DNA from: Aminivibrio pyruvatiphilus
GTDB taxonomy: Bacteria > Synergistota > Synergistia > Synergistales > Aminobacteriaceae
Assembly: GCF_004366815.1 (NCBI RefSeq)
Contig: NZ_SORI01000007.1
Coordinates: 1 to 64,000, forward strand
DNA: 64,000 nt
Direction of reading: 5' to 3'
Part shown: positions 1-64,000 of the stretch, piece by piece
How positions within the stretch are numbered: the first letter of the stretch is position 1
How the letters are laid out: every line of letters begins with the position of its first letter
Notes under the pieces: model-generated
Databases searched by the model: none
Told to the model about the DNA's origin: nothing
Seen by the model: only the letters and a program-made list of their open reading frames with translations
Made by a program: the position numbers and the translations under genes

Positions 1-1
1 G

Positions 2-1000
2 GTCGCCCCCCATGCGGGGGCGTGAGTTGAAACTGATGAACAGCTTCTTAAGACTATTGAATGGGAGGTCGCCCCCCATGCGGGGGCGTGAGTTGAAACA
101 GCATCAACCGCGAATACCTGGGCTTGTCCGATGGGTCGCCCCCCATGCGGGGGCGTGAGTTGAAACGTACTTGCGCCGTAAGAACACCAGGGATTACGCG
201 CGTCGCCCCCCATGCGGGGGCGTGAGTTGAAACAATCTGAAGGACCCGACCAAGATCATGGTCGGCACGTCGCCCCCCATGCGGGGGCGTGAGTTGAAAC
301 AGGAGCTCAATTTTTCGACGCGGATGCGTTCGGGTCGCCCCCCATGCGGGGGCGTGAGTTGAAACGACGACCGGTACCGCAATGGCCGCCAGACGGTGTC
401 GCCCCCCATGCGGGGGCGTGAGTTGAAACAATTTCGGAGCGGTGGAGCGGAAGCCGGGCTCCGGTCGCCCCCCATGCGGGGGCGTGAGTTGAAACTGGTA
501 CAGCAGATACCCGAAGGTCTTACGTAGAGGTCGCCCCCCATGCGGGGGCGTGAGTTGAAACTTGGCCGCTCCAATCGATTTGCATATAGGGCAAAGTCGC
601 CCCCCATGCGGGGGCGTGAGTTGAAACTTGTCGCGGACAGTTTCCTTCTCCCGGTCCCACGGTCGCCCCCCATGCGGGGGCGTGAGTTGAAACATCTGCG
701 TCACATTGGCGAACCTGGCCGCCATGTCGCCCCCCATGCGGGGGCGTGAGTTGAAACCATCCGTCTCCCAAAAGCTCCGGACCAAGCCGCGTCGCCCCCC
801 ATGCGGGGGCGTGAGTTGAAACTAACCTGTTCGGCGATCTGGTCCACACGCCGGCTGGTCGCCCCCCATGCGGGGGCGTGAGTTGAAACCGCGTGCTGAA
901 GGTGGTGTAACCGTGATCCGGGTCGCCCCCCATGCGGGGGCGTGAGTTGAAACGCCCAGGCATCCAGATCAGACTGCGCCTCCTCGTCGCCCCCCATGCG
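2..1000 (+). CRISPR. CRISPR array, type I-C-like repeats, distal (trailer) end
   Basis: Fifteen identical 32-nt repeats start at 2, 68, 135, 202, 269, 334, 398, 464, 530, 596, 662, 726, 791, 858 and 922. A sixteenth at 986-1000 matches only its first 15 bases. Spacers are 32-35 nt and all different. The repeat begins GTCGCCCCCC, contains a CCCCC/GGGGG stem and ends GTTGAAAC, the form usual for subtype I-C (Dvulg) repeats. The decayed last repeat at the right marks the trailer end, so the leader and cas genes should lie to the left, outside the window. No cas gene is present here, so the subtype rests on the repeat alone. Protein frames across the array are artefacts of the repeat. Confidence 0.98.
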
Positions 1001-1010
1001 AGCGAAAAAC

Positions 1011-1039
1011 ACCCGGTTTTCTGAAAGAAAAAACTGGGT
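1011..1039 (+). terminator. Hairpin just after the CRISPR array
   Basis: ACCCGGTTTT (1011-1020) can pair with AAAACTGGGT (1030-1039), allowing one G-U pair, immediately after the truncated last repeat. There is no clean U-run after it, so it may only be a weak end for the array transcript. Confidence 0.35.
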
Positions 1040-1124
1040 TGTATCGGTATTTTCCATGTCATGACCAAAAATTTGATTTTTGTTTCTTCATGAATTGGGC
1101 CTTATACAAAGGCTTCCACAAAGA

Positions 1125-1153
1125 TTGACACGTGTTTTAACACGCGTTATCAT
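1125..1153 (+). promoter_or_regulatory. hicAB promoter with overlapping palindrome (probable HicB operator)
   Basis: A perfect -35 TTGACA (1125-1130) is followed after 17 bases by TATCAT (1148-1153), a 5/6 match to the -10 consensus. The spacer holds the inverted repeat CGTGTT-TT-AACACG (1131-1144). HicB antitoxins are DNA-binding autorepressors, so a palindrome between -35 and -10 is where an autoregulatory operator would be expected. Its use as one is inferred. Confidence 0.75.
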
Positions 1154-1178
1154 ATTATTGTCGAGGGGAGGAGGGGGA

Positions 1179-1367
1179 ATGAAAAGTTTCAGCAGCAGGG
1201 AGATCATAAAGATTCTGGAGCAGGACGGCTGGTTTCTGCTGGGTGCCAGGGGAGATCACCACTACTTCAAGCACAAGACAAAGCCGGGAAAGATCACGGT
1301 TCCTCATCCTGAGAAAGATGTAGACCCCAAGACTGCCAAGAGCATTTTCAAGGCGGCGGGGCTGTAA
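1179..1367 (+). CDS. hicA: HicA-family toxin (mRNA interferase)
   Basis: A 62-residue protein starting MKSFSSREII, the size and layout of HicA toxins: a double-stranded-RNA-binding-like fold that cleaves mRNA in a ribosome-independent way. The family's catalytic histidine lies in the motif GDHHYF (about residues 25-30), and the VPHPEKD segment and the C-terminal helix (TAKSIFKAAGL) are also typical. The ATG at 1179 follows a strong GGAGG-type ribosome-binding site; an in-frame upstream start at 1080 would lie before the promoter. The hicB gene follows 54 bases downstream under the same promoter, which is the usual toxin-antitoxin order. Confidence 0.9.
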   Translation: MKSFSSREIIKILEQDGWFLLGARGDHHYFKHKTKPGKITVPHPEKDVDPKTAKSIFKAAGL

Positions 1368-1421
1368 GTTCCGCCCATTGAAGCAATACATTCTGTTCCC
1401 ATGACGAAAGGAGGAATAGCT

Positions 1422-1832
1422 ATGGCCAGTAGAGGAAACAAGGATATCCGCACATATCCGGCGATATTCTCCCGCAGCGGCAAAAATATAGCGGTTGAGT
1501 TCCCCGACCTTCCCGGATGCGCAACCTTCGGCACGTCGGAAGCTGAAGCGGTCGCACGTGCCAAAGAGGCTCTCGAAGGTTTCTTGTACTACTCGGAGCG
1601 TGACGGCGACGTTATCCCTGTCCCCACTCCTTTTGACAAGGTGCAGGTGCGCCCCGGAGAAGCCGTATCCCTCGTTACCGTTCGCATGGACATCGTCCGT
1701 GAAGAGGAAGCAAACAAAAGCGTCACGAAAAGCGTTACCCTCCCCAACTGGCTGAACAAGCTCGCTATGGAGGCCAAACTCAACTTTTCCGGAATACTCC
1801 AGGAGGGCTTGAAGAAAAAACTCGGCGTGTAG
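1422..1832 (+). CDS. hicB: HicB-family antitoxin
   Basis: A 136-residue protein. The N-terminal half has the HicB partial RNase H-like fold (YPAIFSRSGK, VEFPDLPGCATFGTS, then an A-rich helix with AKEALEGFL). The C-terminal part (about residues 105-136, VTLPNWLNKLAMEAKLNFSGILQEGLKKKLG) looks like a ribbon-helix-helix or short helical DNA-binding segment. It neutralises HicA and probably represses the operon through the palindrome at 1131-1144. The ATG at 1422 was chosen because AAAGGAGG (1407-1414) lies at proper spacing; the ATG at 1401 has no such site. A terminator follows. Confidence 0.9.
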   Translation: MASRGNKDIRTYPAIFSRSGKNIAVEFPDLPGCATFGTSEAEAVARAKEALEGFLYYSERDGDVIPVPTPFDKVQVRPGEAVSLVTVRMDIVREEEANKSVTKSVTLPNWLNKLAMEAKLNFSGILQEGLKKKLGV

Positions 1833-1838
1833 CCGCAT

Positions 1839-1884
1839 GACAGCGCCCCTGCCCGGAAAATGTCCCGCAAGGGCGCTGTCTTTT
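1839..1884 (+). terminator. Rho-independent terminator of hicAB
   Basis: GACAGCGCCC (1839-1848) pairs exactly with GGGCGCTGTC (1871-1880). Inner TGC/GCA pairs are possible, and TTTTC follows. Confidence 0.85.
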
Positions 1885-1994
1885 CTGGAGAAGCTCAGTA
1901 CTCCCTTTGTACGTCCGTCCTGTGTATAATACTCTGTACCAAAAAGTACACCCGAACAGCCGGCACACCCCCGGAGTGCGGAGGAGAGTCAGAG

Positions 1995-2369
1995 ATGGCC
2001 GATTACAAAAGAAAAAACGAACTGCGGGAGCTGCTGGCGCCCTGCAATTACCAGGCGGAACCGGGCACCCCCCTGGCACTTTTCCTTGATTTCCTGGTTT
2101 CCGATGATCCGGAGACGGGAGCCCAGGCGTGCATCGACCGGGACATGAAACAGGGAGACTTCCGAACCCGCTCCCAGATACCGTCGCAGAGCTGCATCAG
2201 GTATGTCGCCCAGAGCCTGTACGCGGACCATGGAAAAAAGACCGTCACCCTCGAAACGATCCGCGAGAAGGTGAAAAACGCCTGCGGTCATCATTTTCTG
2301 GGGAATTTCGACCGGTATTGTGAACAGGCCGCTCCTTCAAAGGACACCGGCGAAGAATCCGCCACGTAG
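1995..2369 (+). CDS. Hypothetical protein, 124 residues
   Basis: Not recognised. It is a soluble, charged 124-residue protein with no signal peptide or membrane segment. It has several cysteines and histidines (CNYQ, ACID, SCIR, CGHHF, YCEQ), but they are not arranged as an obvious zinc ribbon. The ATG at 1995 follows GGAGAG at suitable spacing; the frame is open upstream to 1860, but that would overlap the hicAB terminator. It stands alone between hicAB and a convergent dehydrogenase gene. Its stop codon lies inside the hairpin at 2347-2387. Coding is supported by the open frame, ribosome-binding site and position only. Confidence 0.6.
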   Translation: MADYKRKNELRELLAPCNYQAEPGTPLALFLDFLVSDDPETGAQACIDRDMKQGDFRTRSQIPSQSCIRYVAQSLYADHGKKTVTLETIREKVKNACGHHFLGNFDRYCEQAAPSKDTGEESAT

Positions 2370-2387
2370 GTTCGGATTCTTCGCCGG
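2347..2387. terminator. 15-bp perfect inverted repeat between convergent genes
   Basis: CCGGCGAAGAATCCG (2347-2361) and its exact reverse complement (2373-2387) flank the TAG stop at 2367-2369. Neither strand has a U-run, so it is a strong hairpin probably ending transcription from both sides rather than a classical terminator. Confidence 0.55.
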
Positions 2388-2426
2388 AATATCGAAACGA
2401 GGAAAAACCGGATTGCCGCCAGTGTT

Positions 2427-3329
2427 TCAGGAGTCCTTCGTCACCAGCGAGACGCCGTTCAGCTTCTCAAAGTACTTCGCCACGCCGCCGTGGTCTGTAT
2501 CCGGCCCCCAGTCCCGCACCACATCCTCCATCATGGCCAGAACGCTTTCGGTCAGCGGCATGGCCACGCCGTACTCCCGGCACGCGGTCATTACGTTTTT
2601 CAGATCCTTGACGTGGAGCCACATTTTTCCGCCGGGGGTATAGTCCCCGCTGAACATGCGCGGCGCCTTGTCCGTCATGCACTGGCTTCCGGCAAGGCCT
2701 CCCCGTATGGCCTGGAAGATTTTTCGCGGGTCCACCCCCGCCTTTTTTCCAAGACACATGGCCTCGCCCACTATGGCCATGTTGACGGCGACGATGCACT
2801 GGTTCGCCAGTTTGGTGATCTGCCCGGCGCCGGATCCGCCCACCAGGACGACGTCCCGCCCCATGGATTTCAGAATGGCGAGGCAGCGTTCGAAAACTGG
2901 TTCGTCTCCTCCGGCCATGATGGACAGCGTGCCGGATTCCGCCTTTTCCTGGCCTCCGCTGACCGGTGCGTCGAGCATGGCGGCGCCTTTTTTCCGAAGT
3001 TCCGAGGCTATCCGCACTGCCGTCACAGGATCGATGGAACTGGTATCGATGCAGACGCTCCCTTCGCGGACGGTCCGGAGAATGCCCTGTTCGCCCAGGT
3101 AGACCTCCTCCGCCTCGGGTGACCCCGGCAGCATGGTGATGATCACGTCGCTTTCTGCAGCCACCTCGGAGGGTGTCCGTACCACCCGGACGCCCCTGGC
3201 GGCAAACTCGCTCCGGGTTTCTTCGCTCCCGCTGCGGATGGTCATGGAATACCCCGCCTTGAGCAGGTTCAGCGCCATCCGCTTTCCCATGATCCCCAGG
3301 CCGATGAATCCGATCCGTTCTTTCGTCAT
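2427..3329 (-). CDS. NAD(P)-dependent beta-hydroxyacid dehydrogenase (GarR/3-hydroxyisobutyrate dehydrogenase family)
   Basis: A 300-residue cytoplasmic enzyme of the usual family length. The N-terminal Rossmann motif GFIGLGIMG (residues 7-15), the substrate-binding APVSGG (121-126) and the catalytic lysine in GQITKLANQ (K173) are all present. The family oxidises or reduces beta-hydroxyacids such as tartronate semialdehyde/glycerate or 3-hydroxyisobutyrate with NAD(P)H. These motifs do not separate the substrates, so no gene symbol is given. It is a single gene on the minus strand, ending at a strong hairpin shared with the convergent small gene. Confidence 0.88.
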   Translation of the reverse strand: MTKERIGFIGLGIMGKRMALNLLKAGYSMTIRSGSEETRSEFAARGVRVVRTPSEVAAESDVIITMLPGSPEAEEVYLGEQGILRTVREGSVCIDTSSIDPVTAVRIASELRKKGAAMLDAPVSGGQEKAESGTLSIMAGGDEPVFERCLAILKSMGRDVVLVGGSGAGQITKLANQCIVAVNMAIVGEAMCLGKKAGVDPRKIFQAIRGGLAGSQCMTDKAPRMFSGDYTPGGKMWLHVKDLKNVMTACREYGVAMPLTESVLAMMEDVVRDWGPDTDHGGVAKYFEKLNGVSLVTKDS

Positions 3330-3445
3330 GCCGTACCGTCCCTTCCCTGATGTAGTTCGCGCTCCGCACCGTCATTGTATCATCAGCGAAAGGACGCCGC
3401 GCAATAGATGAGGAGGCGGTACCTTCGGCTATGGCCAGGGATTGG

Positions 3446-5026
3446 CTAATCCCCATCCCTGAACCGCACTCCGGTGATCAGCTCCTGTATCCAGCCTCTC
3501 GACCCGCTGTAGGCCTCTTTCGGAAGCTGCACCCCGATAAAAAGCCCGTCATCTGCGAAAAGGGCGGCGACCAGCACCTGCCCGTCCCGGGTCTGGTAGA
3601 TCCTGACCGGGACCTTTTTCCGGCCCGCGTCCATGACGACATCTCCAGCCGCTCTCCCTCCACGGGCCGCCGCCAGGTTGTCCCTGTACGCCTCTCCTTC
3701 AGGAGGAGCATTGAAAAGGTGAAGAACGACCACGGTCTTTTCTTTTCCGGCTATGCCATAGGTGGCGACTTCTCCCGAAGGGGCCGAAAATTCTGGCCTG
3801 GGAGCCCCGTCCTTTACTGCCCCCGGAGGAAGCGTTACGGTGAACCTTCCGTCAGGGGCACTGAATACCTCCTCATCCTCGAGCTCGGGAAGTCCGGGGC
3901 CGGCCGCTCCGGAAGGGGGCGCCGTCCCTTCCTGGGCAGCCGGGGTCTGGGGCGGGACCGGAAGGGGAGAGGAAGGCTTCATGGAGTCGAGTACCGCGTC
4001 AAAGACCGGCTTCAACTCCTCGAACCTGTCCGGGTGAGACGTCAGGAAGGCAAAATCGTAGACGGTCGGTGCGACTATTGTGGTTTCGTTCGGGGGAACG
4101 GCACTGACCGCAACGATGCACCATCGGAACATAACCTCGGTGTTTTCCTTCCGGGAGCGGAAATCGTGGATTATCGCATCGCTTCCGGCGACTTTTCGCC
4201 TGGCGGTGCCGACCGGGGTATAGTCGCCGTAGGTCTGGAAACTGTCCCGCACCTTTGAAGCAAGCACCGCTTCCAGGGCATCCCTTTTTTCCATGAGCGC
4301 GAAGAGCGCGGTTACTCCTGCCTTTTCATCCTTGCCGAAGGGGAAAAAGGACGCCAGGTATTGTCCGTCTGCTCCCGCATACCGGTATTTTGCCCCCATG
4401 GCATCCCCGGAGTCACTCCACCCTCCCGCAAGGGTCATTTTGAAGCCGTGTTCTTCCACCGTCCGGGGTTCGGCCTTCTTCACCTCCTGCACCGGGGGCT
4501 TCGGAACCGCCTGAATCGACGCAGTGACTTCACCGAAGGATCCCTTTACGGACGGGAAAAAGCTCGAAGTCGTGTTGAAAAAGAACGTGTAGGAGGCATT
4601 GCCGACCACGAGCACCACCACCCGGCCGGTGAAGGGAACGGGACTTTGAGGCGGGAAGTAGGTAAAATCATGGGCCACGGCGTCACTGACTCCGGCCGCA
4701 GAAACGGGAAAAGTACCCATGGGCTGATAGCCCTGAAGCCCCGCGGAGTTTTTCCTCAGCCCCTCTTCGAGCACCTGCCGGGCGCTGAGCACTGACGAAA
4801 GGGGTTCCTTCGAGAGGTACATTTCTCCGTAGGGCTTGCCCTGGTACATCAGCACGTAATAGGCCAGCGTTCCGGGCGCCGGGGCCTCTTTTTTCACCCA
4901 GCCGGAAGGCATGACGAACCGGATTTCGTCAGCCGACACCGGAGTCTGCGCCGAAGAGGGCCTTCCGCCCACAGCGGCTGCCAGCACAATCACTCCTAAA
5001 ACCAGACAGGACAGCTTTTTCATCAT
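3446..5026 (-). CDS. Exported three-domain protein of unknown function (PsbP/DUF1795-like repeats)
   Basis: A 526-residue protein with a signal peptide (MMKKLSCLVLGVIVLAAAVGG, cleavage near SSAQ). The mature part looks like three successive domains of similar style, at about residues 33-185, 195-355 and 385-520. Each begins with a beta pattern such as IRFVMPSGW, GFKMTLAGGW or GRFTVTLPPG and continues with a Tyr/Phe-rich strand set. Pro-rich linkers separate them (PKPPVQEVKK; PVPPQTPAAQEG). The opening motif resembles that of the small exported protein at 14829-15320. This looks like a PsbP/Mog1-type fold, but that is inference. It lies just downstream of, and on the same strand as, the beta-helix surface-protein array. 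Confidence 0.6.
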   Translation of the reverse strand: MMKKLSCLVLGVIVLAAAVGGRPSSAQTPVSADEIRFVMPSGWVKKEAPAPGTLAYYVLMYQGKPYGEMYLSKEPLSSVLSARQVLEEGLRKNSAGLQGYQPMGTFPVSAAGVSDAVAHDFTYFPPQSPVPFTGRVVVLVVGNASYTFFFNTTSSFFPSVKGSFGEVTASIQAVPKPPVQEVKKAEPRTVEEHGFKMTLAGGWSDSGDAMGAKYRYAGADGQYLASFFPFGKDEKAGVTALFALMEKRDALEAVLASKVRDSFQTYGDYTPVGTARRKVAGSDAIIHDFRSRKENTEVMFRWCIVAVSAVPPNETTIVAPTVYDFAFLTSHPDRFEELKPVFDAVLDSMKPSSPLPVPPQTPAAQEGTAPPSGAAGPGLPELEDEEVFSAPDGRFTVTLPPGAVKDGAPRPEFSAPSGEVATYGIAGKEKTVVVLHLFNAPPEGEAYRDNLAAARGGRAAGDVVMDAGRKKVPVRIYQTRDGQVLVAALFADDGLFIGVQLPKEAYSGSRGWIQELITGVRFRDGD

Positions 5027-5060
5027 TGCATTTCCCTTCTTCCTTTTTGCCGTCTTTCCC

Positions 5061-6693
5061 TTATTTTCCGAACAGCAGGAGAAGCGGCGCCAGCAGCAGA
5101 ACCGCCGTCATTCCGCCGGGGGACAGTGCGGAGCACCCGCTGCTGTCCGAGGACGGGGCGAACTCGTAGGAGCCGATGTCATAGGCCGATCCCTGGGGCC
5201 TGGGGTACCCTCGCTGGTCGCTGGAAGGAGCACCCGCCGACGTCCCTTTGTCGATGGCCGAACTTCCCAGGAGCAGGGCGTGGGTTTTCGTGTAGCCGCC
5301 ATTGTCCTTGAGGGTGCCGAGATTCGGGTTTCCGGTAAAAATGGAGGTCCCGCCGGTGTAGCCGTACCGCACCACGCAGTAGGACACCACCGGCATGGCA
5401 TCGGTATCGTTCAGGATCTCTTTCCCCTCCTGCCCCGCATTGTTCCAGAAGATACAGTTCTTCACCACCGGAGCCCCGCCGCCGCTGTTCCTCATGCCTC
5501 CCGCGCTGTTGGCCGTATTGCCGGCGAAGGTACAGTTCACAATTGAGGGGGAGCAGTTGAAATTGAACATGCCCCCACCCGTAACAGCACTGTTCCCGGA
5601 AAACGTGCAGTTAGCTATCTTTGCGCTGCTGCTTGCTGCGTTGGTTATCGCGCCGCCCGGGCCTTCCTCCGCTGCATTTCCCTCAAAGGTACAGTTTGTT
5701 ATCTCAGGGTTGCAGTTTCCCGAGTTTCCTATAGCCCCTCCGCCCCAAATACCCTTTTTCGAAATATTCCCCGAAAATGTGCAGTTGATTATGACAGGGC
5801 TGCAGTGATCCACATTGGCGATGGCTCCAACGTCTCTCTCTGCCTCGTTGCCGGTGAAGGTGCACCCGCTGATGGTGGGGCTGCTTCCGTCGTAATTGTG
5901 AATGGCTGCGGCGTCAGCAAGTACCTTGTTTCCGGAGAATGTACAGCTTACGAGTTCCGGGCTGCTGGCCTGGTTGTACATGCCTGCGCCTGTCCGGGAC
6001 TTGTTTCCGGAAAAAACACAGTAACCGAACCGGAGGGAGCTTGAAACGTTGTAGACCGCCGCTCCGCTCCATTCCGCAAAGTTTCCGATGAAGGAGCAGT
6101 TTCGGATGACGGCATTGCTTCCCGTGTTGTACATGGCTCCCCCGTTCCGCTTGGAACCTCCGATGTTTTCCGGAAAGTCCGCGCTCCCGCCTGTGATGGT
6201 GAAGCCGTCCAGTATTCCCGTGTTGGGGGCGGCCGCGCCGAAGGAGCTCACCACGGTGTAGCTGTTCTGGCCTTTGATGCCCGCCGCCGTCTCCGTCACG
6301 CCGTCGCCGTTCACGGTGTCGTCTCCCGCCAGGTCTCCCGTGAGGACCGTCACGTTCTTCCGGAAGTCCCGCTGCCGCGTGTTGGTCTCTCCTCCGACAA
6401 AACCGCCGTAGAGGGTCACCCCGGACTTCAGGGCGAAGGAAGCCTCCCGGTTCGCGGGAACTCCCGCGCCCGGAAGGGAAGGACGGTACGTTCCCTTTGC
6501 GACCCAAATCTCGCTCCCCGCAGGCGTTCGCCCAGGACGTGCCGTTCCGCAGCCCCGCCCCGGCCTGGGTGACATGGATCACCGTCGCCGCTTCTCCGGG
6601 AGAGGCCGGCGGAAGAAAGACCCATGCCGCCGTGAGAACCGCCACCACCGCAAGAAAAACCCCGCAGACTTTCCATTGCATTTTCTCCGTCAC
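5061..6693 (-). pseudogene. Beta-helix surface protein with Synergist-CTERM-like tail, copy 4, frameshifted by a deletion
   Basis: The GTG at 6693 (or ATG at 6681, with GGAG just upstream) opens a signal peptide and the family start VIHVTQAGAG..NGTSWANA, then the frame is lost near 6521-6530. The rest continues in another frame from AGSEIWVAKGTYRP to the stop at 5061, with about 12 CxFxGN-type beta-helix rungs (NCTFSGN) and the tail SGCSALSPGG...LLLLFGK. In the intact paralogues about 20 residues separate the SW and EFWVA motifs; here only about 6 remain, so roughly 40 bases have been lost. The start overlaps the upstream stop as GTGA, suggesting translational coupling. The protein would be an exported, lipid- or wall-anchored parallel beta-helix. 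Confidence 0.7.
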
Positions 6694-9211
6694 GGCACAC
6701 CCGCTCCTTTCCTGGCTTCCCGGTTTTCCGGAGCGCCCTTCCGCCTGGATGTTCCCCGTCTTCCCGCTGCCCCGGCGAGGGGGACGAGAAGAAACAGGGC
6801 TTCAATCCACGAGACTTCTCCCGCCGCACAGCCGCCTCCTCCTCCGGAACCGGAACGGGCGGCGCCGAAAACCACCTCGACATAATGGTCCCTTTCAAGG
6901 CCGGTGAAGGTATAGCCTGAGACAGGGCCTATGGAAACTTCGTCCACAAGAACGTCCCTCACCGCCTTCCCGGCGTCGGGAACGAAGGTCACCGTCAGGG
7001 ATGCCCCCTCCATGAAGCTCCAGGTCTCCCCCATCCCGCTGGGAAACGACATCCCCTCCGTGCTGAACCTGAAGAGGCCGCCGAGGGACGCCCTGATGGT
7101 CAGCATTTTCCTTATGCCTGCCTCGTAGGCGCCCATGTCGTGACCGTTTTTCTGGGGCCTGGAGACGCCCCGCTGGTCCACCGAAGGGGAAAAGAATGCC
7201 TCTGCCGCGTCGATGGCGGAGCTTCCGGAAAGAAGGGCCATGGTCCTCGTCGGCCCGCCGTTCCACGCGAGAGAGCCGAGCTTCGGGTCCGAGCTGATGT
7301 TCCCCATTCCCGAATAGCCTCCCCTGACTACCGAGTCCGTCACTGTCGCGGACGCTCCCCCGGCGGACACGATCTCCGCCCCTGAGGGGTTCCAGAAAAT
7401 GCAGTTCACGGCGGAGAAAGACCCGTCATAGGTATAGACTCCGGCGACCGTACTCCCCCCGTTCCCCGCCAGGGTGGGGCTTCTCATGGTGACGGTGCTC
7501 TGGAAATTGGCGGCGGCGCCCCCGCGGACTCCCCCGTTGCCTGAAAAAGTGCAGTTGATGACCACGGGGCTGCCCATGAGGTTGAGCATGCCCCCTCCCA
7601 TATCTTTGGCAGTGTTTCCCCGGAAGAGGGACCGCCTGATCTCCGGTGAACTTCCGGAGTTGAGCATGCCGCCTCCGTGGTCGGAGGAGGCCGTGTTGCC
7701 CGAAAAGGTGCAGGCCGTAACCGCGGGGTTGCTCGAGGACGTGTTTCCCATGCCTCCGGCCCGTTTGGCCGTGTTCTCCGAGAAAATACATTCCGTGACT
7801 GCCGGGCTGCTGCCGGAATAGTTGTATACCCCTCCGCCGCTGTCCGACGCTGCATTTTCCGAAAAGAGAACCTTCGTCAGGGAAGGGCTGCTCGCAGAGT
7901 TGTACATGGCCGCGCCCATCCGGGCGGTGTTGCCGGAAAAGGATCCTCCGGAAAAGGATGTGGATGTGCCGTTCGTGTTATAGACGGCGCCTCCCGAGTC
8001 GGCCGAGTTCCCCGAAAAGTCGCAGTCCACCGCTTCTCCCTGGCAGATGTAGCTGTAGAGGGCGCCTCCATAGACCCTGGCCGAATTTCCCGAAAAGGAG
8101 CATTCCGTCATCTTCGGCGCGCTGTTCGTGGAGGCCATGGCCCCTCCTCCCTGCGAGAGGTCGTCGGCCCGGTTGTTCACGAAGGAACATCGCGTCATCT
8201 CGGGGGCGGAATTCAGGACGTTTGCCATGGCCCCTCCGTTTTTCACCGCGGTGTTTTGGGAGAAAACGCAGTCCGTGAGCACCGGAACGGCACTGTCGAA
8301 GTTGTGCATGCCCCCGCCGTCATTCGAGGCGTTTTTCGAGAAAACGCAGTCCGAGAGGACCGGACGGCCGGATCGGCTGTACATGCCCCCGCCGGTCTGG
8401 TACGCCGTGTTTTCAATAAAGGAGCACTCCGCGAGGAGGGGGTTTCCCGAATCGTCGTACATGCCGGCGCCGTTCCTGGACGTGTTTCCGGAAAAAATGC
8501 ACGCCGTGAAAATCGGGCCGCCGGCCGTGGTGCAGAGCCCTCCTCCGCCCCAGTAGGCGTCGTTGCCGGTGAACGAACAGTACGTGATCGTGGGGGTGCT
8601 GTTGAGGGCGAAGAGCCCTCCCCCGTAGGAAGCGGAGTTGTCGGGGGCTCCGGCGGAATCTCCGTCCGCCTTCCCGCCCTAATGCTGAATCCGTCAAGGA
8701 CGGCCGTGTGGGACACGCCGACGGCCTTCACCACCGAGTAGCTGTTGCTTCCCGCGATATGGGACGACTTCAGGGTCACCCCGTCGGCATTCACCGTGTC
8801 GTTCAGTTCGATGTCACCGGTAAGCACGGTGACGTTCGCTCCCGGGTTCCGTTGCTCCCTGGAGGCCTCCGTGCCCGCGAAGCCCCCGTAGAGGGCGACT
8901 CCCGTCTTCAGCTGGAAGGCCGCGCTTCTCGCTGCCGCCGGAGCGCCTCCCAGGCTCGTCACGGGCCGGTACCTGCCTCTGGCCACCCAGAACTCCGTCC
9001 CCGGAGGAGCCCCGTCGATGGCTCCCCGAAAACCTGCCTCGTCAAGGGCGTCAGCCCAGGAAGCGCCGCTTTTGTTCCCGGATCCGGTCCGGGTCACGTA
9101 TTTCACAGCCCCTTCCGACATGCCGGAAAAAGTGGATAAAAAAGAGAATAAAACGATCAGGAAGGAAAGAAAGAGGATCACGCCGCACCTTTTGCGCCTG
9201 AATCCCGCCAT
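6690..9211 (-). pseudogene. Beta-helix surface protein, copy 3, one-base frameshift
   Basis: The start is ATG at 9211 (GGAG at good spacing). It encodes a signal peptide (residues near FLSFLIVLFSFLSTFSG), the shared N-terminal domain (VKYVTRTGSG, EFWVARGRYRP, LYGGFAGTE, NVTVLTGDI, LDGFSI) and then a frame loss. Restoring one G between 8679 and 8680 turns AGG into the expected ACG-GGC and joins the frame to GGKADGDSAG and some 17 rungs of the GNTA/CxFSGN beta-helix. The C-terminal part holds an InlB-like repeat (VLVDEVSIGPVSGYTFTGLERDHYVEVVF) and a GGGGGCAAG-hydrophobic-basic tail. It is either a true frameshift or a base error. The tail is longer and more basic than in the other copies. Confidence 0.7.
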
Positions 9212-9293
9212 GGCGATCACTCCGTTTCCGCTTCGCACTCACATGGGGTATCCGACCGGCCCGCCGCTTTTAATCTGAAGTTTCTGTTTTTAC

Positions 9294-9322
9294 AGTATAG
9301 TATCCTTATGCTGTTTCGTAAA
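9294..9322 (-). promoter_or_regulatory. Promoter of the copy-3 beta-helix gene
   Basis: Read on the minus strand: TTTACG (9322-9317), 17 bases, then TATACT (9299-9294), about 83 bases before the ATG at 9211. A short AAAAACAGAAA stretch follows the -10 and recurs upstream of the next copy at about 11060. Confidence 0.6.
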
Positions 9323-9372
9323 TAACCCATCAGAACGGAATATTCCCCCGTTTTATGCTCCTTCCCTGAACA

Positions 9373-9409
9373 CGCGCCCCGAAACCGCTCGGCGCGGCCC
9401 CGGGGCGCG
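9373..9409. repeat. GC-rich hairpin sharing a core with the terminator at 12911-12943
   Basis: CGCGCCCCG (9373-9381) pairs with CGGGGCGCG (9401-9409). The loop contains ACCGCTCGGC, also found in the loop of the terminator at 12911-12943. It lies downstream of the copy-2 stop, where a terminator would be expected, but the U-run is on the wrong side for the minus strand. Confidence 0.5.
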
Positions 9410-9439
9410 AAAAAGGCGGATCGGGCTGTTCTGTTCCGG

Positions 9440-10951
9440 TTACTTCCGGAAGAGCAGAACCAGGGGAAGGGCCAGCAGAAGCATTCCGGGGAACGGGGCG
9501 CCCCGGACGCCGCATCCTCCTCCGCCTCCGCCGGACGAAACGGCCAGTTCAAAGGCCCCGATGTCGTACCCGCTGCCCTGGGGGCGGGACACCCCCCGCT
9601 GGTCCGTGGAGGGGGCGCCGGCGGCCTTCCCGGCGTCGATGGCTGAACTGCCCTGAAGAAGCGCACATGTGCGGGTAGGACCTCCGTTGCCGGCGAGGGG
9701 GCCTAGCTTCGGATCCCCGGCGATGATCGACGTCCCTCCGATGTACCCCCCCTGGACCACGCAATGGGACAGCACCGGAATCGAGGTCGCGTCATTGAAT
9801 ATTTCCCCTCCGGCGGCTGAACTCCAGAAGATGGAATTCGTCACTGCCGGACTGCTGTCCAGGTTCGCCATGTTGCCCCCTTGATTGGCGCCGTTGCCGT
9901 AAAATGTACTGTTCATTATCGTCGTCGAGGCAAGCCAGTAGTTGTTGATGCCGCCTCCCTGGCCGGAGGCCGTGTTGCCCGAGAAAGTGCAGTTTGTCAC
10001 CGTCGGGGCATAGCCTATACAGAACATCCCTCCTCCATCGGAAGCGCTGTTCTCCGTGAAGGTGCTTGATGAAACCTTCGCTGAATTCGATGTATACATG
10101 CCGCCGCCCCGGTCAGAAGCCGTATTCTTTGAAAATGTACAGTTTTTCACTTCCGGAACGTGAGTGTTGGCGGCAGCCATGCCTCCTCCGTAGACGGCCT
10201 CGTTTTCAGTGAAAATGCATCCGTCCGCTACGGACGCACTGTTATCGGTGTACATGCCTCCGCCCCAGTCGGCTTTATTTCCGAAAAAGATGCAGTTCTC
10301 CAGGGTGGAGAATGAGTTTCTGCTGTAGAGCCCTCCGCCGCTCTGGCTGGAGAAGTTTCCCGCGAAAGTGCAGTTCCGTATCGCCACGGAGCTTGCCACG
10401 TCCATCATGCCGCCGCCCTCATCATTCAATGCATACCCCGCCGTGACGGTGAAACCGTCCAGCACTCCTCCCTGGCCATAGGCGTATAGCACCCTGATAC
10501 TGTTGCCGTTCCCGGCGGCGTTGATGTCGGACGCTTTCCGGGTAACACCGTGGGCGTCCACCGTATCGTTGAAGTCCAGGTCGCCGGTCAGGACGGTGAC
10601 GTTCGTCCTCCAGTTCCGCTGGTTCCTTGAGGTCTCCGTGCCCGTGAATCCGCCGTAGAGGGAAACACCGGGATCAAGGACAAAATACCAGGTCTTGTCC
10701 CCTGTCGTGGAAGGGCGGTACTTTCCCGCCGCCACCCAGAACTCGGTTCCCACAGGTGAATTGTTCAGATTCTGGCAGAATTCAGCCTCGCCGTAAGCGT
10801 CTTCCCATCTCGAGCCGTCTTTTGCCCCAGCCCCGTTCTGGGTGACGTAAATCACCGCCTCTGAGGCAGCGGGAAGCAATAACAGGAACGCAAAAAGAAA
10901 GACCAATGCCGCCGCACGGTACACCCCATCATTCCGATACCCTTTCACCAC
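9440..10951 (-). CDS. Beta-helix surface protein with Synergist-CTERM-like tail, copy 2 (intact)
   Basis: About 503 residues from the GTG at 10951 (AAGGGG upstream; the frame is open to an ATG at 11032 without a better site). Order: signal peptide (AALVFLFAFLLLLPAASEA); N-terminal domain with VIYVTQNGAG, TEFWVAAGKYRP, LYGGFTGTE and NVTVLTGDL; about ten beta-helix rungs (NCTFAGN, GCIFTEN, NSTFYGN); a capping segment ending [22 protein letters not shown]; then [10 protein letters not shown]-hydrophobic-FRK. The rungs resemble polymorphic outer-membrane and choice-of-anchor surface proteins. The tail fits the Synergist-CTERM sorting signal, in which the Cys is the likely processing or lipidation point. 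It is probably exported to the cell surface; its ligand is unknown. Confidence 0.85.
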   Translation of the reverse strand: MVKGYRNDGVYRAAALVFLFAFLLLLPAASEAVIYVTQNGAGAKDGSRWEDAYGEAEFCQNLNNSPVGTEFWVAAGKYRPSTTGDKTWYFVLDPGVSLYGGFTGTETSRNQRNWRTNVTVLTGDLDFNDTVDAHGVTRKASDINAAGNGNSIRVLYAYGQGGVLDGFTVTAGYALNDEGGGMMDVASSVAIRNCTFAGNFSSQSGGGLYSRNSFSTLENCIFFGNKADWGGGMYTDNSASVADGCIFTENEAVYGGGMAAANTHVPEVKNCTFSKNTASDRGGGMYTSNSAKVSSSTFTENSASDGGGMFCIGYAPTVTNCTFSGNTASGQGGGINNYWLASTTIMNSTFYGNGANQGGNMANLDSSPAVTNSIFWSSAAGGEIFNDATSIPVLSHCVVQGGYIGGTSIIAGDPKLGPLAGNGGPTRTCALLQGSSAIDAGKAAGAPSTDQRGVSRPQGSGYDIGAFELAVSSGGGGGGCGVRGAPFPGMLLLALPLVLLFRK

Positions 10952-11194
10952 AGCGCACACCCCTTTTCTGGAAACCGGAAAAAACGCACCTTCCGATACC
11001 CCCATTCCGCCCGCGGCGTCCCCTCTTTCCAACCGGACAACTACTCGATTCGGGCTTTCTGTTTTTGGTGGACACTATGTTTATTTGCTCCGAAATCACC
11101 CCTTAAACCATAATGCCGGCGGTTCATTGATCTCACACAAAACGCCCCCATCCCCGCCCTAGTGGTCTTTTCATCAGGCAGGGGCCTCTTCCCG

Positions 11195-12646
11195 CTACTT
11201 CCTGATAATAAGGAACATCGGAAGAATCAGCAGGAGCACTCCGGGGAACGGAGTGCCCCAGATGCCGCATCCCCCGCCTCCTCCTCCGGAGGAAACCGCA
11301 AGTTCGTAGGCCCCGATGTCGTACCCGCTGCCCTGGGGGCGGGACACCCCCCTCTGGTCCGTGGAGGGGGCGCCTGCGGAGGTCCCCCTGTCGAGGGCCG
11401 AGCTTCCCGGGAGAAGGGCGTGGGTCAGGGTCAGTCCCCCGTTGTCGGCCAGGGGGCCAAGCTTCGGATCGGCGGTGATGATCGACGACCCCGAGGGAAA
11501 TCCTCCCCGGACCACTGACCGGGTAACCACGGCTACCGCGCTGTTTTCCACGATTTCGTTTCCTCCCCCGTCATTCCAGAAAATGCAGTTTTTCACTTCC
11601 GGAGTTCCGTTGTAAACACGGAGCCCGCTGCCGACATCCGCAGCATTGCCGGAAAAAGTGCAGTTGATGACTTTTGCGGCCTGGCCGTCGTTATACATTC
11701 CGCCGCCGTAATAGGCCCTGTTGCCCGAAAAGGTGCAGTTCGTCAGCACAGGAGAACTCAGTTCCGTGAAAAGCCCTCCTCCGTCGCCCCAGGACGCCCC
11801 GTCGAAGGCCCTGTTCCCGGAAAAAGTGGAGGATGACACCCTGACGTCAGAATTCCTGAGGGAGAGTCCTCCGGCCCGGTAGAGCCCTAGGTTGTCAGAA
11901 AAAGTGCAGTCCTCGAGGACCATCTCGTCGCTGTCCACGAGATGCATTCCGCCGCCCCGGCCCGAAGTGTTTCCCGAAAAGTAGCAGTTTGTCACCCGTG
12001 AACCGCTGATGGACCCGAAAATACCGCCTCCCCTTGAGTCGGCGAAATTCCCGATAAACGAGGAGTTCCGGATCACCGCGCTGCTGTTCACGGCGTACAT
12101 GCCCCCGCCGTTTTTCTGGAATTCGGTTCCACCGCTGTTGGAGGCATCTCCGCCGGTAATGACGACCCCGTCCAGGATGGCCGTCGAATTCACGTTTTCA
12201 GCCACCACCACCGTGTAGCTGTTGTTCCCGTTGATGGCCGTCGTCACGCCGTTTCCGTCCCTGGTGTCGTTTTCGTCGATGTCCCCTGTCAGAACGGTGA
12301 TGTTCGCCCGGGGATTCCGCTGGCCCCTGGTAACCTCGTTGCCAGCGAAGCCTCCGTAGATGGACGTGCCCGAGGCAAGGTAGAATGCGGCGTCCCTGTT
12401 TCCTGCCGCCCCCGGGGCATAGACGCCTGCGGCCAGCCAGAATTCTGTGTCGACAGGCATCATGGCGTGGTTGATCCGGAAGTCTTCGACACTGAAGGCT
12501 TTCTCCCAGGAATCTCCGTCCCTGGGGGCAATCCCCCCGTTCACCGTGACTCTCTTCACCGCCCCTTCGGCGAAAGACGTGAAGGCCAGTAGACATGAAA
12601 ACACTGCCAGAAGCAGCACGACAATCCTCTTTCTTTCGTTTTCCAT
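11195..12646 (-). CDS. Beta-helix surface protein with Synergist-CTERM-like tail, copy 1 (intact)
   Basis: 483 residues from the ATG at 12646, which has AAAGGAGAG upstream; the longer open frame to 12796 begins before the likely promoter. Signal peptide [22 protein letters not shown]-terminal domain [30 protein letters not shown] and NITVLTGDI; eight or nine beta-helix rungs (NSSFIGN, NCYFSGN, DCTFSDN, NCTFSGN); cap [22 protein letters not shown]; tail [13 protein letters not shown]-hydrophobic-IIRK. Cap and tail are nearly identical to copy 2, so the array arose by recent duplication or gene conversion. It is the most upstream of the four same-strand paralogues. Confidence 0.87.
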
Positions 12647-12959
12647 TCCGATCTCTCCTTTCGCAGTTTCCGCCGAAGCCGTAAAAAAGCCGCCGGCTTC
12701 ACCATGAGGAAAGAAATGCTCTTGAACTGAAGAATAAATTGTCTGTATCGTTTTTGTAAATAGGGTGAGACAAACCTCTTTACCGGGAAAAAGCATCGCT
12801 CAAAACCGGTCTCTGCATGGATTTTTGATGAGGCGGAAAAAAGAGGGGTACGGGGAACTCACCCCTGTGATTCCTTTAGCTCACGCTGCTTCGTCCGGGA
12901 GATACAAAAAAAGCCCCGGAACCGCTCGGCGGCTCCGGGGCTTCCGGTTCTATCTGCGG
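12647..12959. other. 313-base gap: candidate promoter and a terminator
   Basis: On the minus strand TTTACA (12760-12755) and TATTCT (12736-12731), 18 bases apart, could drive the surface-protein array. The left part of the gap holds no supported gene. The right part holds the terminator of the amidohydrolase gene at 12904-12943. Confidence 0.45.
12904..12943 (-). terminator. Rho-independent terminator of the amidohydrolase gene
   Basis: On the minus strand AAGCCCCGGA (12943-12934) pairs with TCCGGGGCTT (12920-12911) and is followed by a run of seven Ts (to 12904). Confidence 0.9.
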
Positions 12960-14519
12960 TCAGCGGGAAAACCGCGGAAAGCAGTCCAGCTCTCCCTTCG
13001 ACAGGATGCCTCCGGCGAAGACGAAGAGAGGTGAGGTCTCCCCCACGACACTGCCATCGGCCCCCGAGATGTCCCGGTCGAGGACGGTGACATCGGCGGC
13101 GTATCCCGGAGCGAGCCTGCCGGAGAAGGTTCCCCGCCCGATGGCCCGCCAGGGGTTGGAGGTGAAGAGGGGCAGCGCCTCCTCCAGGGAAAGCCGTTCT
13201 TCCGGGCGGAAGGCAGGTTCCCCGCCGCTGCCCGCACGGTCCAGGAGGTGCCGGACGGAGAGCCAGGGATTCACCGACTCCACCGGGGCATCGCTGGACG
13301 CGGAAATGACGAGCCCCTCGTTCAGAAGGGACCGCCATCCGTAGGCCCAGGCCAGCCGCTCCCTGCCCAGGCGGCTTTCCGCCATGTTCATGTCGCTGGG
13401 GACGAAGGCGGGCTGGATGTCGCAGAAGAGCCCCAGGGCGGCGAGTCTGCGGCGCTGGTCAGGGCGGCAGACCATCACGTGGTTGATCCTGTCCCGGAGA
13501 GCCGGAACGCCGAATTCTCCGTCCACGGCCTCGATGCACCGGAGCCCCTGGTCGAGGGCCCGGTCGCCGATGGCGTGGAGCATGGTCTGGACTCCCCGCC
13601 GCCTGGCCTCCCGGAGCAGCTCCAGCACGTCACCGTCGGACCAGTTGAGACGTCCCTCTTCCCACGAGTCGTCGGAATAGGGAGCCGAGAGGGCCGCCGT
13701 CCTTCCCCCGAGGCTTCCGTCGAGGTAGATCTTGAGCCCCTGGTAATGGACCCAGCCGTCGCCCAGGCCCGAGGGCAGAACAGGGTAGGAGTGGCTGTCG
13801 TGGTAGGTGAAGATCCGGAGGGGCAGGGCTCCTTCGTCCCGGAGCTCCCCGTAGAGGGACAGGTCTTCCTCCATGCCGTAGTCGTCCGCGCCGCAGGGAT
13901 GGGCGCAGGTGACCCCGTGGGAGGCAAGCTCGAAAAGGGCCTTCTTCAGGGCTTCTTTCATGGCGGGGCGGGAGAACACGTTCCGCTCCATGGCCCTGAG
14001 GGCGGGGATGGCCTCCCGTTCCGGCAGAACCCCGTCGGCGCTTTCCAGCCCCGAGAGGACCAGGGCCTTGCTGTCCGCCACGTTCAGGTGGGTGCACACC
14101 CTCTGGAGAAGCACGGGGTTCGGAATGCCGAGCCCGTCGAGATCTTTCTTTGTCACTGAGCGGCCTTCGGGCCAGCGGCTATCGTTGTAGCCCCATCCCC
14201 GTACCCACCTGTCAGGGGGGAGCTTTTCCGACTCGGCCCTTACCATGGCAAGGGCTTCCGCCAGGGAGCGGGCGGAAGAAAGGTCCAGCAGAGCTTTCTG
14301 TTTCGCCCAGGTGGTGAGGTGGATGTGGCCGTCGGTGAATCCTGGAAGGACCGACTCCCCCGACAGCCGAAGGACAGCGCAGGAAGCAGGGGCCGCCGCC
14401 AGGACGTCATCCTCGGGCCCAGCGGCGGCGATGATCCCTTCGGTGAGAAGCAGCGCCTCTCCCCGGAGGAATTTTTTCCCGTTCCAGAGAGTTCCTCCGG
14501 CAATGAGCAGACTGTTCAT
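12960..14519 (-). CDS. Amidohydrolase family 3 (YtcJ-like) metal-dependent hydrolase
   Basis: 519 residues from the ATG at 14519, chosen for GGGAGGA directly upstream. Motifs in order: PGFTDGHIHL (metal-binding HxH, about residue 65), the long insert typical of YtcJ/NfdA-type enzymes (VRGWGYNDSRWPEG; VCTHLNVADSKAL), GLKIYLDGSLGGRTAALSAPY, MLHAIGDRAL (metal His), INHVMVC and ISASSDAPVESVNPW (catalytic Asp). The family hydrolyses N-formyl or N-substituted amides and related bonds; the substrate is unknown. It is a single transcription unit with its own promoter (near 14690-14712) and terminator. Confidence 0.85.
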   Translation of the reverse strand: MNSLLIAGGTLWNGKKFLRGEALLLTEGIIAAAGPEDDVLAAAPASCAVLRLSGESVLPGFTDGHIHLTTWAKQKALLDLSSARSLAEALAMVRAESEKLPPDRWVRGWGYNDSRWPEGRSVTKKDLDGLGIPNPVLLQRVCTHLNVADSKALVLSGLESADGVLPEREAIPALRAMERNVFSRPAMKEALKKALFELASHGVTCAHPCGADDYGMEEDLSLYGELRDEGALPLRIFTYHDSHSYPVLPSGLGDGWVHYQGLKIYLDGSLGGRTAALSAPYSDDSWEEGRLNWSDGDVLELLREARRRGVQTMLHAIGDRALDQGLRCIEAVDGEFGVPALRDRINHVMVCRPDQRRRLAALGLFCDIQPAFVPSDMNMAESRLGRERLAWAYGWRSLLNEGLVISASSDAPVESVNPWLSVRHLLDRAGSGGEPAFRPEERLSLEEALPLFTSNPWRAIGRGTFSGRLAPGYAADVTVLDRDISGADGSVVGETSPLFVFAGGILSKGELDCFPRFSR

Positions 14520-14828
14520 GAAAATCCTCCCGGCATGGATGATGAGCTTCATTTCAGATCATTATAGAGCCCGCGGCCGAAAAAGGCCTCTCCCTTGATG
14601 TTTTTTTACACTTCTTCCCGGTGGGTTCTATTGCAGGCCCGGCAAAAGAGTGCTATTCTTTCCAAAAGGCGCCCTATCCTTTAAATTATTTATGATTAGG
14701 ATAGTGTGTCAAATATATTTTTATTATTTTGCAATATTATCCCTCGAAAAGTAGACGCAAGAGTTCTATTCGGGCTTCTTCACCGTTCATCCGGTGATAA
14801 TCATCACATCTCAGGAGGGTTTCATTTT
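14520..14828. promoter_or_regulatory. 309-base divergent promoter region with an inverted repeat
   Basis: On the minus strand TTGACA (14712-14707) faces AT-rich -10 candidates about 16-17 bases on (AATAAT/ATAATT) and would drive the amidohydrolase. It is overlapped by a perfect inverted repeat, CTATCCT (14674-14680) and AGGATAG (14698-14704), a plausible operator. For the plus-strand gene at 14829, only a weak TTGCAA (near 14732) is seen. Confidence 0.5.
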
Positions 14829-15320
14829 ATGAAAAAGCTGTTCGCTGTCACCGCACTTGTCGCTCTTGTCGTTCTTTCTTCCGCCGTCGCCTTTGCCGGC
14901 ACCTATGCCATGGAAAAGGCCGGAATCCAGTTCACTCTTCCCGACACGTGGCAGCCCGCCGACTCCAATCTCGGAACCATGTTCGTGTCCCCGAAGGGCG
15001 ACATGATCGCCTTCTTCGGCGAAGTGGACGGCGAAGAAGGGCTCGACGGAGCCCTTGCCATGGTGGACGAGATCGTTGAGGGAGTCATGACCGACGTGGA
15101 ATACGAGGATGCGAAGGAAACGGAAATCAACGGCATTCCCGCCGTGACCATCGACGGGGCCGGAAAAAGCGACGGTGCCGATGCCGTTGTGAGCGTGGCC
15201 GTGCTTCAGGGTGAAGGCGACTTTCTCGGCCTCATCGTATGCTTCGGTGAAGCCGGCGCCCCCCAGAACAACGCTGCCGACATGCAGGCTCTCTTTGGTT
15301 CCCTGACGGCCGTAAAGTAA
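14829..15320 (+). CDS. Small exported protein, PsbP/DUF1795-like
   Basis: 163 residues with a clear signal peptide (MKKLFAVTALVALVVLSSAVAFAG). The mature part begins MEKAGIQFTLPDTWQPAD and continues with alternating strands and helices (DMIAFFGEVDG; ALAMVDEIVEGVM; EINGIPAVTIDG; LGLIVCFGEAG; ADMQALFGSLTAV). This is the pattern of small PsbP/Mog1-fold periplasmic proteins, and it resembles each of the three domains in the protein at 3446-5026. The ATG at 14829 has AGGAGG at 14812-14817. It is a monocistronic gene ending at a strong terminator. Function unknown. Confidence 0.75.
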   Translation: MKKLFAVTALVALVVLSSAVAFAGTYAMEKAGIQFTLPDTWQPADSNLGTMFVSPKGDMIAFFGEVDGEEGLDGALAMVDEIVEGVMTDVEYEDAKETEINGIPAVTIDGAGKSDGADAVVSVAVLQGEGDFLGLIVCFGEAGAPQNNAADMQALFGSLTAVK

Positions 15321-15339
15321 TCTGTCCATACCTGATTGA

Positions 15340-15380
15340 AAGGGAAGGAGCGGGCATCCGCTCCTTCCCTTTTTATTTTT
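15340..15380 (+). terminator. Rho-independent terminator
   Basis: AAGGGAAGGAGCGG (15340-15353) pairs with CCGCTCCTTCCCTT (15358-15371) around a four-base loop. TTTATTTTT follows. It overlaps the end of the convergent umuC gene. Confidence 0.93.
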
Positions 15381-16629
15381 CCCCTGAAATCACGGGGAGT
15401 GTTTCCAGGTCCTCCAGCCCCATGCCCGAATGCCTGTCCTTCCGGGGATGCCACTCCTTCTCCCCGAGCAGGGCCGCCGGCAGAAGGAGTCTTCGGCCCG
15501 CTTCACCGTTGAGCCGGTCCGCCGCCCTGGAGAGGGCCGCCCCCCGGTCTTCTCTTTTCCCGAAGAGAGAGAGCTGCACCGTCCCGGCGGAGGAGAGGCT
15601 TCCCAGGCAGACCTCGGCCTTCTCGTAATCGTGCCCTTCCCGGTAGATGGACGAAAGGGCCCCCGCCGCAGCCCGTATGAGGGTGATGTCGCTGTCGGTG
15701 GGATTTTCAAGGGCCACTTCCGCCCTGGCCCCGAAGAAGGATCCCCGGAAGCGGCTGGTGGAGATGCTCACCGAAAGGCTCCCCGCGAGGGAGTTCTGGG
15801 AGCGGAGACGCCGTCCCGCCGTTAAGGTGAACTCCGTCACCGCCTCGGCAAGGGATTCCCTGTCCCGGACCGGGACGGCGAAGGACCGGGAGGACTGGAT
15901 GGACTTCTGGGGCTTTTCCTGCTCCTCTATGGGAAAACACCGTATCCCCCGGAGTTCCCACGCCGTCCTGAGCCCCCGGATCCCTAGGTGCTTCTCCAGG
16001 CGGTCGTCGGGGGCATCCCGCAGGCGGAGGGCCGTGGAGATGCCCCGCCTGCGGAGAAAATCGCTCCAGCGCCGGCCGATCCCCCACACATCCTCCACGG
16101 GAACCTCCCGGAGAAGATCGTCCCACGGCTCGCCGGGCAGGAGGGCGAACCCGCCCCCCGTCTCGGGGCGCTTCTTGGCCCGCTCGGCCGCAAGCTTCGC
16201 CGCCGTCTTCGTCGGGGCCGCCCCCACGGAGACGGGAATGCCCGTCTCCGTGAGGACCACCGCCCGGATGTCCCGGGCCCACTCCTCCGGCTTCTTTTTC
16301 CCCTCAGGGGGAACCTCCAGAAAAGCCTCGTCCACGGAGTAGACTTCCATGGAAGGGACAAACCTCCGGAGGCACGCCATGACCCGGGCTGACACTTCCT
16401 CGTAGAGCCGGAAATTGCTGGAAAACACCGCTGCGCCGTGACGTTCCAGAAAGGAGCGCACCCTGAAGTAGGGCTCCCCCATCTTCACCCCGAGGGCCTT
16501 GACCTCGTTGGAGCGGGAGATGACCACACCGTCGTTGCTGGAGAGAACCACCACGGGACGCCCCTCCAGGTCGGGACGGAAGAGCCGTTCGCAGGAGACG
16601 AAAAAGTTGTTGCAGTCACAGAGGGCCAA
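15373..16629 (-). CDS. umuC: Y-family DNA polymerase, UmuC-like (pol V catalytic subunit)
   Basis: About 418 residues, the usual UmuC length. The TTG at 16629 is preferred because the protein then begins MALCDCNNFFVSCERLF, matching the UmuC start; the frame is open further upstream but overlaps umuD. The catalytic acidic residues are present in LCDCNNFF and YSVDEAFLEV, followed by the fingers/palm motif SVGAAPTKTAAKLAAE, the helix-hairpin-helix WGIGRRWSDFL and the little-finger domain with SIQSSRSF. Near the C-terminus TVQLSLFGK resembles a beta-clamp-binding motif (QxxLF). It performs error-prone translesion synthesis. It is transcribed with the umuD-like gene whose stop is 18 bases upstream. 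Confidence 0.88.
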   Translation of the reverse strand: MALCDCNNFFVSCERLFRPDLEGRPVVVLSSNDGVVISRSNEVKALGVKMGEPYFRVRSFLERHGAAVFSSNFRLYEEVSARVMACLRRFVPSMEVYSVDEAFLEVPPEGKKKPEEWARDIRAVVLTETGIPVSVGAAPTKTAAKLAAERAKKRPETGGGFALLPGEPWDDLLREVPVEDVWGIGRRWSDFLRRRGISTALRLRDAPDDRLEKHLGIRGLRTAWELRGIRCFPIEEQEKPQKSIQSSRSFAVPVRDRESLAEAVTEFTLTAGRRLRSQNSLAGSLSVSISTSRFRGSFFGARAEVALENPTDSDITLIRAAAGALSSIYREGHDYEKAEVCLGSLSSAGTVQLSLFGKREDRGAALSRAADRLNGEAGRRLLLPAALLGEKEWHPRKDRHSGMGLEDLETLPVISGEK

Positions 16630-16646
16630 CAGATCGGCGCAGGACT

Positions 16647-16922
16647 TCAGGACGGCTCCCGGATGACCCACGTCACCACCCCCCACACCCTGGACGAATC
16701 GAACCTGGAGTCCAGGGTGGCGAGCCGGAGCCCTCTTTCTGTGGAAAGGATGGCCTTCCGTCCCTCCGCGGGGGGAACGGCCCGGTCCACCACGAGGATG
16801 GACCCGGGGGCGTCGGCGGACCGGAGAAGAAAGGTGGAGGACGGACGGGGAAGAAGCATGTCCAGAAGGCGCCCGGCGGCGCTGCCCTGAATCTCGTTGC
16901 TTCGCGTCATGTGGACGGCCAT
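16647..16922 (-). CDS. umuD: UmuD-like protein lacking the autocleavage dyad
   Basis: 91 residues, against about 139 for E. coli UmuD. It aligns with the LexA/UmuD S24 fold: RLLDMLLPRPSSTFLLRSADAPGSILVVDRAVPPAEG...WGVVTWVI. The segment that should carry the nucleophilic Ser (GDSM) is deleted between FLLRSAD and APGSILVVD. The region of the general-base Lys (VKKL in UmuD) reads LRLATL. The N-terminal arm with the cleavage site is almost absent. It cannot self-process in the known way and may act as a constitutive UmuD-prime-like partner of UmuC. AAGGAG precedes the ATG at 16922. Confidence 0.75.
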   Translation of the reverse strand: MAVHMTRSNEIQGSAAGRLLDMLLPRPSSTFLLRSADAPGSILVVDRAVPPAEGRKAILSTERGLRLATLDSRFDSSRVWGVVTWVIREPS

Positions 16923-16983
16923 GGATTACACTCTCCTTCAGGATATTTTGGTGTATAATGATCACTGAAAGTATTCGTAGGCC

Positions 16984-17012
16984 AGTATAAATACATACAC
17001 ACAGAAAGTCAA
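16984..17012 (-). promoter_or_regulatory. umuDC promoter with palindrome over the -10
   Basis: On the minus strand TTGACT (17012-17007), 17 bases, TATACT (16989-16984). The palindrome GTAT-AA-ATAC (16985-16994) covers the -10 and may be an operator. It is not a LexA box I recognise. The rest of the gap 16923-17226 holds no gene. Confidence 0.7.
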
Positions 17013-17226
17013 TATGCTAAAATATAAACCCTAAGAAATCATTTCTTTTTTCTTCTTCCTGCCCTTTTATTCAGCAAATAGTGGAAATACAGGAAATCGG
17101 CAGATAAAATGAGTCTCAAGACCCAGACCGTAACTAGTCTCCGGCTCATGGAGTATGATATCTTTACCCGGCTGGCCCATGACAGAATCAAGTGTCCCAT
17201 TCCGGAACACCGGGAGGAAGAAAGGC

Positions 17227-19611
17227 ATGAACGGACTGACCCACACAAACGGCGGAGACGCCGCCGTTGCATCGGAGGCCGAATTCGCTTCCCCGCCGCC
17301 GTGGATCCTTCTCTCCTCCGGCTCTCCCTTCTTTGAGGACGGAGACGCCCTTCTGGACCGCATCATCCCGGAAGACAGGCAGCGCATCCTCGCCGAGGGA
17401 AACCGGGCTGCCGCAGTCAACGGCCGGGTGATCCTGGAATATTCCATGGACATTCCCTCCCTCGGAACCGTTCCGGTCCAGGAGTTCAGGTGCTGCTTCC
17501 CGGGCGGGTTCAGGAGCCTTTTCGTGGCGGCGCAAGGGTTCCGCCGGAATGAAGCGTTCCCCTGCAGAAACGTGTGCAGCCAGAACCTGGTCCCCGTCTA
17601 CCGGGCGGACCGGAATTTCGAGCGGATCCTGGACTGCAATCCACCCTTCGCCCGCCTTTTCGGCTTCGAAGAACCGGAAGAGTTCCTATCCTCCCTCTGG
17701 GCCCGGAACCCCTTCTTTTCCCACGCGGCCCGCGAAATGACCCTTGCCCGGTTCGACGGCGGCTTTCTCGACCGATTCGAGGTCATGTTCCGTCGGAAGG
17801 ACGGCACATCCTTCTGGGGGGAGCTTTCCGCGGTGATCTCCCCCGACGGGGGATACGCCGGAGGGAGGCTGACGGACATCACCGAACGCAGGAGGGAGGA
17901 TCTGCTCCTCCAGGAACGGAACTCCGCCCTCTCCATGCTCGGCGAGATCTCGGCGGACCTGATGGAGGACCTGGACATGGACGTCCTTCTCCAGAAAATC
18001 CTCGACTACGCCGCCACTTACATGAACACCGAGCACGGAGCCATCTCCTTCGCGGACCATCCCAGGGGAGAACGGTATATCCGGTGGGCCCGGGGTCCCC
18101 TCCTCACCCGGTGGATCGGGAAGCGGATCCCTCTCTCCAGGGGGCTCGGCGCCCGGGTGCTTGCCTCGGAAAAATCCATGGTCGTCCCCGACTACAAAAC
18201 CTACGAAAACCGCCTCCCCGACAGGGACTTCGACATCCTCTCCACCACGGTGGGCGTCCCGCTCCGGTGGAAGAACCACACCTTCGGTTACCTCTCAACG
18301 TATTACGAGGGTCCTCCCAGGGAGATCAGCGGTTCAAAGGTGGAGTACCTTGAACGGTTCGCTTTCCTGGCCTCCATGGCCCTCCGGAATGCCGGACTCT
18401 ACGAGGACGCCCGGCGGGAGCTGGAGGAGCGGCGCAGACTGGAAAAAGAACTCGTGAAGGCCCGGGAGGCTGCGGAACAGGCAAGCGCTGCGAAAGGCGA
18501 GTATCTCGCCAGGATAAGCCACGAAATCCGCAATCCCCTGAATGTGCTGGCGGGCATCTCCGACCGCCTTCTCGAAACCTGCCGCGATAAGGGAACAGCG
18601 GAAGGCCTCCGTCTGATGGAAAAGGCGAAAAACCATATCCTCCAGGTTCTGAACGACATCCTGGACCTCTCGAAGATCGAGGCGGGACGGATGAACGTTA
18701 CGGTGGCCCCCTTTTCTCCGGGAGAACTCGCCGGGGAATGCGCGGCCCTCTTCTCTCCCCAGGCGGAGCTGAAGGAACTGACGTTCAGCACAGAGGTAAA
18801 TCCTGATGTTCCGGAGTACACCCTCGGAGACCCCCTCCGCATCCGGCAGATCCTGTTCAACCTCCTGGGCAACGCCGTGAAGTTCACCTCCCGGGGAGGC
18901 GTCTCCCTTTCCTTGACCGAAGCCCGTGACGTCCCCGGTTCTCCCCGGCTGCTCTTCACCGTCTCCGACACGGGACCGGGAATCGACCCGGAGCGGATGG
19001 AAAGCATTTTCGAGCCCTACACCCAGGGAGGGCGCCCGTCTTCCGGAGAATCCGGGGGAACGGGGCTCGGCCTTTCCATCAGCAGGCGCATCGCCCGGCT
19101 CCTGGGGGGAGAGCTGACCGCGGACAGCGCCCCGGGAAAGGGCGCCGTCTTCACCCTGTCACTCCCTCTCCTTCAGGACGGACCCAACGAAAAGGACGTC
19201 CCGAAGGGGAAGGAAAAGACTCCGCCCCTGCCGGAACGGCTGACCGTCCTCGCCGCCGACGACCACCCGGTGAACCGTGCCCTCCTGTCGAAAATGCTCT
19301 CCCGGCCCGGCTGGCAGGTGATCCTCGCGTCGGACGGCAGGGAAGCCCTGGAGCTGGCGGAAAAACATACGCCCGACGTGATCCTCCTCGACCTGGAAAT
19401 GCCCGTCCTGGACGGACTGGAAACCGCCCGGGCCCTCAGGGACGAAAACCCCGGAGATGTTCGGCCCTTCATCCTCGGCCTCACGGGCCACGATCCGGAC
19501 AGGGCCCTTCCCCTCTGCCGCAGGGCCGGCATGGACGGATGCCTCACAAAGCCCTTCACTCCAGAAGACATCCTCGGCGAGATCGCCCGGAGGTTCGGGC
19601 GGGACGGGTAA
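17227..19611 (+). CDS. Soluble hybrid sensor histidine kinase/response regulator (PAS-GAF-HisKA-HATPase-REC)
   Basis: 794 residues from the ATG at 17227, which has GGGAGG at 17212-17217. Order: an N-terminal PAS-like region (to about 110), a PAS domain (about 120-230, NPPFARLFGFEEPEEF), a GAF domain (about 240-400, HGAISFADH...RGLGARVLASEKSMVVPDY), HisKA with H432 in SHEIRNPL, HATPase with DTGPGID and GGTGLGLSIS, and a C-terminal receiver with D722 (ILLDLEMPVLDG) and LTKPF. No transmembrane helix is seen, so it senses a cytoplasmic signal. There is no separate output domain; phosphate probably passes to another protein. It lies just upstream of the V-ATPase operon, which has its own promoter. 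Confidence 0.9.
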   Translation: MNGLTHTNGGDAAVASEAEFASPPPWILLSSGSPFFEDGDALLDRIIPEDRQRILAEGNRAAAVNGRVILEYSMDIPSLGTVPVQEFRCCFPGGFRSLFVAAQGFRRNEAFPCRNVCSQNLVPVYRADRNFERILDCNPPFARLFGFEEPEEFLSSLWARNPFFSHAAREMTLARFDGGFLDRFEVMFRRKDGTSFWGELSAVISPDGGYAGGRLTDITERRREDLLLQERNSALSMLGEISADLMEDLDMDVLLQKILDYAATYMNTEHGAISFADHPRGERYIRWARGPLLTRWIGKRIPLSRGLGARVLASEKSMVVPDYKTYENRLPDRDFDILSTTVGVPLRWKNHTFGYLSTYYEGPPREISGSKVEYLERFAFLASMALRNAGLYEDARRELEERRRLEKELVKAREAAEQASAAKGEYLARISHEIRNPLNVLAGISDRLLETCRDKGTAEGLRLMEKAKNHILQVLNDILDLSKIEAGRMNVTVAPFSPGELAGECAALFSPQAELKELTFSTEVNPDVPEYTLGDPLRIRQILFNLLGNAVKFTSRGGVSLSLTEARDVPGSPRLLFTVSDTGPGIDPERMESIFEPYTQGGRPSSGESGGTGLGLSISRRIARLLGGELTADSAPGKGAVFTLSLPLLQDGPNEKDVPKGKEKTPPLPERLTVLAADDHPVNRALLSKMLSRPGWQVILASDGREALELAEKHTPDVILLDLEMPVLDGLETARALRDENPGDVRPFILGLTGHDPDRALPLCRRAGMDGCLTKPFTPEDILGEIARRFGRDG

Positions 19612-19673
19612 CCGGTCATCCCGGACCTCCCCTTTCCTGTCTTTTTTTCCTCTCCCCGAACCTTTCTTTCCGT

Positions 19674-19702
19674 TTGACTTTTTCCGGAAACAGATCTATT
19701 CT
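19674..19702 (+). promoter_or_regulatory. V-ATPase operon promoter
   Basis: TTGACT (19674-19679), 17 bases, TATTCT (19697-19702), 24 bases before the first gene of the operon. Confidence 0.7.
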
Positions 19703-19725
19703 CCCCTCTACGGAGGAATCGGATC

Positions 19726-20361
19726 ATGAGCCCGAAAATCGCCCCCACCAGGGGAAACATGGTGAAATTCGCATCATCGCTGAAACTGGCCGAGAAGGGA
19801 CACGACCTTCTCGAGCAGAAACGGACCATCCTCCTTATGGAGCTGATGGGGAAAATCCGGGAGGCCAAGGAACTCCAGCACTCCCTTGAAGCGGTCTTCT
19901 CCGAAGCCTACTTCAGCCTCCAGATGGCCGGACTTTCCCTGGGCATCGAGAACGTGGAGGAACTCTCCTACTCTGTCCCCGAAACCGACGACTTCACCGT
20001 GAGGCTCCACTCCGTCATGGGCGTGGAGATACCGAAGGTGGACCCTGTAAACAGGCCGCCCGAACCGTGCTACTCCTTTCTCGGCACGTCGGGGGTCCTG
20101 GATGGCGCCTACCTTCACGCCACGGAGGTGCTCTCCCTCATCGCCCGGCTGGCGGAGGTGGAGACTTCCGTCTATCGGCTGGCAGTGCAGATCAGGAGGA
20201 CCTTCCGGCGGGTGAACGCCCTGGAGAAGGTGGTCATTCCCTCCCATAGGCGGATGCTCGCCTGGATCGCCAACGTGCTCGAGGAGAACGACCGGGAGGA
20301 TTTCACCCGGATGAAGATGGCCCGCGAGGGATTGGAAAACGAAGGAGGAGGGATCCTATGA
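19726..20361 (+). CDS. atpD: V/A-type ATPase subunit D
   Basis: 211 residues, the normal length for subunit D, the central rotor shaft linking the A3B3 head to the C/K membrane rotor. It begins with the family signature IAPTRGNMVKFASSLKLAEKGHDLLEQKR and is rich in coiled-coil helices at both ends (LKLAEKGHDLLEQKRTILLMEL; EVETSVYRLAVQIRRTFRRVNALE). It is the first gene of a nine-gene operon. D usually follows A and B in other bacteria, so its place at the head is a local arrangement. Its stop overlaps the next start as ATGA (20358-20361). Confidence 0.93.
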   Translation: MSPKIAPTRGNMVKFASSLKLAEKGHDLLEQKRTILLMELMGKIREAKELQHSLEAVFSEAYFSLQMAGLSLGIENVEELSYSVPETDDFTVRLHSVMGVEIPKVDPVNRPPEPCYSFLGTSGVLDGAYLHATEVLSLIARLAEVETSVYRLAVQIRRTFRRVNALEKVVIPSHRRMLAWIANVLEENDREDFTRMKMAREGLENEGGGIL

Positions 20362-20696
20362 ACCTGAGCGAAGTGCTGACCGCCCTTCTGGCCGCCGAGG
20401 ACGAAGCGGCGGATTCTGTTGAGGACGCCCGGCGGAAGGCTGCGGACATCCTCCGGGAAAACAGGGAAAAATTCGCCGCGGACCAGGAGGCCCGGCTCAC
20501 CGCCGCCAGGGCCCAGGCGAAGGCCATCGTGGAGTCGGCCCGTCATTCCGCCGAGCTTGAGGCCGCCCAGATCGCCGACATGGGAATGCGGGGGCGGCAG
20601 AAGATGAAGGATCAGTTCGGCGAAAAGGCCCCGCCGGCGGTGTCGAAGTTCGCGGAAGAGATCGCCGAACGGTACGGAAAAAAAGGAGGGGCCTAG
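20358..20696 (+). CDS. V/A-type ATPase subunit G/H (peripheral stalk)
   Basis: 112 residues, almost entirely charged Ala/Glu/Arg-rich helix (EDEAADSVEDARRKAADILRENREK...). This is as expected for subunit G (bacterial) or H (archaeal), which pairs with subunit E as a coiled-coil peripheral stalk. It has no membrane segment. The start overlaps the subunit D stop, and the next gene starts directly after its TAG, both signs of coupling. Confidence 0.85.
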   Translation: MNLSEVLTALLAAEDEAADSVEDARRKAADILRENREKFAADQEARLTAARAQAKAIVESARHSAELEAAQIADMGMRGRQKMKDQFGEKAPPAVSKFAEEIAERYGKKGGA

Positions 20697-21821
20697 GTGT
20701 CCTTTCTCGCCGCGGGAGAACGGGCCGCGGTGACGGCGAAGGCCCGGGTCTACAGGGGAAGGCTTCTCGCCCCCTCTGACTACCTCCGGCTTCTCGAACT
20801 GGAGACCGTGGGGGAGATCGCCGCCTACCTCGCGAAGACGGAAGCTTACGGTCCGTACATCACGGAGCCTTCTCCGGAGACCATGCACCGGGGGGACCTG
20901 GAGGCGATCATCACCTCCGTCCCTCTCCTGGAGGAGATCCCTTTCTGCCGCTACCTCGGTCCGGAACGAAGCGCCCTGCTCCGGGCATGGGGCGAGCGGT
21001 TCGACGTGGACGTGATCAAGCGGGTGCTCCGCATCATCACCACGGGAATGGGAAGCAGGGAGAACCTCCGGCGGAGGGTGGCCTCCGTCCCCATCACCGT
21101 GGCGGACGGGGAGAAGCTCCTGGCGGCCGGAAGCCTGAGGGACGTGCTGGAGTCCCTTCGGGGGTACCCCTTATACGACATCCTCGCCGAGCCCCTGAAA
21201 AGGATCGAAAAAGAGGGTGGCACCCTCTTTCGGCCCAAGATGGCCATGGATGCCTTCTTTCTCACCCGGATTCTCTCGAAGGGGAAAAAGCTGTCCGGGA
21301 GCGAGGGGCGGGGCGTCCGGCAGATTTTCGGCACCAGGGCGGACCTGATCAACATGTACTGGATCTACCGGAGCCGCCGGTTCTTCTCCCTCACCCCGGA
21401 GGAGGCCCTCGGCCTGACGCTGCCGGTGCGCTACAGGCTGAATTTCGACACGCTGAGCTCCTTCGCCTTCGCCCCCGACGTGCCGTCCATGGTGAAGCTG
21501 CTCAGGGAGAGCCCCTACGGCGAGGCCTTCCGCACCTCCGGCGGAAACGAGGTCCCGGAGGTGGGGGAGATGGCCCTGGAGCACAACCTGTACCGGATCC
21601 TCTGGAGGACGGCGTCGGCCATCTTCCGGTCCGGCTCCGCGGGGGTCCACGCGGTGCTCGCGTACCTGACACTGAGAGAGCTGGAGGTGAAGGACCTGTT
21701 TACCATTATTGAAGACGTGCGGTATCACTACGACAGGAAAAAGGCCAGGGAATTCCTCATCCATCCCGCCGCCGCATCCTTCGCCGGAAAGGAAAGGGAG
21801 GTCGAACCGTCGTGGCTGTAG
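20697..21821 (+). CDS. atpC: V/A-type ATPase subunit C (rotor cap)
   Basis: 374 residues, mostly helical, starting with GTG directly after the previous stop, with AAGGAGG upstream. The pattern ARVYRGRLLAPSDYLRLLELETVGEIAAYLAKTEAYGPYI is typical of the V-type C/AC39 (subunit d) family, a three-lobed funnel linking shaft D to the K ring. Near the C-terminus are EVKDLFTIIEDVRYHYD and a helical end. It overlaps the subunit I start by 10 bases. Confidence 0.88.
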   Translation: MSFLAAGERAAVTAKARVYRGRLLAPSDYLRLLELETVGEIAAYLAKTEAYGPYITEPSPETMHRGDLEAIITSVPLLEEIPFCRYLGPERSALLRAWGERFDVDVIKRVLRIITTGMGSRENLRRRVASVPITVADGEKLLAAGSLRDVLESLRGYPLYDILAEPLKRIEKEGGTLFRPKMAMDAFFLTRILSKGKKLSGSEGRGVRQIFGTRADLINMYWIYRSRRFFSLTPEEALGLTLPVRYRLNFDTLSSFAFAPDVPSMVKLLRESPYGEAFRTSGGNEVPEVGEMALEHNLYRILWRTASAIFRSGSAGVHAVLAYLTLRELEVKDLFTIIEDVRYHYDRKKAREFLIHPAAASFAGKEREVEPSWL

Positions 21822-23761
21822 TGGAAATGATGGGGATGTCCCTCATCGGTCCCCGGCAGGAGATAGAGGCCCTGGCGGCGGAACTGCTCACCCTGGGAAA
21901 CTTCGAGCCCGTTCCCCTGGAATTTGCCCTTGAACGGCGCCCCGCGTCCCTGTCTTCGGGAGGGGCGCGGATTTCCACCTTCCAGAAGAACCCCTACGAC
22001 GAACTCCTGGAGAAGCTGAACTACGTCTGGAAGGAAGCGGGAGCGGTATTTCCCGCTGAACGGACCTGCAGCCGGGACACCCCGTCCCTTTCCCGGGAGG
22101 AATGCTCCCGGCAGGTGCTCGATGTGGCCCAAAAAATCGACATCTGGAAAAAACGGGCTGAAGTCCTGGAGGAAGAGCGGGAGAAGCTCATGGCGGCGGG
22201 GGCCTTCCTCGACGCCCTGGCATCCGCCGACAGGGACGTGGAGGAGACCCTGATGACCCGGTATCTCTCCATCACCTTCGGGCGCCTGAGCGCGGAAAAC
22301 TATAAAAAACTGGAGGAAATGGCCGCCGTCACGCCCCTGCTGGTCTACCCCGTGGTGGCGGAAAAAGGGTATGTCCTGGCCATCGTCTTCTGCTCCAGGG
22401 ACTACCTGGAGGAGGCGGAGAAGATCTTCCGGACGGTCTACCTGAAGGAATACCGGCTGACCGACCTCTTCGAGGGTGCTGGTGCAAACCTCAGGGAGCG
22501 GCTGAGGGAGCGGCAGCTCGACTCGGAGCGGGCCATCCGGGCCCTCCAGGAAGCCCCCCGGAACTACCTGGGACGCCGGAGGAAGGATCTGGAGCGGCTC
22601 TACTGCGCCGTCCACTCCCTCCAGCGGGTCTACGCTCTCTGCCAGAAGCGGGGGGAGATGAGCGGCATTTTCGTGCTGTCGGGGGTCATCCCCGCCCCGA
22701 CGCTGGACAGGGTGGCGGATCAGGTGGAACGGCTGGGCCCCAACACCCTGCTGCTCACGGAAAAGGGAACGGAACTGGAAAAACGGGGCAGGCAGCTCCC
22801 CACCCTGCTGAAGAACAATTTCCTCGCCCGAACTTTCCAGGAGATCGTGGCCCTCTACAGTCTGCCCTCCTACGGGGAGACGGACCCTTCACCGCTGGTG
22901 GCGCTGAGCTTCTGCCTCTTCTTCGGCTTCATGTTCGGCGACGTGGGGCACGGCTTCCTTCTCGCCGCCGGGGCATGGTGGCTTGCCCGGAAGGGGATAC
23001 TAAAAAAAGCCTTCGCATCGGTGATCCGGATCGCAGGAGTCTCCGCCATGGTCTTCGGCTTTCTCTACGGGAGCGTCTTCGGCTCGGAGGAGATCCTGCC
23101 CTCCCTGTGGACTTCCCCCATGCACGGCATCTCCGACCTGATACAGACCTCCCTCTTCGTGGGAGTGGCCTTCCTGAGCATGGGGATCGCCATCAACATC
23201 CTGGCCCTGAAACGGGAGGGACGGACGGGAAAGATGCTCTTCGACGGCGAGGGGGTGGCCGGTCTCCTCTTCTACTGGACCGCGGCCCTTACGGCCGCCA
23301 TCGCCTTCACGTCTGACGGGGGGGCTCCGAAACCGCTCCTGGCGGTTCTCGGGCTGCTTTTCCTGGTGATCCTCTTCAGCTCGGTGCTGGAGCGGCTCCT
23401 GTTCGGCCCCCAGGAAAAGGACGAGGGCGGAGTGGTCCACACCTTCACGGTGTTCCACGACCTGCTCTCCTTCCTGAGCAACACCGCCTCCTTCGTTCGG
23501 CTGGCAGCCTTCGCCCTGAACCACGCGGGACTGTCGGCGGCGGTGTTCATGCTCAGCGACATGGTCCACAGCCTCCCCGGGGGAGCCCTCTTCCGGGCAG
23601 CGGTCCTGCTGCTCGGCAACATTGTCATCGTGGGCCTCGAGGGTCTCATCGTCTTCATCCAGACCCTGAGGCTCGAGTACTATGAGTTCTTCAGCAAGTT
23701 CTACCACGGCGGCGGCAGGCCCTTCGCCCCCGTGACCTGGAATGGGAAAAAACAAGATTAG
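21812..23761 (+). CDS. atpI: V/A-type ATPase subunit I (membrane stator)
   Basis: 649 residues starting at GTG 21812 inside the end of the preceding gene. The N-terminal half (about 1-335) is a soluble stalk-binding domain with coiled-coil stretches. The C-terminal half has about seven or eight membrane helices, beginning with PSPLVALSFCLFFGFMFGDVGHG, the conserved segment of the family. It also contains FLSNTASFVRLAAFALNHAGLSAAVF, which carries the arginine (SFVRL) that works with the K-ring carboxylate in ion translocation. It forms the half-channels for the ion and anchors the peripheral stalks. Confidence 0.93.
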   Translation: MAVVEMMGMSLIGPRQEIEALAAELLTLGNFEPVPLEFALERRPASLSSGGARISTFQKNPYDELLEKLNYVWKEAGAVFPAERTCSRDTPSLSREECSRQVLDVAQKIDIWKKRAEVLEEEREKLMAAGAFLDALASADRDVEETLMTRYLSITFGRLSAENYKKLEEMAAVTPLLVYPVVAEKGYVLAIVFCSRDYLEEAEKIFRTVYLKEYRLTDLFEGAGANLRERLRERQLDSERAIRALQEAPRNYLGRRRKDLERLYCAVHSLQRVYALCQKRGEMSGIFVLSGVIPAPTLDRVADQVERLGPNTLLLTEKGTELEKRGRQLPTLLKNNFLARTFQEIVALYSLPSYGETDPSPLVALSFCLFFGFMFGDVGHGFLLAAGAWWLARKGILKKAFASVIRIAGVSAMVFGFLYGSVFGSEEILPSLWTSPMHGISDLIQTSLFVGVAFLSMGIAINILALKREGRTGKMLFDGEGVAGLLFYWTAALTAAIAFTSDGGAPKPLLAVLGLLFLVILFSSVLERLLFGPQEKDEGGVVHTFTVFHDLLSFLSNTASFVRLAAFALNHAGLSAAVFMLSDMVHSLPGGALFRAAVLLLGNIVIVGLEGLIVFIQTLRLEYYEFFSKFYHGGGRPFAPVTWNGKKQD

Positions 23762-23783
23762 ACTATCGAGGAGGAACCAATTC

Positions 23784-24197
23784 ATGAGCGGACTTGTACT
23801 TATTGCAGGAGGAACGGTGTTTGCCTGCGCTGCCGGATTCTATCTTCGGGGACGGACCGTGCGCTCCCCCAGGGCGGTCCTGGGAGGCGTCCTCGCCGTC
23901 CTGGCCGTCCTTCTCGCCGCCGGACTCGTACTGACCCTGCTGCCCGCCCCGTCGGCGGCCGCTGAGGCAACCGCAGCCTCCGCCGCGTCGGGGCTGGGGT
24001 TCCTCGGCGCGAGCCTCGCCACCGGGCTGGCCTGCCTGGGTGCGGGCATCGCCGTGGCCGTGGTGGGCGCCGCCGCCCTGGGCGTGGTGGGAGAGAAGCC
24101 CTCCATGCTGGGGACGACCCTCATCTACCTCGGCCTGGCGGAAGGCATCGCCATCTACGGAGTCATCGTCTCCCTGCTGATCCTGGGCAAGCTGTAG
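23784..24197 (+). CDS. atpK: V/A-type ATPase subunit K (membrane rotor, c ring)
   Basis: 137 residues from the ATG at 23784 (GAGGAGG at 23767-23773; a start at 23742 would lie inside the previous gene). Four hydrophobic segments are visible. The last two form the classical c hairpin, GASLATGLACLGAGIAVAVVGAAALGVVGEKPS then LIYLGLAEGIAIYGVIVSLLI, with the ion-binding Glu in LAEGIAIYG. The first two segments lack a carboxylate, so each protomer appears to bind one ion. I do not see the TxxQ-type helix residues of the Na+-specific Enterococcus NtpK, which leans towards proton coupling. That is inference. Confidence 0.9.
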   Translation: MSGLVLIAGGTVFACAAGFYLRGRTVRSPRAVLGGVLAVLAVLLAAGLVLTLLPAPSAAAEATAASAASGLGFLGASLATGLACLGAGIAVAVVGAAALGVVGEKPSMLGTTLIYLGLAEGIAIYGVIVSLLILGKL

Positions 24198-24216
24198 CCC
24201 GGAGGCTCCCGGGGAC

Positions 24217-24531
24217 ATGAAGGGATTCCTCATCAGCGACAACCACGACTCCCTGGTACTGCTCCGCCTGGCGGGCATCCCCGGCGTGGAGGTCCACGGC
24301 CCGGAGGAGACCGCCGCAGCCCTGGAGGACGTGCTGGCGAACAGGCCGGGCGTGGGAGTCCTTGTCATCACCGAAAAGGCCGCCGCCCAGGTTCCCGCCA
24401 TGGTGAAGGCCCTCCGGGAAAGGGGAGAAACCCCTCTCCTGGTGGAGATACCCGACCGCCACGGCAGCATGCGGCAGGGTGACTTTCTGACGCGGTACAT
24501 CCGCGACGCGATTGGAGTGAAGATAGAATGA
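24217..24531 (+). CDS. atpF: V/A-type ATPase subunit F
   Basis: 104 residues with a small Rossmann-like fold (MKGFLISDNHDSLVLLRLAGIPG; GVGVLVITEKAAAQV; PLLVEIPDRHG), matching subunit F, which binds the rotor shaft D and stimulates ATPase activity. Its TGA overlaps the next ATG (24528-24531). Confidence 0.9.
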   Translation: MKGFLISDNHDSLVLLRLAGIPGVEVHGPEETAAALEDVLANRPGVGVLVITEKAAAQVPAMVKALRERGETPLLVEIPDRHGSMRQGDFLTRYIRDAIGVKIE

Positions 24532-25175
24532 CCGGTTCCATAGCAGGAGACGGCCGGAATTACGAGGTCCGCAACCCCGAAAAACTGGCCTCCCTGAAAA
24601 ATTTGCTGCTCAAGAAGGCCGACGACGAACGGGAAGCCCTCCTGGAATCAGCCAGGAGTGAGGCAGCCTCGTGGCTCGCCGAGCAGAACGCGGCCCTGGA
24701 CCGCATGGTGGAGCAGATCCACGCCGAGGCGGTGAAACGGGCGGAGGAGATATCCAAACGGCAGATTTCAGGTGCCGAGATGGCCCGGACCAAGGAGCGG
24801 CTCCGCCTCCAGAACTCCCTTCTCGACGAGGCGGTGGGGATGCTCCAGAAGGAGCTCACAGCCCTCCGGATTCATCCGTCCTATCCCGCGGTCCTCGCGG
24901 GCCTGGCCCTCGAGGCGGCGGAAAACCTCCCCGCCGGGACGGAGGTCAGAATCCAGCTCGCCTCCGAGGACGAAGCCCTGGGGGAACCTCTGGCGGCCCG
25001 CCTCCGGGAGAAGCGTCCCGATCTCTCCGTCTCCTTCGCCCCCGACGCCGCCCCCATCCTGGGCGGGGTCTGGCTCTCCGCACCGGACGGCTCGTGGCGC
25101 TCCCCCGCCGACTGGCGGGAGGTCATCGCCGAAGTGAAGGATGCCCTCGCCGAGCGGATCCTCTCCCTCCTGTGA
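24528..25175 (+). CDS. atpE: V/A-type ATPase subunit E (peripheral stalk)
   Basis: 215 residues. The N-terminal half is a long charged helix (LASLKNLLLKKADDEREALLESARSEAASWL...). The C-terminal half is a compact domain with EVRIQLASEDEAL and DAAPILGGVWLSAPDGSW, as in subunit E, which pairs with G/H and caps the top of the A3B3 head. It starts in an ATGA overlap with the F gene and ends 10 bases before the A subunit start. Confidence 0.9.
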   Translation: MTGSIAGDGRNYEVRNPEKLASLKNLLLKKADDEREALLESARSEAASWLAEQNAALDRMVEQIHAEAVKRAEEISKRQISGAEMARTKERLRLQNSLLDEAVGMLQKELTALRIHPSYPAVLAGLALEAAENLPAGTEVRIQLASEDEALGEPLAARLREKRPDLSVSFAPDAAPILGGVWLSAPDGSWRSPADWREVIAEVKDALAERILSLL

Positions 25176-25185
25176 GGAGGCGGCC

Positions 25186-26961
25186 ATGAACTCAGGACGA
25201 ATCATCACGGTGAACGGCCCCGTGGTCCGGGCGACGGGCATGCGGGACTTCTCCATGCGGGAGATGGTCACCGTGGGACATCTTTCCCTGCTGGGAGAGA
25301 TCATCCGCCTCGAAGGGGAGGAAGCCCTCGTCCAGGTGTACGAAGACACGGCGGGCCTCACCGTGGGCGAACCGGTAACGGGGTCGGGAAGCCCCCTCTC
25401 CATGACCCTCGGTCCCGGCCTCATGGGCTCCATTTTCGACGGTATCGGCAGGCCCCTGGCCCGCCTTATGGAGAAGGAAGGGGCTTTCGTGACACGGGGC
25501 GTCTCCGTTCCCCAGGTCGACCCCGACCGTACCTGGGAGGTCACTCCCCTGGGCAAGGTAGGGGACGTGGTCACCCCCGGGACGGTGCTGGCATCGGTGA
25601 AGGAGACCTCTCTTGTGGAGCACCGGATTCTGGTGCCCGCAGGGCTTGCGGGGGAAATCCTCTCCATACTCCCCTCGGGCTTCCACAGGGCGTCGTCCGT
25701 GGTGGCGAAAATCCGGGATGCCCGGGGAAAAGAAAGATCCGTCCCCATGATCACACGGTGGCCGGTGCGGACGCCCCGGCCCATAGCGGAGCGGCTTCTG
25801 CCCGACGAACCCCTGCTCACCGGGCAGAGGGTCATCGACGGCCTCTTCCCTCTTTCCAAGGGCGGCGTGGCCGCCATTCCCGGAGGATTCGGCACGGGCA
25901 AGACGGTGACCCAGCACCAGCTGGCCAAGTGGAGCGACGCCCAGATCGTGGTCTATATCGGCTGCGGCGAGCGGGGCAACGAGATGACCCAGGTGCTTGA
26001 GGAGTTTCCTGTCCTGGAGGATCCCCGCTCGGGGAAGCCCCTCATGGAGCGGACCATCCTCATAGCCAACACGTCGAACATGCCCGTGGCGGCAAGGGAA
26101 GCCTCCATCTACACGGGCATCACCCTGGCCGAGTACTACCGGGACATGGGCTACGACGTGGCCCTCATGGCAGACTCCACCTCCCGGTGGGCGGAGGCCC
26201 TGAGGGAGATTTCCGGCCGCCTCGGAGAGATTCCCGCCGAGGAGGGGTTCCCCGCCTACCTCCCTACCCGCATCGCCGAATTCTACGAGCGGGCGGGAAA
26301 GGTTACCACCCTGGGGGGAACCCGGGGCAGCATCTCCATCATCGGCGCCGTCTCCCCTCCGGGAGGCGACTTCACCGAGCCTGTGACCCGCCACACCAAG
26401 CGGTTCATCCGCTGCTTCTGGGCACTGGACCAGCAGCTCGCCCGGTCCCGCCACTTTCCGGCAATCAGCTGGATCGACTCCTACAGCGAGTACGGCGACG
26501 AGGTGAAGGACTGGTACGCCGCGAACGTGAACCCGTCCTGGGCGTCCCTGCGGGAGCGGGCAAGAGAGATCCTTGCGGAGGACGACAAGATCCAGCAGAT
26601 CATCCGCCTCGTCGGCGAGGACGTCCTCCCCGACGACCAGAAGCTCACAGCCCTCACGGCGTCGCTGCTGAAGAACGGCTACCTCCAGCAGGGGGCTTTC
26701 GGGCCCGATTCCTACTGCCCGCCGGAGAAGGGGCTGGCCATCCTCGACCTGCTCCTCGGGTTCCATGAGAAGGCTGACAGGCTGCTGAAGCGGGGCTGTC
26801 CCCTCTCGCTCCTCAAGGGAATAAAGGAGCTGGTGGAGCTGACCCACCTGAGGGAGATCCCTGCGGAGATGAAGGAAGCCTTTGCCGATCTGAAAAAGCG
26901 TCTCTTCGAGCGCATGGAGACGGTGGACCGGGAGCGAATTGCCCCCGGAAGGGAGGGGTAA
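25186..26961 (+). CDS. atpA: V/A-type ATPase catalytic subunit A
   Basis: 591 residues, the usual A subunit length including the non-homologous insert (about residues 90-190). The ATG at 25186 has GAGGAGG directly upstream. The P-loop is GGFGTGKT (about 233-240, Lys 239), followed by GCGERGNEM with the catalytic Glu (GER motif), MADSTSRWAEALREISGRLGEIPAEEGFPAYL, and SISIIGAVSPPGGDFTEP, all hallmarks of the catalytic subunit. The strand opposite carries a very long open frame that is only a codon-bias shadow. Confidence 0.97.
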   Translation: MNSGRIITVNGPVVRATGMRDFSMREMVTVGHLSLLGEIIRLEGEEALVQVYEDTAGLTVGEPVTGSGSPLSMTLGPGLMGSIFDGIGRPLARLMEKEGAFVTRGVSVPQVDPDRTWEVTPLGKVGDVVTPGTVLASVKETSLVEHRILVPAGLAGEILSILPSGFHRASSVVAKIRDARGKERSVPMITRWPVRTPRPIAERLLPDEPLLTGQRVIDGLFPLSKGGVAAIPGGFGTGKTVTQHQLAKWSDAQIVVYIGCGERGNEMTQVLEEFPVLEDPRSGKPLMERTILIANTSNMPVAAREASIYTGITLAEYYRDMGYDVALMADSTSRWAEALREISGRLGEIPAEEGFPAYLPTRIAEFYERAGKVTTLGGTRGSISIIGAVSPPGGDFTEPVTRHTKRFIRCFWALDQQLARSRHFPAISWIDSYSEYGDEVKDWYAANVNPSWASLRERAREILAEDDKIQQIIRLVGEDVLPDDQKLTALTASLLKNGYLQQGAFGPDSYCPPEKGLAILDLLLGFHEKADRLLKRGCPLSLLKGIKELVELTHLREIPAEMKEAFADLKKRLFERMETVDRERIAPGREG

Positions 26962-26964
26962 ACC

Positions 26965-28344
26965 ATGGCAGCAACCGAATACGTGGGCGTGGAGAAAATC
27001 TCCGGTCCCTTCCTGCTTCTGTCCGGCATCCCCGGGGTGGGATATGACGAAATCGTGGATGTTCTTTCTCCGGACGGAGGGGTGCGCAAGGGACGGGTGG
27101 TCCTCGTGGACCGGAATTCCACCCTGGTGCAGGTCTTCTCGGGCACCGAGGGACTGGCCCCATCCTCCACAGCCGTCCGTTTTCTCGGCCGTGAACTCGA
27201 AATTTCCCTGTCCCCGTCGCTTCTCGGCCGGACGTTCTCGGGGCTGGGCGAGCCGAAGGACGGGTGCGGCCCCGTACTCGGGGGCGTGCGCCGGCCGGTG
27301 AACGGATCGGCCATAAACCCCATGGCCAGGGAGTATCCCCGGGACTTCATCTCCACGGGCATATCGTCCATCGACGTCCTCCTCACACTGATCAGGGGGC
27401 AGAAACTCCCCATCTTCTCCGGGAACGGCCTGCCCCACAACCAGCTGGCGGTGCAGATCGCAACCCAGTCCCGGCTCGTGGGGGCAGAAAACTTCGCCGT
27501 GGTCTTCGCCGGAATCGGCATCAAGCACGACGACGCCGCCTACTTCCAGCAGCGTCTCTCCGCCCACGGGCAGGGAGGGCACCTGGTACTCTTCCTCAAC
27601 CTGGCGGACGACCCGGTGATCGAGCGGATCGCCACGCCGAGGTTCGCCCTCACGGCGGCGGAATACCTCGCCTTCGACCTTGGAATGCACGTTCTGGTCA
27701 TCATGACGGACATGACAAGCTACTGCGAGGCTCTCCGGGAGCTCTCCGTGGCCCGGGGCGAGGTGCCGAGCCGGAAGGGATATCCCTCCTACCTGTACAG
27801 CGACCTGGCGTCCCTCTACGAGCGGGCCGGGGTTCTGCGGAGCGGGCGGGGGAGCGTCACCCAGATCCCCATCCTCACCATGCCGAACGACGACATCACC
27901 CACCCCATCCCCGACCTGACGGGGTTCATCACCGAGGGGCAGGTCGTCCTTTCCCGTGATCTCGAGGCCCGCGGAATCTATCCTCCCGTAGAAGTTTTGC
28001 CGAGCCTGTCCCGGCTCATGAAGGACGGCATCGGCAAAGGATACACACGGGAGGACCACCCCGACCTCGCAGGACAGCTGTTCGCCTCCTACAGCAGGGT
28101 CCACAACGTACGGTCCCTCGCAGGAGTGGTGGGCGAGGACGAAGTGAGCCCGGCAGACCGGGCGTCCCTGGCCTTCGGGGATGCCTTTGAACGGTCCTTC
28201 CTCAGCCAGGGGCCGGAGGAGAACCGGGAGATCAGCCAGTCCCTCGATCTGGGATGGGAGCTTCTCTCCTCTCTGCCCGTACAGGAACTGTCCCGGCTTT
28301 CCATGGAGGAGATCGAAAAGTACATCCGGAAAAAGGGCGCGTAG
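26965..28344 (+). CDS. atpB: V/A-type ATPase subunit B (non-catalytic)
   Basis: 459 residues, standard for subunit B. There is no P-loop: the equivalent position reads [16 protein letters not shown], the hallmark of the non-catalytic B subunit. Also present are [49 protein letters not shown] and [31 protein letters not shown]. It is the last gene of the operon, three bases after the A gene, and is followed by a GC-rich hairpin. The complete set D-G-C-I-K-F-E-A-B should make a working rotary enzyme, either hydrolysing ATP to pump ions or making ATP. Confidence 0.96.
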
Positions 28345-28354
28345 ATGCAGCGCA

Positions 28355-28380
28355 GGGGCCGGGGAGATTTCCCCGGCCCC
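28355..28380 (+). terminator. Hairpin at the end of the V-ATPase operon
   Basis: GGGGCCGGGG (28355-28364) pairs with CCCCGGCCCC (28371-28380). Only a weak pyrimidine tail follows, so termination may be partial. Confidence 0.65.
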
Positions 28381-28392
28381 TCCTGTCGCATG

Positions 28393-28882
28393 AAAGTTTG
28401 TCATTCCGAAGGGCGAAGCCCGAGGAATCTCGGTTTTACGACCCCGAAATCAAGCTGTGGAGCGATCGCGTTCCCGGAGGGGAAGGATCTCGGGTTTAAG
28501 GCCTTCAGAATCAGGATCAGATCCTTCGTCGCAAACACCGCTCCTCAGGATGACAAGAACGGGGACAATCCCGCCTCTGCTGCCGTACCATAAAGGTTTG
28601 TCATTCCGAAGGGCGAAGCCCGAGGAATCTCGGTTTTACGACCCCGAAATCAGGCTGTGGAGCGATCGCGTCCCCGGAGGGGAGGGATCTCGGGTTTGAG
28701 TCAACCAAGAACCAAGAACGAGATCCTTCGGCCATGAACCCGGCCTCAGGATGACAAGAACGGGGACAATCCCGCCTCTGCTGCCGTACCATAAAGGTTT
28801 GTCATTCCGAAGGGCGAAGCCCGAGGAATCTGGTTTTAAGACCTCGGAATCAAAAACGAGATCCCGCCCCCACAAAGTTTCC
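28393..28882. repeat. Three head-to-tail copies of a roughly 200 bp repeat
   Basis: Units begin near 28393, 28592 and 28794; the anchor TCATTCCGAAGG occurs at 28401, 28601 and 28802, a period of 200-201. The first two are full length. The third is cut after about 90 bases, where the ABC gene begins. The ends of each unit are imperfect inverted repeats (TTGTCATTCCGAAGG... and ...CTCAGGATGACAA). Similar TCATTCCGA/CAGGATGACA units occur as dispersed non-coding repeats in many environmental genomes. No transposase is present. Short open frames inside (up to about 80 codons) repeat with the unit and are not supported as genes. Confidence 0.9.
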
Positions 28883-29995
28883 CTAAATCACCTGCCGCTC
28901 GATCCGCTCCAACTCCACTTGCTCCGATTCCCCTGCGTACCACCGGGGGTTCCTGAACTGTACGAAACAGCCGCAGCCTTCGGGCAGGACATTGCCGTGG
29001 GGCGTGTGGACCCGGATGACCTGCCCCGCGATGTTCACGTGGTACTCGATGCAGAAGGTCATGTAGAGCCGCTTCTCTATCCGCCCCGGGTAGCCCGTTC
29101 CTTCCGTCCGGCTCAGGCCGATCTCGTTCGGCCGGGAGGCCAGCAGCCCCTCACCATCCGACACGCCCTGGGGAAGCTCGAAGGGGATTGGCTGAATGGT
29201 CCCTTCCGCAGGAAACACACGGCCGTCCCTCACCCGGACCCTCAGGAAGTTCGACAGGCCCAGAAAGCCGTAGACGAACTTGTTGGCGGGGTCCTGGTAC
29301 ATTTCCCTCGGCGTTCCCGTCTGGATGATCTTTCCAAGGTCCATGACGAGCATCCTGTCCGACAGGGCCATGGCCTCAGACTGGTCGTGGGTGACGAAGA
29401 TGATGGTGAAGTTGAACTTCTTCTGCAGGGCCTTGATCTCGAACCGCATGGACTCCCGGAGCTTCGGGTCGAGGTTCGACAGGGGTTCGTCCAGGAGCAT
29501 GACCCTCGGGTTCGTGACGATGGCCCGCGCCAGGGCGATCCGCTGCTGCTGCCCCCCGGACAGGTCCGAGGGGTAGGCCTTCTCGGCGCCCTGGAGGTCC
29601 GTGTGGCCCAGGGCGGTCATGACCCGCTCCCGGAGCTCGTCCCTCGGGGTCTTCTTGACCCTCAGGGGAAAGGCCACGTTCTCGAAGACGTTCAGGTGGG
29701 GCCACACGGCGAAGGCCTGGAAGACCATGCCCAGCCCCCGTTCCTCAGGAGGGACGTAGAGGTTCTTCGACTTCACGGACACAGGCTTGTCACCAAGCCA
29801 GATTTCCCCTTCCGTCAGGTCCTCGAAGCCGGCGATCATGCGGAGGGTGGTCGTCTTCCCGCAGCCGGAGGGGCCCAGGAAGGAGAAGCACTCCCCTTCC
29901 TGTATCTCGAGGTTGAAGTTGTCCACCGCAGTCACCCGGTGGCCTCCCCGGGTGACGAATTCCTTGGTCACGTTCTTCAGCGTTATCCGGCTCAT
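28883..29995 (-). CDS. ABC transporter ATP-binding protein (PotA/FbpC type), second ATPase of the operon
   Basis: 370 residues. Walker A GPSGCGKTT (about 41-49), Q-loop region VFQAFAVWPHLNVFENVAFPL, signature [14 protein letters not shown], Walker B VMLLDEPLSNLD and the His-loop VTHD. A C-terminal TOBE-like domain runs from about residue 240 (GLLASRPNEIGLSRTEG). This is the MOI-family architecture of iron, polyamine, sulfate and phosphonate importers. It is the last gene of the operon, directly after the fused permease, while another different ATPase precedes that permease. The two probably form a heterodimer or serve as alternates. Unusually, the stop lies at the edge of the repeat region. 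Confidence 0.9.
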   Translation of the reverse strand: MSRITLKNVTKEFVTRGGHRVTAVDNFNLEIQEGECFSFLGPSGCGKTTTLRMIAGFEDLTEGEIWLGDKPVSVKSKNLYVPPEERGLGMVFQAFAVWPHLNVFENVAFPLRVKKTPRDELRERVMTALGHTDLQGAEKAYPSDLSGGQQQRIALARAIVTNPRVMLLDEPLSNLDPKLRESMRFEIKALQKKFNFTIIFVTHDQSEAMALSDRMLVMDLGKIIQTGTPREMYQDPANKFVYGFLGLSNFLRVRVRDGRVFPAEGTIQPIPFELPQGVSDGEGLLASRPNEIGLSRTEGTGYPGRIEKRLYMTFCIEYHVNIAGQVIRVHTPHGNVLPEGCGCFVQFRNPRWYAGESEQVELERIERQVI

Positions 29996-29996
29996 G

Positions 29997-31721
29997 TTAT
30001 ATACCCTTCCTGTCTCTGGTCACATACCGGAGGGCGAAGTGCCCCGCGATGATGATCCCGATGGCCACGGTGGCGAGGGCCGAAGCCTGCACCGTGTTCC
30101 CTTCCGAGTTGATGGCGTAGATGGCCACGCCGAGGGTCCTGGTGAAGGGCCCGTAGAGCAGTACCGACGTGGTCAGTTCCCTCATGGCCGGCAGGAAGAT
30201 GAGGAAGAAGCCTGCGATCATGCCCGGGCGTATCAGGGGTATGGTGATGTCCCGGAGGGACTCGAGATGGGTGGCCCCGCAGGACCGGGCCGCCTCCTCC
30301 AGGGAGTAGTGGACCTGCTCAAGGGAGGCCGACGCTGATTTCATGGCGAAGGACACGTACCGGGCGATGTAGGCGATGAGGATGATCCAGATGGTGTTGT
30401 AGAGGTTGATCCCGAAGGCGCCGCTCCAGACCAGGATGACGCCGATGGCCAGCACCAGCCCCGGGATGGAATAGGGCAGCAGGGAGAGCATCTCCAGGAA
30501 GCCCTTTCCCCTGGGCTTCACCTTGATGACCACGTAGGCGATCATCACGCCCAGGAACATGGTGATCACGCCCGAGGCCACCGACAGGAAGAGACTGTTC
30601 ACGATGGAATCCCGGACCATCTTCGACTGCCCCAGGATGTACTCGTAGTTCCGCAATGTGAGGTTCTGCAGCGTGAGCGGCAGGCCGTAGGCCTTGAGGA
30701 ACCCCACGATGAAGATCATGAAGAGGGGGACCACCACGATGACGAACAGGGAAAGCAGGCTGATCCCGAGAAGGGGGATCTTCGCCCCCCGCAGCTTGAT
30801 GAGCATGGGCCGCATGCTCTTTCCCTTGATGATGTCGTAATGGCCCGTCTTGAGCACGAGGCGCTGGATGTAGAGGGCCGCCACCACCACGCCCACCAGC
30901 AGGATGGACAGGGCCGCCCCCTCCCGGATTCCGTCGAAGCTGCCGGCGGACCGGTTGATGAGCTGGTAGATCTTCGTGGGCAGGGTGAAGATGTTGTTGG
31001 AGAACCCGAGGATGGCCGGCACGCCGAAATGGGAGATGGAGGAAATGAGGATGAGCATGGCTCCCGCGGCGATGGCGGGCAGGACCAGGGGAAGGGTGAT
31101 CTTCCGGATCACGTACCACTGCCCCGCCCCGGCGATCCGGGCGGACTCCTCCAGGGTGGGGTCCATGCGCTCGAGGGCGCTCACCACCTGGAGGAAGACG
31201 AAGGGGAAGTAATAGCAGGTCTCCACGAAGACGATGCCGCCGATGCTGTTGATGTCCAGCAGCGGAGCGGTGCTCCCCGTGAGCTGCATGAACCACTTGT
31301 TCATGTACCCCGACCGGGGGGCGAGCAGCAGGCTCCACGCCATGGCCCCGAAGAAGGGGGGGAACATGTAGGGAATGGTGAACAGGGCCTTCATGAGACC
31401 CTTCATGGGGATGTCGCTCCGGCCGATCAGCCAGGCGTAGAACAGGCCGAGCACGGTCCCGAAGAGGGTGACGAGAAAGCCGATCTTCACGGTGTTGTAG
31501 ATGGCCGAAAGGTTCTCCGGGGCCAGGACGACCCGGGTGAACAGGGCCCAGTCGGGCTGGGTGCCCTTGAAGAAGGTCCTGACGACGATCATGAGCATGG
31601 GCATCAGGACCGTCACGATAAGGATGAACAGCGAAAGGAGGAAGACGATCCGGTCCAGGCCGAAGCGGCGGTCTCCCCGGGACGTTTCTTTTCCGAACAT
31701 GCTTGTCAGAAAAAATTTCAT
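29997..31721 (-). CDS. ABC transporter permease, two fused membrane domains (FbpB-like)
   Basis: 574 residues with about 12 membrane helices in two homologous halves (about 20-270 and 300-565). Each half carries an EAA-type loop for the ATPases: EESARIAGAGQWYVIRKITLPLVLPAI in the first and EEAARSCGATHLESLRDITIPLIRPGM in the second. This is the fused permease layout of Fe3+ (FbpB/SfuB) and some phosphonate importers. It has one base of spacing to the following ATPase gene and lies 24 bases after the preceding one. Confidence 0.92.
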   Translation of the reverse strand: MKFFLTSMFGKETSRGDRRFGLDRIVFLLSLFILIVTVLMPMLMIVVRTFFKGTQPDWALFTRVVLAPENLSAIYNTVKIGFLVTLFGTVLGLFYAWLIGRSDIPMKGLMKALFTIPYMFPPFFGAMAWSLLLAPRSGYMNKWFMQLTGSTAPLLDINSIGGIVFVETCYYFPFVFLQVVSALERMDPTLEESARIAGAGQWYVIRKITLPLVLPAIAAGAMLILISSISHFGVPAILGFSNNIFTLPTKIYQLINRSAGSFDGIREGAALSILLVGVVVAALYIQRLVLKTGHYDIIKGKSMRPMLIKLRGAKIPLLGISLLSLFVIVVVPLFMIFIVGFLKAYGLPLTLQNLTLRNYEYILGQSKMVRDSIVNSLFLSVASGVITMFLGVMIAYVVIKVKPRGKGFLEMLSLLPYSIPGLVLAIGVILVWSGAFGINLYNTIWIILIAYIARYVSFAMKSASASLEQVHYSLEEAARSCGATHLESLRDITIPLIRPGMIAGFFLIFLPAMRELTTSVLLYGPFTRTLGVAIYAINSEGNTVQASALATVAIGIIIAGHFALRYVTRDRKGI

Positions 31722-31745
31722 GTCAATGCTCCTGTAGTGGGGAAA

Positions 31746-32858
31746 TCAAAGGTCAAACCTGGGATCCAGGGGATCCGCCTCGTACACCGCCGGCTGGAGA
31801 AACTCCACCGCGCAGGGGGAACCCTCGGCGGGGACCCCCCGGCCGAAGGCCTCGAGGGAATCCTCCTGGACCCTGACGGTATAGCCGCCCACGTTCACGA
31901 AATAGTCGAACTGGTGCCCAAGGTAGGTCACCCGCTCCACCACGCCCTCCACGCCTGCGGGGTCGTCCGAAAGGGGGGAGACCCGGATGTCCGTGGGGCG
32001 TGAGGCAAGGAGCAGCCTGGAGCCGAAGTCTTCCGGAATGTCCGCCGCAAGGCTGTCGAGCTTCCGGTTTCCGGAAGGCGAGACAAGATGGAGGGAGCCG
32101 TTTTCGTGAAGAAGGGGAAGGAAGTTGGACACGCCGAGGAAGGCGTAGACATCCCGGTCCTTCGGGCGGTTCCAGATCTCCTCAGGAGTTCCGAGCTGGC
32201 GGATGGTTCCCTTTTTGTCCATGATCACCATGCGGTCGGAGATGGTCATGGCCGTCTCCTGGTCGTGGGTGATGTAGATGACGGTGACCCCGATGGTCTT
32301 CTGGAGGTTCCGGATTTCGTAGGCCATCTCCTCCCGGAGCTTCGCGTCGAGGTTGGTGATGGGCTCGTCCAGGACGATCAGTTCCGAGGACGACACCAGG
32401 GCCCGGGCCAGGGCCACCCGCTGCTGCTGTCCCCCCGAGAGCTGGGAGGGCAGCCGGTCGGCGAAATCCTGCATCTTCACCTGGGCCATGGCGGCGAGGG
32501 CCCGCTCCTTCGCCTCTTCCTTGGGAACTTTGCGCTTTCTCATGGGGTAGACGATGTTTTCGAAGACCGTAAAATGAGGCCAGACGGCGTAATCCTGGAA
32601 CACCACGCCGATGTTCCGCTTCTCCGGGGCGACCATGATCCTCCGGGACGGTGACGACACCACCCCGTCGTTGAGCAGGATTTCGCCGCGGCCAATCTTT
32701 ATGAACCCGCACAGAGCCCTCATCAGGGTCGTCTTTCCGCAGCTGGAAGGACCGACGATCGCCAGGTTCTCTCCCCGCTCCACTTCAAGGGACAAACCGT
32801 CGATAACGGTGTTCTTTCCATAGTGTACGGTGATGTCCCTCATCGAGACTATCGCCAT
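31746..32858 (-). CDS. ABC transporter ATP-binding protein (PotA/FbpC type), first ATPase of the operon
   Basis: 370 residues. Walker [45 protein letters not shown], and a C-terminal TOBE-like domain ([13 protein letters not shown]). It is clearly a paralogue of, not identical to, the ATPase downstream at 28883. Both Walker motifs are intact in both proteins, so neither is obviously dead. It follows the binding-protein gene and precedes the fused permease. Confidence 0.9.
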
Positions 32859-32935
32859 GGGCGCACCTCCTGGATATGATGCGCGGTCCGGGATGACCTC
32901 CGGACCGCACGGGCAATACCGGAAAATACCGGCGT

Positions 32936-33949
32936 CTATTTGAAAATGGCGTCGAACTTCTGCAGCATGTCCAGCTTGTCCCGGACCAGGGCCGCGGGAT
33001 CCACGGGAAGCATCCTGGCCTCGGCGACCTTCACGTCGATGGCGTTTTCCAGCTTCATGTCCGGGTTGATGGGCATGGTGAACTCCTCGAGGAGCACCGA
33101 CTGGCCCTCCACGCTGATGATGTAGTCGTAGAGCTTCTTTGCGGCTTCAGGGTTCTTTGTGTTCTTGATGATGGCGATGGGGCTCTCGATGATGGGTATG
33201 TCAGCCTCGGGGTAGGCGAATCCCACGGTGGCTCCCTGGGCCATGACGGTGCGGGCGATGTAGTCCACTCCGATGGAGACCTTGTACTCTCCGGCGGCGG
33301 CCTTGTTGACCACTGCGCTGGACCCGTTCTCGAGCTTCAGGCCGTTGGCCTTCAGCTTCTCCAGGTATTCCCAGCCGTATTTCGGGCTCTGGACGAGGCC
33401 GGCCACGGTGAACAGGGTGGTGCCGCTGGTGGTGGGGTCGGTCATGGAAAGGTAATCCTTGAACTCGGGCTTCAGCAGGTCTTCCCATGTTTTGGGGATC
33501 TGGTCTTCCTTCACGAGGTTGGTGTTGTACACGAAGCCCAGCATGATCAGCCGGGCGGACATGTACAGCCTGTCGGCGTCCTTGAACTTGTCGGGGATAT
33601 CGGCGGCCGCGGGGGAATCGTAGGGCATCAGGAGGTCCTGCTCCTTGAAGGTCAGGTAGTTGGTGGGATCGCCCACCCAGATGATGTCGGCCGCGATGCC
33701 GCCGGACTGGTGCTCCGTGGCCAGCTTGGTCATCACGTTGCCGGTGCCGGCGGTGTAGTAGTCCATGGTCACGTTGGGGTGCTTCTTCATGAAGCCCTCC
33801 CGGATGGCGGCGAGCTGGGAATCTTTCAGCGAGGAATAGAGCATGACGTACTGCTTCTCTTCGGCCGCCGCGGCCGTCTGCGTGAAGGACCCTGTCATCG
33901 CGGACGCCAGGAGCGAAAGTACGAGCGCTGCCTTAACAAACTTTCCCAT
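32936..33949 (-). CDS. Periplasmic solute-binding protein of an Fe3+/phosphonate-type ABC importer
   Basis: 337 residues from the ATG at 33949, which has AAGGAGGAG at ideal spacing; the frame is open to 34024 without a good site. Signal peptide VKAALVLSLLASAMTG...AAAAEE. The mature protein has the family-1 pattern YVMLYSSLKDSQLAAIREGFMKKHPNVTMDYYTAGTGNVMTKL, ADIIWVGDPTNYLTFKEQDLLMPY and WEDLLKPEFKDYLSMTDPTTSGTT. This resembles FbpA/AfuA and 2-aminoethylphosphonate binders. The ligand cannot be set from the sequence; I do not see a clear Fe-binding Tyr pair. First gene of the importer operon. Confidence 0.88.
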   Translation of the reverse strand: MGKFVKAALVLSLLASAMTGSFTQTAAAAEEKQYVMLYSSLKDSQLAAIREGFMKKHPNVTMDYYTAGTGNVMTKLATEHQSGGIAADIIWVGDPTNYLTFKEQDLLMPYDSPAAADIPDKFKDADRLYMSARLIMLGFVYNTNLVKEDQIPKTWEDLLKPEFKDYLSMTDPTTSGTTLFTVAGLVQSPKYGWEYLEKLKANGLKLENGSSAVVNKAAAGEYKVSIGVDYIARTVMAQGATVGFAYPEADIPIIESPIAIIKNTKNPEAAKKLYDYIISVEGQSVLLEEFTMPINPDMKLENAIDVKVAEARMLPVDPAALVRDKLDMLQKFDAIFK

Positions 33950-33989
33950 AGAAATCATCTCCTCCTTGAACTTTTTTAAACCCGGTGAC

Positions 33990-34018
33990 ATTGTAGGAGA
34001 AAGGGATTTCCGGGAAAA
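33990..34018 (-). promoter_or_regulatory. Possible promoter of the ABC importer operon
   Basis: On the minus strand TACAAT (33995-33990) with TTTTCC about 17 bases upstream. The -35 is weak, so activation by the neighbouring AraC-type protein would fit. Confidence 0.4.
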
Positions 34019-34050
34019 CTGCAAATTTCGTTTCTTTGTTTTATCCCCGA

Positions 34051-36264
34051 TTATCGAAGGCGGAAACGGGAGCGGTACTCCCCGGGGGTGGTGCCGAAAC
34101 GCTTCCTGAAGAGGGTATAGAAATAGTTCTCGTTGGAAAAGCCCGCGGCCGCCGCCGCGTCACGGACGGGGATGTCGGTCTCCGCCAGCAGCGCCGAGAC
34201 CTTTTCCATGCGGACCTCCAGGCAGTAGTCGCTGAGGGAGACTCCTCCGGCCTCCTTGAAGATTTTGGAGACGTGGGAGACGGAAAGGCCGACCCTGTCG
34301 GCCAGGTACTGCTGGCAGAGGTTTGGATTGGCGTACTCCTCCCGGACCGTCTCCCGGATCTGCTCCACCAGCGCCCGGTTTTTCTCCGTCCTGCACCGCT
34401 GCAGGGTCTTTTCGAAAGCTTCGAACCACTCCCGAAAGAAACCGTCCAGGGTCGTCCTGTCCTCGAGAGTCTCGACTGTCTGCTCAAATTCCCCGATGTT
34501 CATCTCCTTCGGGCTGCCGAACCCCTTCCCCATCTCCTTCGCCAGGAGCTGCAGTGAAATGTAGAGCCTCTTCATGGAGAACCGGAAATGGGTGAAGGAA
34601 CCGCCGGAGATGGCCTCGAAAAACTGCAGGTACGCCTCGAAGGCATCCTCTGCCCTGCCCTGGCGGAGAAGCTGCAGCAGCTCCTTCTCCTTCTCCGTGG
34701 GGTAGGTCACCGCGGTGCCGCTGCTTCTGGACTCTTTCGGGCACCCGAGGATGGTGCCTTCCGGATAAAGGAAGGAGAACCGCAGCTCCCGGAGAAGGGA
34801 ATCGGCCAGTCCGGGCAGGAAGGAAAGCCCCTCCGCCTGGGGAGAGCCCACGGCGATCCTGGCGCCCAGCGAGACGGCCCGTGAGCACAGTACCCCCGTT
34901 GTTCTTCCGGAACCTCCCTGGAACAGGACCACCATCCGCTCCCCGTCGAAGGGAACCCCCATCAGGGCCGTCTCCGGAAAATCGGACCTGAGCCTGTCCA
35001 GCTTTTCTTCAGTGAAAGGCCTGAAACCCGTCAGGCCGAAGGGTTCTTCCGGAGAGAAGGGGATCCGGAATTCCCGGAACTGCTCCAGGAGGCTCCCGGG
35101 ATCGGCGGTCTTTCCCGACAGGGCCCCCCGCAGTACGTCGGTCTGCAGGAGCTTCCGGTAGGACTCGGCCGTCTCCTCCACCGTCTCGGCCCGGGACAGG
35201 ATGCTGTCTATCCGGGAGGAGAGGAATCCGAGATCTCCCTGGCCGGAATTTTCCCCCTCGGCGTGGGGGTCCACCCTGCGCACGAGCTGCCTGATGGGCC
35301 TGTAGAGTTTCCTGGAGACCGCCACCACGAGGAGCATGGCCAGGGGAACGCAGACCAGCACGAGGATCATGGTGGTCCGCCGCCGGGCGAGGATCTCCCC
35401 CATGATGGCCCCGTAGGGATAGGTCCGGATGAGGAAGGGGGAATTCTCCCCGCTCCGGGAATAGAAAACGAACACCTCGTCCTCCCCGGACAGGAAGGAA
35501 AAGGAGCCGCTCCGGTCTCCCCGGGCCTTCAGCCGCCGGAACAGCCCGTCACCGGCGATGTTCTTCAGGAACATGGACGGGTCGGAATGGTAGGCGATGG
35601 TGCCGTCGGCGTCCACGAACATCACCCGCGACGGGGAAGAGGGCGTGTCCAGGAACACCTCCCGGAGCCAGTCCAGGGTGATGTTCATGATGAGGGCGCC
35701 GCCGATTCTCGGCTCCGTCTTCCGGATGTCGTAAAAAACGAAGGAATAGACGGGAACCTCGCCGGAGGCCTGGCGGGAGAACCGGGGGATGGGCTCGAGC
35801 CTTCTGCGGTCGGCGGAACCGCCGAGCAGGGAGAGAGCCCCCTGGTCCCGGAACCGTTCCGCCCTGTCGGAATCCACGTTGCTGGTGGCGTACACGTACT
35901 TCCGTGCGCCGTTGTAGACATAGATGGAATGGATATGCATCCCCGCGCTCATGACGGCGTCCAGCCGCCGTATTCCCGTCACCTCGTCGAAGTTCTTCAG
36001 GTCACCCCGGTACATGAGGTTCTGGATCGACGGCTCCAGGAACAGCTCCATGCCGCTGATGCGGATCATCTTCTGGAGATACTCGTTCATCCGGCGGTTT
36101 TCCGCGAGGAACTCCCGGTTCAGCCTGTTCACCGTGGCGGCGGAGAACTGCTCGAAATGGTAGTTGAGGAACCAGGAGAGCACCACGATGGTGATGATGA
36201 CCGTGGCGGCCACCAGCATGAGGATCTCGGAAAAATAGGTTTTCAGTATCCTGAGTCTGACCAT
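34051..36264 (-). CDS. Membrane-bound AraC-family regulator with extracellular sensor (YesN-like layout)
   Basis: About 737 residues from the ATG at 36264. Order: membrane helix (about 10-35, ILMLVAATVIITIVVLSWFL), an extracytoplasmic dCACHE/PAS-like sensor region (about 40-270), second membrane helix (TTMILVLVCVPLAMLLVVAV), a HAMP-like linker, an undefined middle region, and a C-terminal AraC domain. Both HTH units are visible (LCQQYLADRVGLSVSHVSKIFKE and IPVRDAAAAAGFSNENYFYTLFRKRFGTTPGEYR). It probably binds an external ligand and switches on the ABC importer 100 bases downstream on the same strand. Confidence 0.85.
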   Translation of the reverse strand: MVRLRILKTYFSEILMLVAATVIITIVVLSWFLNYHFEQFSAATVNRLNREFLAENRRMNEYLQKMIRISGMELFLEPSIQNLMYRGDLKNFDEVTGIRRLDAVMSAGMHIHSIYVYNGARKYVYATSNVDSDRAERFRDQGALSLLGGSADRRRLEPIPRFSRQASGEVPVYSFVFYDIRKTEPRIGGALIMNITLDWLREVFLDTPSSPSRVMFVDADGTIAYHSDPSMFLKNIAGDGLFRRLKARGDRSGSFSFLSGEDEVFVFYSRSGENSPFLIRTYPYGAIMGEILARRRTTMILVLVCVPLAMLLVVAVSRKLYRPIRQLVRRVDPHAEGENSGQGDLGFLSSRIDSILSRAETVEETAESYRKLLQTDVLRGALSGKTADPGSLLEQFREFRIPFSPEEPFGLTGFRPFTEEKLDRLRSDFPETALMGVPFDGERMVVLFQGGSGRTTGVLCSRAVSLGARIAVGSPQAEGLSFLPGLADSLLRELRFSFLYPEGTILGCPKESRSSGTAVTYPTEKEKELLQLLRQGRAEDAFEAYLQFFEAISGGSFTHFRFSMKRLYISLQLLAKEMGKGFGSPKEMNIGEFEQTVETLEDRTTLDGFFREWFEAFEKTLQRCRTEKNRALVEQIRETVREEYANPNLCQQYLADRVGLSVSHVSKIFKEAGGVSLSDYCLEVRMEKVSALLAETDIPVRDAAAAAGFSNENYFYTLFRKRFGTTPGEYRSRFRLR

Positions 36265-36382
36265 GGCTCCCGGAGCGGCTCCTTCGCATCGTGATGGCGT
36301 CCCTTCCGGCCTGGAGGACACGGAAATATGGTACCATACGCCGGCCCGCCGGCCCGGAAACCCGAAGGTATCGATTCAGCCG

Positions 36383-36391
36383 TGCTATAAT
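36383..36391 (+). promoter_or_regulatory. Extended -10 promoter of the BvgS-like kinase gene
   Basis: TGC-TATAAT (36383-36391) is a perfect -10 with the extended TGn element; no good -35 is seen. The start codon is 59 bases downstream. Confidence 0.55.
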
Positions 36392-36449
36392 TTCCCACAA
36401 CTGAATATTCTGTTCTTCACAACCCCACTTTTTCCGGGAGGAACGGACT

Positions 36450-39400
36450 ATGGCTGAATTACCGGCTTCGCGAAAAAGACGACCATTCTCCCGGTTCTTT
36501 CCGGGAGTCCTGATCATTGCAGCCCTTCTCGCCTTCCCGTTCCTGTCCTCCCCTCCTGCGGCAGCCGTTCCCCCGGGAGAACTCACGCCGGAGGAACGGG
36601 AATACCTTCGGCGCCTCGGCCCCGTGAAGATGTGCGTGGACCCGGACTGGTACCCCTACGAGCGGCTCGGTGAAAACGGTGAATTCTACGGCATCGCCGC
36701 GGATCTCATCCGACTCGTCGCAGAACGGTCCGGGGTGGAGCTGGAGCTCGTCCCCACCTCGAGCTGGGCTGAAAGCATCGAGTATTCCCGGACGGGACGA
36801 TGCCACATCCTCGCCTTCCTCAACCAGACCCGCGCCAGGGACGAATGGCTTCTCTTCACTTCGCCCTACTACACGGAACCGGCGGTGTTCATCACAAGGC
36901 AGGAACACGAATACATACCGGACCCCGCAAGGCTCACCGGCAGGACCATTGTCCTCCCCGAGGGGACCAGTATGGAGGAGAGGGTACGAAGGGATTACCC
37001 CAACCTGCGTGTCATCACCGTCAGGAACGAGGACGAGGTTTTTTCCTTCGTGGCGGGCCGGAAGGCGGACATGACCCTCCGCCCCCTGTCATCCGCAGCC
37101 TACGCCATAAAAAAACAGGGTCTCTTCAGCCTGAAGATCGCCGGCCAGCTCCCGGACTTTCTCAACCGCTTCCGCATCGGCGTGGTCAGAGAGGAGCGAC
37201 TCCTCCGGGACATCCTCGAACGCGGGGTGCTGAGCATCACTCCCGGGGAGACCGAGGAAATCTTCAACCGGCACGTTTCCGTGACGATCGAAAGGGGCGT
37301 GGACTACTCCCTTCTCGTGAAGACCGTCCTCCTCTTCCTGGCTCTCTCCGCCGCGGGAGTGTTCTGGTATCTTCACCAGCGCCGTCTGAACAGGGAGCTT
37401 GCGGAACTCAGCGGCCGCCTCCGGAAGGACGTGGCCGCCAGGATGGAAGCGGAGGACAGGCTCAGGCTCCTCGCCGACCACCTCCGCATGATCATCGACA
37501 CCGTGCCCGAGTATATCTTCGCCATGGACCTGAACGGCCGTTTCCTCCTCGCCAACAGGGCGGTGGCTGACCTCTTCGGCACCTCCCCCGAGAATGTCAC
37601 CGGAAAGACCGACATGGATTACGGAGTGCCGGAAGAGCAGGCGAAGGCCTACATGGAAACCAACCGCACCGTCTACCGGAGCGGAAAACCCCTTGTAATA
37701 CAGGCTGAGCGGCTGATGAGGCGGGACGGTACCCTGGGGTGGTTCCAGACCACCCGGATCCCCTACATCCATTCGTGGTGGAAAGAGCCGGCGGTTCTGG
37801 GCGTGGCCATTGACGTGACCGACAGAATCCGGGCCGAGGAGGAGCTCCGGCGGAGCGAAGAGCGGTACCGTCTTCTCGTGGAGACGGCCCAGGAAGGAAT
37901 CTGCGTCATCCAGGATTCGGGCATCGCCTATTTCAACCCCATGGTCCGGGAAATGCTCGGATACTCCGGGGAAGAGCTGAGCGCCTCCCCCTTTCTCAGG
38001 TTCGTTCACCCGGGGGACAGGGAAGTGGTGGCCTCCAACTACAGGAAGCGGCTCTCCGGAGAACCCGTGGACCAGCGGTACCCCGTCCGCCTTCTGAGAA
38101 AGGACGGGTCCGCAGCCCGGATCGAAGTCAGCGGCATCCTTATCGACTGGAACGGCAGGCCGGCCACCCTCAATTTTCTGAACGACATTTCCGGACAGTA
38201 CGAGGCCAGGGAAAAACTGCTGGAGACCAACCGCTACCTGGAGGAGACCATCGGCGTCACCAGGGACCTGGCGGAGAAGGCCGAGGCGGCGAACAGGGCG
38301 AAATCGGAGTTCCTGGCCAACATGAGCCACGAACTGAGGACCCCCATGAACGGCATCCTCGGAATGACAGGACTGCTCCTGGACACTTCCCTTTCCCAGG
38401 AACAGCACCGGTACGCGGAGCGGGTCAGGGAAAGCGCGGAATTTCTCCTGGGCCTCCTCAACGACATCCTCGACTTTTCCAAGATCGAGGCGGGGAAACT
38501 CGACCTGGAAACCATGGACTTCGACCTGGGAGTGCTGCTGGAAGGTTTTGCGGCCACGGCGGCGGTGAAGGCCGGGGAGAAAGGGGTCGATTTTCTCTGC
38601 ACTGCCGCCCCCGATGTCCCGTCCCGGCTCCGGGGTGACCCGGGCAGGCTGCGCCAGGTTCTCACCAACCTGGCGGGGAACGCCGTGAAGTTTACCTCGG
38701 AGGGGGAGGTATCGGTCCGGGCGTCCCTGGAAAGGGACGACGGCGAGACCGTGACGGTGAAGTTTACCGTGAAGGATACAGGCATAGGCATCCCCGAGGG
38801 AAAAAAGGGCCTGCTCTTCAGGAAATTCAGCCAGGGGGACGCCTCCACCACCAGGAGGTACGGCGGGACCGGGCTGGGTCTCGCCATCTCCCGGCAGCTC
38901 GTGGAGCTCATGGGAGGGAAGATCGGCTTTGTCAGCCCCGCCCCGGGGCCGGGGAAAATCCCCGGAGGGCCGGGTTCGGAATTCTGGTTCTCCGTTCCTT
39001 TCGGGAAACAGTCCGGTGAAGGAAAGATACTCTCTGCTTCCCCCGCCGTTCTGGAAGGAGTCAGGATCCTCGTGGCGGACGGCAGCGAGACCGGCAGGGA
39101 AACCCTTTCTTCCCTCGCCGCTTCCTGGGGAATGCGCCCCGAAACGGCCGCTGAAGGAGCCGCCGCTTTCGCGGCGCTCCGGAGAGCGGCGGAAGAGAAT
39201 GACCCCTTCTCCATCGTTCTCATCGACCAGCACCTGCCGGACACGGAGGGAGAGGCATTAGGGCAGGCTATTCTGTCCGACCGCCGGTTCTCAGGAACGA
39301 AACTTGCCCTGCTGGCCTCTTTCGGGGCCCGGGGAGACGCCCGGAAGACTGCTGAAGCGGGGTTCTCGGCCTACCTCACCAGGCCGGTGAGTTCCGGTGA

Positions 39401-40286
39401 ACTCCGCAGCGCCCTCTCTCTCGTCCTCTTCCCCGAAGGCACCGGCGGCACCCCGCCTCTCGCCACCCGCCATGCTGCCCGGGAGCGGTTTCAGGGGTTC
39501 GGAGGCCGTGTTCTCGTGGTGGAAGACAACACCGTCAACCAGGAGGTGGCCGTGGGCATCCTCCGGAAGTTCGGCCTTTCCGCCGACGTCGCCCGGAGCG
39601 GACAGGAAGCCCTGGAGCTTCTCGGGAAGGCCCCGTATGACCTTGTGCTCATGGATGTCCAGATGCCCGACATGGACGGCCTCGAGACGACGAAACGGAT
39701 CCGGGGCCCTCTCTCCCCCGCTCTCCGCCCTGACATACCCATCGCCGCCATGACTGCCCACGCCATGCAGGGGGACAGGGAACGATGCCTCGCCGCGGGC
39801 ATGAACGACTACATAGCCAAGCCCGTCCATCCCGCTGCCCTTGCCGCCGTCCTGCAAAAGTGGCTTCCCCGGACGGAACTGAAGCCCCTTTTACCGGAGA
39901 GCTCCGCCTCCGGAGGGGAGGAGTTCCCCGGTGTATGGAACAGGAAGGGCTTCCTTGCCCGCCTGATGGGCGACGAAGCCCTTGCCGGTGACATTCTCGC
40001 AGACTATCTCCGGGATATTCCCCTCCAGATAGCCGATCTCAAGGCAGCTCTCTTCCGGGGAGACGCTCCCGCCGTACGGAACAGGGCCCACTCCATCAAG
40101 GGGGCATCGGCGAGCATCGAGGCCTCCGCCGTGACTGATGCGGCGTTCGCCGTGGAAGAGGCGGGCCGGTCCGGTGACCTTTCCGGGGCGGAAGCCCTCT
40201 TGGAGGCCCTGGATCGGGCCTTTTCCGGTCTGAAGCTGATCGTAACCGGCTCCCGGGGGGTTTCCGGGCCTGAAGAAACGAACTGA
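36450..40286 (+). CDS. BvgS-like hybrid sensor kinase (SBP3-TM-PAS-PAS-HisKA-HATPase-REC-REC-Hpt)
   Basis: 1278 residues. N-terminal hydrophobic export helix; an SBP_bac_3 periplasmic domain (about 45-270, VKMCVDPDWYPYERLGENGEFYGIAADLI); a membrane helix near 290-310; two PAS domains (about 345-460 and 470-590); HisKA with H627 (MSHELRTPMNGI); HATPase (DTGIGIPEG; GGTGLGLAIS); first receiver (about 870-990); second receiver with D1069 (LMDVQMPDMDG); C-terminal Hpt with H1214 (AHSIKGAS). The first receiver keeps the Asp (LIDQHLP) but has Arg for the conserved Lys (LTRPV). It should sense a small ligand and drive an H-D-H relay; the adjacent REC-GGDEF protein is the natural final acceptor. Confidence 0.92.
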   Translation: MAELPASRKRRPFSRFFPGVLIIAALLAFPFLSSPPAAAVPPGELTPEEREYLRRLGPVKMCVDPDWYPYERLGENGEFYGIAADLIRLVAERSGVELELVPTSSWAESIEYSRTGRCHILAFLNQTRARDEWLLFTSPYYTEPAVFITRQEHEYIPDPARLTGRTIVLPEGTSMEERVRRDYPNLRVITVRNEDEVFSFVAGRKADMTLRPLSSAAYAIKKQGLFSLKIAGQLPDFLNRFRIGVVREERLLRDILERGVLSITPGETEEIFNRHVSVTIERGVDYSLLVKTVLLFLALSAAGVFWYLHQRRLNRELAELSGRLRKDVAARMEAEDRLRLLADHLRMIIDTVPEYIFAMDLNGRFLLANRAVADLFGTSPENVTGKTDMDYGVPEEQAKAYMETNRTVYRSGKPLVIQAERLMRRDGTLGWFQTTRIPYIHSWWKEPAVLGVAIDVTDRIRAEEELRRSEERYRLLVETAQEGICVIQDSGIAYFNPMVREMLGYSGEELSASPFLRFVHPGDREVVASNYRKRLSGEPVDQRYPVRLLRKDGSAARIEVSGILIDWNGRPATLNFLNDISGQYEAREKLLETNRYLEETIGVTRDLAEKAEAANRAKSEFLANMSHELRTPMNGILGMTGLLLDTSLSQEQHRYAERVRESAEFLLGLLNDILDFSKIEAGKLDLETMDFDLGVLLEGFAATAAVKAGEKGVDFLCTAAPDVPSRLRGDPGRLRQVLTNLAGNAVKFTSEGEVSVRASLERDDGETVTVKFTVKDTGIGIPEGKKGLLFRKFSQGDASTTRRYGGTGLGLAISRQLVELMGGKIGFVSPAPGPGKIPGGPGSEFWFSVPFGKQSGEGKILSASPAVLEGVRILVADGSETGRETLSSLAASWGMRPETAAEGAAAFAALRRAAEENDPFSIVLIDQHLPDTEGEALGQAILSDRRFSGTKLALLASFGARGDARKTAEAGFSAYLTRPVSSGELRSALSLVLFPEGTGGTPPLATRHAARERFQGFGGRVLVVEDNTVNQEVAVGILRKFGLSADVARSGQEALELLGKAPYDLVLMDVQMPDMDGLETTKRIRGPLSPALRPDIPIAAMTAHAMQGDRERCLAAGMNDYIAKPVHPAALAAVLQKWLPRTELKPLLPESSASGGEEFPGVWNRKGFLARLMGDEALAGDILADYLRDIPLQIADLKAALFRGDAPAVRNRAHSIKGASASIEASAVTDAAFAVEEAGRSGDLSGAEALLEALDRAFSGLKLIVTGSRGVSGPEETN

Positions 40287-40363
40287 CGGTTTTTCGGATA
40301 TCATGAAACCGCCGGGACAGGTTCCCGGCCCGGTAAATCTTTGCCCAGAGGAGGGAACATGCC

Positions 40364-41257
40364 ATGAAAATCCTTGTCGCCGAAGACGACCTCACATCCC
40401 GGAGAATACTCTCCTCCGTGCTGGGCAAGATCGGTCACGAAACCGTGGAGACCTCAGACGGGCTCTCCGCCCTTGCCGTGCTGGAAAGCCCCGACTGCCC
40501 CCGACTGGCCGTGCTCGACTGGATGATGCCTGGAATGGACGGGCCCGAAGTAATCCGGCGGGTCAGGGAAAAAGGAAATGACCGGCCTCCCTATATCATC
40601 ATGCTCACCACCAGGGGCTCGAAGGAGGACATTATCGCCGGGCTCGGCGCCGGGGCCAACGACTATCTTGCGAAGCCCTTCGACACCGGCGAGCTCCAGG
40701 CGAGGGTTGAAGTGGGACGCCGCATGGTGGAGCTTCAGGACGCCCTCGTGGAAAGCCGGGAAGCCCTTGCCTATCAGGCGGCCCACGACAGTCTTACGGG
40801 ACTGCTGAACCGCAGGGCGATCCTCGACCGCCTCGCTGCCTGGACCATGGAGGCCCGAGACGGCCATGTGGCGGTAGGGCTCCTGGATATCGACCATTTC
40901 AAGAGAGTGAACGATACCCTGGGGCACCAGGCGGGGGATGAGGTCCTCCGAAGAATTGCTTCCGTGATGAAGGAGTTCTGCGGCGCCGATGGGGCAGGCA
41001 GGATGGGGGGGGAGGAATTTCTCGCCCTCCGGCGGCCGGGCGGAAACGGAGATCCCTTCAACTTCTTCGACAGCCTCAGGGAGCGCATCGCGAAAACATC
41101 CATAAAGACAGAGACGGGTACCGTCTCTGTCACGGCCAGCATCGGCGTAGCCCTGGCCGCTGCCGGGACGGCCGAAGACCGTATCCTGACCGCCGCCGAC
41201 GATGCCCTCTACCGGGCGAAGAACCTCGGCAGGAACAGGGTGGAAAGGGCGTTCTGA
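40364..41257 (+). CDS. REC-GGDEF response regulator (diguanylate cyclase)
   Basis: 297 residues. Receiver at about 1-120 with the acidic pair EDD, phospho-acceptor D52 (VLDWMMPGMDG) and LAKPF. The GGDEF domain is at about 130-295 with the intact active site GGEEF (215-219) and DIDHFKRVNDTLGHQAGDEVL. No RxxD inhibitory site precedes GGEEF. The Asp and catalytic motif are complete, so phosphorylation should turn on cyclic di-GMP synthesis (WspR/PleD-like logic). It lies 77 bases after the BvgS-like kinase, which ends in an Hpt domain and lacks its own output. Confidence 0.93.
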   Translation: MKILVAEDDLTSRRILSSVLGKIGHETVETSDGLSALAVLESPDCPRLAVLDWMMPGMDGPEVIRRVREKGNDRPPYIIMLTTRGSKEDIIAGLGAGANDYLAKPFDTGELQARVEVGRRMVELQDALVESREALAYQAAHDSLTGLLNRRAILDRLAAWTMEARDGHVAVGLLDIDHFKRVNDTLGHQAGDEVLRRIASVMKEFCGADGAGRMGGEEFLALRRPGGNGDPFNFFDSLRERIAKTSIKTETGTVSVTASIGVALAAAGTAEDRILTAADDALYRAKNLGRNRVERAF

Positions 41258-41271
41258 AAAGGGATTTTCAC

Positions 41272-42750
41272 CTATTCCTCTCCCGGGGCAGTCCTGTTGC
41301 GACCTTCAGCCTTGGCCCGGTACAGGCCCATATCCGCCCTCCGGACAAGGGTTCCGGGAGTGTCTCCCGGAAGGGCCTCCGCCACCCCGATGCTCACAGT
41401 CACATATCTGGTAATATCAAACGTTCCATTCTCCACGTTGCTCCGTATTTCTTCGGCCACGGCGAGAGCTTCCTCCGCACCTCTCCCGGGAAGGACCACC
41501 AGGAACTCCTCTCCCCCCCACCGTCCCACGGATCCCCGCTGTCCTACCGTGCCGGAAAGGATGGCGGCCGTCTTCCGCAGCACCCCGTCCCCGGCCTGGT
41601 GACCGAAGGTATCATTCACTTCCTTGAAGTGGTCAAGGTCGAGAATGAGCACCGACAGGGGGGCGCCGCTTTTTGCGGAGCTCTGCAGTACCCGCTGGAG
41701 GACCCCGTCGAGATGGAGTCGGTTGCTCACCTGGGTCAGGGCGTCCGTCCTGGAGGTCCATTCGAGCAGGGCAATCTTTTCCTCCAGCATCTTCAGAATG
41801 CTCGCCACCGCCGCCGTCACCGCGGCAACTTCATGGCGGCTCTTCCCGGACTCCTCCTCCAGGCTCTCCCTGAGCCCTGGAAGATCGGCATCCTTGTCCG
41901 AGAGCCTGATAAGGCTGCCCATAAGTCGGGTGTAGGGACGAAGATGGCGGCGAAGCATCAGGAAGAGGCCCAGGGGGAGGGCAACGAAGAAGAATCCCAG
42001 GGCAAGCACAAGTTTGCTGTGCAGGTCCGTGAGGGGGACCATTGCCCGGTCGTCGGGGAAATAGACAAGAACCCTTTTCATGGGAATCCCCTCGTGGATC
42101 AGCTCCGGATCCAGGTGAAGGAAGGATCTGTAGCAGGCGCCCGCAAAACTTGTTGCAGCCGGGTGCCCCTCAGGCTCCACCAGAAGTTCGAGCCCCGTTC
42201 CGGAGACGAAGAACGAGAGCAGTGACGGGGTCACCGGCGCCGCCACCATGACCGTTCCCACGGGGATATCCCCGTAGAGCTTCACTGGAGCCGCACAGAT
42301 GATGCTGAAGGCTCCCTCGATCTCGTAGAAGGCCGCCACGTCCCTTCCTCCGGCGGCACCCTGAAACGCCGGGTGGGACCGGAGACTGTCGCCGAACCTC
42401 GAGGGGTCGTGGGGCCTGGAAAGTACCATGCCGTCCAGGTCGGTGAAGAGAATTTTATCCATTCCCCCCGCATCGAGAAAAAGCTTTCCCCAGGTGGTCA
42501 GGTAGTCGGAATCGGCGCCCTCCACGGCCCGGGCGGCATCTCCCGAGGCGCCGAGGATGGCCGCTGTTTTCTTCATGTCGTTCAGGAAGGAGGAAAGCCG
42601 GAAACGCAGGAGGGACACCTTGAGACGGTTCTCCAGGGCCACGCTTTCCTCGTGGAGCCTGAGAGACCGGTTCACCTGGAACATGCCCAGGCCAAGCACC
42701 AGTATCAGGGGCAGCATGGCCGTGATAAGGACCTTCCAGTACAGCTTCAA
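41272..42750 (-). CDS. Membrane-bound diguanylate cyclase with periplasmic sensor domain
   Basis: 492 residues. Membrane helix at the N-terminus (VLITAMLPLILVLGLGMF), a periplasmic sensor of about 220 residues (CACHE/CHASE4-like, KILFTDLDGMVLSRPHD...FYEIEGAFSIICAAPVKLYGDIPVG), a second helix (LVLALGFFFVALPLGLFLML), a HAMP-like linker, and a GGDEF domain with GGEEF at 412-416 (DLDHFKEVNDTFGHQAGD). The active site is intact. It makes cyclic di-GMP in response to a periplasmic cue. It starts 20 bases after the stop of a PhnD-like binding-protein gene, so both are co-transcribed. It converges on the REC-GGDEF gene. Confidence 0.92.
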   Translation of the reverse strand: MKLYWKVLITAMLPLILVLGLGMFQVNRSLRLHEESVALENRLKVSLLRFRLSSFLNDMKKTAAILGASGDAARAVEGADSDYLTTWGKLFLDAGGMDKILFTDLDGMVLSRPHDPSRFGDSLRSHPAFQGAAGGRDVAAFYEIEGAFSIICAAPVKLYGDIPVGTVMVAAPVTPSLLSFFVSGTGLELLVEPEGHPAATSFAGACYRSFLHLDPELIHEGIPMKRVLVYFPDDRAMVPLTDLHSKLVLALGFFFVALPLGLFLMLRRHLRPYTRLMGSLIRLSDKDADLPGLRESLEEESGKSRHEVAAVTAAVASILKMLEEKIALLEWTSRTDALTQVSNRLHLDGVLQRVLQSSAKSGAPLSVLILDLDHFKEVNDTFGHQAGDGVLRKTAAILSGTVGQRGSVGRWGGEEFLVVLPGRGAEEALAVAEEIRSNVENGTFDITRYVTVSIGVAEALPGDTPGTLVRRADMGLYRAKAEGRNRTAPGEE

Positions 42751-42770
42751 TCGGGCTCCCCCTTTCGTCC

Positions 42771-43700
42771 TCAGTCACCGGTCCCGAGAGCCCGGCGGAG
42801 GGGGTCGTAAAAGGAATCCCCCAGTACGGCGAATCCGGCGGCAGGCCACTGCAGGTGGAACCGGACAGCCTCCATGGGAGCGGAATCCGGCCCAAGGCGG
42901 GGGAGCACTTCCTGCAGAAGTTGTACGTGCTCCTGCGGCACCCTCTTCCCGGCAGCTATGGCATCGAGAGGGATTGGCTCCGAAGAGGCAAGCACCCGGA
43001 AAATATTGCCTTCCGTGCCCTCTGCGGCGGCGAGCGTCCCGGAAGACACGGCACCTCCTTCCACGGAGCGGGCTTTCAGGGCCTCGATGACGGCGTCGTG
43101 CTTTCCGACGAAGAAGATTTTTCCGAAGAAGGTCTCCGGGTCGATCCCCCTGTCCCGGAGCATCAGCAGGGGGATGATGTAGCCCGAGGTGGAATAGCGG
43201 TCGGTGAAGGCGAACCTTTTTCCTTCCAGGCCTTCAAGACCGGTGACGGCACTGTCGGCCAGGCACAGAATCACCGAGTGGTAGAAGGGGGTTATCTCCC
43301 CCCCCTCCTCTTCCATGTAGGTGGCCACGTAGGATAGTCCCGGAACGGAGGGGCCGAATCGGACATAGCTCGCCGCACTGAGCATGGCGATATCCACCGA
43401 GCCGTCGGCGAGGCGGCGGATGATTTCCTCGTAGTTTCTCGTGACCACCGTGCGGACCGTCCACCCCGTTGCGGCGGAGATATAATCCGCCAGGGGCTTC
43501 AGGGCTTCGTATACTTTTTTCGGGTCGTTGGTGGGGTATGCCGCCAGGGTATAGGCCGGGGGCTCCGCGAAGAGCGGCACTGCCGGAGGAAAGGCGGAAC
43601 AGAACAGCAGGAGGAGGACAGTAAAAAAAACACCCCGGCAGATATTCCGGGGCTGCTCGAAGCCTGCTTTTTCCGGAACCTGTGAACGGTTGTCCTCCAC
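42771..43700 (-). CDS. PhnD-like periplasmic binding protein paired with a diguanylate cyclase
   Basis: About 309 residues from the GTG at 43700 (GGAG 10 bases upstream). The longer frame to 43784 is excluded because the promoter lies at 43775-43803. Signal sequence FFTVLLLLFCSAFPPAVPLFA. The mature protein has the PhnD/PtxB (phosphate, phosphite, phosphonate) pattern YTLAAYPTNDPKKVYEALKPLADYISAATGW, VDIAMLSAASYVRF and GKRFAFTDRYSTSGYIIPLLML. No ABC ATPase or permease is nearby; the only partner is the diguanylate cyclase. It is probably a sensory binding protein that presents its ligand to that cyclase rather than a transport component. Confidence 0.85.
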   Translation of the reverse strand: MEDNRSQVPEKAGFEQPRNICRGVFFTVLLLLFCSAFPPAVPLFAEPPAYTLAAYPTNDPKKVYEALKPLADYISAATGWTVRTVVTRNYEEIIRRLADGSVDIAMLSAASYVRFGPSVPGLSYVATYMEEEGGEITPFYHSVILCLADSAVTGLEGLEGKRFAFTDRYSTSGYIIPLLMLRDRGIDPETFFGKIFFVGKHDAVIEALKARSVEGGAVSSGTLAAAEGTEGNIFRVLASSEPIPLDAIAAGKRVPQEHVQLLQEVLPRLGPDSAPMEAVRFHLQWPAAGFAVLGDSFYDPLRRALGTGD

Positions 43701-43774
43701 GGAACGGTTTCTCCGGAAGAAAGTCGGCAAACTATTCACCTTCTTTAATTCTGTTTGTCTATTATTGTGATCCC

Positions 43775-43803
43775 AAAATACCATTTCTTTCCCCGGGAGT
43801 CAA
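43775..43803 (-). promoter_or_regulatory. Promoter of the PhnD-like/diguanylate cyclase operon
   Basis: On the minus strand TTGACT (43803-43798), 17 bases, TATTTT (43780-43775). Confidence 0.7.
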
Positions 43804-43874
43804 TGATCATGCAGGACTATCACCGGAAAAGAGAATAAAGAAGATAAATCAGAAAAAATTCTTTGTTCCGCCTA

Positions 43875-43903
43875 TTGACAAAAGAAAACCCGGAGAGTAT
43901 CGT
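43875..43903 (+). promoter_or_regulatory. Promoter at the head of the catabolic cluster
   Basis: TTGACA (43875-43880), 17 bases, TATCGT (43898-43903), 43 bases before the ATG at 43946. Confidence 0.65.
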
Positions 43904-43945
43904 TTTTTTGTCGACATTAAAATTCTCGGTCAGGACGGTGACATC

Positions 43946-45118
43946 ATGGCTGTCTTTTCGGCTCAGGAGTACGGGGAACGGCTCCGAAAAACCAGGGAGC
44001 GGATGCACGAACAGGGCGTGGAAGTTCTTCTGGTGTCCCATCCTGCGAACATGAACTATCTCACCGGTTTCGACGGGTGGTCCTTTTACGTCCACCAGGG
44101 CCTCATCGTCGCCCTGGACCACGACGAACCCCTCTGGTTCGGCCGCGAGCAGGACAGCAACGCCGCACGGATCCTCACCTCCCTCCGGGAGGAGGACATT
44201 CTTGGCTACCCGGACCACTACGTCATGTCGAAGCTCCGCCACCCCATGGATTTCGTGGCGGACATCCTGAAGGAACGGGGCTGGGACAGGCTGCACATCG
44301 GCGTGGAAATGGAAGGGTACTACTTCACCGCCGAAGGCTTCCGGGTCCTCGGGAGAAACCTCCCCGGCGCGGTGGTGAAGGACGGTACCCTGGTGGTGAA
44401 CCTCGTGCGGAGGGTCAAGTCGGAGGCGGAGATCGAGTATATCCGCCAGGCGGCCAGGATAGCTGAAAAAGTTATGAACACAGCCCTCGAGACCATTGTC
44501 CCGGGTGTGAGGGAGAACGACGCCGCGGGAGAGATCTACAAGGCCCAGATCAGCGGCACCGCCGAATTCGGCGGAGACTATACCTCCCTCTGTCCCATCA
44601 TGCCTTCCGCCGAACGGACATCCTCGGCCCACCTCACCTGGTGCACCGACCGCAGGTACGAAAACGGGGACATCGTCCTCCTGGAACTGGCCGGAGCCCG
44701 CCACCACTATCACTGCCCCATTTCCCGAACGCTGTTCCTGGGTGAACCCCGCCCCGAACTGCAGAAAATCGCCGACGCCGTCATCGGCGGGCTGAACGAA
44801 ACGGTGGCCTTCATCCGCCCCGGCGTCACCGCCGAAGAGGTGGAGGCCAAATGGAGGGAATCCATCGCCGGAACAGGGGTGAACAAGCCCTCCAGGGTAG
44901 GCTACTCCTTCGGCCTCAACTACCCGCCCGACTGGGGAGAGCAGACCCTGAGCCTGCGGCCGGCGGACACCACCATCCTCCAGCCGGGGATGTGCATCCA
45001 CTTCATGCCGGGCATCTGGATGAAGGATTTCGGGTTCGAATGCAGCGAGCCCCTCGTGGTCACCGAAAAAGGGTGCGAGCTTTTCCTGAACTTCGAAAGG
45101 AAACTCTTCTCAAAATAG
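43946..45118 (+). CDS. M24-family creatinase/ectoine-hydrolase (DoeA/EutD)-like hydrolase, copy A
   Basis: 390 residues from the ATG at 43946; upstream starts in frame precede the promoter. N-terminal creatinase domain with PANMNYLTGFDGWSFYVHQG and HPMDFVADILKERGW; C-terminal pita-bread domain from about residue 150. The segment YENGDIVLLELAGARHHYHCPISRT is where metallo-M24 peptidases carry their two Asp ligands; here they read Glu and Pro, and the usual His reads Tyr in GYSFG. The site therefore looks metal-free, as in creatinase. The GYDGWSFYVHQG/HPMDFVAD style matches what I remember of ectoine hydrolase DoeA/EutD. The exact substrate is unproven. Confidence 0.8.
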   Translation: MAVFSAQEYGERLRKTRERMHEQGVEVLLVSHPANMNYLTGFDGWSFYVHQGLIVALDHDEPLWFGREQDSNAARILTSLREEDILGYPDHYVMSKLRHPMDFVADILKERGWDRLHIGVEMEGYYFTAEGFRVLGRNLPGAVVKDGTLVVNLVRRVKSEAEIEYIRQAARIAEKVMNTALETIVPGVRENDAAGEIYKAQISGTAEFGGDYTSLCPIMPSAERTSSAHLTWCTDRRYENGDIVLLELAGARHHYHCPISRTLFLGEPRPELQKIADAVIGGLNETVAFIRPGVTAEEVEAKWRESIAGTGVNKPSRVGYSFGLNYPPDWGEQTLSLRPADTTILQPGMCIHFMPGIWMKDFGFECSEPLVVTEKGCELFLNFERKLFSK

Positions 45119-45165
45119 GGAAACCGTGGTAATCAGGAAGGAAAAACAGGATCGGAGAGATGGAA

Positions 45166-45840
45166 ATGGACCGCGTAGCCTTTGAAAAGGACACCCTGAG
45201 CGAACGGGTCGCCGACTACATCAGGCGGCAGATCCTCTACATGGACACCTTCAGGGACGGAGACCACATCCTGGAGACGGAGATCGCCGAAACGCTCGAC
45301 GTGAGCAGGGCCACCGTCAGGGAGGCCCTCAAGGACCTTGAGACCCAGGGCATAGTGGAGATCATCCCCCGGAAGGGGACCTACGTGGCCGCCTTCGACC
45401 ACAAGGACATGATCGAGCTCCTCGAACTCCGCTGCATATGCGAGGCCTACATCTTCGAAACCCTTCTGGCGGAAAACATGCTGGAGGATCAGGACTTCGC
45501 GTTCCTTGAGAAGATCATCGACGAGATGGTGCAGGTATCCCGGTCCTCCGGCGAAAAGGGGCTCTCCCGGTCCATGGCCTTTTCCTCCAAAGACCTGGAG
45601 TTCCACGGCTATCTCTGGAAAAAATCGGGACGGCGCTGGTTCTGCAAGGTCCTCTCGGACAACTACTACCGGCTCCGGCTCGCCATGATGCAGGACCTCA
45701 TGCTCGAAAGCAACATGGAACAGTCCGCGGTGATGCACTACGACATCCTCGGGGCCCTGAAGGCGGCGAACCTCGCGGACGCGAAAGCCTTCCTCCGGAA
45801 GCATATTCTCACCCTCCACGGCAGCGAAACGGTGATCTGA
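45166..45840 (+). CDS. GntR-family transcriptional regulator, FCD subfamily
   Basis: 224 residues. N-terminal winged helix (about 8-72) with ETEIAETLDVSRATVREALKDLETQGIVEIIPRKGTYVA; C-terminal all-helical FCD ligand-binding domain (LLELRCICEAYIFETLL; DLEFHGYLWKKSG; HYDILGALKAANLADAKAFLRKHI) with the spaced D/H residues that usually bind a metal and an acid ligand. The ATG at 45166 has GGAGAG at good spacing; that site abuts the ATG at 45160. It probably controls the surrounding catabolic and TRAP genes in response to a carboxylate intermediate. Confidence 0.88.
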   Translation: MDRVAFEKDTLSERVADYIRRQILYMDTFRDGDHILETEIAETLDVSRATVREALKDLETQGIVEIIPRKGTYVAAFDHKDMIELLELRCICEAYIFETLLAENMLEDQDFAFLEKIIDEMVQVSRSSGEKGLSRSMAFSSKDLEFHGYLWKKSGRRWFCKVLSDNYYRLRLAMMQDLMLESNMEQSAVMHYDILGALKAANLADAKAFLRKHILTLHGSETVI

Positions 45841-45935
45841 ACCTATTCCTTTCCCCCGGAGTGACAGGATATCCGCCGGCATGATATGTCGACAAAAAAA
45901 CGGCGACAAAAAAATCGAGAAGGAGGATGAAAGAG

Positions 45936-46892
45936 ATGTTCAAGGCAAAGCACCTGACGGAAATACAGGCCTTCATGGAGAAAACGGGAATCCCGGGCAG
46001 GGACGGGTGGGGGCTTCCCCCGTCGAAAAAGAGTTTTCCCGACGGCTGCAACTACCGCATCGAGATCGCCGGAGTCGAGCGATATTCCAACATGGTGGCC
46101 ATGGTGGACGAAGCGAAGAAGCGCAGCCTTCCCGTCCATCGGGCCATCTGCACCGTGAGCGGCTCCACCTACTGCGACTTCGAAGAACTGAAGAACATGG
46201 CGAAGCTGGCTCATGACGAGCAGATCGAACTGATCATGGTGGTGGGCCACCGCAAGGCCTGGGACGTGGGTTCCAAGGAGATGGGCTATCCCGAAGGGGG
46301 TCCCCAGGGACCGAGGCACCGCGGGTCCGACAGCATGGCCTACTGGGTGGAGGACATGATGCGGAACGTGGAGGCGGGGATCCGGGGCTTTCTCGTCTAT
46401 GACGAAGGGGCCCTGAAGCTGGTCAACCGGATGAGGGCCGAGGGTTTTCTCCCGAAGGAGACCATTTTCAAGTGGTCCGTCTTCGGCGGCCAGTGCAGCC
46501 CCGCCGGGGCGAAGCTCCTGGAGGAGCTGGGGGCCGACACCATGAACCCCATCTCCGACGTGTCCCTTCCCATCCTCTCCAGCATCCGCACGGCGGTGAA
46601 CATGCCCCTGGACGTCTACATGATCATCGTGGACTCCTTCGGCGGCATGTTCAGGGCCTACGACGCCCCGGAGATCGTCCGGGTGGCCTCGCCCGTGTAC
46701 TTCAAGATCGAGCCGGGAACCTCGGAGGGCGACATCTACAAGCCCTGGGTCACCGACGGGTGGCACGACGAGTTCATCCGGGCCAAGGTGAAGATCGCCT
46801 CCACCCTTCGGGAGATCATGGAGCGCCGCGCTCCCGAGCTGAAGCTTTCCGGCCGGGGTCCCGCCGACCTCAGGCTCCCCGCAGTCGACTGA
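45936..46892 (+). CDS. Conserved-looking protein of unknown function, probable TIM barrel
   Basis: 318 residues from the ATG at 45936 (GGAGG nine bases upstream; the ATG at 45927 directly abuts it). I do not recognise the family with confidence. The chain shows alternating strands and helices of a barrel: YRIEIAGVERYSNMVAMVDEAKKR, IELIMVVGHRKAWD, GIRGFLVYDEGALKLVNRM, GADTMNPISDVSLPILSSIRTAVNMPLDVYMIIVDSFGG and ASPVYFKIEPG. Acidic and His residues at strand ends suggest an enzyme. Peptidase U32-like or aldolase-like barrels are possible relatives. It sits between the FCD regulator and the TRAP transporter, so a role in the same catabolic route is likely. Confidence 0.7.
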   Translation: MFKAKHLTEIQAFMEKTGIPGRDGWGLPPSKKSFPDGCNYRIEIAGVERYSNMVAMVDEAKKRSLPVHRAICTVSGSTYCDFEELKNMAKLAHDEQIELIMVVGHRKAWDVGSKEMGYPEGGPQGPRHRGSDSMAYWVEDMMRNVEAGIRGFLVYDEGALKLVNRMRAEGFLPKETIFKWSVFGGQCSPAGAKLLEELGADTMNPISDVSLPILSSIRTAVNMPLDVYMIIVDSFGGMFRAYDAPEIVRVASPVYFKIEPGTSEGDIYKPWVTDGWHDEFIRAKVKIASTLREIMERRAPELKLSGRGPADLRLPAVD

Positions 46893-46905
46893 TTTATCCT
46901 TTTGA

Positions 46906-46933
46906 GAGCCCGGGACGGACAGTTCCCGGGCTC
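46906..46933 (+). terminator. Hairpin before the TRAP genes
   Basis: GAGCCCGGGA (46906-46915) pairs with TCCCGGGCTC (46924-46933). No U-run follows, so it is more likely an RNA-processing or attenuating hairpin than a full terminator. Confidence 0.5.
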
Positions 46934-46986
46934 TTCCGCCCCGGGCCGCCGGGGCCCATCCGTTCGCCGGGAGGGAGGATCCGCTA

Positions 46987-47541
46987 TTGAGAAACCTTGA
47001 AAAGATCGACAGCGTTCTCACCTGGATCGAGGAAAAGATCCTCGTGTACGGCATCCTGTTCATGGCGGTGATTCTCATCGCCAACGTGATTTCCCGGAAC
47101 TTTTTCTATTCCAGCATCAACGCCTCCGAGGAGATCAGCTAGTTTCTCGTGGTCATGGTGACGTTCCTGGGTACGAGCTACGCCGCCAGGAAAGGGCTCC
47201 ATATCCGCATGTCCATCCTGAACGACGCTCTAAGGGGGAAACCCCAGAAGCTCCTTGCCCTTTTTGTCTCGCTGGTTACGGCCTGCATCATGCTTTACCT
47301 CGCCTGGCTGTCCTTCCGCTATGTCCGCCGGGTGGGGACGCTCCACAGGGTCAGCCCGATCCTCCAGTTTCCCCTTCACTACGTCTGGTCGGTGGTCCCG
47401 GTAGGGTTCGCCCTCACCGGGGTCCAGTACTTCCTCACCTTTTTCCGCAACCTGAAGAGCGGCGACGTCTGGGTTTCCTACTATGTGAAGGATGAACTGC
47501 TCGACCCGGGAGAGATGGCCGCGAAGAAGGAGGGGAACTGA
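46987..47541 (+). pseudogene. TRAP transporter small membrane subunit (DctQ type) with an in-frame amber stop
   Basis: From the TTG at 46987 (GGGAGGGAGG upstream) the frame encodes MRNLEKIDSVLTWIEEKILVYG, a first membrane helix and NASEEIS, then TAG at 47140-47142. It then continues in the same frame with FLVVMVTFLGTSYAARKGLHI, two more helices and a normal end at 47541. DctQ proteins read straight through here, often EEISxxLxxWxTFLGaA, so the TAG replaces a single sense codon (CAG or TAT/TAC would each differ by one base). It is either a nonsense mutation or a base-call error. DctM and DctP follow intact. DctQ is required for known TRAP transport, so the transporter may be inactive. Confidence 0.8.
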
Positions 47542-47542
47542 C

Positions 47543-48823
47543 ATGCTGCTTCTGATGATAGGGATCATGTGCTTTTTCCTCATCCTCGGCTTTCCCATGA
47601 TCGTCCCCCTGGCCCTGACGCCGGTGATCGTGGCGGCGGTGTACTTTCCCCTGCTCGACCCCATGAACCTGGTGCAGCAGATGCTTGTGGGGGTAAGGCC
47701 CCTGTCTCTCGTGGCGGTGCCCATGTTCATCTTCGCCGCCGACGTGATCTCCACCGGACAGGTGGCCAGGCGGCTCATCGACTTCGTCATGGCCTTCTTC
47801 GGCCACACCCGGGGAGGCCTCGCCGTAACCACCACGGCGGCATGCACCTTCTTCGGCGCCGTCTCGGGGTCCACCCAGGCCACGGTGGTGGCCATCGGGG
47901 GCACCATGCGCCCCTACCTTCTCCGCGACAGGTACGACGATTCCTTCTCCATCGCCCTCATCATCAACGCCGCCGGCATCGCCCTGCTCATCCCGCCGAG
48001 CATCTCCATGATCATCTACGGCGTGGTCACCGGCAGCTCCGTGGGCGAGCTCTTCATCGCGGGGATCGGGCCCGGGCTGCTGGTCTTCCTTCTCTTTTCC
48101 CTGTACTGCAGCTTCGCCGCCCGGACAATGGACATCGTCCGCACACCGAAAGTACCCCTTGCCGACCGGCTGAAGGCCCTCAAAAAAGCCGTCATTCCCA
48201 TCGGCTTCCCCCTCATCATCCTCGGGGGCATCTACTCGGGCAAGTTCAGCCCCACCGAGGCGGCGGCGGTGGCGGTCCTCTACGCCGTGGCCGTGGAAGT
48301 TCTCGTGTACCGGCATATCGGCTGGAAGGACCTGTACCGCATCTCCCTTTCCACGGGCATCGTCACGGCGGTGGTGTTCATCCTCGTGGCGGCGGGAGCC
48401 GCCTTCTCGTGGCTCATCGGCTACGCCAGGATCCCCGAGATGATCCTGCCCCCCCTGCTGGGGGAAAACCCGTCCATGGTCAGGCTCCTTCTGATCATCG
48501 CCGCGTCCTACTTCATCGGGTGCATGTTCGTGGACTCCATCGTGGTGATCATGATCCTCGCCCCCATTTTCCACCCCATCGCCATGAAGCTCGGCATCGA
48601 CCCGATCCTCATCGGCGTCCTGGTAACCATGCAGGCGGCCATCGGGGCGGTCACGCCGCCCTTCGGGTGCAACATCTTCACAGCCATGGCCGTCTTCAGG
48701 CGCCCCTACGCGGACGTGGTGCGGCGGATCACGCCGTTCCTCGCCCTGTACATTCTCGCGACCCTCATCGTCATCTTTTTCCCGTCCCTTTCTCTTTTCC
48801 TGAGGGATCTGGCTTTCAGGTAG
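47543..48823 (+). CDS. dctM: TRAP transporter large membrane subunit (DctM type)
   Basis: 426 residues from the ATG at 47543 (AAGGAGGGG directly upstream; an in-frame start at 47492 lies inside dctQ). About 12 membrane helices, with MGTMRPYLL-style loops and the DctM hallmarks FFGAVSGSTQATVVAIGGTM, INAAGIALLIPPSISMIIYGVVTGSSVGELFIAGIGPG and ILGGIYSGKFSPTEAAAVAVLYA. It is the Na+-driven importer component. It follows dctQ by a single base, and the dctP binding-protein gene lies 122 bases downstream. Confidence 0.94.
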   Translation: MLLLMIGIMCFFLILGFPMIVPLALTPVIVAAVYFPLLDPMNLVQQMLVGVRPLSLVAVPMFIFAADVISTGQVARRLIDFVMAFFGHTRGGLAVTTTAACTFFGAVSGSTQATVVAIGGTMRPYLLRDRYDDSFSIALIINAAGIALLIPPSISMIIYGVVTGSSVGELFIAGIGPGLLVFLLFSLYCSFAARTMDIVRTPKVPLADRLKALKKAVIPIGFPLIILGGIYSGKFSPTEAAAVAVLYAVAVEVLVYRHIGWKDLYRISLSTGIVTAVVFILVAAGAAFSWLIGYARIPEMILPPLLGENPSMVRLLLIIAASYFIGCMFVDSIVVIMILAPIFHPIAMKLGIDPILIGVLVTMQAAIGAVTPPFGCNIFTAMAVFRRPYADVVRRITPFLALYILATLIVIFFPSLSLFLRDLAFR

Positions 48824-48945
48824 CGCCCCGTGCGTGGGGAAGCACAGCCGAAAGGGGGAATCCGCCGGAAAAACCAGGAAAATCAGGCAGTCCGGGCATC
48901 GAAATACAAGGAGTTGTTCCCAATCTGAAGGAGGTGCTGGAAGGA

Positions 48946-49983
48946 ATGAACAGGTTTTTGAAAGCGGCGGCAGCGGTGCTCGTGTGTTTCTTCGTCTTCG
49001 GGGCTGTCTCCCCGGCCATGGCGGCGAAGCAGGAGTGGAAGTTCGCCATCGAGGAAATCACCGGGAGCGTGCAGGATGAGTTCGCCCAGTTCTTCAAGAA
49101 GAAGATCATGGAGCGGATTCCGGATACGGAAATCGAAATTTATCCCGTGGGGGTCCTCGGCGACAGCGAAGACCTGACGGAGCAGACCATGAACGGCGTC
49201 CTTCATTTCACCATGGCGTCTCCCGGACACCTGGGAACCTTCATTCCGGTGGTCCGGGTCTTCTCCCTCCCCTTCATCTGGTCCGACAGGATGGAAGTCA
49301 ACAAGGAGGTCATGAAGAACAGCGTGGCCATCTACAGCCTCCTGGAGAAGGAATACGAAAAGCACAACCTGAAGCTGCTGGGCGTCTTCCCCGAGGGGTG
49401 GCAGGTGTGGACCGCCAACAAGCCCCTGAGAACACCCGACGATTTCAGGAATTTCAGGATGCGCATCATGGGCGACCCGCTCCTGGCCGAGATCTACAAA
49501 TCTTACGGCGCCAACGCGGTCCAGGTGCCCTATCCCGACCTCTATTCCGCCCTGCAGCTGAAGATGGTGGACGGCAACATCCAGCCCTTCTTCGCCCACG
49601 AGGAGATGAAGTTCTACGAGCAGCAGGATTACTTCATCGACATCAGGGAGATGCCCTTCGTGGCCACCTTCGTGGTGAGCCTGAAGTGGTTCGAGACCCT
49701 TCCGGCGGAGCAGAAGAAGATCATCGAGGAGACGGCCCGGGAGACCATCGATTTCGTCTTCGACATGCAGGACAGGATGAATTCCGAGCGGCTCCAGAAG
49801 ATGCTGAAGATCAAGCCTTCCCTCCAGGTGATCGTGCCCGCCCCCGAGGAGCGTGAAACCTTCAAGAAGCTCTCCCTCCCCGTGCGGGACACCTACGTGA
49901 AGATGGCGGAACCCTACGGTAAAGATGTTCTCGAGACCCTGGTGAAGGAGCTCGAGGAAGCGGAGAAGAAAATAGCGAAATAG
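48946..49983 (+). CDS. dctP: TRAP transporter periplasmic binding protein (DctP type)
   Basis: 345 residues from the ATG at 48946 (GAAGGAGGTG upstream). Signal peptide AAAAVLVCFFVFGAVSPAMAA. The mature part carries the DctP motifs EIEIYPVGVLGDSEDLTEQTMNG, VFSLPFIW and the ligand-clamping Arg in FRNFRMRIMGDPLLAEIYKSYGANAVQVPYPDLYSALQLKMVDG. That Arg normally binds a carboxylate, so the substrate is probably a carboxylic or amino acid derivative. UehA/TeaA ectoine binders belong to this family, but I cannot assign the ligand from the visible residues. A strong GC-rich hairpin follows the stop. Confidence 0.93.
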   Translation: MNRFLKAAAAVLVCFFVFGAVSPAMAAKQEWKFAIEEITGSVQDEFAQFFKKKIMERIPDTEIEIYPVGVLGDSEDLTEQTMNGVLHFTMASPGHLGTFIPVVRVFSLPFIWSDRMEVNKEVMKNSVAIYSLLEKEYEKHNLKLLGVFPEGWQVWTANKPLRTPDDFRNFRMRIMGDPLLAEIYKSYGANAVQVPYPDLYSALQLKMVDGNIQPFFAHEEMKFYEQQDYFIDIREMPFVATFVVSLKWFETLPAEQKKIIEETARETIDFVFDMQDRMNSERLQKMLKIKPSLQVIVPAPEERETFKKLSLPVRDTYVKMAEPYGKDVLETLVKELEEAEKKIAK

Positions 49984-49991
49984 CCGGTTTT

Positions 49992-50029
49992 CCGCCGGGG
50001 GGGAGGGAGGTTCCTCTCCCCCCCGGCGG
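49992..50029 (+). terminator. 14-bp perfect hairpin after the TRAP genes
   Basis: CCGCCGGGGGGGAG (49992-50005) and its exact complement CTCCCCCCCGGCGG (50016-50029). There is no U-run, so it may mark partial termination or mRNA stabilisation. Confidence 0.55.
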
Positions 50030-50078
50030 TCCCACGGAGCTGAGGCAGGCCCCGGAGTACTCCAGGGAGGGGAACCCC

Positions 50079-51314
50079 ATGAAAAATGTCTGGGAAGAAG
50101 CGCTGTTCAACCTGTCGAAAGCGGCGGAAGCCATGGACCTGGAACCCGAGATCCTGGAGCGGCTCTCCGTGCCCATGCGGTTCACCGAGTTCACCATTCC
50201 GGTGCGGATGGACAACGGGGCCCGGAAGCTCTTCCTGGCCTTCAGGTCGTGCCATCAGGACGCCACCGGGCCCACGAAGGACGGCACCAGGGTGCGCCCC
50301 GGCCTCACGCCGGAGGAGATCAAGGCATTATCCCTTTTTATGAGCATCAAGCATGGAGTGGCCGGCATTCCCGCCGGCGGGGGGAAGGGAGGTATCAGGG
50401 CGGATCCGTCCGCGCTGAGCGAGGGGGAGTACGAGCGGCTTATCCGGGGATTCATCCGGAGGCTGAACCCGAAGGGGGCCTTCACGGACATTCCCGGAGC
50501 GGATATCGGCACGGGAAAACAGGCCATGGCCTGGATGCTGGATGAATACGAACAGATGACGGGAATGCACTGCCCCGCGGCCATCAACGACAAACCCGCC
50601 GAACTGGGAGGTTCCCTGGGGGGCTTCGAGGCCACGGGATGGGGAGTGGCGGCCTGCACGGGAAAAGCTGCGGAGAAAATGAACCTTGAACCGGGACGGA
50701 CGCCCGTGGTCATCCAGGGGTTCGGCCAGGTGGGCTCAGTGGCGGCGAAAAAGCTCTCATCCATGGGCTTCCCCGTCACGGCGGTCTCCGACATCGCCGG
50801 GGCGGTTGAAAACCCGGGGGGACTCGATATCGGCGGGCTGGCGGCCCATGTGGATCGTACCGGTTCCGTGGCGGGCTTCCCGGGGGGGAGGAACGCCGAC
50901 AAAGGCAGGATTCTCGAAATTCCCTGCGGCATCCTGATACCGGCGGCGGTGCAGGACGTGATCACCGCGGAAAACGCCCGCCGGATACAGGCAAAGGTCA
51001 TCGTGGAGGCGGCGAACGCCCCCGTATCCCCCGAGGCGGACGACATGCTTGCCTCCGCGGGAATCCGGGTGATCCCCGACGTGGTGGCCAACAGCGGCGG
51101 GGCCATCGTCTGCGACTTCGAGCGCACCCAGGGGCTGAGCAACGACTACTGGTCCCTGGACAAGGTGGAGGAACGGCTGAACGGCCGCATCCTCACCGCG
51201 TACCGGGAGGCGGAGGACCGGGCGGCGGAGCGGAAGGTCTCCATGCGCCGAGGCGCGTGGATCAACGCCATGGGGAAAATACGGGCCGCCATGCTTCTGC
51301 GCGGCTGGTGCTGA
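50079..51314 (+). CDS. Glu/Leu/Phe/Val dehydrogenase family protein (glutamate dehydrogenase-like)
   Basis: 411 residues, the length of hexameric GDH. The substrate domain has the family order CHQDATGPTKDGTRVRPGLTPEEIKALSLFMSIKHGVAGIPAGGGKGGI (Lys residues for glutamate and catalysis) and TDIPGADIGTG (catalytic Asp). The NAD domain carries VIQGFGQVGSVAA. The first motif is unusual: GPTKDGTRVRP replaces the near-universal GPxKGGxRxHP, so the amino-acid specificity may differ from glutamate. In this cluster it would recycle ammonium or reducing power, or oxidise an amino-acid intermediate. The stop is followed closely by copy B of the DoeA-like hydrolase. Confidence 0.87.
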   Translation: MKNVWEEALFNLSKAAEAMDLEPEILERLSVPMRFTEFTIPVRMDNGARKLFLAFRSCHQDATGPTKDGTRVRPGLTPEEIKALSLFMSIKHGVAGIPAGGGKGGIRADPSALSEGEYERLIRGFIRRLNPKGAFTDIPGADIGTGKQAMAWMLDEYEQMTGMHCPAAINDKPAELGGSLGGFEATGWGVAACTGKAAEKMNLEPGRTPVVIQGFGQVGSVAAKKLSSMGFPVTAVSDIAGAVENPGGLDIGGLAAHVDRTGSVAGFPGGRNADKGRILEIPCGILIPAAVQDVITAENARRIQAKVIVEAANAPVSPEADDMLASAGIRVIPDVVANSGGAIVCDFERTQGLSNDYWSLDKVEERLNGRILTAYREAEDRAAERKVSMRRGAWINAMGKIRAAMLLRGWC

Positions 51315-51336
51315 TTTCAGTTCAGGAGGCGACGTT

Positions 51337-52506
51337 ATGTACTTCGAAATCTCCGAGTTTCACGAACGGCTGAAAAAAACGAAGGAGAGCATGCTCCGGA
51401 ACAAGATAGAGGTTCTCGTGGTGAGCGACCCGGCGAACATGAACTACCTCACCGGGTACGACGGCTGGTCCTTCTACGTCCACCAGGGACTTGTCGTGGC
51501 CCTGGACCGGGACGAGCCCCTCTGGTGGGGCCGGGGAATGGACGGCAACGGTGCGAAGCTGACCACGTGGCTCAGCCCGGACAGCATCCGGCCCTACGCC
51601 GATGATTACGTGCAGAACGTCTTCAGGCACCCCATGAGCTTCGTGGCGGACATCATCCGTGAGCACGGGTGGGAGAGAAAGAACCTGGGGGTGGAGGCGG
51701 ACAACTACTGGTTCACCGGCAAGTGCCTCCGGACCCTCTCGGAAGAGCTCCCCTCCATGGAAATCACTGACGCCACATCGCTGGTCAACTGGGTCCGGGT
51801 CATCAAGTCGCCGGCGGAGATCCGCTACATGAAGCAGGCGGCAAGGGTCTGCGAACATGTCATGGAGACCGCCGTGAACTCCATCACGACCGGCGCCCGG
51901 GAAAGCTCCGCCGCCGCCAACGTCTATCATGCCTGCATCACGGGAACGGATGAGTTTACGGGCGATCATCCCGCCATCTTCCCCATCATGCCCTCCAACG
52001 AACGGACCACCTGCGCCCATCTCGGGTGGGATCCCGAACGGAAGTACGCCCCGGGGGACCTGGTCCTTCTCGAGCTCTGCGGGGTCCGGTTCAGGTACCA
52101 CTGCCCCCTCTCCCGGACGGTCTACATCGGCACGCCGCCGGAGAAGCTCCGCAAGGTGGCAGACACGGTGCTCAGGGGCGTGGAGGAGACCCTGGCCTTC
52201 ATCCGGCCGGGAGTCACCGCCGAGGAGGTGGAGGCCCGGTGGCGGAAGGCCATCGAAGGGTCCGGCGTGGTCAAGCCGTCCCGGCTGGGGTATTCCATCG
52301 GCGCGAACTACGTTCCCGACTGGGGGGAGCACACCCTGAGCCTCCGCCCCGGGGACAAGACGGTGCTGAAGCCCGGAATGACCATCCACCTCATGCCGGG
52401 GATCTGGGAGGACGATTTCGGCTTCGAAAACAGCGAGCCCTTCCTCGTCACCGACACGGGATGCGAGCCCTTCTGCTCCTTCCCGAGAAAAATCCTCACC
52501 CGCTGA
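51337..52506 (+). CDS. M24-family creatinase/ectoine-hydrolase (DoeA/EutD)-like hydrolase, copy B
   Basis: 389 residues with AGGAGG upstream of the ATG at 51337. It is a full-length paralogue of copy A, with the same PANMNYLTGYDGWSFYVHQGL, PLWWGRGMDGNGAKLTTWL, HPMSFVADIIREHGW, LVNWVRVIKSPAEIRYMKQAARV and DWGEHTLSLRPGD. The pita-bread site again lacks the metal ligands (LLELCGVRFRYHCPLSRT), and the usual His is Tyr-Ser-Ile (GYSIG). Of the two, this copy matches my memory of DoeA/EutD (ectoine to N-acetyl-diaminobutyrate) more closely. The neighbouring M20 hydrolase starts 9 bases after its stop. Confidence 0.82.
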   Translation: MYFEISEFHERLKKTKESMLRNKIEVLVVSDPANMNYLTGYDGWSFYVHQGLVVALDRDEPLWWGRGMDGNGAKLTTWLSPDSIRPYADDYVQNVFRHPMSFVADIIREHGWERKNLGVEADNYWFTGKCLRTLSEELPSMEITDATSLVNWVRVIKSPAEIRYMKQAARVCEHVMETAVNSITTGARESSAAANVYHACITGTDEFTGDHPAIFPIMPSNERTTCAHLGWDPERKYAPGDLVLLELCGVRFRYHCPLSRTVYIGTPPEKLRKVADTVLRGVEETLAFIRPGVTAEEVEARWRKAIEGSGVVKPSRLGYSIGANYVPDWGEHTLSLRPGDKTVLKPGMTIHLMPGIWEDDFGFENSEPFLVTDTGCEPFCSFPRKILTR

Positions 52507-52515
52507 GGGATTTCC

Positions 52516-53700
52516 ATGGCGAACCTGGGCCATGAAACGCTGGAACTCGCCGGGGAGCTCGTCGCCCTGAGGAGGGAATTCCACGCCCATCCGGAGCCCG
52601 GCTTCGGTGAGCGGTGGACCGCCGGGAGAATCGCGGCCTTCCTCCGGGGCCTGGGCCTGGAGGTAAAGGAAGGGGTGGCCGGGACAGGCGTGACGGCCCT
52701 TATCCGTGGAAACGGCGGAGGAAAGGCCCTTCTTCTCCGGGCCGACATGGACGCCCTGCCCCTGGAAGAACAGACCGGGCTGCCCTTCGCCTCACTGAAC
52801 AGGGGGATGATGCACGCCTGCGGCCACGACGCCCACATGGCGGTCCTGCTGACGGCGGCGAAGATGCTCAGCCGCATGAAGGACCGCTTTTCCGGAACCG
52901 TCCGTCTCGTCTTCCAGCCCAACGAGGAGATCGCCGGGGCACGGAGGATGATCGACGAGGGGCGCCTCCTCTCCGACCCTCCGGTGGACGGCGCCATGGC
53001 CCTCCACGTCTGGAGCGGCATCCCGTCGGGAAAGATCTCGGTCCAGGCCGGCCCCGTCATGGCGGCCATGGACGAGTTCCGGGCAGTCATCCGGGGGAAG
53101 GGGGGACACACGGGCGCCCCCCACAAGGCGGCGGACCCAGTCCTGGCGGCGGCGAACTTCATATCAGCAGCCCAGATGATCCAGACCAGGGAGATCGACG
53201 TCTTCTCCCCCACCCTCGTCATGTTCGGTTCGGTCCACGCCGGGGGACAGGCCTCCAACATCATTCCGGAGGAGGTTTCCCTGGCGGGAACGGTGCGCTA
53301 TCTCTATTCCGGGGGGCCGGACAGTCCCGAGCGGCCCCTTCAGCGGTTCGAGCGGGTGCTCGCCGGAATATGCGCCGCGTCGGGGATGGATTATTCCCTG
53401 GAATGGATTCCCAGCAACCCCTGCCTGGTGAACGACCCCGGAATGGCGGCCCTGGTGAGGAACGCCGCTTCCGCGGTGGTGGGGGATGAAAACCTTGTTC
53501 CCTACACCTGCACCGCCGGGGAGGATTTCGCCGAGTTCGCCCGGGAAGTTCCCTCGGTCTTCTTCTTCGTGGGAACGGGCGACCGGGAGAAGGGAACCGA
53601 CTACCCCCAGCACCACCCGAAATTCGACATCGACGAAGAGGCCCTTCCCGCGGCTGTGGAGATCCTGGTGCGCTCCGCCCTGGCTTTCCTGGGGGCGTGA
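52516..53700 (+). CDS. M20-family amidohydrolase (N-acyl-amino-acid deacylase type)
   Basis: 394 residues. Zinc site motifs in order: LRREFHAHPEPGFGE, LLRADMDALPLEEQTGLPF, MHACGHDAHMAVLL (Cys-Gly-His-Asp), FQPNEEIAGA (catalytic Glu pair) and GEDFAEFAREVPSVFFFVG near the end. A dimerisation domain is inserted at about 180-290 (RGKGGHTGAPHKAADPV). This is the M20D IAA-amino-acid/hippurate hydrolase group, which removes acyl groups from amino acids. In this setting it could release the acetyl group from a DoeA-type product, a job done by the unrelated DoeB in known ectoine users. Inference from context. Confidence 0.88.
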   Translation: MANLGHETLELAGELVALRREFHAHPEPGFGERWTAGRIAAFLRGLGLEVKEGVAGTGVTALIRGNGGGKALLLRADMDALPLEEQTGLPFASLNRGMMHACGHDAHMAVLLTAAKMLSRMKDRFSGTVRLVFQPNEEIAGARRMIDEGRLLSDPPVDGAMALHVWSGIPSGKISVQAGPVMAAMDEFRAVIRGKGGHTGAPHKAADPVLAAANFISAAQMIQTREIDVFSPTLVMFGSVHAGGQASNIIPEEVSLAGTVRYLYSGGPDSPERPLQRFERVLAGICAASGMDYSLEWIPSNPCLVNDPGMAALVRNAASAVVGDENLVPYTCTAGEDFAEFAREVPSVFFFVGTGDREKGTDYPQHHPKFDIDEEALPAAVEILVRSALAFLGA

Positions 53701-53740
53701 GCGGGGAACTTCGGTTCTGCGAAAGGAGGAAATGAGCGCC

Positions 53741-54136
53741 ATGAGAAAACGCCCCGTTCACCCTGCGTCTTCCCCCGTTCCGGCGGGGGCCTACACACCG
53801 GGACTGGTCGCCGGCGGCTTCGTCTTCGTGAGCGGCCAGACGGCGGAAAAGCCGGGAAGCAGCGACCTGGTCGAGGGGGACGTGAAGGTCCAGACCCGGC
53901 AGGTCCTGGAGAACATCCGGGGTATCCTCGAGGCCGCCGGATGCTCTCTGGACGACGTGGTGAAGGTGACGGCCCACCTGGCCGACGCGGAGGACTTCGA
54001 CGGATACAATGAAATCTACCGGCAGTTCTTTTCCGTTCCCTTCCCGGTGAGAACCACCGTCCAGAGCGTCATTCCGGGCGGGTCCCTCGTGGAGATCGAC
54101 GTGATCGCCCTTCTCCCCGAAAGGCCGGACCGGTAA
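53741..54136 (+). CDS. RidA-family enamine/imine deaminase
   Basis: 131 residues from the ATG at 53741 (AAAGGAGG 11 bases upstream; an ATG at 53732 is too close to it). The RidA/YjgF trimer pattern is clear: GAYTPGLVAGGFVFVSGQTA, QTRQVLENIRGILEAAGCSLDDVVKVTAHLADAEDFDGYNEIYRQFF and the substrate Arg in FPVRTTVQ. It speeds hydrolysis of reactive enamine or imine products released by PLP dehydratases. It overlaps the start of exactly such a gene (TAATG at 54134-54138), a strong functional link. Confidence 0.92.
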   Translation: MRKRPVHPASSPVPAGAYTPGLVAGGFVFVSGQTAEKPGSSDLVEGDVKVQTRQVLENIRGILEAAGCSLDDVVKVTAHLADAEDFDGYNEIYRQFFSVPFPVRTTVQSVIPGGSLVEIDVIALLPERPDR

Positions 54137-55134
54137 TGGGAATTCCCGGGGAAGGCCATGGAGGCCTGCCGGAGGCCCGGCACGTCTGGGAGGCCCGGAA
54201 GCGAATCGCTCCCTATGTTCTCCGGACCCCCCTCGTCTTTTCGCCGCACCTCTCCGGACTTCTCGGCGCGGAAATTTTCCTGAAGCTGGAGAACCTCCAG
54301 GAAGTCGGCGCCTTCAAGATCCGCGGGGCGGCCAACAGGATACTGAGCCTCTCCGACGATGAGAGAAAGCGGGGGGTAACCACCTATTCCACGGGAAACC
54401 ATGCCCAGGCGGTGGCCTGCATGGCCCGCAGGCTGGGAATACAGGCTTCCGTCTTCGTCTCCGACAGGGTTCCGGAGGCAAAGCTGGAGGCGATCCGCCG
54501 GTGGGGAGCGGACGTCCTCATAGCCGGCACGAGCCAGGACGACGCGGAAGAATACTGCAGGGAACTGGCCCGGAGGGACGGGATGACCGTGGTGGATCCC
54601 TTCGACGATCCCTTCGTCATCGCCGGGCAGGGAACTATCGGCCTGGAAATCCTCGAGGACCTTCCCGCCGTGGATACCGTGGTGGTCCCCACGTCGGGAG
54701 GCGGCCTCATCTCCGGCATCGCCCTCGCCGTGAAGGCGAACATCCCGGGGGCCAGGGTCACGGGAGTCTCCATGGAGAAGGGGGCGGTGATGTACGAAAG
54801 CCTCAAGGCCGGAAAACCCGTGGTCCTCGAGGAATCGGACACCCTTGCGGACAGCCTGCTCGGCGGGATCGGTCTCGAAAACCGCTACACTTTCCCCCTC
54901 GTCAGGCGGCTGGTGGACGGTATCGCTCTCGTCCCTGAAAAAGACATCGCCGGGGGTATGGCCTTTCTGCTAAGAAAGCATAAAATAGCTGTGGAGGGGG
55001 CGGCTGCCACGGGCCCGGGAGCCCTGCTCTCCGGAATCGTTCCTCCCGGCGCCAGAACAGCGGTGGTCATCACAGGCTGCAACGTCAGTGCGGATTCGTT
55101 CCTGGAAACGGTGAACGCCGTCCGGGACTTCTAA
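54136..55134 (+). CDS. PLP-dependent threonine dehydratase/EutB-like ammonia-lyase
   Basis: 332 residues, fold type II. The PLP lysine lies in LKLENLQEVGAFKIRGAANRIL, with TYSTGNHAQAVACMARRLG and the phosphate-binding glycine loop TSGGGLISGIALAVK. There is no C-terminal ACT regulatory domain, so it is the catabolic type. Candidate substrates are threonine or serine, or beta-hydroxy diamino acids as for EutB of hydroxyectoine use. It is coupled to ridA by an overlapping stop/start. Together with the DoeA-like and M20 enzymes this suggests stepwise removal of acyl and amino groups. Confidence 0.88.
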   Translation: MGIPGEGHGGLPEARHVWEARKRIAPYVLRTPLVFSPHLSGLLGAEIFLKLENLQEVGAFKIRGAANRILSLSDDERKRGVTTYSTGNHAQAVACMARRLGIQASVFVSDRVPEAKLEAIRRWGADVLIAGTSQDDAEEYCRELARRDGMTVVDPFDDPFVIAGQGTIGLEILEDLPAVDTVVVPTSGGGLISGIALAVKANIPGARVTGVSMEKGAVMYESLKAGKPVVLEESDTLADSLLGGIGLENRYTFPLVRRLVDGIALVPEKDIAGGMAFLLRKHKIAVEGAAATGPGALLSGIVPPGARTAVVITGCNVSADSFLETVNAVRDF

Positions 55135-55169
55135 ATTCACACCCCTCGACGGGGAAAGGAGAATGAGTG

Positions 55170-56024
55170 ATGGCAAAGAAGAAAGGGCGCCTCGATTTTG
55201 TGAACATGAAGAAGAACGGAGAACAGGTCACGTGGGTCACGGCCTACGATTTCCCCATGGCGAGCTTCGCCGAGGCCGCGGGGATGGACATGATCCTCGT
55301 GGGTGACTCCCTGGGCATGATCACCCTGGGGTACCAGGGAACCATCCCCGTGACCATGGAGGACTGCATCAGCCACTGCAAGGCCGTGCGCCGGGGCGCG
55401 CCGAACACCTTCGTCATGGGCGACATGCCCTTCGGGTCCTACCAGGTCTCCGACCAGCAGGCGGTGGAGAACGCCGTGCGCTTCTTCAAGGAGGCGGACG
55501 TGGACGCCATCAAGCTCGAGGGCGGCGTGCGGGTGGAGTCCCGGATCAAGGCCATGGCGGACGCGGGAATGCTGGTGTGCGGCCACATAGGCCTCACCCC
55601 CCAGAGCTCCGGTCCCCTCGGAGGATTCAAGGCCCAGGGGCTGGACCCCGCATCGGCCCGGTACGTCATCGAGGACGCCCTTGCGGTGGAGCGGGCGGGG
55701 GCCTATGCCCTGCTCGTGGAGGCGGTGCCGCCCGAGCTCACCCAGTTCCTGGCGAAGAAGCTGACCATTCCCGTGTACTCCATCGGCGCCGGCGCCCCCT
55801 GTGACGGTCAGCTTCTGATCTGCGGCGACATGATCGGCATGTTCCAGGCCTTCACGCCGAAATTCGTCAAGGTGTACGCCAACGTGGCGGAAGTCATCAC
55901 CAACGCCTTCAAGGAGTACGTGGAGGACGTGCGGACGGGCAAGTTCCCCGGAGACGAGCACTGCTACCACGTGAGGAAGGGCATGGAGGAGGAGTACGCC
56001 GCCATGCTGAAGGAATACGAGTAG
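55170..56024 (+). CDS. panB: 3-methyl-2-oxobutanoate hydroxymethyltransferase (ketopantoate hydroxymethyltransferase)
   Basis: 284 residues with AAAGGAG eight bases upstream of the ATG at 55170. PanB residues are complete: the Mg-binding Asp in ILVGDSLGM and MGDMPFGSY, the Lys/Glu in IKLEGG, the His in CGHIGLTPQS and the base in LLVEAVP. It moves a one-carbon unit from methylene-tetrahydrofolate to 2-oxoisovalerate in pantothenate synthesis. No panC or panD is adjacent. Its place inside a catabolic cluster is odd and may mean another 2-oxo acid or a reverse, one-carbon-yielding reaction. A terminator follows directly. Confidence 0.9.
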   Translation: MAKKKGRLDFVNMKKNGEQVTWVTAYDFPMASFAEAAGMDMILVGDSLGMITLGYQGTIPVTMEDCISHCKAVRRGAPNTFVMGDMPFGSYQVSDQQAVENAVRFFKEADVDAIKLEGGVRVESRIKAMADAGMLVCGHIGLTPQSSGPLGGFKAQGLDPASARYVIEDALAVERAGAYALLVEAVPPELTQFLAKKLTIPVYSIGAGAPCDGQLLICGDMIGMFQAFTPKFVKVYANVAEVITNAFKEYVEDVRTGKFPGDEHCYHVRKGMEEEYAAMLKEYE

Positions 56025-56038
56025 AGACGACATTCCCG

Positions 56039-56067
56039 GCCCGCACCCCGGAGGTGCGGGCTTTTTT
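56039..56067 (+). terminator. Rho-independent terminator after panB
   Basis: GCCCGCACC (56039-56047) pairs with GGTGCGGGC (56053-56061), followed by six Ts. Confidence 0.95.
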
Positions 56068-56114
56068 CTTCCCCCGGCGGGGAAATACGACTCAGAGAAC
56101 AAGGAGAGGGTAGC

Positions 56115-57272
56115 ATGAAGTTCGCCGAACGGTACGCGGGACTGCAGCCCTCCGGCATGCTGAAGATCTTCCAGGCCGCCGCGGCCGACCCCGACATGGT
56201 CAACCTGGGAGAGGGAGAGCCGGATTTCGACACGGAGCACGACATCATCGACGCCGCCGCGAAGGCGGCGAAGGAAGGATACACCCACTACGGCCCCATC
56301 ATGGGGTTCGAGGACGTCCGCCGGTCTGTGTGCGGCTACTGGGACAGGCGGTACGGCCTCAAATCATCCCCCGACGAGGTGATGATCATGGCGGGAGGAG
56401 TCCAGTCGGTCCACCTGGCCCTCCAGGCCCTCCTCGACCCGGGCGACGAGGTGATCACGGCGGAGCCGTGCTTCACTCCCTATTTCGAGCAGATTTACCA
56501 GCACAGGGGAACGGCGGTCCACCTTCCGACGACGGAGGAGGCCGGCTTCGTCCCCACGGCGGAGGCCCTGGAACGGGCGGTCACGCCGAAGTCGAAGGTG
56601 CTCATGATCTGCTCCCCCAGCAACCCCACCGGAAGGGTCATGACCCGGCGGCAGATGGAGGACATCGCCGCCGTGGCGGAACGGCACGACCTCACGGTGC
56701 TCTCGGACGAAATCTACGACTCCCTGGTCTACAAGGGACGGCACGTGCCCTTCGCCACCATCCCCGGCATGAAGGAGAGGACCCTGACCATGGGAGGGCT
56801 CTCCAAGAGCCACTGCATGACGGGCTGGCGCATCGGCTACGCCATCGGCCCGGCACCCCTGGTCCGGCTCATGGCCCTTATCGGCGCGAACCAGACCTAC
56901 GGGGTCAACGTCCCGACCCAGATGGCCTCGAAGTACGCCCTGGACAACCATGACCGAAAGCTCGAGGAGCGGGCCGGGATCTTCCGGCAGAGGCTCGGCT
57001 ACGTGGCGGAACGGCTCAACGCCATGCCCGGCGTCCGGTGCTCCGAGCCCGAAGGGGCCTTCTACCTCTTCCCGGACATCCGGGGCACGGGGCTTACCAG
57101 CGAGGAATTCGCCTGGAGGCTCCTGGAGAAGGGAAAGGTGGCCACCCTTCCGGGATCGGCCTTCGGCGCCTGCGGCGAGGGTTACGTCCGCCTGGCCTGC
57201 ACCCGGTCCCTCGAGGTGCTTGCCGAAGGCATGGACCGCATGGAGGCCTTCGTGAAGTCTCTGAAGGGATAG
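56115..57272 (+). CDS. Class I/II PLP aminotransferase (aspartate aminotransferase fold)
   Basis: 385 residues, fold type I. Motifs in order: GEGEPDFDTEHDI, AGGVQSVHLALQALLDPGDEV, SPSNPTGRVM, VLSDEIYDSLVY and the PLP lysine in LSKSHCMTGWRIGY, then a C-terminal Arg for the substrate carboxylate (VRLACTRS). Substrates of this subgroup range over aspartate, aromatic and branched-chain amino acids, and specificity cannot be read off. It lies after the panB terminator, so it may be separately expressed. AAGGAGAGG precedes the ATG. Confidence 0.9.
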   Translation: MKFAERYAGLQPSGMLKIFQAAAADPDMVNLGEGEPDFDTEHDIIDAAAKAAKEGYTHYGPIMGFEDVRRSVCGYWDRRYGLKSSPDEVMIMAGGVQSVHLALQALLDPGDEVITAEPCFTPYFEQIYQHRGTAVHLPTTEEAGFVPTAEALERAVTPKSKVLMICSPSNPTGRVMTRRQMEDIAAVAERHDLTVLSDEIYDSLVYKGRHVPFATIPGMKERTLTMGGLSKSHCMTGWRIGYAIGPAPLVRLMALIGANQTYGVNVPTQMASKYALDNHDRKLEERAGIFRQRLGYVAERLNAMPGVRCSEPEGAFYLFPDIRGTGLTSEEFAWRLLEKGKVATLPGSAFGACGEGYVRLACTRSLEVLAEGMDRMEAFVKSLKG

Positions 57273-57336
57273 AAGCTCTTCTTCAGGAAAGAACATGAGC
57301 GGGGCGCTCTCGTGTTAACACAATCCCGAATACAGA

Positions 57337-57460
57337 AGGGGGAGTGCACCAGTGCTCGCTTGGGCCGCCGGCGCACATTGTCGTCCCTGACAACTGCGCC
57401 TGAAACCGACATCCATGTCGGTTTCTCGGCCCGGGCGCTGTGCCTGGCGACACTCCCCCT
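57337..57460 (+). ncRNA. Candidate structured RNA: long rod with a three-way junction
   Basis: Between two convergent genes. Outer helix AGGGGGAGTG (57337-57346) with CACTCCCCCT (57451-57460); CCAG (57349-57352) with CTGG (57444-57447); inner 11-bp helix CGCTTGGGCCG (57357-57367) with CGGCCCGGGCG (57427-57437), including two G-U pairs. Inside that, hairpin GGCGCA...TGCGCC (57370-57375/57395-57400) with TTGTC/GACAA (57378-57382/57389-57393), and hairpin GAAACCGACAT/ATGTCGGTTTC (57402-57412/57415-57425). The G-U pairs would be A-C mismatches on the other strand, so the plus strand is the likely transcript. I recognise no known family (not SRP, tmRNA, 6S or a riboswitch I know). No promoter or U-run is evident. 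Confidence 0.6.
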
Positions 57461-57487
57461 GCAGGAGAATTGATTATTACATTCTTT

Positions 57488-58660
57488 TTACTCGAAGGTC
57501 CCCCGGACGGTGACTTCGCCCTCCTCCATAAGGAGCCGCCCCTTCGCGGCCAGGAACAGGGGCCTGAAGTTTCCGTCGAGGACCAGCACGTCCCCGTCGC
57601 ACCCCGGACGGACCCTTCCCTTCCGGGCCAGCTTCAGGTGGTCCGCCGGATTCGACGTCACAAGGGAGATCACCGTCTCCCTGGATATCTCACCTTCCCG
57701 GAGCATCTCCGCCACCGATTCGAGAACCGATTCCAGGGGGCCCACCTTCAGGCCCGTCATCTCCCCCTTTTCGTTGAAGGAGGGCATGGACCCGTTGCCG
57801 TCGGAGCTCAGGGTGATGTTCCCCGCCGGAACGCCCCTCTCCAGGAGGGTGGCCACCACCGCTGCCGTGGCGAGGCCGAACAGGGGGTTTTTCCCCGGGG
57901 CGGCGGTGATGTCCAGGTACCCGCCCCGGAGCCCGAAGGCCGCGGACTGCTCCACCAGGGCCTCGCACCTGGAAATATGGGTGGGAGCGAACTGGGTGAT
58001 GGGGATGTCCGTTCCCTCCATGGCGTCGAGAAGAGGCGTCAGCCCCGAGGCCTCGCTCCCCATGTGGACGCAGAGGCAGCCCGCCTTGCCGGAGAGGATG
58101 CCCCCCACCCGGACGTTGGAGGCGGCCCGCCGGATCTCCTCCACAGAGGGGTGGGAACTCCGATGGTCCGACACGGCCAGCTTGAGGCCGATCACCTTGT
58201 CGATGAGGCAAAGGTCCCTCGCCACGGAGCCCGTGAGGGTCGGCGAGGGAAGGCCGTAACTCCCCGTGAGGATCCACGTGGAAATGCCCTCCTCCTCGAG
58301 TCCCCTGGCCTTCATGAGGAGTTCCTCCAGGGCGCGGCAGGTGCCGTCGGTCCCCAGCATCCCTACGGCGGAGGTGACCCCCGCCCGGACGAAGGAGGAA
58401 AGCTGGAGGGGCGGGGTCCTGTTGGCCGGTCCCCCTTCGCCTCCGGCACCGTTGAAGTGGACGTGCCTGTCGAGAATACCCGGCATGGTGAGGTTTCCCC
58501 CGGCGTCTACCGTCCTAAAATCGGCGGAGAGGCCTGACAGGGCCGCCGGGTCCGCCGTTCCGGCGGGGTATACGGACAAAATGCGGCCGGCGGCCATAAG
58601 AATGTCGCACAGCCCCTTGTGTTCAGGGTCATACAGGTCGGCGTTCCGAATCAGAAGCAT
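57488..58660 (-). CDS. iadA: Isoaspartyl dipeptidase
   Basis: 390 residues, exactly the length of E. coli IadA, with matching motifs throughout: PGILDRHVHFNGAGGEGGP (metal HxH and Glu), TSAVGMLGTDGTCRALEELLMKARGLEEEGISTWILTGSYGLPS, VIGLKLAVSDHRSSHP (carboxylated Lys and His), VHMG (metal His) and TLSSDGNGS (catalytic Asp). It hydrolyses beta-aspartyl dipeptides from damaged proteins and peptides, releasing aspartate. It has its own promoter at 58726-58754. The gene lies between the structured RNA element and an NhaC-type antiporter gene. Confidence 0.95.
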   Translation of the reverse strand: MLLIRNADLYDPEHKGLCDILMAAGRILSVYPAGTADPAALSGLSADFRTVDAGGNLTMPGILDRHVHFNGAGGEGGPANRTPPLQLSSFVRAGVTSAVGMLGTDGTCRALEELLMKARGLEEEGISTWILTGSYGLPSPTLTGSVARDLCLIDKVIGLKLAVSDHRSSHPSVEEIRRAASNVRVGGILSGKAGCLCVHMGSEASGLTPLLDAMEGTDIPITQFAPTHISRCEALVEQSAAFGLRGGYLDITAAPGKNPLFGLATAAVVATLLERGVPAGNITLSSDGNGSMPSFNEKGEMTGLKVGPLESVLESVAEMLREGEISRETVISLVTSNPADHLKLARKGRVRPGCDGDVLVLDGNFRPLFLAAKGRLLMEEGEVTVRGTFE

Positions 58661-58725
58661 GAAATGGGTTCTCCTTTCCTCCGTCCCGCCTTGGCGGGGG
58701 AAGACAAACTTTTTCTTCTTGGGTC

Positions 58726-58754
58726 AGTGTACCGGAAGGTGTAGGGAAGGGCAA
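58726..58754 (-). promoter_or_regulatory. iadA promoter
   Basis: On the minus strand TTGCCC (58754-58749), 17 bases, TACACT (58731-58726), 66 bases before the ATG at 58660. Confidence 0.6.
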
Positions 58755-58789
58755 CGGTCCCCGGGGAGCCGGGGCTCCCCGGGGAACCG
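58755..58789. terminator. GC-rich hairpin after the antiporter gene
   Basis: CGGTCCCCGGGGAGC (58755-58769) pairs with GCTCCCCGGGGAACCG (58774-58789) apart from one bulge. It follows the NhaC stop at 58796 but has no U-run. Confidence 0.55.
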
Positions 58790-58795
58790 GGTGGA

Positions 58796-60202
58796 TCAGG
58801 CGGTTTTCTTTTTGTCCGACGGCCAGATGGCGATGCCGGTGAAGCCGTAGAACCAGGCCGTCAGGAAGCCGAGGTAGCACAGAATGGCCCAGGGCACGTA
58901 CTCGAAGACGGACACCCCGAGAACGGTGGACATGTAGATGCCCGCCGCCGACCACGGAATGAGGGGCACCACCACGGTGCCGGAGTCCTCGAGGGTCCTC
59001 GAGAGCACCCTGCGGGAGATGTTCATGTCGTCGGCAAGATCCTTGTACATGGTGCCCGGGACGATCTCGCTCAGGTAGGAATTTCCCGTGCCGAGGCCGG
59101 TGAGAATGCCCGTGACGGACGCGGACACGACAAACCGTCCCTTGCTGTTGCCGATGAAGCTCTCCTTCAGGGAGGAGCAGATCTTCCGGAAAGTGCCCGT
59201 GTACTCAAGCTGCCCGGCGAAGATGTAGGCGAAGAAGACCACCACCACCGAACCTGACATGAAGGCCAGACCGCCTCTGCTCAGGAGCTTGTCCAGGCTC
59301 GCCACCTCGGTGACGATCTTCGGACCGGAGGCCATGGACTTCACGATGGTGGTGAGATCATAGCCCTGCATCATGGCAAGGGGCACGGCGAGGACGATGG
59401 CGATCCACAGCACAGGAAGGGTGGGATAGCGCCGGTAGGCCAGCACCAGCACCGCCAGGGGCGGAACCAGCACGAGGGGGGTCATTTTGAAGGTCTTGGA
59501 AATGCCGCCGAGAATTTCATTGACGGACGTAAGGTCGATCTCGCCGGAGGCGTTCGACCCCACGTAGCCGTACACCGCGAGGCTCACGAGGAATGCCGGG
59601 ATGGTGGTCCAGAGCATGGAGCGGATGTGGTCCACCACCTCAACCTCGGCCACCGCAGCCGCAAGGACCGTGGTGTCCGACACGGGGCTGAGCTTGTCGC
59701 CGAAATAGGCTCCGGCCACCACCGCTCCCGCAGCGGCAGCCAGGGGCACGCCGAGGCCCTGGGCGATGCCCATGAAGGCCACGCCGAAGGTGGCGGCGGT
59801 TCCCCAGGATGTTCCCGTCATGGTGGACGACAGGGCGCAGATCACGAAGGCAGCCATGAGGAAGGATTTCGGGCTGAGAAGCTGAAGGCCGGTATAAATC
59901 AGGTAGGGAATGGTCCCCGACAGCATCCATGCTGCGATGAGGGGGCCCACCGTGAGCAGGATCATGATGGCGCCGGACGCCCGGGCGATCATGGGAACGA
60001 CGCCCTTGTCGAAAAGCTCCTCCCACGTAAACCTGTAGTGGAACACGTACACGGCCGTGGTGAACATGCCGATGAACATCAGGAGCAGGGCCACGTCAAA
60101 GCCCAGTATCAGCCGTCCGACGACGATGATCGAGAGAATGATTCCGAAGATAAGAACTGCTCCGCCGAGAGAAATATCCCTGTGTTTCCGTTCTTCAGGC
60201 AC
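58796..60202 (-). CDS. NhaC-family Na+/H+ (or organic acid) antiporter, copy 1
   Basis: 468 residues from the GTG at 60202, chosen for AGGAGGAG six bases upstream; the frame is open to 60262. About 12 membrane helices. Family motifs GTSWGTAATFGVAFMGIAQGLG, GAYFGDKLSPVSDTTVLAAAVA and SGNSYLSEIVPGTMYKDLADDMNISRRVLSRTLEDSGTVVVPLIPWSAAGIYMS are all present. Family members exchange Na+ for H+ or for acids such as malate/lactate. It is a close paralogue of the gene at 61192. Neighbours are an FCD regulator (divergent) and iadA (same strand, separate promoter), so a role in aspartate or dicarboxylate handling is possible. Confidence 0.92.
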   Translation of the reverse strand: MPEERKHRDISLGGAVLIFGIILSIIVVGRLILGFDVALLLMFIGMFTTAVYVFHYRFTWEELFDKGVVPMIARASGAIMILLTVGPLIAAWMLSGTIPYLIYTGLQLLSPKSFLMAAFVICALSSTMTGTSWGTAATFGVAFMGIAQGLGVPLAAAAGAVVAGAYFGDKLSPVSDTTVLAAAVAEVEVVDHIRSMLWTTIPAFLVSLAVYGYVGSNASGEIDLTSVNEILGGISKTFKMTPLVLVPPLAVLVLAYRRYPTLPVLWIAIVLAVPLAMMQGYDLTTIVKSMASGPKIVTEVASLDKLLSRGGLAFMSGSVVVVFFAYIFAGQLEYTGTFRKICSSLKESFIGNSKGRFVVSASVTGILTGLGTGNSYLSEIVPGTMYKDLADDMNISRRVLSRTLEDSGTVVVPLIPWSAAGIYMSTVLGVSVFEYVPWAILCYLGFLTAWFYGFTGIAIWPSDKKKTA

Positions 60203-60487
60203 TGAATTCTCCTCCTTTTTTCCCCTGTGGGGATGGGTTTCGTTCACTTCCCCTTCAGACACGTTTTTCCCGGATCTTTCGCTGCCCCCTTCCTGCGAAT
60301 CCTAAAATGGATACGTTTATGGATATCATTGTGCTTTCGTTTCCTTCTGTCAAGATGATTTAATTTTAGAATTTTATAAATCAAATATTAATTGAACATT
60401 TTTACAGGCAATGCGTTTGTCCGGAATATCTGGTACACTCATGGGCAGCTCTTTTTATCCGATGCGCTTTTGAGGTGATCCGTGGTC
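60203..60487. promoter_or_regulatory. Divergent control region between nhaC copy 1 and the FCD regulator
   Basis: On the minus strand a perfect TTGACA (60353-60348) is followed about 17-18 bases on by AATGAT. Downstream lies a direct repeat, ATGGATA (60307-60313 and 60319-60325), one helical turn apart, a plausible operator for the adjacent regulator. The long AT-rich stretch at 60355-60400 is typical of promoter DNA. For the plus strand only weak TTTACA-type boxes are visible. Confidence 0.5.
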
Positions 60488-61165
60488 ATGGAATCTCTTT
60501 CAGCTACCGACAAGGCCGGCAGGGAGATCGTCCGTCTTATTGCAGCCCACCGCTTCTCCCCAGGCGAGCGTCTTCTCGAGACGGCCCTCGCCAGGGAACT
60601 CGGCATGAGCAGGACCCCCGTGCGGGAGGCCCTGGGGCAGCTCGCGTCCACAGGGTTTCTCGTCAAGTCCGAGGGATCGAGGGGATACCAGATTCCCCTC
60701 CTCACGCCCAAGGACATCGAGGACGTCTTCTTCATGCGGGGAATCCTGGAAAGCAAGGCCGCCATGCTCTGCGCCCGCTCAGCTTCGAAAGAAACGGTCC
60801 TGGAGCTCCGGAGGATCAACGCCCGGGAAGAGGAGACCTTCAGGGCCAACCTGAAGGGGGAATATGCGGAGCTGAACGAAGACTTCCACATGCTCCTGGC
60901 TGATTCGTCGGACAATCCCTACATGAAGATGTATATCCGGCAGCTCTACTGGAGGTCGAACCTGTACGTCCTGTTTTTCATGAGTTTTTACTGCCTGGAG
61001 TCGGACTACGACACGAAGCGCCTGAGCTACCTGGAGCACAGGAAGATAGTGGACGCCGTGGAAGGGGGGGACCCCGGCGCCGCCGAGGCCGCCATGAGGG
61101 ACCACATCCTCAGCAGCTACAACCACCTGCTGTTCCCGAAGAAACCCCTCGAAGGAATGTCCTGA
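60488..61165 (+). CDS. GntR-family regulator, FCD subfamily
   Basis: 225 residues from the ATG at 60488 (GAGGTG at 60472-60477; a GTG at 60482 is too close). Winged helix LLETALARELGMSRTPVREALGQLASTGFLVKSEGSRGYQIPLL, then the FCD domain (DVFFMRGILESKAAMLCARSA; DFHMLLADSSDNPY; EHRKIVDAVEGGDPGAAEAAMRDHI) with its metal- and ligand-binding D/H pattern. It is flanked by two NhaC-type antiporter genes and very likely controls one or both in response to an organic acid. It ends at a strong terminator. Confidence 0.9.
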   Translation: MESLSATDKAGREIVRLIAAHRFSPGERLLETALARELGMSRTPVREALGQLASTGFLVKSEGSRGYQIPLLTPKDIEDVFFMRGILESKAAMLCARSASKETVLELRRINAREEETFRANLKGEYAELNEDFHMLLADSSDNPYMKMYIRQLYWRSNLYVLFFMSFYCLESDYDTKRLSYLEHRKIVDAVEGGDPGAAEAAMRDHILSSYNHLLFPKKPLEGMS

Positions 61166-61177
61166 TCCGGCACGAAC

Positions 61178-61214
61178 ACAACGCCCGGGGCTCATCGCCC
61201 CGGGCGTTGTTTTT
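61178..61214 (+). terminator. Rho-independent terminator of the FCD regulator gene
   Basis: ACAACGCCCGGGGC (61178-61191) pairs with GCCCCGGGCGTTGT (61197-61210), followed by TTTTC. The stop codon of the convergent antiporter gene lies in the loop. Confidence 0.93.
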
Positions 61215-62613
61215 CTTCCCGCCGGTCCGACGGCCAGAGGGCGATCCCCGAAAAGGCGAACAGCCATGCCGCCGGCACGCCGGAGTAGCATATCACCGCC
61301 CAGGGAAGATATTCCCCCGCTGAAACGCCGAGCACCGCTGACATGTAGACCGCAGCGGCAGACCACGGAACGAGAGGGACCACCACCGTTCCCGAGTCCT
61401 CCAGGGTGCGGGAGAGAACCCTCCTGGAGATGTCCATCTCGTCGGCGAGGCGCCGGAACATGGTACCGGGGAGGATCTCGCTCAGGTAGGAGTTTCCCGT
61501 GGCGACGGCCACCGTCATCCCCGTGAGGGAGACGGAGAGGACGAATTTTCCCCTGCTGCGGCCGATGAACCGCCTCTGGAGAAGGCCGCTGACCCGACGG
61601 AAGGTTCCCGTGGCTTCAAGCTGCCCGGCGAAGACATAGGCGGCGCAGACCACTGCGGCCACCCCTGCCAGGAAGAGCAGCCCTCCCCTGCCGAGAAGGT
61701 CGTCCACCGCCGGGTTTCCGGTGACCACCCGGGGACCGGCGGCCATGGCGGCCAAAATCTCCCATGGGCCGTACCCCTGGAACAGGGCCAGGGGGAGGGC
61801 AAGCCCCACGGATGTCCACAGGGCCGCCAGGGTGGGAAACCGTTTCCATGCCATGACCAAAAGGACCAGGGGAGGAAGGAGCAGAACGGGGCTGAGGAAA
61901 AACCGTCCAGAAAGGGCCGATGTCATTGCCGCGATTCCAGCCATGTCCATGGCTCCTCCGGCCCCTGACCCCGCCGCGGCGTAGACGGCCACGCTCAGGA
62001 CCGCTCCGGGGATGGTGGTCCAGAGGGTGGACCTGATATGGTCCATGACGTCCACTTCCGCCACAGCGGCGGCGAGGACCGTGGTGTCCGAGACGGGACT
62101 GAGCTTGTCGCCGAAGTAGGCGCCCCCCACGATGGCCCCGGCGGCGGCGGCGGCGGGAATGCCGAGGCCGCCGGCGACGGCGGTGAGGGCTACGCCGAAG
62201 GTGGCCGCAGTACCCCAGGACGTGCCCGTGAGCAGGGAGGCGAAGGAGCAGAGGAGAAAGGCCGCGGGCAGGAAAATCCGGGGAGTGAGAAGATCAAGCC
62301 CTGTGGAGACAAGGTAGGGAATGGTGCCGGAGAGGGTCCATGCGGCGATGAGGGGCCCCACGCTGAGAAGGATACCAAGGGCCCCGGACGCCCGGGAGAA
62401 CATGGGGAGCACTCCGTCGACGAAGAGGAGCCTCCACCCGAAGCCGTACTGCAGCCGGAAAAAAGCCGTGGTGAATATCCCGCAGAGGGCCAGCAGCACG
62501 GCGATATGAATTCCGAACGCCAGGGTGCCCCCGGCGAGGATGGCAAGGATGCCGCCGAGGGCGGTCAGCGCCCCGGCAGCGGAAATGTCGCCCTGCTGTT
62601 CCTCTTTCGCCAT
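61192..62613 (-). CDS. NhaC-family Na+/H+ (or organic acid) antiporter, copy 2
   Basis: 473 residues from the ATG at 62613; the longer frame to 62652 starts inside the -10 element at 62651-62656 and is rejected. The topology matches copy 1, with the same motifs (GTSWGTAATFGVALTAVAGGLG, GAYFGDKLSPVSDTTVLAAAVAEVDVMDHIRSTLWTTIPG, GNSYLSEILPGTMFRRLADEMDISRRVLSRTLEDSGTVVVPLVPWSAAAVYMS). The two differ most in the periplasmic and N-terminal parts, so they are old paralogues rather than a fresh duplication. The pair may serve two substrates or two conditions under one regulator. Confidence 0.92.
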   Translation of the reverse strand: MAKEEQQGDISAAGALTALGGILAILAGGTLAFGIHIAVLLALCGIFTTAFFRLQYGFGWRLLFVDGVLPMFSRASGALGILLSVGPLIAAWTLSGTIPYLVSTGLDLLTPRIFLPAAFLLCSFASLLTGTSWGTAATFGVALTAVAGGLGIPAAAAAGAIVGGAYFGDKLSPVSDTTVLAAAVAEVDVMDHIRSTLWTTIPGAVLSVAVYAAAGSGAGGAMDMAGIAAMTSALSGRFFLSPVLLLPPLVLLVMAWKRFPTLAALWTSVGLALPLALFQGYGPWEILAAMAAGPRVVTGNPAVDDLLGRGGLLFLAGVAAVVCAAYVFAGQLEATGTFRRVSGLLQRRFIGRSRGKFVLSVSLTGMTVAVATGNSYLSEILPGTMFRRLADEMDISRRVLSRTLEDSGTVVVPLVPWSAAAVYMSAVLGVSAGEYLPWAVICYSGVPAAWLFAFSGIALWPSDRREEKQRPGR

Positions 62614-62650
62614 GCCCGTCCATCCCCTTCCGTAAAGCTTCCGGAAGACC

Positions 62651-62659
62651 ACTATACCA
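62651..62659 (-). promoter_or_regulatory. Extended -10 promoter of nhaC copy 2
   Basis: On the minus strand TGG-TATAGT (62659-62651) forms an extended -10. No clear -35 is seen. Confidence 0.5.
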
Positions 62660-62728
62660 GAGAAGGAGGGTGCCGGCGGGAATAAAAAATGGTAGGATGT
62701 CCGGAAGAAGAGCGAAGGAGGGTTCCCC

Positions 62729-63442
62729 GTGGCAGATTTTCAGGACAGGCTTCCCCCCTACGGCGTGGAATTCAGCAGCCGGAAAACTCTGCAGATTTCA
62801 GTCCACCCCGGCGGCCGGGTGACGGTGAAGGCTCCGATGTTTCTGGACCGGGCCGCCGTGGACAGGGCTGTAGAGGAAAAAAGGGAGTGGATACTGAAAA
62901 AACTGGAGTATTTCCGCTCCGTCCCCGCCCCCGTTTCCCGTGCTCCCCTGGGGCAGGGAAGCCCGATCCCCTTTCTGGGAAAAATCTACCCGCTTGATAT
63001 CAGGGAGGGGAAACGGTTTGACGCCCTGATCGAGGGCGGTACCCTGCGGGTCACCCTGCGCAAGGGCACGGAGCCCCAGGCGTCCCTGCCCGGGCTTCTG
63101 AACCGGTGGTATTCCCTCAAGGCCGCTGAGGAGTTTCCCCTCGCCATGAAGCGGTGTCTTCCCATGTGCTCTTCTTTTCTGAAGGATGAGCCGCCCCTCC
63201 GGATCCGGACCATGCGCTCCCGGTGGGGAAGCTGCACCGGAAAAGGTGTCGTCACCCTGAATACCCTGCTGGTGAAGGCTTCTCCCGACTGCATCGACTA
63301 CGTGCTGCTCCACGAACTCTGCCATACCGTCCATCCGGACCACGGCAGGGGATTTTACTCTCTGCTGGAAAGTGTCCTCCCGGAATGGAAGGACCGAAGA
63401 AAGGAACTCCGGGAACGGGCGAAGGACCTTCTTTTCGTCTGA
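62729..63442 (+). CDS. YgjP-like zinc metallopeptidase (DUF45/M48-related)
   Basis: 237 residues from the GTG at 62729, with AGGAGG at 62715-62720. The family's order is clear: an N-terminal beta domain (KTLQISVHPGGRVTVKAP, then a charged helix AVEEKREWILKKLEYF), LGKIYPLDI, RTMRSRWGSCTGKGVVTLNTLLVKASPDCIDYVLLHELCHTVHPDHGRGFYSLL, with the zinc HExxH in HELCHT and a third His in HPDHG. It resembles E. coli YgjP and SprT-like peptidases of unclear substrate. It is a single gene after the divergent antiporter. Confidence 0.9.
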   Translation: MADFQDRLPPYGVEFSSRKTLQISVHPGGRVTVKAPMFLDRAAVDRAVEEKREWILKKLEYFRSVPAPVSRAPLGQGSPIPFLGKIYPLDIREGKRFDALIEGGTLRVTLRKGTEPQASLPGLLNRWYSLKAAEEFPLAMKRCLPMCSSFLKDEPPLRIRTMRSRWGSCTGKGVVTLNTLLVKASPDCIDYVLLHELCHTVHPDHGRGFYSLLESVLPEWKDRRKELRERAKDLLFV

Positions 63443-63744
63443 AAAAATTATCTTTTCCGCTCAAAAATTCTGCGGGCCAATTGCGAAAGAGGCTCATTCT
63501 GATACAATAAATCTGCATCTCAGGATATTAACCGTTTACTCATACTGCCCTGCAGCCCTTTGCCCCGGAACGGGGCGCCCGCAGCAGGATGAATTATATT
63601 CAGCGCTGTTATATTTTTTATTTATTTGTTTTTTCTTGAAATACTGTTTCATATAATGATAAAATACCGTGGTCTGTACCGGTCCCTCCCGATGGATCCT
63701 GTACCTTTTCCAGGAGGGGCACCATCCACCCGGGAGGCGGGGTA
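63443..63744. other. 302-base intergenic region, AT-rich, no gene found
   Basis: An AT-rich block (63585-63665) contains TATAAT (63652-63657) and, just before it, the perfect inverted repeat TGAAA-TACTG-TTTCA (63637-63651). The -35 is poor, so a regulator-dependent promoter for the gene at 63745 is the likely reading. No terminator hairpin with a U-run follows the metallopeptidase gene. Confidence 0.4.
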
Positions 63745-64000
63745 GTGACAAAGCGCTGGGTAGTTTTTTCCGCGGCTTTTTTGTGTATAATTTCACTTTT
63801 TCTCTGGCGTGGTACGCCTGAGATTGTGCCGGTGGCACTTCTCTTCGACGAGCGGGACACTACCGGAGCGGTGGTTTCCCGGCAGGCCCTCCAGTCCGTG
63901 GTGCTGGCCATGGAATATTTCAATTCCCGCTCATCCTCCAGAAAATTTCAGCCGGTCCTCCTTTCGGAGACCGACCCCTCCTCCGCCCTCCGGACAGCCG
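63745..64000 (+). CDS. Type-1 periplasmic-binding-protein (LIV/ANF-like) gene, 5' partial
   Basis: The first 85 codons of a gene cut by the window edge. The GTG at 63745 follows GGGAGG (63732-63737) at seven bases. The product begins with a membrane or signal segment (VVFSAAFLCIISLFLW), then VPVALLFDERDTTGAVVSRQALQSVVLAMEYFNSR...FQPVLLSETDPSSALRTA. This is the start of the Leu/Ile/Val-binding fold (GVLF-D-TG pattern, a helix ending AxxYxNxR, then a second strand). It may be an ABC binding protein, or a sensor kinase or chemoreceptor with such a sensor; the rest is needed to tell. Confidence 0.7.
   Translation, partial: MTKRWVVFSAAFLCIISLFLWRGTPEIVPVALLFDERDTTGAVVSRQALQSVVLAMEYFNSRSSSRKFQPVLLSETDPSSALRTA

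Follow-up and report, generated by a model that had tools for sequence, protein, structure and literature searches.

A decayed IS1380-type MITE copy in Aminivibrio pyruvatiphilus with a core resembling the TwoAYGGAY RNA and twin candidate CsrA-binding loops

A 124-nt structured sequence of Aminivibrio pyruvatiphilus (positions 57337-57460 of the window, which is the whole 64,000-nt stretch analysed) is probably, at odds of about seven in ten, a worn MITE that was moved by an IS1380-type element. Its cargo would be an RNA of the TwoAYGGAY type, encoded on the minus strand, whose twin CsrA-binding loops would act on CsrA when transcribed. Binding of CsrA and expression of the twin hairpins are predicted from the sequence, and it is in this sense that we infer them. 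The sequence-only reading was right about the fold but wrong in favouring the plus strand. The features of the locus are as follows:

57272, plus strand: end of the neighbouring aminotransferase-like gene
57297-57309, minus strand: weak terminator-like hairpin downstream of the core on this strand (1 found versus 0.6 expected in shuffles)
57319-57336, no strand: remnant of the left terminal inverted repeat (11 of 17 aligned positions match CCTAAATCCGCAGGCAG, near background)
57337-57460, minus strand (RNA strand): core of the decayed IS1380-type MITE copy (BLAST family, fold and minus-strand Rfam match)
57337-57369, no strand: one arm of the outer stem, between the end and the hairpins (fold and copy alignment)
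57368-57425, minus strand: TwoAYGGAY (RF01731) match (permissive Rfam scan, 42.2 bits, E 1e-5)
57370-57400, minus strand: hairpin GGCGCAGUUGUCAGGGACGACAAUGUGCGCC, with the motif UCANGGANGA in its loop
57402-57425, minus strand: hairpin GAAACCGACAUGGAUGUCGGUUUC, which reads GAAACCGACA-UGGA-UGUCGGUUUC, with the CsrA consensus ACANGGAUGU in its loop
57426-57460, no strand: second arm of the outer stem (fold and copy alignment)
57461-57487, no strand: expected place of the right terminal inverted repeat, which is unrecognisable; target duplication not found
57488-58660, minus strand: amidohydrolase-like gene (name from sequence reading), a minus-strand transcript of which would run into the hairpins

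Fold, strand and twin loops of the window copy

The minimum free energy structure predicted for 57337-57460 (-80.4 kcal/mol; shuffles with a mean of -48.0 and sd of 3.6, z -9.0, 0 of 200 as low) consists of the nested helices that had been described from the letters. The opposite strand yields an equally stable fold (-81.1 kcal/mol, z -8.3), as expected of a DNA palindrome, and folding therefore does not choose the strand. The G-U pairs that were thought to favour the plus strand thus lose their weight, and both the RF01731 match and the hairpins place the RNA on the minus strand. No match was found in the window at the Rfam gathering thresholds; the match from the permissive scan lies 0.8 bits under the RF01731 gathering score of 43 and covers model positions 49-109 only. 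Several sister copies in the same genome (G000) and in two congeners (G001 and G002) pass this score with 43.1-46.9 bits, mostly over the full length of the 168-position model.

Both hairpins of the window copy contain (A/U)CANGGANG(U/A), the CsrA/RsmE-type site in the ten-letter form of RsmE work. The same form is present in both loops of 53 of the 55 hairpin-bearing copies, including nearly all of those with decayed ends. One loop of the window copy reads AUGGAU and the other AGGGAC, so that both fit ANGGAN, whereas AYGGAY is not found in both. The SELEX consensus for CsrA is RUACARGGAUGU with an ANGGAN loop, and very stable stems may be disadvantageous for binding (PMC7652899); the stems here, of 10-11 bp, are longer than those of most SELEX ligands in that study. 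TwoAYGGAY, which has the same type of motif, was predicted by Gardner and Eldai to bind CsrA in Clostridia (PMC4333381).

A MITE family with the ends of an IS1380-type element

A BLAST DNA search located the sequence at 28 places in its own genome (3.35 Mb in 62 contigs), so that it is not a unique RNA gene; the internal hairpins are kept in 22 of these places. Two of the four congeners, G001 and G002, also contain many copies, and none was detected by DNA similarity in congeners G003 and G004 or in 36 more distant relatives. The aligned copies share common ends, CCTAAATCCGCAGGCA...CTGCGGATTTAGG, with the end motif CCTAAATCCGCAG, and diverge beyond them. Perfect 5-bp direct repeats flank 36 of the 46 two-ended copies, compared with a mean of 0.8 when the flanks are reshuffled. 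A copy is typically 165 bp long; loss or gain of internal modules distinguishes variants of 89-446 bp. The family is thus a MITE by its characters: it is multicopy and short, has no transposase gene, shares its ends with an insertion sequence and generates target duplications. Copies were collected by the similarity of the core, which favours those with a preserved core and under-samples those in which it has decayed, but contrasts within copies are not explained by this sampling.

The insertion sequence bounded by the same ends (CCTAAATCCGCAG) is complete in G002 and G004, with the 5-bp duplications CGGTC and ATTTG. In G002 it codes for a 533-amino acid protein that matches the NCBIfam IS1380 model (NF033539, E 3.6e-51) with 174.1 bits, which is 6 bits under the cut-off of 180. 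All that A. pyruvatiphilus shows of it are left and right ends where contigs break, presumably reflecting a collapsed multicopy element, of which such ends are the usual sign; searches of this genome with PF13701 and NF033539 accordingly gave no match. MITEs of the IS1380 family have ISEcp1-like ends and 5-bp duplications. The elements described here resemble them in ends that begin with CC, in 5-bp target duplications and in the match, below the cut-off, of the partner transposase to NF033539, and no IS1380-derived MITE with an RNA cargo was found in the literature searched. The contigs of A. pyruvatiphilus that break inside the insertion sequence are C1, C2, C5, C6, C10, C12, C16, C17, C19, C20, C23, C24, C25 and C40; the breaks lie at fixed distances from its ends, which indicates that the IS1380-type element fragmented this assembly.

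Neither intact ends nor a target duplication was found in the window copy, both ends of which have decayed to near background. On the evidence of core homology it is a retained remnant, which its own ends would no longer allow to move. The orthologous gap measures 57 bases in G001 versus 184 in the window, so the element is absent from that empty site. G002 acquired an insertion in this gap independently; it has the opposite orientation and ATTCG on its flanks. This insertion (L178, G002:C27:23441-23563) replaces the stop codon of the minus-strand gene, the reading frame of which is one Ser codon longer and stops at a TAA supplied by the end of the element (CCTAA). We also considered whether old copies never had the ends of the insertion sequence; this is disfavoured by L060, an old-type core with recognisable ends. 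The three earlier suggestions for the region, a regulatory RNA, a ribozyme-like element and a folded mobile DNA site, fared differently: the sequence is a mobile element with a core resembling a regulatory RNA, and nothing suggests a ribozyme.

Constraint on the hairpins and a second carrier

Constraint was assessed by parsimony changes on an alignment of 41 copies. Pairing is kept in 99.8% of cases in the 57370-57400 hairpin, 98.5% in the 57402-57425 hairpin and 82% in the outer stem. The hairpin stems have 0.18 and 0.35 changes per site versus 1.0-1.1 in the arms and hence evolve about 3-6 times more slowly. The GGA positions of the loops show no change in any of the 41 copies, and the 16 changes at the three variable loop positions coincide exactly with N in the CsrA consensus. 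Both partners of a pair have changed in 16 cells versus 4.6 in shuffles; these mostly represent few events, so covariation, which had been proposed as a check of the fold, lends modest support and is weak evidence by itself. The stronger signal is that the stems and the loop GGA stay constant and the N positions vary. L031 and L056, which are one orthologous copy in two species and have decayed ends, show no difference over 125 nt, while their flanks differ by 7-10%.

These data bear on whether the element is instead a folded single-strand DNA recombination site (attC-like) or another folded DNA target. Both strands do fold strongly, but the ends, the 5-bp target duplications and the partner insertion sequence explain the mobility, and folding alone leaves the invariant unpaired GGA with its free neighbours unexplained; we give this reading almost no weight.

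The twin motif also occurs in genus g30, a member of another Synergistota family, whose genomes contain as many as 20 TwoAYGGAY copies each, scoring up to 59 bits. There the copies sit in a different MITE of about 250 bp with the ends GGGCAYCTCTAAAAAC, and both loops read ACAGGACGU. Perfect 4-bp AT-rich duplications flank 9 of 21 copies versus 0.9 expected (0 of 2000 shuffles as high). Since the same twin motif is found between two unrelated sets of ends, we argue that the hairpins are cargo and not transposase sites. A single-copy TwoAYGGAY match (64.9 bits) is present in genome G174. Another palindromic repeat, in genome G029, contains two inverted TwoAYGGAY-like copies separated by 2 kb (L243 and L250, at C2:75716 and 77697); their second loop resembles a CsrA site less closely, and the repeat is possibly a third mobile carrier.

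A purely selfish MITE, whose hairpins would be structural leftovers without a role as RNA and alike only because the copies are young, would account for the clean transposition signature (36 of 46 with perfect duplications), the near-identity of many copies, the near-random orientation in genus g30 and the failure to see an internal promoter. It does not account for stems and loop GGA that are far more conserved than the arms and N positions of the same copies, for the retention of both motifs in copies that have lost their ends, or for the same twin motif on the unrelated MITE of genus g30. We consider it improbable.

Genomic context, CsrA and known systems

None of the 52 placed copies lies inside a gene, and 88% of the sampled DNA is coding. 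Divergent gaps hold 22 of the 52 versus 22% of the intergenic bases (p 0.001), and convergent gaps hold two. The window copy does lie between two gene ends, as the first reading of the locus had it, but with so few copies in such gaps its convergent setting is incidental. This distribution likewise opposes the idea that the element serves the convergent gene pair as a bidirectional terminator or as a stability hairpin, to which the position between two gene ends and the adjoining terminator-like hairpin might point; moreover, the element is absent from the orthologous gap of G001 and no T-run follows the core. We judge a terminator very improbable.

The intergenic location of all placed copies, in genomes of which 88% is coding, and the enrichment in divergent gaps are also what would be expected if insertions put the hairpins into 5´ UTRs and thereby brought the downstream genes under CsrA control. 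In tandem gaps of the window's genus, the hairpin strand is sense to the downstream gene in 19 of 28 cases and antisense in 9, which has the direction that such cis-acting leaders require. However, this bias is not significant (p 0.09) and is absent in genus g30 (6 sense, 7 antisense), and the window copy, at two gene ends, is outside any leader. Without a consistent orientation a dedicated or fixed leader function is not indicated, and we regard control in cis as unlikely, although it is the alternative that we take most seriously.

A. pyruvatiphilus has one CsrA gene (PF02599, E 6.8e-24), which directly adjoins a gene that we take, by sequence reading, to be FliW-like. CsrA was detected in 69 of 101 relatives and in all eight TwoAYGGAY-bearing genomes that were checked for it. 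The MITE-free congeners G003 and G004 have no detectable CsrA in their assemblies, both of which are fragmented; the joint absence of CsrA and MITE, in these two fragmented genomes among five, is suggestive.

For a cargo RNA that acts on CsrA, read-through that exposes pairs of CsrA sites would be the most economical mechanism. A non-autonomous transposon (MITE) would once have been moved by an IS1380-type transposase. No promoter-like site was seen in the window region; read-through from the minus-strand amidohydrolase gene would transcribe the hairpins as part of its 3´ end. As this gene ends at 57488, its mRNA would include both hairpins and then reach the weak terminator-like hairpin at 57309-57297. 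A CsrA dimer would then bind the two hairpins of a transcribed copy, and about 22 hairpin-bearing copies would provide about 40 extra sites in the genome and titrate CsrA in the manner of CsrB-type RNAs. Binding of CsrA could also alter the stability of the host transcript.

The small RNAs of the CsrB/RsmY/RsmZ type are single dedicated genes with their own promoters. Like them, the elements described here have GGA hairpins in pairs, by which CsrA dimers would be sequestered, but the sites here are dispersed, mobile and, if transcribed at all, transcribed from neighbours. With TwoAYGGAY (RF01731) they share an outer stem and two adjacent GGA-loop hairpins, and several copies exceed its gathering threshold; they differ in being the cargo of MITEs, in dozens of copies, in Synergistota. 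TwoAYGGAY was described from the human gut, gamma-Proteobacteria and Clostridiales in passages that do not mention mobility (PMC2864571). Bacterial MITEs that give rise to sRNAs are represented by QMITE1 and QMITE2 of Coxiella, which are of other element families and are presented with no mention of CsrA in the portion of text searched (PMC5896051), and a paper on an IS200-derived sRNA only suggests testing CsrA (PMC12594629). In the literature searched, no MITE was reported to carry a CsrA-binding RNA. Both TwoAYGGAY and bacterial MITEs are known, and the spread of CsrA-binding sites by mobile elements appears to be undescribed so far.

The present reading connects a predicted CsrA-binding RNA family with MITEs, a link absent from the papers found. 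If it is true, transposons distribute the binding sites of a global RNA-binding regulator over whole genomes by means of two unrelated MITE families in one phylum. It would give TwoAYGGAY a concrete and testable role and predicts that mobile elements titrate CsrA outside Gammaproteobacteria. More tentatively, and with the odds somewhat against it, TwoAYGGAY may generally be a CsrA-binding module that unrelated transposons have carried repeatedly, such that transposition itself would rewire the CsrA regulon or buffer it, or the transposon would profit from binding CsrA.

Several individual MITE copies show further features. In the 446-bp variant (L136/L049, G000:C1:179372-179817) the hairpins are replaced by tandem repeats of the module GATCCTCTCTTCGCCCCTGGCGGGGCGAATTCACCTTATCCCCCAGGG. 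At the other extreme, a MITE of about 49 bp (L148, G002:C49, near 9247-9295) consists almost only of the two inverted ends; it is nested in another element and adjoins a left end of the insertion sequence. Copies in G002 carry block replacements in the outer stem (columns 30-34 and 93-97 of alignment A1), CGGGG on the 5´ side and TCCCCC on the 3´ side, which occur singly or together and suggest recombination or template switching between copies. One MITE copy in a divergent gap has a SAM riboswitch (90.6 bits; L023 2775-2875, G000:C23) at a distance of about 130 bp.
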